Source of the DNA: a virus
Virus record (IMG/VR): IMGVR_UViG_3300051212_000523
Location: 1 to 25,999 of that record
Strand: one strand, 5' to 3'
DNA: 25,999 bases
The stretch's first letter is position 1. Every line of letters begins with the position of its first letter. The notes beneath the pieces were generated by a model. That model was not told where the DNA came from and made no database searches. It saw only the letters and a program-made list of their open reading frames with translations. This document shows positions 1-25,999 of this stretch, in pieces. The position numbers and the translations under genes are program-made.

Positions 1-65
1 TCATTTGAAAAAGTTACACCAACTTGTGGTGTGATTTGTTCTACAACTATTACGGTCTCTGACAT
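1..65 (-). CDS. Partial gene, N-terminus of a putative tail/fibre-type virion protein
   Basis: Only the first 21 codons are in the window; the gene continues off the left edge. It begins MSETVIVVEQITPQ, and its ATG shares one base with the stop codon of the upstream gene (TAATG), so it belongs to the same operon. Short beta-rich leaders of the type xxVxVVEQxTPQV often open phage tail-fibre or collagen-like proteins, and the position after the structural genes fits that. The family assignment is inference from a short stretch; it could be any structural protein. Confidence 0.55.
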   Translation of the reverse strand, partial: MSETVIVVEQITPQVGVTFSN

Positions 66-406
66 TATGGAGATACAGCTCCCGTCACAATAAACTTACC
101 TTCTAAAATTCTTGTTACTGTAGCACCCGTAGTTAATGTTAAATCATAAACATATCTACCAGCACTTATAGCGCCAGTAGTAGTAGCATCTACAGATACA
201 GTTACCGATCCAGCTATACCACCCAAAGTCATTCTGCCATTTGCAGTAGTTGCAGATAGTGTAGTTGTTGATGAGTTAAGAAATGGTTTAACAGTCATAA
301 CTCCTGTGTAACTAGTTAAGTCCCAAGGAGTAGAACCGTTCTTAATAGTAAATACAAAATTAAATGTGGTTGCTTGTTCGCAAACTAAATTATATTTAGC
401 ACTCAA
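65..406 (-). CDS. Virion protein, Ig-like/BppU-like beta domain
   Basis: The protein has 113 aa and is rich in Thr, Ser and Val, with alternating beta strands (residues 10-25, 32-50, 60-75 and 83-108). The pattern TFNFVFTIKNG, then PWDLTSYTG, then a C-terminal strand with YVYDLTL and EGKF, resembles the N-terminal domain of baseplate/receptor-binding accessory proteins (BppU-like) found beside tail genes. The start is a TTG at 406 that overlaps the previous stop (TTGA); the ribosome site before it is weak, so translational coupling is likely. The virion role is inferred from fold appearance and from the neighbours; no catalytic motif is present. Confidence 0.6.
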   Translation of the reverse strand: MSAKYNLVCEQATTFNFVFTIKNGSTPWDLTSYTGVMTVKPFLNSSTTTLSATTANGRMTLGGIAGSVTVSVDATTTGAISAGRYVYDLTLTTGATVTRILEGKFIVTGAVSP

Positions 407-690
407 CTGGAGATCGCTCTCAGAGCCTGCGCTGCAGGTAATCCAGTAGTAGATGCTAGGTAATTACAAACGCCTGAGAAGTCTAAGAAATCTGCCTTAC
501 TAGCAATCAAAGCAATATCATTAAGAACTCCAACGGTATCGGTAGATGTTGGAGTAACTGATCTTTGTGCAGCCCATTGCCGAGCAGCCAAGGCTTGATC
601 AACCATTTCGCTAGCAGTTCTATAAGTGCCACCATTGGCTAGACGATTTAATTCTTGATTAAGGGTTGTACCATATTCACCTAGTGCCAC
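403..690 (-). CDS. Small virion-region protein, MALGEYGTTLNQ type
   Basis: The protein has 95 aa. It starts with GTG at 690 behind a good AAGGAG site about 6 nt away. It is mostly helical and Ala/Leu-rich. The opening MALGEYGTTLNQELNRLA resembles small proteins encoded beside tail or receptor genes of several actinobacteriophages, which have no assigned biochemical function. It is the first gene after the tiny basic-protein cluster, and its stop overlaps the next start by 4 nt, so the two are probably co-translated. Structural or assembly factor is the most likely role; function unknown. Confidence 0.6.
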   Translation of the reverse strand: MALGEYGTTLNQELNRLANGGTYRTASEMVDQALAARQWAAQRSVTPTSTDTVGVLNDIALIASKADFLDFSGVCNYLASTTGLPAAQALRAISS

Positions 691-700
691 TTATTTCTCC

Positions 701-868
701 TTACTTCTTTTTTGTTTTTCTTGCCACTGCGGCATTATCAATTAAATTTGGATAAGGTCTACCTGCAGCTTTTGCTCTTGCCTTAGCAGCACTCTTTTGT
801 GCTGGTGTTAATTTCTTAGAAGTTTTCTTAGGGTTCTTCTTATCCCAAAATGCTACTTTCTTTTTCAT
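701..868 (-). CDS. Lys-rich 55 aa protein of the basic micro-protein cluster
   Basis: It starts MKKKVAFWDKKNPKKTS and ends in a KTKKK tail. The middle part LTPAQKSAAKARAKAAG is an Ala/Lys amphipathic helix of the kind seen in small DNA-binding or nucleoid-like proteins, followed by RPYPNLIDN. Its ATG overlaps the preceding stop (ATGA, 865-868). It carries a very high positive charge, and many short phage proteins of this type are encoded between capsid and tail genes. Binding to packaged DNA is a reasonable guess only. Confidence 0.65.
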   Translation of the reverse strand: MKKKVAFWDKKNPKKTSKKLTPAQKSAAKARAKAAGRPYPNLIDNAAVARKTKKK

Positions 869-1152
869 CTACAACTACAATCCCAAGCCCGTAAGGACTT
901 GTTTATTCTAGAGTTTGGATCTCTTGCTGTTTTAGCAGAGGTTAATTTAGATTTCATTCCACACATACGACCACAGAAAGATTTACGCCTAGCAGCAGAT
1001 TTAGGTGACCTCTTGGCCTCAGCTCTTTTTACTGGAGGTTTAAGGTTCATACCTTGCGCTCTAGCAGATGCTCTACCTTTAGCGTTTAATCCACCTTGAG
1101 GATTCTTACCTGCTTTTCTTTGCCAAGCGGGACTTTTCGCCATACTCTCCAT
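865..1152 (-). CDS. Basic Cys-containing protein, DUF6321-like
   Basis: The protein has up to 95 aa and is strongly basic. The pattern GGLNAKGRASARAQGMNLKPPVK, interrupted here by a gap, then RRKSFCGRMCGMKSKL, TSAKTARDPNSRINKSL and a C-terminal W-x-C, is what I recall for DUF6321 phage proteins. ATG 1152 has AGGA 4 nt upstream. A second ATG at 1143 (MAKSPAWQRK) has GGAG only 3 nt away, yet matches the usual start of relatives, so either start is possible. The 5' end lies inside the gene at 1106-1264. Function is unknown; the three clustered Cys residues near the C-terminus could bind metal. Confidence 0.65.
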   Translation of the reverse strand: MESMAKSPAWQRKAGKNPQGGLNAKGRASARAQGMNLKPPVKRAEAKRSPKSAARRKSFCGRMCGMKSKLTSAKTARDPNSRINKSLRAWDCSCR

Positions 1153-1264
1153 ACTTTCCTAAGATTGATCGGATGGTTCCATCTTTCCTAATACGAACTA
1201 TGCAACCATCCTTGATCTGTATTGGATTAAATCCATCGTGGCGCTTGTAGCTACCAGAGGACAT
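1106..1264 (-). CDS. 52 aa basic protein overlapping its neighbours
   Basis: It reads MSSGSYKRHDGFNPIQIKDG, then CIVRIRKDGTIRSILGKYG and a KKSR end. The central part looks like two beta strands with Arg/Lys faces (xVRIRKDGTI), resembling a small SH3-like or nucleic-acid-binding hairpin. Its ATG shares a base with the stop of the preceding gene (TAATG at 1264), which supports it as real. Its last ~47 nt overlap the next gene in another frame. Function unknown. Confidence 0.6.
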   Translation of the reverse strand: MSSGSYKRHDGFNPIQIKDGCIVRIRKDGTIRSILGKYGEYGEKSRLAKKSR

Positions 1265-1425
1265 TACTTCTTTTTCTTCTTAGACATCCCTGCTTCGCTA
1301 AGAGCAATAGCAATTGCTTGCTTCTTTGACTTAACTTTCTTAGCAGACTTGCCAATATTTAGTTCGCCCTTTTTATACTCTCGCATAACTTTGGCAACCT
1401 TCTTAGCACCTTTTGTTTTTTTCAT
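1264..1425 (-). CDS. DUF6496-like basic protein
   Basis: This 53 aa protein has KKVAKVMREYKKGELNIGKS followed by KSKKQAIAIALSEAG and a poly-Lys tail. The pairing of KVAKVM-x-E-(Y/F)-K-x-GxL with (R/K)KQAIAIALSEA is what I recognise as the DUF6496 signature, common in phage and bacterial small proteins of unknown function. Both ends are TAATG junctions (1264 and 1425), so it is coupled to its neighbours. DNA binding is plausible from its charge but unproven. Confidence 0.7.
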   Translation of the reverse strand: MKKTKGAKKVAKVMREYKKGELNIGKSAKKVKSKKQAIAIALSEAGMSKKKKK

Positions 1426-1550
1426 TATGCCATTTTACCCATTGCACCAGTTTGAATTGACTCATAAGTTAAATATCTCATAGCACCTTCATATTGTAAT
1501 TCAGGTGTTGGGTACTTCTCTAAATACTCTTCGTAATCTCTGTTTTCCAT
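1425..1550 (-). CDS. Small acidic 41 aa protein within the basic cluster
   Basis: It reads MENRDYEEYLEKYPTPELQY and ends GAMGKMA. Unlike its neighbours it is acidic in its N-terminal half, with many Tyr and Glu residues, so it could neutralise or pair with one of the Lys-rich peptides. TAATG junctions on both sides (1550 and 1425) support translation. I do not recognise the family. Confidence 0.6.
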   Translation of the reverse strand: MENRDYEEYLEKYPTPELQYEGAMRYLTYESIQTGAMGKMA

Positions 1551-1669
1551 TATTTCTTTTTCCCCATCTTTTTCATAACCATTTTCTTGCCTGATTTTTT
1601 TGCGGCCTTCATAGCCATTGCCTTACCCTTTTTTGTATAAGGGAACTTCTCACCATTTACCATTGGCAT
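1550..1669 (-). CDS. 39 aa Lys/Met-rich peptide
   Basis: It begins MPMVNGEKFPYTKKGKAMAM and continues with repeated AMKAAKKSGKKM steps to a GKKK tail. An AAGGAG site lies 6 nt upstream of ATG 1669, inside the end of the previous gene. The MPMVNGxxxPYTxKG opening is common in small phage and plasmid peptides. The positive charge and helical Ala/Lys pattern suggest nucleic-acid contact; function is unproven. Confidence 0.65.
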   Translation of the reverse strand: MPMVNGEKFPYTKKGKAMAMKAAKKSGKKMVMKKMGKKK

Positions 1670-1671
1670 AA

Positions 1672-1944
1672 TTACTCCTTGTATTGTAGTGTTGTACCGT
1701 CAAATGCTTTGCCGGCTTCGTTGGATAATCTTACTGCTGCATCTATATCTTTTTGTCTTGTTGATCTTGGTTCAATACCTTGCCTAATAGCACTGTAATA
1801 AGAACCTAACTCCTTGTCGTGTTGTCTAGCACTAGGTATTCCCCTACTACTAGCATCACCTACACTGAGTTCCAACTCTGATATCTTACACCCAAAGCAG
1901 TCTTCAACATACTCAGGGTGTGTCCTTTTTCTATGTAAACTCAT
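1672..1944 (-). CDS. Conserved actinophage-type small protein, THPEYVEDCFGCK motif
   Basis: The protein has 90 aa. The N-terminus has H4, H9 and a CFGC pair (C17, C20) in the context HPEYVEDCFGCKISEL, a compact possible zinc knuckle. The rest is polar and helical with many Arg and Lys residues and a DKELGSYYSAIRQGIEP segment. The same opening, (T/R)HPEYVxGCFGCK, recurs from memory in many phages of Actinobacteria near head-tail genes, without known function. ATG 1944 overlaps the preceding stop (ATGA). This gene is one of the better hints to the host group. Confidence 0.7.
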   Translation of the reverse strand: MSLHRKRTHPEYVEDCFGCKISELELSVGDASSRGIPSARQHDKELGSYYSAIRQGIEPRSTRQKDIDAAVRLSNEAGKAFDGTTLQYKE

Positions 1945-2267
1945 ACTGGAGTTACGTAATCGCCATAGCCAGCATTAATTAAAATGTTAGCCTCATAATT
2001 ACTAATGGTGTACTCGTGACCACCTAGATAATAAAAGTTTGCTGCAGCCAAATCATCTTGGCTTGGTGTCTGACTTTCAGTAACGGTAGTTCCATTTATC
2101 AATAAAGATACACCTCTTGGAATATCAGTAAGGCTTACTGGGACATTGCCCTCAACAGTTCCACCAGTAAACTGTTTTCCTGCTAATCGGGCATACGGAG
2201 AAAACATATTGGTTGCATCAATACCATAGGTTTGATTCAGCCAAGGTGTGATCAGTGTGTATGCCAT
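1941..2267 (-). CDS. Putative head/neck structural protein
   Basis: The protein has 108 aa and is the first gene after the capsid gene. It contains GVSLLINGTTVTES, and a C-terminal HEYTISNYEANILINAGYGD of a type seen in small phage virion proteins (a short beta domain that ends with xxxEAxxLxxAGYGDYV). ATG 2267 has AAGAAG about 3-8 nt upstream. Its place behind a hairpin following the capsid stop suggests a lower expression level than the capsid protein. Neck, head-decoration or adaptor roles are possible; none is shown by the sequence. Confidence 0.6.
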   Translation of the reverse strand: MAYTLITPWLNQTYGIDATNMFSPYARLAGKQFTGGTVEGNVPVSLTDIPRGVSLLINGTTVTESQTPSQDDLAAANFYYLGGHEYTISNYEANILINAGYGDYVTPV

Positions 2268-2286
2268 AATCTTCTTTCTCTAGTGA

Positions 2287-2312
2287 TAAGGGGCGGTTTG
2301 ACCCACCCCTTA
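2287..2312 (-). terminator. Hairpin 13 nt after the capsid stop; likely partial terminator or mRNA-end stabiliser
   Basis: On the minus strand, TAAGGGGTGG, a six-base loop, then CCGCCCCTTA form a 10 bp stem with one G-U pair, directly after the major capsid gene. No U-run follows, so it is not a canonical intrinsic terminator. It more likely attenuates transcription or protects the capsid mRNA 3' end. Confidence 0.6.
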
Positions 2313-2324
2313 CCGAACAAGCAA

Positions 2325-3506
2325 TTAACCGTTTGTTGCTGCAGACTCAATACGAACAAGTGCTGCCTCGCGTAGGCGGTTAAAGCCTCCGAAGTAGTAC
2401 CAGCCGATTGTGCGGAAACGGCGTAGAGCATCGATCTCTGGACCAATGATGGTTGAGATATCTGCGGCTTGCGCCTCAGCTAATGCTTCACGACCTGCAA
2501 CGATTGCACGGTAGTTATTTGTGAATGTAACTGTACCTGTTGCTGCTGCTGATGTTACGTTGCTAGCAGTCTTAGCATATGAGAAGGTTGTTGTTGAACC
2601 AACTACAGTAATGGTGTAAGTACCATTGAATGTAGAGTCAACACCAGAAACTGTTACAACCTGTCCAACTCCTAGGCCGTGAGCCACAGCAGTTGTTAAG
2701 GTTGCTACGTTAGATGTTAACTCCTTGTTGGTTACAGATACTGTAGTTCCGATACCTGCTGCTAAATTTAAACCATTTAACACACGAGGTGTCTCTACTA
2801 CAAATGCACCTTCAATTACGCCAACTGAGCCAGGAAGGATTGTTCTTGACACATTATCTGTGTACTTAACAATATCTTGGAATCCTCCGGTGCCTGATTC
2901 GGCGCGAAGGTCAGCAGATTGACGTGGGTGTAGGTATGCAGCATACAACTCACCTAGACGAGGCAAAGCCTTGTTGGTGCGTAGGGTAACTACAGCGTTG
3001 CGAATATCAGCAACTGCTAGTGTATCTACTGGAAGAACTGTTGCACTTGAGGTTGGATTAGTTGTACCACCGGTACCGTAAAGTACATTAGTTCCTGCAC
3101 ATAGAACTTGACCGACAACATTATCAATGCTGTCTGCTGCGTTGTAAGCGATGATATCAGCAAGTGCTGAATCTACATCGTTGAAAGAAGTTAGGTTTAA
3201 CTTCTTAGTTGTTGAGACGGCTGAACCGTACTCAGCAAGTGTTACAGTAACCTGTGATGGGTTACCTAGGGCAATTGAGGAAACATCTGATGATTCTGTC
3301 AACGTAGATGTAGCTTGTGCTAAATCTGAATAGATTGAGAATACAACTGATGATCCTGGCATTGCCTGTTGAACTGGTTTTACATCAGCAAGTGAGCGCA
3401 TAACAGGAATGGAACGAAGTGCCATTCTTACATACTGATCGTATGCTGTTGTGACTAAATTGCTAATGCTAGAGGTAGTGGTTAAACTACCGCCTGGAAC
3501 TGCCAT
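2325..3506 (-). CDS. Major capsid protein, N4-gp56-like, with an inserted beta domain
   Basis: At 393 aa this is a HK97-fold capsid candidate of the N4-gp56 family. Residues 11-60 (TSSISNLVTTAYDQYV, then AMPGSSVVFSIYSDLA) and the C-terminal segment 354-388 (IGPEIDALRRF, then IGWYYFGGFNRLREEALV-like) match what I recall of that family. Residues 257-328 form an extra Thr/Val-rich module of the type ATLTTAVAHGLGVGQVVTVSGV, then FNGTYTITVV, similar to an E1-FCCH/Ig-like repeat often pasted into phage virion proteins. The family core resumes at NNYRAIVAGREALA. The scaffold gene precedes it, and an AAAGGTG ribosome site lies before ATG 3506. The inserted domain may sit on the capsid exterior (inference). 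Confidence 0.88.
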   Translation of the reverse strand: MAVPGGSLTTTSSISNLVTTAYDQYVRMALRSIPVMRSLADVKPVQQAMPGSSVVFSIYSDLAQATSTLTESSDVSSIALGNPSQVTVTLAEYGSAVSTTKKLNLTSFNDVDSALADIIAYNAADSIDNVVGQVLCAGTNVLYGTGGTTNPTSSATVLPVDTLAVADIRNAVVTLRTNKALPRLGELYAAYLHPRQSADLRAESGTGGFQDIVKYTDNVSRTILPGSVGVIEGAFVVETPRVLNGLNLAAGIGTTVSVTNKELTSNVATLTTAVAHGLGVGQVVTVSGVDSTFNGTYTITVVGSTTTFSYAKTASNVTSAAATGTVTFTNNYRAIVAGREALAEAQAADISTIIGPEIDALRRFRTIGWYYFGGFNRLREAALVRIESAATNG

Positions 3507-3533
3507 TGGGCATCACCTTTCATTAGGATTGGA

Positions 3534-4010
3534 TTAGAGTCCAGATCCCTTAATGATTGCATCCAACTCTTCACGGGTATTAGCGTTTAAAAGTTTTTTC
3601 ATAATATCGTCATTGTGCTCAGGTGTTACACCTTGCTCAACTGTATTAGTCATCCTCTTGTACGCTGCCGCTTGAGCGGGATCGACATTGGGTGTCTGGG
3701 GTACTTCTGGGGTTTGAAGACCAAACACATCTGCGTTTGCTTCTAACCATTTTGATACAGACTCTTCAGTTGGGTCTATATCCTGCGGAACAAAAGAAGA
3801 AATCTTCTGATTAACTCCGCGACTTGCGAGAGCGTCTTTGATTGCTCGTTCTCTTTGCGCTTTGTTTAAGGATTCAAAGTTAGCTTTAAGTTCTGCTAAC
3901 TCTTTTTCTTTTTGTTTATTTGCTTTACGCAATTGCTTAACGAGATCATTGCTTAACGATTCAGTTGTTGTATCTGTATCGTCATCATCCTCGTAGTCAT
4001 AGTTGGACAT
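3534..4010 (-). CDS. Capsid scaffold protein
   Basis: The protein has 158 aa from ATG 4010, chosen because GGGAG lies 7 nt upstream; an upstream in-frame start at 4049 adds a low-complexity leader with no ribosome site. It has an acidic N-terminus (YDYEDDDDTD), a charged coiled-coil stretch (residues ~21-55, LVKQLRKANKQKEKELAELK), then a Pro-rich middle and a short C-terminal helical tail (REELDAIIKGSG) of the kind that contacts capsid protein. Composition, size and position immediately before the capsid gene are those of phage scaffolds, which direct procapsid assembly and then leave. No protease gene is visible in the window. Confidence 0.8.
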   Translation of the reverse strand: MSNYDYEDDDDTDTTTESLSNDLVKQLRKANKQKEKELAELKANFESLNKAQRERAIKDALASRGVNQKISSFVPQDIDPTEESVSKWLEANADVFGLQTPEVPQTPNVDPAQAAAYKRMTNTVEQGVTPEHNDDIMKKLLNANTREELDAIIKGSGL

Positions 4011-4131
4011 AGTCCATCTCCCATTCGTTGTAGTTGTCGTAGACCTCATACAGTTCGGGGATCTCTGTATGGCTTCTACTCTCGGTCTTGTTATCTCTCC
4101 ATCAGGCCGATAGTTCTGATGGCAGGCCTAG
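4011..4131 (-). other. Intergenic spacer with hairpin before the scaffold gene
   Basis: This is 121 nt without an ORF, the largest gap in the virion operon. Just after the stop of the 444 aa gene, CCATCAG (minus strand 4122-4116) pairs with CTGATGG (4105-4099) around a 10 nt loop. There is no U-run. The rest could hold an internal promoter for scaffold and capsid, which are needed in large amounts, but I see no clear -35/-10 pair. Confidence 0.45.
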
Positions 4132-5466
4132 TTAATAAGCGCCGGCTCTTTCCGTTGCCAGTGCTCCACTTGTAATTCCAGTTCTACCGCCAAATTCTGC
4201 TTTTTCTAACCCAATAATTTTCTTACGTTTTTGTTGGGCCTCTGTTTGTCCTGGTAATTCAAATACTTCTTCCTCAGCTATTGCTTGAGTATAATTTGGT
4301 TGTTGATAAATAGATGCTAATTGTCTACCTCTTTCAAGGCCACTACCAATTATTCCATAACCTCGTTTAGCGGTTTCAGCAGTTACACCGTAACGGCTTA
4401 GATACTCTGCATCAGTCAAACTTGTATCTAATCCAGCAGCAAGTGCTGCGCCACCAATTTCAGCAGCAGTTATCTTACGCTTAATATCTGTTAATCCCTT
4501 TTCTGGATCAAGAGTATAAGCAAGTATATCAGCGTTATTAATATCAGGATAAAATCTTCTTAGGGCGGTAGTTACTTCTGGTGCTGCATTAAGAACTCTG
4601 TTTTGTGCAGTAGCGATACGATCTTCTAACTCAGCAGGAGATACATCTCCTGCGATAAGTTTTTCAAATCCTTCTTGACGACCTAAATCACCTCTTGAAT
4701 AGTAAGTAGCAGGTAATCCATAGTTACGCATAATAGATTGATATCCATCCTCTAATGCTAGATACTCATCCTCTGATAATGCTTTAAGACCTTTATTAAT
4801 ACGAGCAGCATTAGCCGCAAAACGTTTTTTATAAGGCTCTGTTTGGCGTAGTCTTACAGCAAACTCTGATGGAGATACATCTTCTAAAATTAAATTCTTT
4901 AATGGTTCTACTAATGCTTGTAATCCATATTCAGAAAATTGACTATATAAAATATCAAATGCGTTTTGACGTTTTTGTTGGGCTTCTGTTTGAGCTACTG
5001 TTGGAACAGCACTACCAGATCCCACAAATTGACCCTGTGCATTATATTGACCACCAGGCGTTGGATTACCCTGAGAATCATAACCACCAACAGTTGATCC
5101 ACTAATTCCATATTTACCATATTGACTTGAAACTTTTGCAATAGCTTGATCTCTTGTTAAACCTTGAGCAATTAATGCTTTAATTTCATTCTCTTGCATA
5201 ATTCTTGCTTGTTCTGCTGTATTTACTTTTCCACCTGAAGTAGCAGAAGCATATTGTTCTTGAGTCAAACGATAAGATCCAGTTACATCTCCATAATAAG
5301 GAGTCATTTGTACTTGACCAGGGGCTGCTACACCAACAGATTGAAATCCACCTCGCTCTGGCGCAAGTGCAACATCAAACTTATACATACCACCTTCTTT
5401 GGTGATACCTTTAGTGCTATCAAATCCTAGGGCTTTAGCCTCAGCAAGCGTTACTTTTTCAGCCAC
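4132..5466 (-). CDS. Putative internal virion (ejection) protein, 444 aa
   Basis: Starts at GTG 5466 with GGAG about 6 nt upstream, in a TAGTG overlap with the previous stop. The N-terminal ~150 residues are Gly/Gln/Ser-rich and partly disordered (for example GGYDSQGNPTPGGQYNAQGQ). Residues ~165-400 are helical, including RQTEPYKKRF, YQSIMRNYGLPATYYSRGDL and PELEDRIATAQNRV-like segments that recur, from memory, in uncharacterised proteins of uncultured aquatic phages. The octapeptide QTEAQQKR occurs twice, before and after the helical core. Lying between a 1596 aa and a 380 aa neighbour and the scaffold, it is best read as one of three proteins carried in the capsid and ejected with DNA. No enzymatic motif was seen. 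Confidence 0.6.
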   Translation of the reverse strand: MAEKVTLAEAKALGFDSTKGITKEGGMYKFDVALAPERGGFQSVGVAAPGQVQMTPYYGDVTGSYRLTQEQYASATSGGKVNTAEQARIMQENEIKALIAQGLTRDQAIAKVSSQYGKYGISGSTVGGYDSQGNPTPGGQYNAQGQFVGSGSAVPTVAQTEAQQKRQNAFDILYSQFSEYGLQALVEPLKNLILEDVSPSEFAVRLRQTEPYKKRFAANAARINKGLKALSEDEYLALEDGYQSIMRNYGLPATYYSRGDLGRQEGFEKLIAGDVSPAELEDRIATAQNRVLNAAPEVTTALRRFYPDINNADILAYTLDPEKGLTDIKRKITAAEIGGAALAAGLDTSLTDAEYLSRYGVTAETAKRGYGIIGSGLERGRQLASIYQQPNYTQAIAEEEVFELPGQTEAQQKRKKIIGLEKAEFGGRTGITSGALATERAGAY

Positions 5467-6608
5467 TATATCTCCATAATTCCGAAGTTAGAGAATACTT
5501 GTCCTATACCTTGATAGGCAGCATCTATAGCCTCATCTGTTTCTGGCCACCAAGCAAGTTTTCTTTTTGCTTTATTAAAGTCAGATATACTTGTAAAACC
5601 TTTATCATTTACTGCTAATGGAAGAACTTCATTAATACTAACTTGATTAGTTGGGACACCTTTAGATTTTGCAATACTATTTATATAAGGCGAAAAAGTT
5701 ACAGACAAATCTTCATCTTCTGGGATTTGATTTCTTACTGATTCTGGTAAAGATCTTCTAGCTACTGATCTAATAGCATTTTGAATATTTTTAATATCTT
5801 CACCATTTGCAATTCTTTTAGTCCATTCATCAATTTGGCTACTAAAATTAGAATCAAGATCTAATCCATTATTACGAGCAGTTGTTGCTAAAATAGCCTT
5901 AGAGGTAGCAAAAGTTTCTTGTTGCTTTTTACTATATCTAGAATCTTTTTTAATTTCGTTAGTTAAAAATTCTGTAGCATCTAATCCACCAGTTGTAATT
6001 GTATCCTGAACACCACCTACAGTTTTGTATTTAGTTACAACAGGGTTTTTCTTTTGAGCATTTTGTAACTTCTTTGCTAGTTTAGATGCTTCTTCAGGTG
6101 TTGGTTCAGCATTTAATAAAGTTCTATATAGTTTTTGTACTTCTGCTATTGCCTCAGCATCAGTAAATATATTGGTAGATCTAGTTGTACTAGGCCTTTG
6201 AGCACTAGCCTTAGCAATATCTGATGCTCTATCTTTTAAAAATGTGGTTAAATCATAGGCAACAGTCTCTAAACGTTTAGGATCGTTTATTGATAATGTT
6301 GTAATTTCAGTAGATAAGTCTCTATTGGCTTGTAGAAATTCATCTCTTACTGCAGAACTATAACTTCCGGTTACTGGAACATCATAACCAGCATCTTTTA
6401 ATTGCTGAGATAATGACTTCCTAAGTATTGAAGACATTTTTCCATATGCTGCAGAAAGTTGTGCTTCAGTTGCTTTTTTAGTTTGAACTATGGGAACAAC
6501 TTCTTGCACCTGTCCAGCTCTGTAAGTAGGTTTACCAGTATAAGAAGGAGTTGATGAGGTTATTAAACCAACACCAGCAGTTCCAGCATTTGGATCAAAA
6601 TCTGCCAA
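5466..6608 (-). CDS. Putative internal virion protein, 380 aa
   Basis: Start is TTG 6608: AGGGAGGG ends about 5 nt upstream and no in-frame ATG fits as well. The protein is helical and Lys/Ser/Thr-rich. Residues ~47-90 (AYGKMSSILRKSLSQQLKDAGY, broken here, then a VRDEFLQANRDL segment) look like a small helical bundle; the middle has a coiled-coil stretch (EEASKLAKKLQNAQKKN). No transmembrane span, protease or nuclease signature was found. It is coupled to the next gene by TAGTG and sits 1 nt from the stop of the 1596 aa gene, so the three are made together. It is comparable in arrangement, not in sequence, to T7 gp14/15/16. Function is inferred. Confidence 0.55.
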   Translation of the reverse strand: MADFDPNAGTAGVGLITSSTPSYTGKPTYRAGQVQEVVPIVQTKKATEAQLSAAYGKMSSILRKSLSQQLKDAGYDVPVTGSYSSAVRDEFLQANRDLSTEITTLSINDPKRLETVAYDLTTFLKDRASDIAKASAQRPSTTRSTNIFTDAEAIAEVQKLYRTLLNAEPTPEEASKLAKKLQNAQKKNPVVTKYKTVGGVQDTITTGGLDATEFLTNEIKKDSRYSKKQQETFATSKAILATTARNNGLDLDSNFSSQIDEWTKRIANGEDIKNIQNAIRSVARRSLPESVRNQIPEDEDLSVTFSPYINSIAKSKGVPTNQVSINEVLPLAVNDKGFTSISDFNKAKRKLAWWPETDEAIDAAYQGIGQVFSNFGIMEI

Positions 6609-6609
6609 T

Positions 6610-9600
6610 TTAACCCTCCCTTAGAAAGTTACTAAATAACACATCAAATGCTGATTTTGCATTTGGATCTGTTATTGCTATATCTTTTAATTGTTGCAAT
6701 GTAGATTCCCTTATAATATCTCTAACCTTGATATCTCTATCAGATCTTGAGTTATAAACATTATCCTTGTTATATAGATACTCTTCGTATATATTAATCA
6801 TTTTGCGAAGTGTATTTGCTGCTGGTGTAGATATATTAGTCTCATTAAGCATACGCTTTAAATCAGTATATGCCGCTTCGCGCTTGATATTATTAGCTGC
6901 TGAGTTAGCAAATTCTTCCTGCAGTAATGGTCTTGTACTCTTAAATTCATTAGACCAAACAGACCAAGCACCCTTTATACGTTTACGTTCATCATCTGAT
7001 GTAGCATTTGCTAAGGCATTTTCATATACATCTACCTGTGTGTAGTAGTAATATTTATCTCTAGCAACAAATGACTCTTTTAGGAAATCCTCAACTAATT
7101 TACTTTGACGATATCCATTATCTTTTAAAAATTCGTAAGCATCCCAAGAGAAAGTTCCACTTTGAGGTATTAAGAATCCTGCACCTTCTGGGTATTTCTT
7201 AACTAAATCTTTGTTGTTATCTACCCAATTTGCTGCGGCATTAGATGTTTTAAATCTAGCCTGAAACTCAGGATCTGACTCATTAACTACATATGGTAGT
7301 TCATTTGGAAATAATTTTACCCAATCAGCCATAGCATCGCCTACTGGATTTGGACTACCTTTTTTGCTGTATTGATCAATTAGATTAGAGTATACTTGTT
7401 TAAAGTTAACTCTCTTATTTTCCCTAACCCAATCAGCCATATCTGACTTTAAAGTAGTAGTTGGTGCTGCTGGACTAACAAATCCAAGAACGAACCTAGT
7501 TGTTAATATACCAGTAATTGTTGATCTTAATCTCTTTTGATATTCAGCCAACTCACCAGGAGTTGCAGTTGCTGATGGAGTAAGACCTGCTGCCTCTAAG
7601 TATGTTACTGCTTTACGAAAAGCAGAGGCATATTGAGAATCTCTTTCATCTCTAGACAGAGATGATATAAAACGATTAACGTGACCCGGTAATAAAGATT
7701 GATAAAAAGATTGATTCTCGCCTATCTCACCTAACAATAATCTTTCAGTTGCTTTTATCTCTTTACCAACTGTTGCCAGTGGTTTAATTTCTGATTCTGC
7801 AACTAAACCAGCAATTCCATAAACTGTCTTCATAGAAAGACCTGCTAATGGACCGCTAAATGTTGGTAACCAAGATTCAGGATTAGCAGAAGGTGTAAGC
7901 ATACGGATATTAGATCCGAACTGCAATGGCATAGGAGCAACAAACTTATCTCCAAGACCAAATACATTTAAGACTTTATTAACTGCTCCATATATTGGTG
8001 CTAATCCTGGGTAAATAAAATATGGTTCACCCTGATCATCTCTTTGTACAAAGCCTGTATGTGTTACACCTTCATAAGTAAGCGCAATTTTACGTAATGC
8101 TTCAGGATTATATTTAGTTGTTCTATATAAACGGCGATAAGCATCTTCAGTTGCTCTATAAAAACGAGCAAAGTTACGAACAGACCAAGCTAATTGAGTT
8201 CTAACAGTAGGATTATCAACAAATGCTAGCACTCGTTCTACTGCTAACTTTTCAGAAAGATCTATTACTTGACGAGTAGCTTCTTCTGGACCAATCTTTT
8301 CAGTTAAATCATCAAGATATGGTTGTAATTCTCTACGAATATTAAATGCCGCATCTATAACTATTTGGTCCCTTGAGAAACGAGCATTAGCATCGCCTAA
8401 CCAGTCCCATAATCTAGTATTTAAGTCTGAAATTATATTACCAGATTGCATTGCTGGCATTAATTTAGGACCAGTAATAGTTCTTGGAATTTCATTAAAT
8501 GTTTTTGGTAGATAATCTAAACTAAAATCATCTGTTTTAATAACTAAGTTACCTTTATTATTTTTAACTACAACTTTATCTAATAACTTATAGTTAATAG
8601 AACCATCTGCTCTGCCAAATAAAGATCTTAAATCATCATAAATTGCAGAAGCGTGTTGACTAGATGTATAGGTAGTATCTACATAACGATCCATTTTAGG
8701 CTTTAAATCTTTAAACTTAGGATTGTCAATAAGTTCAGCCATTGCCTTTACGAAAGCACCTCTATTATCACCATAGATCTTTAATAATTTCATACCTTCT
8801 GATGCAAATTCGTCATTAGCTTTAGTCATAATTTGGAAAGCCCAAGCAAGACGACCTTCTTGATCTAATGGACTAAACTCTCCAAAAGATCCATATTGAC
8901 GAGCATAGTCTTCACCATCAATAGTAAAATCAACAGTTCTACCGTGTTTACGACTAATTTTTTTAGATCTAGAAACAAAGTCACTACCTGCGTTTAGGTT
9001 ATATGCACCCTCGCTAGCTGATTTAAGTAGATTTTCAAAATCACCATACATAGCGAATTCATAGGAATAACGATCAAAGTCATTACCAAACTTACCAGCC
9101 TGAGCATCTGAAAATTTATCCCTCAAAAGAATTTCAGCAAACGCTTTTCGTTTTGCTAATTCTTTTTCAGCAGCAGTTGTATAAAAATCATTAATGATAA
9201 GTTCTTCACCATTTTTAGTTACTTCTCGTTTGATACCTTTATCAATATCATTAAATAATCTAACAAATTTATCTTTATCTTTTGCTTTAGCATAACGATT
9301 AATCATACCTAATTGTAAATCTTTTTCTACGGTACGAATATTTGTAGCAAGTCTACGGGCTTTACCTATTTGCTTTGTTGATCTTATTAAACTACCTGGT
9401 TTAAATGTTAATTTATTAGTTCCATTTGCTAAATAAAATACATAATCTTCTAATGCGTTACGTACCGGAAAACGAGGTCCTGCCAAAGTACCAGTTACGA
9501 ATGTACTAATAACATCATCTGCTGCCTTAGTATATTGTAATCCCCAAGCATTAGCTATGAATCCATCCCTACCAGCAAAACGATCTAATTGCTGTGGAGT

Positions 9601-11400
9601 AATGAAGTTTTGACGTTCATTAATTTGATATGGATAAAGTGCAGAATCTGCACCGTTTACTTGTGATGGAAAGAAACCTTCTGGGTTAGCATCATCAAAT
9701 GATCTATTACTATATACAGCATCTCTACCAATAGCGCCAATTGTATCTAGAAGTTTACGACCATTTTGAGTGCCTCGTAGTCCTCTTAGTTCTCCAACTG
9801 CAGATTGTAGACCATTGAACATCTGACGGCGTTGACCAAGATTTGCTTGTTGATAAGCATCACCTAGTATGCGAGATGCTTGCTTTCCATAAATTAAACG
9901 AGCATAGCGCTCAAATGCAATATGCGCTTTAGGTGAAGTATGATTACCTAACTCATCCATATCTGGAATTAAGTTAAATCTACGAGAAAAATTATCAATA
10001 CGTTTATTTATAGAATATATAGAAAATTTATTAATAGGTAATTTCTCTGCTGCCTTAATTCTTTCAGCAGTTCTAGCACCAGCCTGCGCTGCGGTTTCAT
10101 CACCTCGGCCAACTAAAGATTGAATAGCTGCTTCTTGTGAAGATATACCTCTAGAGTCTGCCTCATCAAAAACTATATTACGTAAGAAGTCTGTAGCATC
10201 TTCATTAAGGCTAAATATTCTTGTACCTTTTGTATATAGATCTACTCTTGCCTTGCGAAATTTACTAAGCCTAGGCATAACCTTTATTTGTAATCCAGCT
10301 TGGCCATAGAATAAAGGTTGAATACGTTCAGCATTTGTCAAAAATGCTTTGGCTGTATTTACATCTAATACACCATCAAAATCTTTTTTAGCAAAATCTA
10401 ATAAAGCATCATCTACACCAGTACCAACAAATGCTGGGTTTAATCTACGTAAACGATCAGTATTAACTGCTATCTCTATAGCATCTTCTGCTTTACGAGC
10501 TTTGGTTAGATTATCTAAACCTTTAGTATATTCAGTCCAAAATCTATTTACTGAATCATACTTAAATGCTTCTTCAACTTTATTAGCATTACCAATAGTT
10601 TTAGTTAGGGCAAATTTTCCAGCATAATATATTTTAGCAATTTTACCTAATACAATAGTAGGATCTAGGAATATTCTAAACGCTGCATCACCAGTACCAG
10701 ATATCCAACTATATAAACCACTTTTACCTTCTAGATCTTCTGGAAGAAATATATTTGCTATATCTCTACCAAATGAATACTTAGCAGCATTTACCTTGGC
10801 TATAGCATCTTCTAATAACTTATCTTCACCTCTAGCACCATCTGCTGCTATTTTCTTTTGTTTATCATTTTGAGCAGTTGCAATAATTTGATCTAGTGGA
10901 ATACCTGCTGAAATTTGCTGTGCTACATATACGCGATCTTGACCGTATAGTTGTACTGCTTTATTTATACGATCTGGATTAAACGTTTGCTCACCATTAG
11001 CGCCTGATTTTTTCCAAGCAGTTGCTAAATCTACATCCTGCCCTACGGCAATTCTGCCAGTACGATATGCTCTAGTTACTTGATCAGATGCCCAGTTAGC
11101 AGCTTTAAAAACTTCCTTTATTGGTTCAACTACTGGCTTTATTAACCAACTACCGGCTTTCATTAAGAAACCCTGTCCTGGAGTATCCTCTTCAGAACCA
11201 AAGAATTGTGCCATCTTTGTTTGTTGATTAACAGGTAATTGTTTAAACTCTATAGCAGCAATAGATTCTGGTAAATTTGACAAAGACGTAAAAGAAGAAT
11301 ACATCTCCTCAAGAGAGTTAATTTCATTCTTTTGTGCTGATGTCAAGCCTGCTTTATTAGCAGCTTGATACAAATTACCCTTATTAATATTTTGGGCCAT
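6610..11400 (-). CDS. Giant 1596 aa virion protein, probable ejected internal protein
   Basis: This is the largest gene of the window. It is mainly helical with many Lys, Arg, Asp and Tyr residues. Near the N-terminus is a segment with some hydrophobic character (SWLIKPVVEPIKEVFKAANW). Around residues 1120-1200 there is an Arg/Tyr-rich region (NFARFYRATEDAYRRLYRT), then Gly/Pro/hydrophobic segments (PGLAPIYGAVNKVLNVFGLG; GPLAGLSMKTVYGIAGLVAE) that could contact membrane. I see no lysozyme, transglycosylase, protease or polymerase motif. ATG 11400 shares a base with the previous stop and has AGAGGAC 6 nt upstream. Its size and its place with the 380 and 444 aa proteins suggest an ejectosome-like role. 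A tape-measure role cannot be excluded, although no tape-measure heptad or tail-chaperone pair is present. Confidence 0.6.
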   Translation of the reverse strand: MAQNINKGNLYQAANKAGLTSAQKNEINSLEEMYSSFTSLSNLPESIAAIEFKQLPVNQQTKMAQFFGSEEDTPGQGFLMKAGSWLIKPVVEPIKEVFKAANWASDQVTRAYRTGRIAVGQDVDLATAWKKSGANGEQTFNPDRINKAVQLYGQDRVYVAQQISAGIPLDQIIATAQNDKQKKIAADGARGEDKLLEDAIAKVNAAKYSFGRDIANIFLPEDLEGKSGLYSWISGTGDAAFRIFLDPTIVLGKIAKIYYAGKFALTKTIGNANKVEEAFKYDSVNRFWTEYTKGLDNLTKARKAEDAIEIAVNTDRLRRLNPAFVGTGVDDALLDFAKKDFDGVLDVNTAKAFLTNAERIQPLFYGQAGLQIKVMPRLSKFRKARVDLYTKGTRIFSLNEDATDFLRNIVFDEADSRGISSQEAAIQSLVGRGDETAAQAGARTAERIKAAEKLPINKFSIYSINKRIDNFSRRFNLIPDMDELGNHTSPKAHIAFERYARLIYGKQASRILGDAYQQANLGQRRQMFNGLQSAVGELRGLRGTQNGRKLLDTIGAIGRDAVYSNRSFDDANPEGFFPSQVNGADSALYPYQINERQNFITPQQLDRFAGRDGFIANAWGLQYTKAADDVISTFVTGTLAGPRFPVRNALEDYVFYLANGTNKLTFKPGSLIRSTKQIGKARRLATNIRTVEKDLQLGMINRYAKAKDKDKFVRLFNDIDKGIKREVTKNGEELIINDFYTTAAEKELAKRKAFAEILLRDKFSDAQAGKFGNDFDRYSYEFAMYGDFENLLKSASEGAYNLNAGSDFVSRSKKISRKHGRTVDFTIDGEDYARQYGSFGEFSPLDQEGRLAWAFQIMTKANDEFASEGMKLLKIYGDNRGAFVKAMAELIDNPKFKDLKPKMDRYVDTTYTSSQHASAIYDDLRSLFGRADGSINYKLLDKVVVKNNKGNLVIKTDDFSLDYLPKTFNEIPRTITGPKLMPAMQSGNIISDLNTRLWDWLGDANARFSRDQIVIDAAFNIRRELQPYLDDLTEKIGPEEATRQVIDLSEKLAVERVLAFVDNPTVRTQLAWSVRNFARFYRATEDAYRRLYRTTKYNPEALRKIALTYEGVTHTGFVQRDDQGEPYFIYPGLAPIYGAVNKVLNVFGLGDKFVAPMPLQFGSNIRMLTPSANPESWLPTFSGPLAGLSMKTVYGIAGLVAESEIKPLATVGKEIKATERLLLGEIGENQSFYQSLLPGHVNRFISSLSRDERDSQYASAFRKAVTYLEAAGLTPSATATPGELAEYQKRLRSTITGILTTRFVLGFVSPAAPTTTLKSDMADWVRENKRVNFKQVYSNLIDQYSKKGSPNPVGDAMADWVKLFPNELPYVVNESDPEFQARFKTSNAAANWVDNNKDLVKKYPEGAGFLIPQSGTFSWDAYEFLKDNGYRQSKLVEDFLKESFVARDKYYYYTQVDVYENALANATSDDERKRIKGAWSVWSNEFKSTRPLLQEEFANSAANNIKREAAYTDLKRMLNETNISTPAANTLRKMINIYEEYLYNKDNVYNSRSDRDIKVRDIIRESTLQQLKDIAITDPNAKSAFDVLFSNFLREG

Positions 11401-11792
11401 TAAAGTCCTCTAGATAAAGCCTGCTCGTATAAAGCAGCAATTTCTCCATTTGTATCATATGGCAACATTTGAGCAAGTGTTTGAGATAAAGATTCTTTTT
11501 GTCTCATTTGATTCATCATTAATACTTCTGTACCGCCACCATCGCCAGGTTTTACACCTGTTGTAATAGGTTCATCTTTACGCTCTGATGGAGAAAATAA
11601 TGGTGTTACTGGGGTTAATGGATTTCTAGGTCTTCCACCAACATTATCATCAGACCCGGTTGTTTTTGCTAATGGTATTTGTTTTTTAATAGCATTAGTT
11701 TCTATACCTTCGCCATAATATGATGAAGGTAAATCTGTTCTTTTGGAGAATTTACCAGGACCTGATGCGCCTGCTAATGGACCTCTTGCCAT
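11400..11792 (-). CDS. Virion-region protein, MARGPLAGASGPGKF type
   Basis: The protein has 130 aa from ATG 11792, which has AAAGGAGG 5 nt upstream; an earlier in-frame start lies inside the neighbouring gene and lacks a ribosome site. The N-terminus (residues 1-20, rich in Gly, Pro and Arg, GPLAGASGPGKFSKRTD) and PVTPLFSPSERKDEPITTG are typical of a small Pro/Gly-rich actinophage protein often next to portal genes. A helical C-terminus (SLSQTLAQMLP, then EIAALYEQAL) follows. It probably binds the portal or internal proteins; function unknown. Confidence 0.65.
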   Translation of the reverse strand: MARGPLAGASGPGKFSKRTDLPSSYYGEGIETNAIKKQIPLAKTTGSDDNVGGRPRNPLTPVTPLFSPSERKDEPITTGVKPGDGGGTEVLMMNQMRQKESLSQTLAQMLPYDTNGEIAALYEQALSRGL

Positions 11793-11998
11793 TACTCCTC
11801 CTTTAAAGTTTCTAAATCTTGTGAAAATTCTTGCCAAACTTTTTCTTCTTGGCTTTTCTGAGTTGAATGATAGATAGCTAATTGGTGCAGATCATCTGCA
11901 AGTGCTTCTATTACTGATGTTAAATTTAAAAAGAATCCTGATATTATTACTAAGTAATCAGACAATCGCACTGGGCGATTTAGGTTATTATCTTTCAC
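11792..11998 (-). CDS. Small protein with hydrophobic helix, 68 aa
   Basis: GTG 11998 is preceded by AGGAG at 6 nt. The N-terminal half has a moderately hydrophobic run (DYLVIISGFFLNLTSVIEAL) that could be a membrane or amphipathic helix; the C-terminal half is acidic and Gln-rich (KSQEEKVWQEFSQDLETLKEE). The stop/start TAATG junction at 11792 couples it to the next gene. I do not recognise the family. Confidence 0.6.
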   Translation of the reverse strand: MKDNNLNRPVRLSDYLVIISGFFLNLTSVIEALADDLHQLAIYHSTQKSQEEKVWQEFSQDLETLKEE

Positions 11999-12024
11999 CC
12001 AGTGCTCCTGTCATTTAAAATAAT

Positions 12025-12153
12025 TTAAGCCTTCTTACCCTTACGACCTGCTGGTGTATATCCAAAATATACTTTTCCAGCACCTGGCTTTGCTGTGTTC
12101 TTGCCCTCTACAGGCTTTGCTTCAGTAGCCTTTGCTCTTGATCCTTTGTTCAT
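12025..12153 (-). CDS. 42 aa basic peptide before the portal's downstream genes
   Basis: It runs MNKGSRAKATEAKPVEGKNT and ends KVYFGYTPAGRKGKKA. Upstream, GGGGGTG lies about 6 nt before the ATG. Many Lys and Gly residues with a single aromatic core YFGYTP make it look like a short, mostly unfolded DNA- or capsid-binding peptide, similar in composition to the cluster at 701-1669. The 26 nt between it and the 68 aa gene holds that gene's ribosome site. Confidence 0.6.
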   Translation of the reverse strand: MNKGSRAKATEAKPVEGKNTAKPGAGKVYFGYTPAGRKGKKA

Positions 12154-12169
12154 TTATTCACCCCCTTGA

Positions 12170-13924
12170 TTATGCTGCTCCGCCAATAGAGGCGAGTAGT
12201 TGTGCGATATCTGGTCTTGGACCAGCAGTAGGGGCCTCTCCGGTTTGTTGTTCTGGAGTTGGCTGCGAGGCAGGAACGGGGGCCGCTCCCACTGCTGGAA
12301 TAGTAGGTTGCTCTGGAAGTGCTGGTGTTACCGGTACTTCTGGTTGTGGTTCTGGTGCAAAAGCCTTTTCAATAACAGTTTCTAGTTGTAAACCTTTTTG
12401 TCTACCTTGGATTACTTCAGCAATTCTTGAAATGATTTGAGATGGGTCTTGACCTTGGGCAGCAAGTGCGGGAATAGCTTGTGCATACTGAGCAACAGCA
12501 ACCCTAAGAGAATCACGCATTTCTTCAATGTCAACCCTTTGTTCTTCTTGCGTAACATTTAACTCCATTGGAATTTCTCGGCGTACATAATCACGGGACA
12601 CTAACTTATCGCTACGCATTTGTAGTAATGCGATGATGGCTCGGTTAGGATCCATACCAGACATAATGCCATAACGTACATCTACACCATACTCGCCTTT
12701 AATATCACGAGATGGAATATATTTCATTGTGTAAGGTGTACCATCATCAGTACCTTTAATAGTCTTGGTCATATTACCAAAGATCTTCTCATCTACTTCA
12801 AAGCAGATTGATACTAACTCTTGGAATAACCTAGCAAACTGTGCCTGTGCTGCTTTAACCTGTGTATCAAAGCCTGCTTGTAGTGCTTGTACACCACGAC
12901 CTGTAACAACGGAGGCATCAATATTACCTGAACGAGATTCAGGGTAACGAGAACCTAATCTTAACTCTCGTTCTAATACACCAGACTCAGTAAATACACC
13001 TGCTGGTAATTCTAATGGAACTCTACGAATACCTTGTGGGTTGGCAGATCTCATAATTGAATCTGGACCAAGTGCTAACTCTTGTACATCTTGTGGAATA
13101 GCAATAGGTGCTTGAATAGATTTCTCTGCTGCCTGTATTTGTAATACTGCAAAACGAGCACGGGCTAGTTGTACTGACAATACATCATCAAACTGACCAC
13201 GAGCTTCACCATCTAGGGATGATCTAGTTGCTACTCTTGCTAAACACTTACCTACTGGGTTAGGTGTATTAGATAAAACTAAGTTATTACGCTCTGGTAT
13301 AAAGATTAAATCTTGGTCTTTGTCGTGGTATCTAACAATAGATAGATAAGGGGATGCGTAAGAATAAACACTCTTACCAACTATCTGATCGTAGAACTCA
13401 GGATATTGGGTTGCAATAGTCTCAGCATCAGATGCAATAAGTTGTGATATGGATAGGCAACGACCAAATCTATCTACCTCAGGATATACACCAAAAGGAT
13501 TTAGTATTCTAATTCTAGGATTGTTTGTCTCATAATCCATCTCTACTATTGCAGGTAGTAGACCATAGGTATTAAAGTAATCAGCACCTTGATACATCTG
13601 AATCTGTAAATCAGATGATGATACGTAGTAATTGGCTATCCTAGTTCTAATATCAGCAGCACGGCGCTGTGAGTCAGAAACCATATTAGTTGCTGCACAG
13701 TTAAAGGATGGCAGTGGTGCCATTACCTCCGCTAGATCTCTAGCTGCTACGTCAATAAAGTTTGCTACTAGAGGTTTAGGATAATCCTCTGAAAACATCG
13801 CTGGATATACTTTTGATATATCACCTTGGCGCACAGATAGAACATCTCGCATCCGTTGATCACGGGCTGCATAACGGGTTTTCAACCGATCTATCTTTGA
13901 GACTACCTCTTTAGTAGATAGCAA
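12170..13924 (-). CDS. Portal protein
   Basis: The protein has 584 aa. Portal proteins form the dodecameric ring at one capsid vertex through which DNA is packaged and ejected. The size, the position one gene after the terminase, the N-terminal helices with an Arg-rich stretch (residues 10-30), the middle RILNPFGVYPEVDRFGR segment and the long helical region with SRYPESRSGNIDASVVTGRG and QAQFARLFQELVSICFEVDEKIFG match phage portal architecture. The last ~80 residues are Pro/Ala/Gln-rich and disordered. Start is TTG 13924 with AGGG upstream, just 2 nt after the previous stop. The assignment rests on position and fold impression more than on a signature motif. Confidence 0.8.
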   Translation of the reverse strand: MLSTKEVVSKIDRLKTRYAARDQRMRDVLSVRQGDISKVYPAMFSEDYPKPLVANFIDVAARDLAEVMAPLPSFNCAATNMVSDSQRRAADIRTRIANYYVSSSDLQIQMYQGADYFNTYGLLPAIVEMDYETNNPRIRILNPFGVYPEVDRFGRCLSISQLIASDAETIATQYPEFYDQIVGKSVYSYASPYLSIVRYHDKDQDLIFIPERNNLVLSNTPNPVGKCLARVATRSSLDGEARGQFDDVLSVQLARARFAVLQIQAAEKSIQAPIAIPQDVQELALGPDSIMRSANPQGIRRVPLELPAGVFTESGVLERELRLGSRYPESRSGNIDASVVTGRGVQALQAGFDTQVKAAQAQFARLFQELVSICFEVDEKIFGNMTKTIKGTDDGTPYTMKYIPSRDIKGEYGVDVRYGIMSGMDPNRAIIALLQMRSDKLVSRDYVRREIPMELNVTQEEQRVDIEEMRDSLRVAVAQYAQAIPALAAQGQDPSQIISRIAEVIQGRQKGLQLETVIEKAFAPEPQPEVPVTPALPEQPTIPAVGAAPVPASQPTPEQQTGEAPTAGPRPDIAQLLASIGGAA

Positions 13925-13926
13925 TA

Positions 13927-14385
13927 TTATTTACCCTGTCTCTTTTTCTTTTCTTTATCCGCAGAATAAATCGCACCACCAAGTATTGCAGTAGCGGTTG
14001 CTCCCTTTACTGCGCCTGTTTTGTTACCACGCTTATTCCCAAGCATATAAGAATATTCTTCACGTTCTTGTTGACGAAGTTTACGAGTCTTAGCGGCTTT
14101 CTTTGCAGCCTCGACTTTATCTAAATCTTTTGATTTAAGAGACTCTGCCGCTTTGTTCTGATCGCTAATTTTTTTACGTTCTAACTTACTAAGCTCTTTG
14201 CCACGATAAGAAGTTGATTCAATTTTAGGTTTATTTTTAGATATAGAACCAGTTTTTGTTATGCCACTTTTAGTTTTTCTAACAGTAACAACAGCACGTT
14301 GAGATGCTTTTTTAGCTATTTCTTTAGTTGCTTTTTTTGCTATCGCTCTTGCTGCAACTCCTGCTGCTATAAGTGGTACTGCCAT
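13927..14385 (-). CDS. Basic 152 aa protein between terminase and portal
   Basis: It has an Ala-rich N-terminus (VPLIAAGVAARAIAKKATKEI) that could be an amphipathic helix, then a very basic, Ser/Lys-rich middle, a charged coiled-coil stretch (residues 75-110) and a second Ala/Gly-rich segment (GAVKGATATAILGGAIYSAD). An AAGGAG site lies 6 nt before ATG 14385. It could be a packaging accessory factor, an internal protein or a membrane-active peptide. No known family recognised. Confidence 0.6.
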   Translation of the reverse strand: MAVPLIAAGVAARAIAKKATKEIAKKASQRAVVTVRKTKSGITKTGSISKNKPKIESTSYRGKELSKLERKKISDQNKAAESLKSKDLDKVEAAKKAAKTRKLRQQEREEYSYMLGNKRGNKTGAVKGATATAILGGAIYSADKEKKKRQGK

Positions 14386-14394
14386 TTTAACTCC

Positions 14395-16257
14395 TTAAAT
14401 AAATGTACGTTCTTTTTCTGCAAACAGTTCATCTAGATTGACGACTGTTCTTTTGTTTTTTTCATATCTTGATAGGAATGGATTTTTAAGATGGTGTGTC
14501 TGATACTTACCATAGTTAAGCATCTCTCTTGCTCTAATCTCACAGAACCAAAGAGCCATTACCATATCGGTCTTACCCTTAGTCGTAGGCGACCAAGTTA
14601 TTAACTGCTCTATTAGAGCCTTAATATTTTCAGTTTGATCTGATGGTAGGTGAATTAGATTATCTCGGTGGTGCTTACCATCGTGTTGTTTAGTACCAAA
14701 TAAACTAGCCATAGATGCAACACCAAAACCTGCATCCCATTTATTACTACCGGTATGGTGCTCTTTAAACTGTACACCCTTAGATGCTAGGTGTTGTCTG
14801 ATACCTTCATCCTGAGTTAAGAAGGATTGAAATGCGTTCTTCTCAACTATCCACTCACTAGGTGAGTACAGAGATGTCCAGTCAAATATTAAATTTCTAA
14901 TAGCAGCAGGGCTAGGTCTAGTAATCTTAATAGCATCTACAATATAACGTTTACTAGTAGATCGATCTATTGCATAGCAGATAGCTGCAGTATCACCTAT
15001 CATTGCTGGGTCTAATCCACAGATATAGGTAAAGCCATTTAAATCTCTTGGGTGTCCTGGATGACCTGCGGTTAACTTACCTGCTTTACGCATACCATCT
15101 ATTGAGCCACGAACACATACCGGATCAAAGGCGGCATCATCTGAGATATCTTGTTGCTGATAAATAAGTGCCCAGGTGGAAGCATCCATAGATTGGCGCT
15201 CATTGTAAAGATTGCGCCCATTCCATCTAGGATAAAGTTTAGTTACTGGGTCCTGCTCTTTTTCCTCCTGACCATCAAATGGTTGATCAGAGGCTGGCCA
15301 TAATGTAACCCAATCATCGGGTTTATCATTAGCTTCTAATAATGCTGGCATTGCAAGGTAGGTCCAAGGGACTAGACCTGCAGGGTATCTATCAGGATTT
15401 CTAATCTCTTTGTATAGATCAACTGCGGCAACGCGGGTACCGATAATAATTAATTTACCGGTGGGGTTAAGACGGGACCGGACATCTTGAGTTAACCACT
15501 TAATCTGTCGTTCAAAATCATTAGCGTTAGATAAAGTTACCGCATCATCTACAATAATCATATCGGCACGCTTACCGTAGATCTGACCGCCAATACCAAC
15601 TGCTTCTAGGTTTGGGTCCTTTTCGCTAGACTCTCGTAACTCATCACCGAAGGTAACTCTAGTTGCTTGCCAAGAGGCGCTCTTAGATTTAAACCCAACC
15701 CCTGCAGCATAGGCAGTTTGTAACTCCTCATAGGATGGGTGGGTTAAGCGTTGTTTAATAGCATATAGAAAATCACCGGCAAGACGTTGAGTCTGGGAAA
15801 CTATTAAAACTCTAAAGTTAGGATTTTTACAAACCTGCCAAGTTACGTAATCGATTGTAATAGTCATCGACTTGGCGTGGTTAGGTGGAATATTTATCAG
15901 GATGCGATTATTGCCAATACCTGGTTCATACTTCATTGAAGGGTGTAACCAAGATGGCTGTCTACCTTCAATCACATCAACTAGGTTTTGTTGATGGGCA
16001 AAGGTCTTATTATGTAAGAAACGCTGCCTGAAGGTAGCAAAGGAAATCTCTTCAGTATCACCAGAGGCGAAGTTTTTATCCCGTAAACCTAACCTAGTTC
16101 GATCAACCTTATCAGCAAATATCTTATCGGTTCTACGGTAGTACTCGTAGGTCTTCATAGATTTACCGGCGGAGGCACAGGCTTGCTCTATTGTCATAGC
16201 CTCAGCTACACAATTTAAAATAATCCGCTTAGCAATATCTGCGGAGTTCTCAGTCAT
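14395..16257 (-). CDS. terL: Terminase large subunit (packaging ATPase/nuclease)
   Basis: The protein has 620 aa from ATG 16257, which has AAGGAG 5 nt upstream; a longer in-frame start at 16326 has no ribosome site. It cuts and pumps phage DNA into the head. Walker A-like PPNHAKSMT lies at residues 124-132, Walker B DMIIVDD at 232-238, and a coupling motif KLIIIGTR at 268-275. The RNase H-like nuclease follows with acidic residues at D416 (CGLDPAM), E472 (WIVEKNAF) and D564 (KTDMVMAL). Residues 1-60 before the ATPase contain a helix-turn-helix-like segment (TIEQACASAGKSMKTYEYYR) similar to small-terminase DNA-binding domains, and no separate terS is seen in the window. Walker A lacks the classic G-x-G-K, and Walker B ends DD, as seen in some phage terminases. 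Confidence 0.92.
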   Translation of the reverse strand: MTENSADIAKRIILNCVAEAMTIEQACASAGKSMKTYEYYRRTDKIFADKVDRTRLGLRDKNFASGDTEEISFATFRQRFLHNKTFAHQQNLVDVIEGRQPSWLHPSMKYEPGIGNNRILINIPPNHAKSMTITIDYVTWQVCKNPNFRVLIVSQTQRLAGDFLYAIKQRLTHPSYEELQTAYAAGVGFKSKSASWQATRVTFGDELRESSEKDPNLEAVGIGGQIYGKRADMIIVDDAVTLSNANDFERQIKWLTQDVRSRLNPTGKLIIIGTRVAAVDLYKEIRNPDRYPAGLVPWTYLAMPALLEANDKPDDWVTLWPASDQPFDGQEEKEQDPVTKLYPRWNGRNLYNERQSMDASTWALIYQQQDISDDAAFDPVCVRGSIDGMRKAGKLTAGHPGHPRDLNGFTYICGLDPAMIGDTAAICYAIDRSTSKRYIVDAIKITRPSPAAIRNLIFDWTSLYSPSEWIVEKNAFQSFLTQDEGIRQHLASKGVQFKEHHTGSNKWDAGFGVASMASLFGTKQHDGKHHRDNLIHLPSDQTENIKALIEQLITWSPTTKGKTDMVMALWFCEIRAREMLNYGKYQTHHLKNPFLSRYEKNKRTVVNLDELFAEKERTFI

Positions 16258-16266
16258 TAATCTCCT

Positions 16267-16287
16267 TGTGGATAAAGCTGTGGATAA
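16267..16287 (-). promoter_or_regulatory. Two perfect DnaA boxes (TTATCCACA)
   Basis: TGTGGATAA occurs at 16267-16275 and 16279-16287, the complement of the bacterial DnaA box TTATCCACA, spaced 12 bp start to start in the same orientation. They lie just upstream of the terminase ribosome site. They may recruit host DnaA to a phage origin or let DnaA repress the terminase operon. Confidence 0.6.
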
Positions 16288-16334
16288 GTGCCGGAATTGA
16301 AATCTTTTAGATTTGGTATCGGGCAAGAAGTAGG

Positions 16335-16351
16335 GGTTATCGGAGATAACC
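16335..16351. promoter_or_regulatory. Inverted repeat GGTTATC-GGA-GATAACC
   Basis: This is a perfect 7 bp dyad with a 3 bp centre, upstream of the terminase gene. The half-site GTTATC recurs at 17037-17042 and 17048-17053 near the promoter of the opposite operon, so one regulator may bind both ends of the divergent region. Confidence 0.5.
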
Positions 16352-16365
16352 TATTACACCTGCCG

Positions 16366-16490
16366 CGAAGTGTGTGTGTGCTCGGTTCGCTTTGCTCCCG
16401 AGCGAGCCTTGAAGCGAAGTGAGGGGTAAAACCTAAGCTCGCCCTATGGGGCTCGCCGAGGCTACCGCCGAGGCGGTTAGGGTCGTAAAA
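16366..16490 (+). ncRNA. GC-rich structured island, candidate small RNA
   Basis: About 125 bp are much richer in GC than the surroundings. GCTCGG (16380-16385) pairs with CCGAGC (16398-16403), while TTCGCTT in its loop (16386-16392) pairs with AAGCGAA downstream (16412-16418), an H-type pseudoknot layout. Behind it, CCTAA (16432-16436) and TTAGG close a second domain that holds GCCC/GGGC and CCGC/GCGG hairpins. A hairpin plus six T's follows at 16530-16558 on the plus strand, as at the end of a transcript. No ORF or tRNA fold fits. Alternatives are a cos/pac signal or the structured leader of the leftward terminase mRNA, since the folds work on either strand. Confidence 0.35.
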
Positions 16491-16529
16491 CTAGAGTGGG
16501 TCCGTTTTACTCCCCTACTATATATAAGG

Positions 16530-16558
16530 CAGGAAATTTAACGAATTTCCCGTTTTTT
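16530..16558 (+). terminator. Hairpin with T6, rightward terminator
   Basis: GGAAATT (16532-16538), a 5 nt loop, then AATTTCC (16544-16550) form a perfect 7 bp stem followed by CG and TTTTTT (16553-16558). The stem is AT-rich, so it is weak. No protein gene lies upstream on this strand, so it would end a short RNA made from the GC-rich island or early read-through. Confidence 0.4.
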
Positions 16559-16581
16559 GGTAAAAAATCTTTATAAATGTG

Positions 16582-16636
16582 ACCAACCTCACTAACAAAG
16601 TATATCAAAACGGACATTACGGACATCACGGTTGGT
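16582..16636. repeat. Inverted repeat ACCAACC / GGTTGGT
   Basis: The perfect 7 bp arms at 16582-16588 and 16630-16636 are 41 bp apart and enclose the inverted GTCCGTTTT and CGGACATYA repeats. This may be part of a looped nucleoprotein site. Confidence 0.35.
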
Positions 16637-16647
16637 AGATCATTATA

Positions 16648-16761
16648 GCTTCACTTTAGCAAAAATTTTTATTTGGGGTACACGGTACACACCACTACAA
16701 AATTAAGCATAGGGGGGTCCGTTTTGGCGGTGTCTGCCTATTTTGCTCTAGTAAAGTGAGC
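16648..16761. repeat. Imperfect inverted repeat around an AT-rich spacer
   Basis: GCT-TCACTTTA-GCAAAA at 16648-16664 is mirrored by TTTTGCTCTAGTAAAGTGAGC at 16741-16761, apart from a 3 bp insertion and one extra T. The arms are ~75 bp apart and frame the second GTCCGTTTT and the GGTACAC tandem. Confidence 0.4.
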
Positions 16762-16807
16762 GTAATCCGCCATAATCTAGGGAGATTATTCCCTTGTTGG
16801 TGGCTTA

Positions 16808-16835
16808 TTGATTAAGTTTATCCCTTAGTTAATAA
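16808..16835 (+). promoter_or_regulatory. Possible rightward promoter (TTGATT-16-TAATAA)
   Basis: TTGATT at 16808-16813 and TAATAA at 16830-16835 form a sigma-70-like pair with 16 bp spacing. A transcript from here would carry a ~300 nt leader with the CAGCT array. The support is weak in AT-rich DNA. Confidence 0.25.
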
Positions 16836-16907
16836 ATAATTGGTGGGCGTGCTACCCGTCAGGCACACTCTCAGCCCTATCTAATTTAATAAACTCTTTT
16901 AATCTGC

Positions 16908-16984
16908 CAGCTTTAATCCTTGCCAGCTATCACCAGCTATCGCCAGCTATCAGCTTTAAACTCTCAGCTCTCAGCTTGCCAGCT
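16908..16984. repeat. CAGCT array with 10 bp tandem repeat
   Basis: Eight CAGCT copies start at 16908, 16924, 16934, 16944, 16951, 16965, 16972 and 16980. Three of them are in a tandem of the 10 bp unit RCCAGCTATC (16922-16951), one helical turn apart, so a protein could bind in phase on one face of DNA. It lies ~160 bp upstream of the small-gene cassette. Confidence 0.6.
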
Positions 16985-17027
16985 AGCAACTCTAACCCTC
17001 TACCTTAGGTTTAGCTCAGCCAACTCT

Positions 17028-17055
17028 CAGATAATCGTTATCAAACTGTTATCTG
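17028..17055. promoter_or_regulatory. Nested TTATC/GATAA operator
   Basis: CAGATAA (17028-17034) and TTATCTG (17049-17055) are an inverted repeat. Inside it GATAA-TCG-TTATC (17030-17042) is a second dyad. The site lies just upstream of the extended -10 at 17082, over the expected -35 zone, which suits a repressor or activator that shares the half-site seen at 16335-16351. Confidence 0.5.
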
Positions 17056-17081
17056 AAATAGCTATGAAATAGGGGAGAGTG

Positions 17082-17090
17082 TGGTATTTT
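17082..17090 (+). promoter_or_regulatory. Extended -10 (TGG-TATTTT) of the small-gene cassette
   Basis: TG-N-TATTTT fits an extended -10 and the actinobacterial TANNNT pattern. No good -35 is seen 17 bp upstream (CTATGA), which suggests activator dependence. Transcription would start near 17097, in the leader hairpin. Confidence 0.4.
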
Positions 17091-17125
17091 AATCCTAGTG
17101 AGCTGAACAGCTCGCAACTAGATTA
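17090..17125 (+). promoter_or_regulatory. Leader hairpin before the first cassette gene
   Basis: GAGCTG-AA-CAGCTC (17100-17113) is the core. Outer arms CTAGT/ACTAG and TAAT/ATTA extend it, with a 1 nt and a 3 nt bulge. It is followed by TTAGATAGGA and then ATG 17140. The same hairpin + GATAGG layout precedes 17756 and 19695. Confidence 0.55.
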
Positions 17126-17139
17126 GATAGGATAAATAG

Positions 17140-17412
17140 ATGAAGCTTAATTTTTATGTAGAGCTAAAGAGCAGAGATAATATTTACTCTCTAGATTTAC
17201 CAGTAAATAAGCTGGTAGAGCGTAAAACTGGCGAGCTAATAAGTGTTAAAGCTTACGCCCGCATTTACCAGCTAGGAGATAGCGATAGCTACACCTTAAT
17301 TACTAGCGGGGGGCATAAAAGCTCTAATCGCTGGCATAGAGATTTAACCCTAGAGGAAGCTAAAGCTTTAGCTATCAAGTGGGCTTCTAAAAGATACAAG
17401 GAGGTAAAGTAA
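17140..17412 (+). CDS. Hypothetical protein, first gene of the plus-strand cassette, 90 aa
   Basis: The protein has N-terminal beta strands (LNFYVELKSRDNIYSLDLPV), a middle with SVKAYARIYQLGDSDSYTLI, and a C-terminal helix (LTLEEAKALAIKWASKRYKEV). The beta-then-helix layout with EEAKALAxKW resembles small phage proteins that pack a sheet against one helix. An AGGA box lies 8 nt upstream of ATG 17140, within TTAGATAGGA. It is coupled to the next gene by TAATG. No known function. Confidence 0.65.
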   Translation: MKLNFYVELKSRDNIYSLDLPVNKLVERKTGELISVKAYARIYQLGDSDSYTLITSGGHKSSNRWHRDLTLEEAKALAIKWASKRYKEVK

Positions 17413-17666
17413 TGAAATGGAATAAACCTAGAGCGGGGCGGGTATATTGGCAGACCAGTAAGAAGGGCACAGCTAGGGCACACTCTTACTATTTCATCAC
17501 ACAGCACGGGACAGGAGACGGCTCTTTCGCTGTCGGATATTATGGATACCTAGACCAAATAGTTATGAAAAGCGCGGGCACTTTTAGCACAGCACAGGAG
17601 GCGCGGGCTTATTGTGAGCGGATAGATAAAGAGGCGTTAATAATAGAGGAGAAAATAAGCTCATAA
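17412..17666 (+). CDS. Hypothetical basic protein, 84 aa
   Basis: It begins MKWNKPRAGRVYWQTSKKGT and has aromatic strands (HSYYFITQHG, SFAVGYYGYLDQIV) followed by a helix (STAQEARAYCERIDKEAL). The strand-helix pattern is similar to that of the gene before it and may be a diverged paralogue, but the identity is too low to be sure. AAGGAGG lies 9 nt before the ATG, and TAATG couples the two. The unit ends here; 89 nt of control sequence follow. Confidence 0.65.
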   Translation: MKWNKPRAGRVYWQTSKKGTARAHSYYFITQHGTGDGSFAVGYYGYLDQIVMKSAGTFSTAQEARAYCERIDKEALIIEEKISS

Positions 17667-17694
17667 GTTAGTGGCTTCTTATCGCTTATCCTGC

Positions 17695-17730
17695 TAGGGT
17701 AGGCGGTGGGAGATTACTAAATGGTAATCT
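17695..17730 (+). promoter_or_regulatory. Second promoter/leader hairpin of the cassette
   Basis: TGC-TAGGGT (-10 like, 17695-17700) is followed 10 bp on by AGATTAC-TAAATG-GTAATCT (17711-17730), a perfect 7 bp stem, then AACTAGACAGATAGGGG and ATG 17756. AACTAGA-N2/3-AGATAGG matches the leader of 17140 almost base for base. The hairpin could also stop transcripts from the previous unit. Confidence 0.45.
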
Positions 17731-17755
17731 TTAACTAGACAGATAGGGGCAAGAT

Positions 17756-18046
17756 ATGAACGACACACAGACACAGGCACAGGCGCAATTCGTAGAGGAT
17801 TTTCTCTTAGTAAGTGAGAATATTCTAGAGACTTACACCGAATACACCGCACTTGTTAAGAGTGAGGGCGTGTTAAAAGCTAGTGAGATAATCCAAGAGC
17901 AATTTGAAAATTGGATAAGCCAGTTAGCAGACCAAGAGGAGGAGAGAGGCAACGAATACGGCTCTCTTTTAATTAAGCAACTACTTATTGGCTGGGGTTC
18001 AGATAGCTTTTACAAGATAGCTAAACACTTTGAAGGAAGGTTTTAA
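17756..18046 (+). CDS. Hypothetical acidic helical protein, 96 aa
   Basis: It has a Gln/Thr/Ala-rich N-terminus (NDTQTQAQAQ), then a helical acidic body with FLLVSENILETYTEY, EIIQEQFENWISQLADQEEE and LLIKQLLIGWGSD. It has no Cys and no visible catalytic motif. AGGGG lies 8 nt before ATG 17756. Its acidity and helicity resemble small phage proteins that mask host DNA-binding proteins, but this is only a possibility. Confidence 0.65.
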   Translation: MNDTQTQAQAQFVEDFLLVSENILETYTEYTALVKSEGVLKASEIIQEQFENWISQLADQEEERGNEYGSLLIKQLLIGWGSDSFYKIAKHFEGRF

Positions 18047-18198
18047 TGAGAATTATGAGCCATAACTTAAAGTATGCGGGAGAGTGTCCTCTATGTAATA
18101 GCTCTGCTGTTTTATTCTTTTACAAGAATAAAGAGGGAGAGTTCAAGGCTTGCTCTAATTGCTTTACTACTAAACACATTACAGGCTGGAGTATCTAA
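18046..18198 (+). CDS. Zinc-ribbon-like small protein, 50 aa
   Basis: Cys pairs CPLC (C14, C17) and CSNC (C36, C39) lie 18 residues apart with strands between, as in a small zinc ribbon. TAATG junctions on both sides show tight coupling. Zinc ribbons in phage early proteins often bind RNA polymerase or nucleic acid, but the partner here is unknown. Confidence 0.7.
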   Translation: MRIMSHNLKYAGECPLCNSSAVLFFYKNKEGEFKACSNCFTTKHITGWSI

Positions 18199-18341
18199 TG
18201 CGTTCAACTAATTATTACAGAGTAAGGAGAGTAGTGCGGGCGGTATTTTGGCTCTCACTACTGGCAGGGCTTTACCTAATCAGCTCCCGTCTATGGTTTA
18301 CGGGAGAGGGCTATTGCTGGGGCGTGGGGTGCGGGCTATGA
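18198..18341 (+). CDS. Small single-pass membrane protein, 47 aa
   Basis: It has an Arg-rich head (YRVRRVVRA) followed by the span VFWLSLLAGLYLISSRLWF (about residues 15-34), then a Gly/Cys tail. The positive-inside layout would place the N-terminus in the cytoplasm. A holin or a superinfection-exclusion peptide is possible. TAATG and ATGA junctions couple it to both neighbours. The lysin lies far downstream, so holin is only one option. Confidence 0.6.
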   Translation: MRSTNYYRVRRVVRAVFWLSLLAGLYLISSRLWFTGEGYCWGVGCGL

Positions 18342-18511
18342 ACCTGTATGAGTGGGAGTTATTAGGTAATTATGGGAACGGGTGGGACTTGCTTACTACT
18401 GCCGACAGTAGGAAAGAAATCCTACAATTAAAGAAGGACTACCAACTAAATGAACCGACCACACCTCTTAAAATAAAGAGTGTGAGAGTGAGAGAGGAAG
18501 CGAGAGTATGA
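18338..18511 (+). CDS. Hypothetical 57 aa protein
   Basis: The start ATG 18338 was chosen because it overlaps the previous stop (ATGA). A longer in-frame reading from 18248 begins with TTG inside the membrane-protein gene and has no ribosome site. It has an aromatic N-terminus (NLYEWELLGNYGNGWDLL), then a basic C-terminus. Function unknown. Confidence 0.55.
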   Translation: MNLYEWELLGNYGNGWDLLTTADSRKEILQLKKDYQLNEPTTPLKIKSVRVREEARV

Positions 18512-18681
18512 AAGAGCTAGAGCAATTCTTAAACACCGAAGCGGAGTGGGTGCTAGAGAGATTATCTACTGGCACAGAGAGCGCAGACCGCAACTACTAT
18601 CAGGGCAGACTAGACCAACTGGCGCAAGTCAGGAGATATCTAGGACACCCTCAAATTATGAGAGAGGGGGCGAGCAAGTGA
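18508..18681 (+). CDS. Hypothetical charged helical protein, 57 aa
   Basis: It begins MKELEQFLNTEAEWVLERLS and has RNYYQGRLDQLAQVRRYLG. It is probably two helices joined by a short turn, with alternating acidic and basic patches. ATGA at the 5' end and GTGA at the 3' end couple it to both neighbours. No family recognised. Confidence 0.6.
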   Translation: MKELEQFLNTEAEWVLERLSTGTESADRNYYQGRLDQLAQVRRYLGHPQIMREGASK

Positions 18682-18821
18682 GAAGGTGTTTAGAGTGTGG
18701 CTCAGAGTTAGAGAGTGATACCGATATTGTGCTTCATACTTGTAAGGCTTATCCACCTAAGCAAGAGGTTAATTCTTGGGCGGAGTTATTCTTAAATAAC
18801 CTAAAGAGAGAGGGGGAGTAA
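18678..18821 (+). CDS. Cys/His mini zinc-finger protein, 47 aa
   Basis: It starts with GTG 18678 in a GTGA overlap, after a GGGGG run; a longer in-frame reading from 18546 sits inside the neighbouring gene. It has CLEC (C4, C7) and a later HTC (H20, C22), a possible C2HC zinc site in the first 22 residues, then an acidic/aromatic tail (SWAELFLNNLKREGE). Function unknown. Confidence 0.6.
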   Translation: MRRCLECGSELESDTDIVLHTCKAYPPKQEVNSWAELFLNNLKREGE

Positions 18822-18962
18822 ATGAACGAGTTATCTATGAGCTGGGAGGATATGGCTAACCTTACCCACAAAACACAAGTGGAGAAGTTTAACTGGTGCT
18901 CTTGCGAGGAGCAGGAGCAATTCCCTTATGACGATTGCCCTAGAGAGGGAGCGAATAAATGA
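18822..18962 (+). CDS. Small Cys-containing peptide, 46 aa
   Basis: It begins MNELSMSWEDMANL, then has CSC (C26, C28) and C39 in an acidic context (CSCEEQEQFPYDDC). A GGGGG/GGAG site lies 3-7 nt before ATG 18822. Its stop overlaps the next start by 4 nt. The Cys spacing could bind metal, but there is no standard motif. Confidence 0.55.
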   Translation: MNELSMSWEDMANLTHKTQVEKFNWCSCEEQEQFPYDDCPREGANK

Positions 18963-19042
18963 GTATCGTATGCTCAACTTGTGCAATTACTGGTAATCGT
19001 ATCTGCTTACATACTAACGCGGGCGATAGCAAGGAGGATTAA
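18959..19042 (+). CDS. Micro-protein, 27 aa, with one CxxC
   Basis: It has CSTC (C5, C8) and a later C16, with a His two residues on, and ends in a charged tail. The evidence for translation is the ATGA start overlap and a following start 1 nt after its stop with AAGGAGG upstream. Such short genes are easily missed; without comparison to relatives it remains a candidate. Confidence 0.45.
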   Translation: MSIVCSTCAITGNRICLHTNAGDSKED

Positions 19043-19198
19043 ATGACTATACCTTGCGAATTACAGGAGTTAGAGGAGGTTATGGCTAAGGCTGGTGTCC
19101 TATTAACTGGCAACGCTTACGATACGGCACAAGATTATTTACAAGATAATTGTGCTTGTGCTACTTATAGATACCTATTGGAAGGGGCGAGTAAATGA
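19043..19198 (+). CDS. Hypothetical 51 aa protein
   Basis: AAGGAGG lies 5 nt before ATG 19043, one of the strongest ribosome sites in the cassette. The protein is a predicted helix pair (PCELQELEEVMAKAGVLL and AYDTAQDYLQDN), followed by CAC. Its stop overlaps the next start (ATGA). Function unknown. Confidence 0.6.
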   Translation: MTIPCELQELEEVMAKAGVLLTGNAYDTAQDYLQDNCACATYRYLLEGASK

Positions 19199-19341
19199 GT
19201 GTGAGAGAGAGGGAGCAGACCGCACTCTGTCAAGGGTGCGGGTGGAGCTTTGGCCTAGTTAATCTATACGCTGGGCATAAGGCGGGCGAGTGGCTTTGTG
19301 TTGAGTGTTTAGATATACAAGAGAGAGAGGGCGCGAGATGA
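19195..19341 (+). CDS. Zinc-ribbon-like protein, 48 aa
   Basis: CQGC (C12, C15) and CVEC (C35, C38) are 19 residues apart, with GWSFGLVNLY and HKAGEWL between them, a typical small zinc ribbon or treble-clef spacing. Both ends are ATGA overlaps. The second CxxC is followed by an acidic/basic tail. It is probably regulatory, but its target is unknown. Confidence 0.65.
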   Translation: MSVREREQTALCQGCGWSFGLVNLYAGHKAGEWLCVECLDIQEREGAR

Positions 19342-19583
19342 TAGAACACCACTTTATTATTAAATACAGTAAAGAGGGAGGCTGGGAGTGGGATACAGAT
19401 AGCGAGGAGATACGCTACCCCGACGGCACAGTTTGGAACGAGCAAACTCAGGAGTGGAGTAGCGGATACGCTGGCTGGAACGAGGCTAAGGGCGAAGCTG
19501 AGTATGTAGATGATGATGACTTAATCGGTGAGCAATTAGGCGCAATACTAGAGATAGCGAACGGGGCTAAAGCACTTATTTAG
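19338..19583 (+). CDS. Hypothetical acidic Trp-rich protein, 81 aa
   Basis: The start ATG 19338 overlaps the preceding stop by 4 nt. It is rich in Trp, Glu and Asp, with GGWEWDTDSEE, then YPDGTVWNEQTQEWSS and a DDDD patch, ending with a helix (LGAILEIANGAKAL). The high acidity could mimic nucleic acid. It closes the second unit; a strong inverted repeat follows at 19590. Confidence 0.6.
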   Translation: MIEHHFIIKYSKEGGWEWDTDSEEIRYPDGTVWNEQTQEWSSGYAGWNEAKGEAEYVDDDDLIGEQLGAILEIANGAKALI

Positions 19584-19589
19584 TGGCGG

Positions 19590-19628
19590 ACTATGCTACA
19601 CTCTTTGTCTAGGGGAGTGTAGCGTAGT
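19590..19628 (+). promoter_or_regulatory. 14 bp inverted repeat (operator or terminator)
   Basis: ACTATGCTACACTC (19590-19603) pairs with GAGTGTAGCGTAGT (19615-19628) with a single G-U pair, around an 11 nt loop. No T-run follows. The loop holds the -35 of the next promoter, so a dimeric regulator or RNA-level hairpin could control the third unit. Confidence 0.6.
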
Positions 19629-19633
19629 ATTCT
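19605..19633 (+). promoter_or_regulatory. Promoter of the third cassette unit (TTGTCT-17-TATTCT)
   Basis: -35 TTGTCT (19605-19610), 17 bp spacing, -10 TATTCT (19628-19633). This is the best sigma-70-like pair in the window. It overlaps the inverted repeat at 19590-19628. Confidence 0.5.
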
Positions 19634-19659
19634 ACTAACCGCGTTAGTGGGAGAGAGCG

Positions 19660-19674
19660 AGCAAGGTGCTTGCT
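19660..19674 (+). promoter_or_regulatory. Leader hairpin AGCAAG-GTG-CTTGCT
   Basis: This is a perfect 6 bp stem with a 3 nt loop, followed by TATAGATAGATAGGAG and ATG 19695. It is the third example of the hairpin + GATAGG layout. Confidence 0.5.
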
Positions 19675-19694
19675 TATAGATAGATAGGAGAGTA

Positions 19695-19844
19695 ATGAAT
19701 AAATACAGGTTCAGCGTAGAGAAGTTTTACGCGGTAGAAGCTAACTCTTATGAGGAGGCTGTTGAATTACTTAATAGTGAGAAGGAGTATCACTACATAG
19801 TAAATGAGGAGTGGCAACTATTAGGACAGGAGGTAAGTGCATAA
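19695..19844 (+). CDS. Hypothetical 49 aa protein, first gene of the third unit
   Basis: GATAGGAG lies ~5 nt before ATG 19695. It begins MNKYRFSVEKFYAVEANSYE and continues EEAVELLNSEKEYH to WQLLGQEVSA. The beta strand followed by a helix with EEAVELL, then a short strand, resembles the strand-helix-strand small phage proteins at 17140 and 20745. Coupled to the next gene by TAATG. Confidence 0.6.
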   Translation: MNKYRFSVEKFYAVEANSYEEAVELLNSEKEYHYIVNEEWQLLGQEVSA

Positions 19845-20047
19845 TGACTAAGTATATTGCTAACGAAAATGGCGATTGGTGGGAAGTGGTAAAGGGAGAC
19901 GGCTTGTATCTAATTGATACTGATAACCCTGATATCGCTGAAGCTATGAAAGAGGAAGATGCCTCGCCTGATAACGATAAGTTTGAAAAGTTTATATGGC
20001 AATATGGCACAACAGTTTATATAAATACGGAAGGGGTAAGAGTATGA
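19844..20047 (+). CDS. Hypothetical acidic protein, 67 aa
   Basis: It begins MTKYIANENGDWWEVVKGDG and has YLIDTDNPDIAEAMKEE, then ends with strands (FIWQYGTTVYINTEGVRV). AGGAGG lies ~8 nt upstream inside the previous gene. Start at 19844 was chosen by the TAATG overlap. Acidic, Trp-containing, no Cys. Function unknown. Confidence 0.6.
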   Translation: MTKYIANENGDWWEVVKGDGLYLIDTDNPDIAEAMKEEDASPDNDKFEKFIWQYGTTVYINTEGVRV

Positions 20048-20175
20048 GTAAAGAATTAAAAGAGATAAATGAAGCTCTCACTAGCCTATGGTGGAGTGCT
20101 GAGATAAGTGATAACGCTAAGTTATGGTGGAACGACCACTATCAACAACTAATGGAGAGAGAGTTAGCGAAATGA
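20044..20175 (+). CDS. Hypothetical helical 43 aa protein
   Basis: It has SKELKEINEALTSLWWSAEI and AKLWWNDHYQQLMERELAK, a likely helical hairpin with paired Trp residues (WW at two positions) that could make a hydrophobic binding face. ATGA overlaps on both sides. No family recognised. Confidence 0.6.
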   Translation: MSKELKEINEALTSLWWSAEISDNAKLWWNDHYQQLMERELAK

Positions 20176-20441
20176 GTAAGATGAAGCAACACTTAGAGAG
20201 TGAGATAGTGATTAAGGGTTCAAGCCACGAGGACACCGCTTGGAAAAGATATATCCGCTTTGAGTATGAGGGCAACAGCTATGAACTCACTCTATTTTGG
20301 GATGAGTTTAATGGCTATGAAATCTACTGGCAGGTGCCAAATAAAACACCTGATTGGGTAGTAAATTGGAACCAAGATGAATACGGCGGTATGAGTTTTC
20401 AATGGTACCTTGATGACCTAACTTGGGAGATGAATAAATGA
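20172..20441 (+). CDS. Hypothetical aromatic beta protein, 89 aa
   Basis: Start 20172 was chosen by the ATGA overlap. Strands with many aromatics (RYIRFEYEGNSYELTLFW, GYEIYWQV, then FQWYLDDLTWEM) suggest a single antiparallel sheet. It is neutral to acidic, with no Cys. A protein-binding role is likely for a fold like this, but the partner is unknown. Confidence 0.6.
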   Translation: MSKMKQHLESEIVIKGSSHEDTAWKRYIRFEYEGNSYELTLFWDEFNGYEIYWQVPNKTPDWVVNWNQDEYGGMSFQWYLDDLTWEMNK

Positions 20442-20611
20442 ATACTAAACAAGAGATAACTATTGCTACCTTCTGTCAAGAGCAGGAGTGCGACAAGGAT
20501 ATAGAGGTTCAAGCAACGCTCTATCTACCTGCTAATAGGGTAGAGTACACTTGCTCTTATTGTGGAGCAGAACAAGGACAAGATAGCTGGCTGGAAGCGG
20601 TGAGAGTATGA
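20438..20611 (+). CDS. Zinc-ribbon-like protein, 57 aa
   Basis: C13 and C18 (CQEQEC) and CSYC (C39, C42) are separated by a strand-rich part (IEVQATLYLPANRVEYT). This looks like a rubredoxin/zinc-ribbon fold with an unusual first spacing of four residues between the Cys. ATGA couplings at both ends. Function unknown. Confidence 0.6.
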   Translation: MNTKQEITIATFCQEQECDKDIEVQATLYLPANRVEYTCSYCGAEQGQDSWLEAVRV

Positions 20612-20748
20612 AAGTTAAGCCAGTTTATTGCGGTGATTGCCTTGTGTTGGTGGGCGATTGCTCCTGCACCGATTACTTAAAAGAGTTAAAGACCTCAGCC
20701 GAGAGGTTAGTTCAGCTAACTAAAGAGAGGAAGGAGTTAAGCAAGTGA
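20608..20748 (+). CDS. Cys-rich 46 aa protein with C-terminal helix
   Basis: CGDC (C8, C11) and CSC (C18, C20) occur in the first 20 residues, followed by a basic helix (YLKELKTSAERLVQLTKER). A compact metal knuckle attached to a helix could bind nucleic acid or a host protein. The stop overlaps the next GTG start. Confidence 0.6.
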   Translation: MKVKPVYCGDCLVLVGDCSCTDYLKELKTSAERLVQLTKERKELSK

Positions 20749-20933
20749 GCGATTACAAGGACTATGAGGTAAGAGTAAATTATGAGGGCGGTATCTATAT
20801 CTCCGCTCTTAACGAGGAGGATGCGATAGCAATCGCTAAAGATATTATGCTAGAGGAAACTAATCCCGATATGGCTAAGTATCTAACCTATAAGGCAGAG
20901 AAAACTATACTCAGGGAGAGGGAGGTAGTATGA
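20745..20933 (+). CDS. Hypothetical 62 aa protein, strand-helix type
   Basis: It starts with GTG 20745 with AAGGAG 9 nt upstream. It runs DYEVRVNYEGGIYISALNEE, then DAIAIAKDIMLEE, then a charged tail. The layout beta-beta-(EED)AIAIAK-helix is the same as at 19695 (YAVEANSYEEAVELL) and recurs in small phage proteins. Function unknown. Confidence 0.6.
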   Translation: MSDYKDYEVRVNYEGGIYISALNEEDAIAIAKDIMLEETNPDMAKYLTYKAEKTILREREVV

Positions 20934-21034
20934 GTAAGAGAGGTATCTTAAAAGCTATGACTATCAACGATATGGTAAAGATAATAGATGAGAGCGAGAG
21001 AGAGGAGGATAGCGGTGGAGATGAAAGGGTATGA
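20930..21034 (+). CDS. Charged 34 aa peptide
   Basis: It begins MSKRGILKAMTINDMVKIID, then has an acidic tail (ESEREEDSGGDERV). ATGA overlap at the start, with GGAGG 5 nt upstream. Its end overlaps the next gene by 14 nt. It is short, so translation is probable but not certain. Confidence 0.5.
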   Translation: MSKRGILKAMTINDMVKIIDESEREEDSGGDERV

Positions 21035-21170
21035 GTTTATTGAGAGTGAGAGCGAGAGTATAACTTGCGATTACTGTAATAAAGTATTCTCTAAATGGTA
21101 TCGGGACTTTACCCATACCTTATGCCGAGCTTGTCTAATCAACAAGGTAGTTATAGAGGAGAGTGTATGA
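21021..21170 (+). CDS. Zinc-finger-like protein, 49 aa
   Basis: Start ATG 21021 has GGTGGAG immediately upstream. CDYC (C17, C20) and CRAC (C36, C39) lie 15 residues apart with an aromatic/basic bridge (NKVFSKWYRDFTHTL), resembling a treble clef or zinc ribbon. It is followed by an ATGA coupling to another Cys-pair protein. Probably nucleic-acid or polymerase binding; not proven. Confidence 0.65.
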   Translation: MKGYEFIESESESITCDYCNKVFSKWYRDFTHTLCRACLINKVVIEESV

Positions 21171-21337
21171 GCGAGCCACGCTACCTATTCGGAGATGAAT
21201 ACGCTTATAATGGAGGCTATGAGGAGTTAATTAACTGCGATACCTGCGCTGTTGAGTTTGATAGGGCAGAGTATAAGTCAGATACCTGTGTAAATTGTGA
21301 GAACGAGAGAGTAAAGAGAGAGATGGCGAACAAATGA
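21167..21337 (+). CDS. Zinc-ribbon-like acidic protein, 56 aa
   Basis: CDTC (C26, C29) and CVNC (C43, C46) are 13 residues apart. An aromatic/acidic N-terminus (YLFGDEYAYNGGYEELI) precedes them. Start 21167 overlaps the previous stop. Two consecutive genes with this Cys pattern may be diverged copies. Confidence 0.65.
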   Translation: MSEPRYLFGDEYAYNGGYEELINCDTCAVEFDRAEYKSDTCVNCENERVKREMANK

Positions 21338-21597
21338 AAAATGTTATAGAACTACCTAGAAGAGGCAAGGTTAATATAGTATTCTATGAGGTATCAGATG
21401 CTCAGGGGATAGCTATATGGGGCGGAGAGGATGTCCTAGAGGCTATTAAATGGTATCGTAATAGTCCACCCGATAGTAAAGTATGGGTGGGACAGTATGA
21501 AACAACAGAGGAAGAGGCTAAACTCACTATGGATTTTATAGAGATTACGCCTATTGTCCTTGCTACTATTGCTAATTGTGTAGATAGATGGAGTTAA
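21334..21597 (+). CDS. Hypothetical 87 aa protein
   Basis: It begins MKNVIELPRRGKVNIVFYEV and has SDAQGIAIWGGEDVLEAIKW, then YETTEEEAKLTMDFIEIT and a hydrophobic end (PIVLATIANCV). The alpha/beta layout with GG-E-D-V-LEAI could be a small ferredoxin-like fold. ATGA at the start and TAATG at the end. No known function. The last bases carry TAGATAGATGGAG, a degenerate form of the cassette's GATAGG box. Confidence 0.6.
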   Translation: MKNVIELPRRGKVNIVFYEVSDAQGIAIWGGEDVLEAIKWYRNSPPDSKVWVGQYETTEEEAKLTMDFIEITPIVLATIANCVDRWS

Positions 21598-21848
21598 TGG
21601 ATAAGATTGAAAGAAGAAAAGTATTGATGAACAATGTTGAAAGAAGAATAAAATTAGCGAAGGCACAAGCCGTTCGTCAGAGAAACTATCGTAGAGCTAG
21701 GGACAGGGCGTTGGCTCGTTTGAGTAGAGATTACCCAAATGTTTATCGCACCTACCTAGAAGAGGAGATGAGTGTCGATGAAAATATGGGTAAGAAATGG
21801 CTTGATATCGCTGGCAACACTAGCCTTACTATTAGTAGGACAAGATAA
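21597..21848 (+). CDS. Arg-rich helical protein, 83 aa
   Basis: Start 21597 was chosen by the TAATG overlap; a second ATG at 21588 lies 9 nt upstream. The middle (VERRIKLAKAQAVRQRNYRR, then ARDRALARLSRDYPNVYRTY) is one long, strongly basic helix, with an acidic EEE patch after it. The RxRxxRRARDRAL...L-x-YPxxY pattern recurs in small proteins of actinophages, with likely nucleic-acid binding. The tail overlaps the lysin gene by 71 nt. Confidence 0.6.
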   Translation: MDKIERRKVLMNNVERRIKLAKAQAVRQRNYRRARDRALARLSRDYPNVYRTYLEEEMSVDENMGKKWLDIAGNTSLTISRTR

Positions 21849-22194
21849 GTTATTACAACCGGCAGTAAAACAAATTCCAGTTATAGAAAATAGGAAGGCA
21901 ACAAAAGATGAGAAAGATCGTAATAGAAAGCTCGCACAAGAGTACGCTTCGGCTGGTTGGGACTGGAGAGGGAGAGAGTGGGAGTGCCTTAAGTCCCTTT
22001 GGACCCGTGAGAGCAGGTTTGATAACTACGCAAAGAACCAACGAGGATCAAGTGCTTACGGAATTGCTCAACTCCTTAGAGAGAAAGATCACCGAAGCGA
22101 ATATCAAATCCTACGAGGCCTTAAATATATTGACTCTCGCTACGGCTCTCCTTGCAAAGCGTATAAGTTCTTCCTCAGAAACAACTACTACTAA
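21778..22194 (+). CDS. Membrane-anchored transglycosylase-like lysin
   Basis: The protein has 138 aa from ATG 21778 (AGGAG 10 nt upstream; GTG 21772 is an alternative). A short basic N-terminus and LISLATLALLLVG (about residues 8-20) form a signal-anchor or uncleaved signal. A Lys/Arg-rich linker leads to a lysozyme-like domain: WECLKSLWTRESRFDNYAKN with probable catalytic E78, SSAYGIAQLL, and a C-terminal YIDSRYGSPCKAYKFF-x-NNYY end. These match actinobacterial lytic transglycosylases, which cleave peptidoglycan glycan strands. It may degrade host wall for lysis, by a signal-anchor route that needs no large holin, or help entry. It lies in the small-gene cassette, not with the virion genes. 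Confidence 0.75.
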   Translation: MKIWVRNGLISLATLALLLVGQDKLLQPAVKQIPVIENRKATKDEKDRNRKLAQEYASAGWDWRGREWECLKSLWTRESRFDNYAKNQRGSSAYGIAQLLREKDHRSEYQILRGLKYIDSRYGSPCKAYKFFLRNNYY

Positions 22195-22286
22195 TGATTT
22201 GTGAAGAGTGCGGTAATGATTTAGTAGTAGAGGGAGAGAACAAATGCTTAGAATGTTTAGAGAATATGATACAATCTAAATCTTGA
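22194..22286 (+). CDS. Zinc-ribbon micro-protein, 30 aa
   Basis: CEEC (C3, C6) and CLEC (C18, C21) are separated by 11 residues (GNDLVVEGENK), a minimal zinc ribbon. TAATG couples it to the lysin, and a GAAGAG lies just after the start, so coupling rather than a strong ribosome site seems to drive it. It ends the cassette, directly before the terminators. Confidence 0.55.
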   Translation: MICEECGNDLVVEGENKCLECLENMIQSKS

Positions 22287-22302
22287 TCGGCTCTCTCCGA
22301 TC
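22285..22302 (+). other. Hairpin GATCGG-CTCTCT-CCGATC at the cassette end
   Basis: This is a perfect 6 bp stem overlapping the stop codon of the last gene. No T-run follows on the plus strand, so it may support the terminator 10 nt downstream. Confidence 0.4.
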
Positions 22303-22311
22303 TGAAAAAAG

Positions 22312-22347
22312 AAAGCCTTGCTACCCCTTCCGGCAGGGCTTTTCTTT
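22312..22347 (+). terminator. Rho-independent terminator of the plus-strand cassette
   Basis: AAAGCCTTGC (22312-22321) pairs with GCAGGGCTTT (22333-22342) through 10 bp with one G-U pair; the loop is 11 nt. TTCTTT follows. This ends the rightward operon. Confidence 0.75.
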
Positions 22348-22357
22348 ATGGAAAGAC

Positions 22358-22388
22358 AAAAACCCCCTCGGGATAGGAACCGAAGGGG
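22358..22388 (-). terminator. Rho-independent terminator of the leftward replication operon
   Basis: Reading the minus strand, CCCCTTCGG, a loop, then CCGAGGGG form an 8 bp stem with one bulged T, followed by a T5 run (22362-22358). It lies 55 nt past the methyltransferase stop. Confidence 0.75.
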
Positions 22389-22442
22389 CTATTGCCAGCA
22401 CTCATACTGGATTTTCCAGCACAGTGATAAAAGTATAGCAGA

Positions 22443-23015
22443 TTATTTTTTTCTAATCCAATATTGATCGTTAATAACTAGCGTGTCTATCTCAGCCTTA
22501 TGCTTATCGGTAAATAGAAGTATGCCAGGTCTAGGTGTCTTAGCAGGTGGTAGATTACGACCCCAAGTATAATCATCAAAGGCCATAATCCCACCAGATT
22601 TTAGTAAGCACCAGCTAAGTTCAGCATCCATCAGCGTACTAACAGTAGTATGGTCTGCATCAATATAAATAAAATCATATGAGTTTGTAAAATTATTGCG
22701 TTGTCTAATTAGAAATTCAAGTGTATTACTAACTACAGATACAACTGCTAAATTTTTTACCTTCTCTTTGTAGACCTCATAGACATCGCTAAAGTCCATC
22801 TCGGCGTGGCTTTCCTCATCACTTCCCTTCCAAGTATCAACATCAATTAGCACAGATGTATCATCAGTTAATATATTTTTATATAACCATACAGTTGCAT
22901 CTCCGGTAAATACACCCAGTTGTAAAAAGCGTAAGTCAGGTTTATCTTTATACTCAGCAAGGTAGGTATTAAAATTATTTTCTGCAGTTTGTGCAAACCA
23001 GTTAGGATAATTCAT
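22443..23015 (-). CDS. Class I SAM-dependent methyltransferase (Methyltransf_24-like)
   Basis: The protein has 190 aa. Motif I LQLGVFTGDAT (31-41) binds S-adenosylmethionine; LIDVDTW (57-62) carries the acidic residue for the ribose; DFIYIDADH (114-122) is the acidic post-motif; GGIMAFDDYTWG (141-152) continues the sheet. This is the pattern of class I methyltransferases that act on sugars or small molecules (cephalosporin-hydroxylase/FkbM-like, Methyltransf_24), rather than the DPPY/NPPY motif of DNA adenine methylases. Start ATG 23015 overlaps the preceding stop (ATGA). It is the last gene of the replication operon; its target, perhaps a cell-wall or capsular sugar, is not shown. Confidence 0.75.
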   Translation of the reverse strand: MNYPNWFAQTAENNFNTYLAEYKDKPDLRFLQLGVFTGDATVWLYKNILTDDTSVLIDVDTWKGSDEESHAEMDFSDVYEVYKEKVKNLAVVSVVSNTLEFLIRQRNNFTNSYDFIYIDADHTTVSTLMDAELSWCLLKSGGIMAFDDYTWGRNLPPAKTPRPGILLFTDKHKAEIDTLVINDQYWIRKK

Positions 23016-23404
23016 AGCTCTACCCCATCCTCTAATTTAAAGAACCCTACTAGTTTACTACGCTTATGTTTGTTTTCAAACTCAGTAGTAATAGGTAGCC
23101 ATTTAGTTTCCCACTTAGGTTGAGGTATAGTTAATAGATTAAATCCCCATACACCCTCCGGTGTGGAGTTGATATACCAAGGTGTAAGAGATCTAATTCC
23201 TGCTGCCATAAGTAGACCCTGATACTTACTCTCTTCGATAAGTAGATCAGGGTAGTGGGTCTTTCGGGATTTTAACTCTATAAACATTTTGTGTTCTTTA
23301 GATATACAATCCCAGTTATCAAACTCTTCACTCTTCTCAAGGTCTGGGTAGTAATTCCCCTTGAGATACTCAAATAACTCTGGCTCTTTAAACTCTATGC
23401 CCAA
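23012..23404 (-). CDS. PD-(D/E)XK nuclease-like protein, 130 aa
   Basis: Start TTG 23404 has GGGGGTGAG upstream; no in-frame ATG is available nearby. D32 in WDCIS and E43-L-K45 in MFIELKSRK, followed by PDLLIEESKYQGLL with K60, follow the D-(x)n-ExK core of restriction-type nucleases. In this family the spacing and the following helix with Lys support catalysis of phosphodiester cleavage. The downstream part (WYINSTPEGVWGFNL) is a beta region. Possible roles are recombination, host DNA degradation or single-strand trimming. Confidence 0.55.
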   Translation of the reverse strand: MGIEFKEPELFEYLKGNYYPDLEKSEEFDNWDCISKEHKMFIELKSRKTHYPDLLIEESKYQGLLMAAGIRSLTPWYINSTPEGVWGFNLLTIPQPKWETKWLPITTEFENKHKRSKLVGFFKLEDGVEL

Positions 23405-24030
23405 GGTGTCTCACCCCCGAGCCTATCTTGTAATCTACGCAGAGCTGAGTTAGACCTACGCTCAGCCGTAGATGTAGCACATTCTAAATATTGTGCTACT
23501 TGTTGCAGTGTGTAGTTATCGTAGTATCTCATCTGCAATATGGTCTTATCCTCTTGGTTTAATTTTAGATAAGCCTTCTTAATATCAATTAGAATTGCTA
23601 ATAAATTACCACCTTCAGCCGGTGTTGATTGCTTACGAGGTGTGCCATCATTAATCATCTCTTGTGCTTGCTCTAGTACAGTACCTTCTACAACAGAGGC
23701 AATGATAAATGGAATTAATTGTGCAATAGTTGAGGTATCGTAGAACGCCTCATCACTAACTTTATATCCAGATTTACGGGCTTTTTCTCTACGGGCATAT
23801 CTTTCTGCAGCTCTTCGCATTTGATAAGCAATACGCTTCTCATTCTGCTCACGCCTTTGTGGGTTCTCTTCATTAAGTAGATCAGTAAATTGTTGCCCAC
23901 GACCTATTGCCCAGAGATAACACTCTTGCTTTACATCTTCACCATCTACCCAACCTTTAAATTTACGAACAATAAAAACAGTAACGGAGGGTACTATTTC
24001 ATAAAGAGTTGGATGCAGTTCAGGGCTCAT
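23395..24030 (-). CDS. Sigma-factor-like transcription protein, 211 aa
   Basis: The C-terminal domain (about residues 150-206, KLNQEDKTILQMRYYDNYTL, then QQVAQYLECATSTAERR) is a sigma region 4 helix-turn-helix, as in ECF sigma factors: L-x-x-x-x-K-x-I-L-x-x-R-Y, then T-x-x-x-V-A-x-x-L. The N-terminal part (VDGEDVKQECYLWAI, 27-41) resembles region 2, which binds the -10 and the polymerase beta-prime. An Arg/Lys-rich linker (ERYARREKARKSG) lies between. It probably redirects host RNA polymerase to phage promoters. ATG 24030 overlaps the preceding stop (ATGA). A repressor with only the helix-turn-helix is the alternative. Confidence 0.65.
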   Translation of the reverse strand: MSPELHPTLYEIVPSVTVFIVRKFKGWVDGEDVKQECYLWAIGRGQQFTDLLNEENPQRREQNEKRIAYQMRRAAERYARREKARKSGYKVSDEAFYDTSTIAQLIPFIIASVVEGTVLEQAQEMINDGTPRKQSTPAEGGNLLAILIDIKKAYLKLNQEDKTILQMRYYDNYTLQQVAQYLECATSTAERRSNSALRRLQDRLGGETPWA

Positions 24031-24422
24031 TCACAGTCCAACGTGGGAACCTCTGGCCATTTACCATCTAGTACCATCAGAGCAATAGCTGAATAGTTGA
24101 GTAAATCTACAAAAGAATCTCTAAGTGATTCATTAGTTGGTGCAACATTATTATCAACAAGATTATTTATGCGGGCTACCTTGTCCCACATACGAACTCT
24201 TAATCCATTGATAGGACCGCCAGGAGATCTGGCTATGTTTAATGGACCGTAATCGTGGTGCTTTGCAATAAGTAAATTACCTGCTGCATCTAATACATTC
24301 CAAACATCTTTTTCAAATTCATCATCTACTAAACCACGCTTCTTAGCACGGGCTTGGTGGTACAAATCCATAAGAGTTCCAACCATTCTGGTACTGCCAT
24401 CTGCTCTGAGTTCCTCATACAT
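24027..24422 (-). CDS. DUF1599 / nucleotide-modification-associated domain 1 protein
   Basis: The protein has 131 aa. Conserved blocks are KKRG near residue 30, KHHDYGPLNIARSPGGPING (54-73), VRMWDKVARINNLV and SLRDSFVDLLNYSAIALMVLDGKW (99-122). This helical family is found in phages and is often linked to base modification or nucleotide metabolism, with a MazG-like appearance. It follows the primase gene with an 8 nt overlap. The substrate is unknown; no partner modification enzyme other than the methyltransferase is seen. Confidence 0.7.
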   Translation of the reverse strand: MYEELRADGSTRMVGTLMDLYHQARAKKRGLVDDEFEKDVWNVLDAAGNLLIAKHHDYGPLNIARSPGGPINGLRVRMWDKVARINNLVDNNVAPTNESLRDSFVDLLNYSAIALMVLDGKWPEVPTLDCE

Positions 24423-25062
24423 TTGGCATACCTATTGTCCGTTTTGTCTCTTCTATACCCTTTGCTAAGTATAGGTCATTAAGGTCCATACCAGCAGGCA
24501 ACGACACGATAGTAGAATTGATAACCTCTTGAGATACCATCCTTGAAAACTCTGCTCCTGGATTTGTGCCATCCTCTTTTAAATCATTATCACCAATAAT
24601 ATAAACCTTGCCATAGCCAGTAAACATCCTAGTAAAATGCGGCTTCCAAGCTTGTACACCAGGAACTCCAACTGCTGGTATACCTAAAACTGCAGATGCA
24701 ATAATGGTATCTAATTCACCCTCACAAATTGCTATATATTCACTACTTAAAATGATATCGCTAACATTATATAGATGAGACTTTTGTCCCAATGGCGCAC
24801 CATACTTAGGCTTACCCTGATCTAATCTTCTAAACTTAAATCCAACACAGTGTCCCATTACAGTTATGTAGGGTATAGATAACCAGCCTTGATAATGCTC
24901 GTGATTTGCAGCAGGAGTTTCTATATAGCCTAAACTATATTGATCAGCTACCTCTTTAGAAATCCCACGATCTGCGAGAAACTCTATTGCCTGATCGTTT
25001 AGACTTTTGTTGTACTGAACTGCCGCTTCTAGCGAGGATTTCAATTGCTCTGGTGAGAGCAT
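24415..25062 (-). CDS. DNA primase, Toprim catalytic part
   Basis: The protein has 215 aa. It makes RNA primers for replication. The N-terminal helical segment (AIEFLADRGISKEVADQYSLGYIETP) is the region preceding the catalytic core in bacterial DnaG. The Toprim fold follows: E114 (IAICEGELD), VGVPGV, then D158 and D160 (YIIGDNDLKEDGTNPG) for metal binding. ATG 25062 has GGAG 7 nt upstream, so it starts on its own, within the tail of the zinc-domain gene (107 nt overlap, different frame). No helicase domain is attached; that function lies in the partial gene at the right edge. Confidence 0.85.
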   Translation of the reverse strand: MLSPEQLKSSLEAAVQYNKSLNDQAIEFLADRGISKEVADQYSLGYIETPAANHEHYQGWLSIPYITVMGHCVGFKFRRLDQGKPKYGAPLGQKSHLYNVSDIILSSEYIAICEGELDTIIASAVLGIPAVGVPGVQAWKPHFTRMFTGYGKVYIIGDNDLKEDGTNPGAEFSRMVSQEVINSTIVSLPAGMDLNDLYLAKGIEETKRTIGMPNV

Positions 25063-25333
25063 CTTTAAACTCCATATTCTCTTTAAGGCTAATAATGTTT
25101 ACTGCGTTGCCACCCTTACCGCAAGTGTGACAAAAATACAGATTCCCTTTAGTATCTATTACCGCACTTCTTCTCCTGTCATCGTGGAGTACACACCTAA
25201 CAGGAAAATTTTTACCTTCCCTTACCTCACCACCATAAAAAGAAACAATTACTCCAATAGGAATAGCATTTGCATCAGCTTTTAAACTACCTTTACTAGA
25301 TCGTTTACTTCTTGACCAATCCTGTGCCGGCAT
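24956..25333 (-). CDS. DNA primase, zinc-binding (CHC2) part
   Basis: The protein has 125 aa. C47 and H50 (CVLHDD) plus C68 and C71 (FCHTCGKGGN) form the CHC2-type zinc ribbon that recognises the template in DnaG-like primases, followed by NAVNIISLKENMEFKDAL. The last ~35 residues are basic and Ser-rich and come from the overlap with the Toprim gene. Start ATG 25333 is the first base after the previous stop. The zinc domain and the catalytic domain are therefore two polypeptides that must act together. Confidence 0.85.
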   Translation of the reverse strand: MPAQDWSRSKRSSKGSLKADANAIPIGVIVSFYGGEVREGKNFPVRCVLHDDRRRSAVIDTKGNLYFCHTCGKGGNAVNIISLKENMEFKDALTRAIEILARSGSSVQQKSKRSGNRVSRRSWDF

Positions 25334-25486
25334 TTACTTACACTGCATACAATAATTGTTAATTCTTACCTCTGTCTCTATAACCTCATATGTTTTAGCA
25401 CAATGATAACAAGTTACTGTTACCATCTTAGGTTCTTGACTCCAACTTTGTGTTGTAGTTATCTCACCTTCTGGTACTGGTGTCAT
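25334..25486 (-). CDS. Zinc-ribbon protein, 50 aa
   Basis: Start ATG 25486 was chosen because AAGGAG lies 6 nt upstream and it overlaps the nuclease stop (ATGA). CYHC (C26, C29) and CMQC (C46, C49) make a four-Cys site 16 residues apart, preceded by a Thr/Glu-rich N-terminus. It lies between a nuclease and the primase, so nucleic-acid binding is likely. Function unknown. Confidence 0.65.
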   Translation of the reverse strand: MTPVPEGEITTTQSWSQEPKMVTVTCYHCAKTYEVIETEVRINNYCMQCK

Positions 25487-25845
25487 TGTTTCTCCTTTAG
25501 CCATTGTGTTAAGTCTTGGATTACCCAAGCCTTATCTATTCCTGAGCTTTTTCTCTTGAATAGTATATAAGAAGGAGGCTGATTAACGCCACGATGCTTA
25601 GCATAATTAGCAGCTTCTTTTTGTGCTTCATCCCAAAACCCCTTTAGATCTAACCTTTTAGTATTTTTTAGTTCAAAGATGTAGGTCTGACCAGCAACGA
25701 TTACTACTAAATCCCCTTCATCTTCTGCTCCCGATAATCGTAGTCTCTCAGCTACTACACCCATCTTCCTAAACCACTTCATTACATCAGTCTCAAACTT
25801 TGTTCCCTTTATCTTATTATACCTTGGATTCACTATAGATAGCAT
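25483..25845 (-). CDS. PD-(D/E)XK nuclease, Holliday-junction-resolvase-like
   Basis: The protein has 120 aa from ATG 25845; a longer in-frame reading to 25971 lies inside the helicase gene, and a GTG at 25833 is an alternative. The layout is GTKFETDVMKWFRKMGV (E18), ERLRLSGAEDEGDLVV (D45), TYIFELKNTKRL (E58, K60), then a helix and YILFKRKSSG. This is the E-D-ExK core of archaeal-type resolvases and related phage endonucleases that cut branched DNA. It is encoded directly behind the helicase, so a role in recombination or concatemer processing before packaging is likely. Confidence 0.7.
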   Translation of the reverse strand: MLSIVNPRYNKIKGTKFETDVMKWFRKMGVVAERLRLSGAEDEGDLVVIVAGQTYIFELKNTKRLDLKGFWDEAQKEAANYAKHRGVNQPPSYILFKRKSSGIDKAWVIQDLTQWLKEKQ

Positions 25846-25999
25846 CCCTTCTATACATTCTACCCATTGCATCTGAGTCACTAATCTGACATAACTCATA
25901 ATTAACAAATAGACCAACGTGATCGGAGCCATCTGCAGTGTGAGGTCCAAACCTATTTTTAACTGCAGCAACCTTTAGTATTTTATTGTATGGGTCAAA
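25817..25999 (-). CDS. Partial replicative helicase (DnaB/RecA-like), C-terminus
   Basis: The last 60 codons run to the TAA at 25819-25817. The visible part, KILKVAAVKNRFGPHTADGS, then DHVGLFVNYELCQISDSD and a charged tail, matches the end of phage DnaB-like/RecA-like helicases, where an Arg finger-containing KNRFGP segment is followed by the last strands. The Walker motifs lie off the right edge. Together with the primase genes it suggests a complete replisome core. Confidence 0.6.
   Translation of the reverse strand, partial: FDPYNKILKVAAVKNRFGPHTADGSDHVGLFVNYELCQISDSDAMGRMYRRDAIYSESKV

Follow-up and report, generated by a model that had tools for sequence, protein, structure and literature searches.

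A conserved structured RNA, a probable late-mRNA leader, upstream of the terminase gene in uncultured freshwater phages

Late genes, promoter-like module and GC-rich island

The window, i.e. the whole stretch of DNA analysed, is the 25,999-base virus record IMGVR_UViG_3300051212_000523. Consecutive minus-strand genes run from 16257 down to 65, forming a late operon of roughly 16 kb, which opens with the gene for the large terminase subunit (terL) and includes those for the portal and the major capsid/head protein, among others. To the right of terL lies a divergent non-coding stretch, ending at plus-strand ORFs from 17140; a protein search with the first of these ORFs returned no relatives. 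The GC-rich island beside terL, already noticed in the original prediction, is located within this stretch, at 16366-16516, and folds strongly on the minus strand. The features of the locus are listed in Table 1.

Table 1. Features of the region between the late promoter-like module and terL, with their coordinates in the window.
Feature	Position	Strand	Description
terL	14395..16257	-	PHROG 38 terminase large subunit, E 1.6e-62; opens the late operon behind the leader RNA
Shine-Dalgarno region of terL, AAGGAGATTA	16258..16267	-	read directly
Structured RNA core	16367..16521	-	CM R1 match; transcribed part about 16367-16515, predicted start about 16515
H-type pseudoknot	16380..16418	-	S1 GCTCGG 16398-16403 / CCGAGC 16380-16385; S2 TTCGCTT 16412-16418 / AAGCGAA 16386-16392
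Linker UACCCCUC	16421..16428	-	invariant in 32 aligned relatives
Helix P2	16431..16462	-	outer arms GCCTCGGC 16455-16462 / GCTTAGGT 16431-16438, symmetric GA/GA internal loop, hairpin GCCC-CATA-GGGC 16441-16452
Hairpin CCGCCTCGGCGG	16465..16476	-	MFE fold of the window
Helix P1, transcript 5' end	16481..16513	-	GTAAAAC 16504-16510 / GTTTTAC 16485-16491 and GG 16512-16513 / CC 16481-16482
TATATATA, presumed -10 of the late promoter	16519..16526	-	only copy in the window
Palindrome CGGGAAATTCGTTAAATTTCCTG, -35 region	16530..16552	-	conserved across 122 loci; one perfect match in the window
CRP/GlxR-like site GTGAGGTTGGTCAC	16579..16592		upstream of the late promoter; GTGA-N6-TCAC unique in the window

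The RNA sits immediately downstream of a conserved promoter-like module, to which its helix P1 is adjacent, and the late operon follows on the same strand. Of 122 loci, 81 contain the exact GTGA-N6-TCAC sequence, where 0.05 would be expected, and its spacing takes two preferred values that differ by 16 bp; the late genes may answer to a CRP-family regulator, either of the host or of the phage. Judging from the position of TATATATA, transcription would start at about 16515.

Further short motifs occur in the same region. Two DnaA boxes (TTATCCACA) are found at 16267-16287, right at the ribosome site of terL. When TT[AT]T[CA]CACA is allowed, one or two boxes lie within 90 nt of terL in 34 of the 39 sequences of the window's subgroup and in 1 of 41 elsewhere (80 sequences). 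The minus strand carries GACCCCCCTATGCTTAAT at 16702-16719, and relatives, as well as Streptomyces phages of the Beephvirinae, have a similar element, resembling GACCCGGGGGTTGTTAA, upstream of the late promoter. Short direct repeats of iteron-like appearance, around GCCAGCTATC, occupy 16917-16991 of the divergent region.

Structure and covariation of the minus-strand RNA

The ability to fold was evaluated for both strands of the island (151 nt). The minus strand shows a fold z of -3.9, which none of 200 shuffles equalled, whereas the plus strand shows a z of -0.8, equalled by 40 of 200.

A covariance model, CM R1, was built from 16 relatives, leaving the window out of the seed. The model matches the minus strand of the window at 16367-16521, with 50.5 bits and an E-value of 1.3e-10, and produced 98 matches in the 99 records searched. 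The window is assigned to the family on the basis of this match, located upstream of terL and on its strand.

Within 83 distinct sequences, aligned by fitting to the model and hence with a bias toward the structure, 90.7% of the cells are paired, compared with 75.0% after shuffling and 27-41% for slid partners, and both partners have changed in 19 of 26 pairs. Because a fitted alignment favours the structure, compensatory changes were also counted on a tree obtained from terL, independent of the RNA: 63 were inferred, versus 1-6 in slid controls, a wide margin, although the alignment was still the model-fitted one. Covariation among relatives, named as a check in the original prediction, is therefore found. 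G-U combinations are present in 175 cells and A-C combinations in 8, which shows that selection operates on the minus-strand RNA.

Two other procedures were applied. A conservative column-pair covariation test with a substitution-shuffling null, performed on group B, placed a G-C/C-G pair (columns 96-110) and the P1 columns in the top four of all pairs, with E about 0.2. RNAalifold, run on an unanchored MAFFT alignment of 70 sequences, reported short helices only, because the P1 types misalign, and the covariance model was used instead.

These results also bear on the strand. A plus-strand small RNA, ended by a hairpin with T6, had originally been proposed. The T6 hairpin does exist on the plus strand, but it coincides with the conserved minus-strand promoter palindrome (16530-16552), conservation does not extend to its T run, and it has no gene upstream, on the plus strand, that it could terminate. 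Since the plus-strand z is only -0.8 and the G-U asymmetry favours the minus strand, the proposal is scarcely credible, and the element is assigned to the minus strand.

As to the single parts of the element, P1 shows double changes in all of its 9 pairs across relatives, with about 97% of the cells paired, and P2 shows them both in its outer arms and in its hairpin. The CCTAA/TTAGG pairing, formerly thought to close the second domain, is absent from the nearest relatives when these are read directly; the conserved closing helix is instead formed by GCCUCGGC (16455-16462) and GCUUAGGU (16431-16438). In the place of the CCGCCTCGGCGG hairpin, tabulation of the arm pairs of relatives revealed the alternative hairpins CATCGC/GCGATG, ACTCGC/GCGAGT and GGCCTC/GAGGCC, which compete with P2 for bases; such competition suggests that the leader may refold. 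A further candidate helix, P5 (CCCGAC/GUCGGG), would compete with P3 and suits many of the sequences, not all; it is not claimed.

The third domain is a pseudoknot only in the small subgroup to which the window belongs. Both helices of the predicted pseudoknot are there, on the minus strand, and are kept or varied in 11 distinct sequences of this subgroup, window included: S1 shows one clear double change (GCUCGG/CCGAGC to GUUCGG/CCGAAC), and S2 varies. All other relatives have a hairpin at this position, so that the pseudoknot does not extend to the family as a whole.

The earlier impression that no known RNA family is involved agrees with the searches performed. The window and 8 relatives gave no Rfam 15 match at the gathering score, and the best sub-threshold matches, at permissive thresholds, were at chance level. 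No tRNA or tmRNA was found, blastn against phage records returned only chance-level matches, of at most 38 bases, and no description of such an RNA was found in open-licence papers. A scan of a genome collection for TTACCCCTCASTTCGCT gave 22 hits in unrelated phyla, against about 60 expected by chance according to our own estimate; these were discarded as non-homologous. All together, the element is well supported as the structure of a new, previously undescribed RNA family, and would belong, for its function, to a known general kind, that of structured phage leader RNAs.

Distribution among relatives and sister clades

At least 600 relatives of the window's terL are present in viral contigs (IMG/VR), and the best 80 of these at least 600 are 84-92% identical to it. 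Nearly all relatives that extend far enough upstream share the same arrangement before terL, i.e. a CRP-like GTGA-N6-TCAC, the palindrome CGGGAAAT..ATTTCC(T/C)GCC, TATATATAGTA, GGGG, and the chain of helices. The association with terL was evaluated on 119 test loci, identified by the RNA core sequence alone, without terL. In 115 of them terL lies downstream, on the same strand, at a distance of 106-723 nt, and in the remaining 4 the contig ends within 223 nt. Three loci (L002, L047 and L049) have an additional gene, of about 150 aa, between the RNA and terL, and the RNA remains beside the promoter; the element is therefore linked to the start of the transcript rather than to the terL start codon. 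In the original prediction, a leader of the terminase mRNA was one of the options, and this is the one that holds: the RNA is on the minus strand, follows the promoter-like module, and in every case precedes terL, directly or with a small gene in between.

Scanning 17 long records with the model, exactly one copy of the RNA was found in 16, and no second copy. The exception, L061, carries an inverted 59-nt piece of the element at a contig end. In this contig (L061:1-375), the promoter and the RNA's 5' part have the reverse orientation with respect to terL, either because of a chimera or because of a real inversion.

In group C, 24 of 31 sequences have a terminator-like hairpin after the core, and in group B 9 of 68, compared with about 0.8 expected in each; none of the 33 sequences of subgroup A, window included, has one. 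A hairpin of this kind in part of the family, together with the obligate link to terL and the single copy per genome, would suit a discrete small RNA, ended by the hairpin after the core and working in trans, with the packaging motor or host factors as conceivable targets. Against it stand the lack of the hairpin in subgroup A, and thus in the window, the ribosome site of terL, with no other recognised late promoter in between, and the absence of Rfam matches to the phi29 packaging RNA (pRNA) or to any sRNA family. This explanation, which ranks after the mRNA-stabilising role described below, is improbable.

Upstream of terL, soil relatives (e.g. L361, L363, L382) show repeated hairpins, which share the loop C-UNAA-G on different stems, as well as a GGGAATCTTCTCCCCG motif; the hairpin repeats look like repeated protein-binding sites.

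The closest cultured relatives, according to terL, are ct2KA10 (46% identical) and the Streptomyces phages of Beephvirinae (42%). The ct2KA10 record corresponds to Planktophila phage LanE43AprE7, which was isolated on a 'Ca. Nanopelagicales' strain (PMC10202952). In Beephvirinae, where terL is gene 1, it is preceded by CRP-like sites, TATATATA and then a non-coding, hairpin-rich leader; in FlowerPower, TATATATA is unique in 46 kb. The leaders of the E7 clade open with a different chain of hairpins. CM R1 gave no significant match to the leaders of either clade, with a single chance-level match (E 1.7) in 78 loci; they are therefore to be considered positional analogues and not family members. 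The place before terL is the same as that of the window RNA, and in Beephvirinae so is the promoter-like anatomy, whereas the folds differ.

The FlowerPower genome end separates the late genes from the early genes, which run away from it in opposite directions. Since the window has a similarly divergent layout, its own genome end may lie in 16258-17139, upstream of the promoter, and nothing places it on the RNA. A DNA signal, namely a cos/pac site or an origin whose palindromes mimic an RNA structure, could be considered on this ground, as Beephvirinae have their genome end in the same divergent region, the island adjoins terL and two DnaA boxes mark the terL start. A packaging signal had in fact been listed in the original prediction. 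The strand asymmetry (175 G-U vs 8 A-C cells) disfavours it, as it indicates selection on RNA; the contig ends of relatives, tested as evidence for a cos site, scatter and do not coincide there, and were rejected as such; and about 380 nt separate the FlowerPower genome end from the TATATATA of its promoter, which is further downstream. A DNA signal is accordingly very improbable.

Proposed role at the head of the late operon

Comparison of the sequences establishes the RNA, its strand, its structure, its occurrence once per genome and its constant location between the promoter-like module and the late genes. On this basis, the minus strand from 16515 to about 16367 is very probably a cis-acting, structured 5' leader of the late mRNA. 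Transcription would start at about 16515, from a dedicated late promoter composed of the CRP-like site, the palindrome in the -35 region and TATATATA. Folding of the nascent RNA would be immediate, proceeding from P1 to the P2 domain and on to the third domain, pseudoknot or hairpin, while RNA polymerase still has terL and the roughly 16 kb of the late operon ahead of it. The leader would then act in cis on the expression of the whole operon, helping to switch on, or to sustain, the virion genes. Its most likely target would be the elongating RNA polymerase, which it would modify or gate in a way functionally like HK022 put or lambda nut/tR'.

An effect on RNA polymerase is favoured because the element is complex, is found at the transcript start whichever gene comes first, includes competing helices, and is followed, in part of the family, by a terminator-like hairpin; the competing helices fit attenuation. 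The known antitermination elements in Rfam gave no match, the window proteins that were scanned included no recognisable antitermination protein, and a scan of the window detected no strong minus-strand terminator in the late operon. Since subgroup A also lacks the terminator-like hairpin, no antitermination target is visible in the window. A polymerase-directed mechanism, be it processive antitermination or attenuation, is thus plausible and somewhat short of probable. The explanation as a whole, a late-promoter leader RNA acting in cis on the late operon, most likely through RNA polymerase, appears evenly balanced between being right and wrong.

The main rival explanation is that the 5'-end helix and the compact fold guard the late mRNA, which is long, against decay that depends on its 5' end, or serve to present terL to ribosomes, without any action on RNA polymerase. 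P1 begins within a few bases of the predicted start across the family, and the leader of the E7 clade also opens with a hairpin, of unrelated sequence, as expected for a stabiliser; a simple hairpin would suffice for this purpose, however, and the invariant UACCCCUC linker, the GA/GA internal loop and the competing helices exceed the needs of a 5' clamp. Such a role is rather unlikely, and a leader directed at RNA polymerase remains the preferred reading.

The put sites of HK022 (putL/putR) suppress intrinsic as well as Rho-dependent termination. They are about 70 nt long, with two stem-loops, are located in early operons of this lambdoid phage, and need no protein of their own to act on RNA polymerase in cis (PMC9378689). 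Like put, the window RNA is a structured phage RNA from the first part of a long operon, at its start or just beyond, and close behind a promoter, which in the window is a predicted one. Unlike put, it is about 150 nt long or more, has a different consensus structure, with P1, P2 and pseudoknot or hairpin domains, and leads the late genes of actinophage-like phages instead of early operons.

In phage lambda, late genes are controlled by the series pR' - 6S RNA - tR' - late operon, through protein Q at a DNA site. The leader family resembles this arrangement in having one late promoter, a leader of about 200 nt and then a long late operon, with a terminator-like hairpin in part of its members; it differs in that the RNA structure itself is conserved, and in that a terminator between leader and late genes is found in 0 of 33 sequences of subgroup A. 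The lambda nut sites and the EAR/LoaP leader RNAs are structured RNA signals, close to the beginning of operons, through which RNA polymerase becomes processive. The window RNA is likewise structured and near an operon start; no boxA/boxB or LoaP partner was identified here. The phi29 packaging RNA (Rfam Bacteriophage_pRNA) is also a structured phage RNA, and the window RNA shares with it the genetic tie to the packaging ATPase gene; it does not match the Rfam pRNA model, and its strand and promoter context fit an mRNA leader. More speculatively, and on balance unlikely, control of RNA polymerase by RNA alone, as in put, may exist here as a new class, or the RNA may serve the packaging motor without belonging to the phi29 group; each clade of a large actinophage assemblage would then have evolved a separate fold for one common task where the late transcript begins.

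Operon-head RNA elements in phages have repeatedly revealed control of transcription elongation. An undescribed, well-supported RNA family, tied one-to-one to the late operon, is here added to abundant uncultured freshwater phages. Cultured phages have the same layout, i.e. the Planktophila phages E7 and F5 and Streptomyces Beephvirinae, e.g. FlowerPower and Stella, and a late switch controlled by a leader RNA in actinophages is therefore testable at the bench.

Two more genes of the window may be mentioned. A phage sigma factor is encoded at 23395-24030 (Sigma70 region 4; PHROG 354 sigma-K), and might be the factor that reads the unusual late promoter; a sigma-K factor is encoded by FlowerPower too, as is WhiB. 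The DNA primase is contained in two overlapping frames, at 24415-25062 (zinc-finger part) and 24956-25333 (TOPRIM part), as the result of a natural split, of a frameshift or of a sequencing error.
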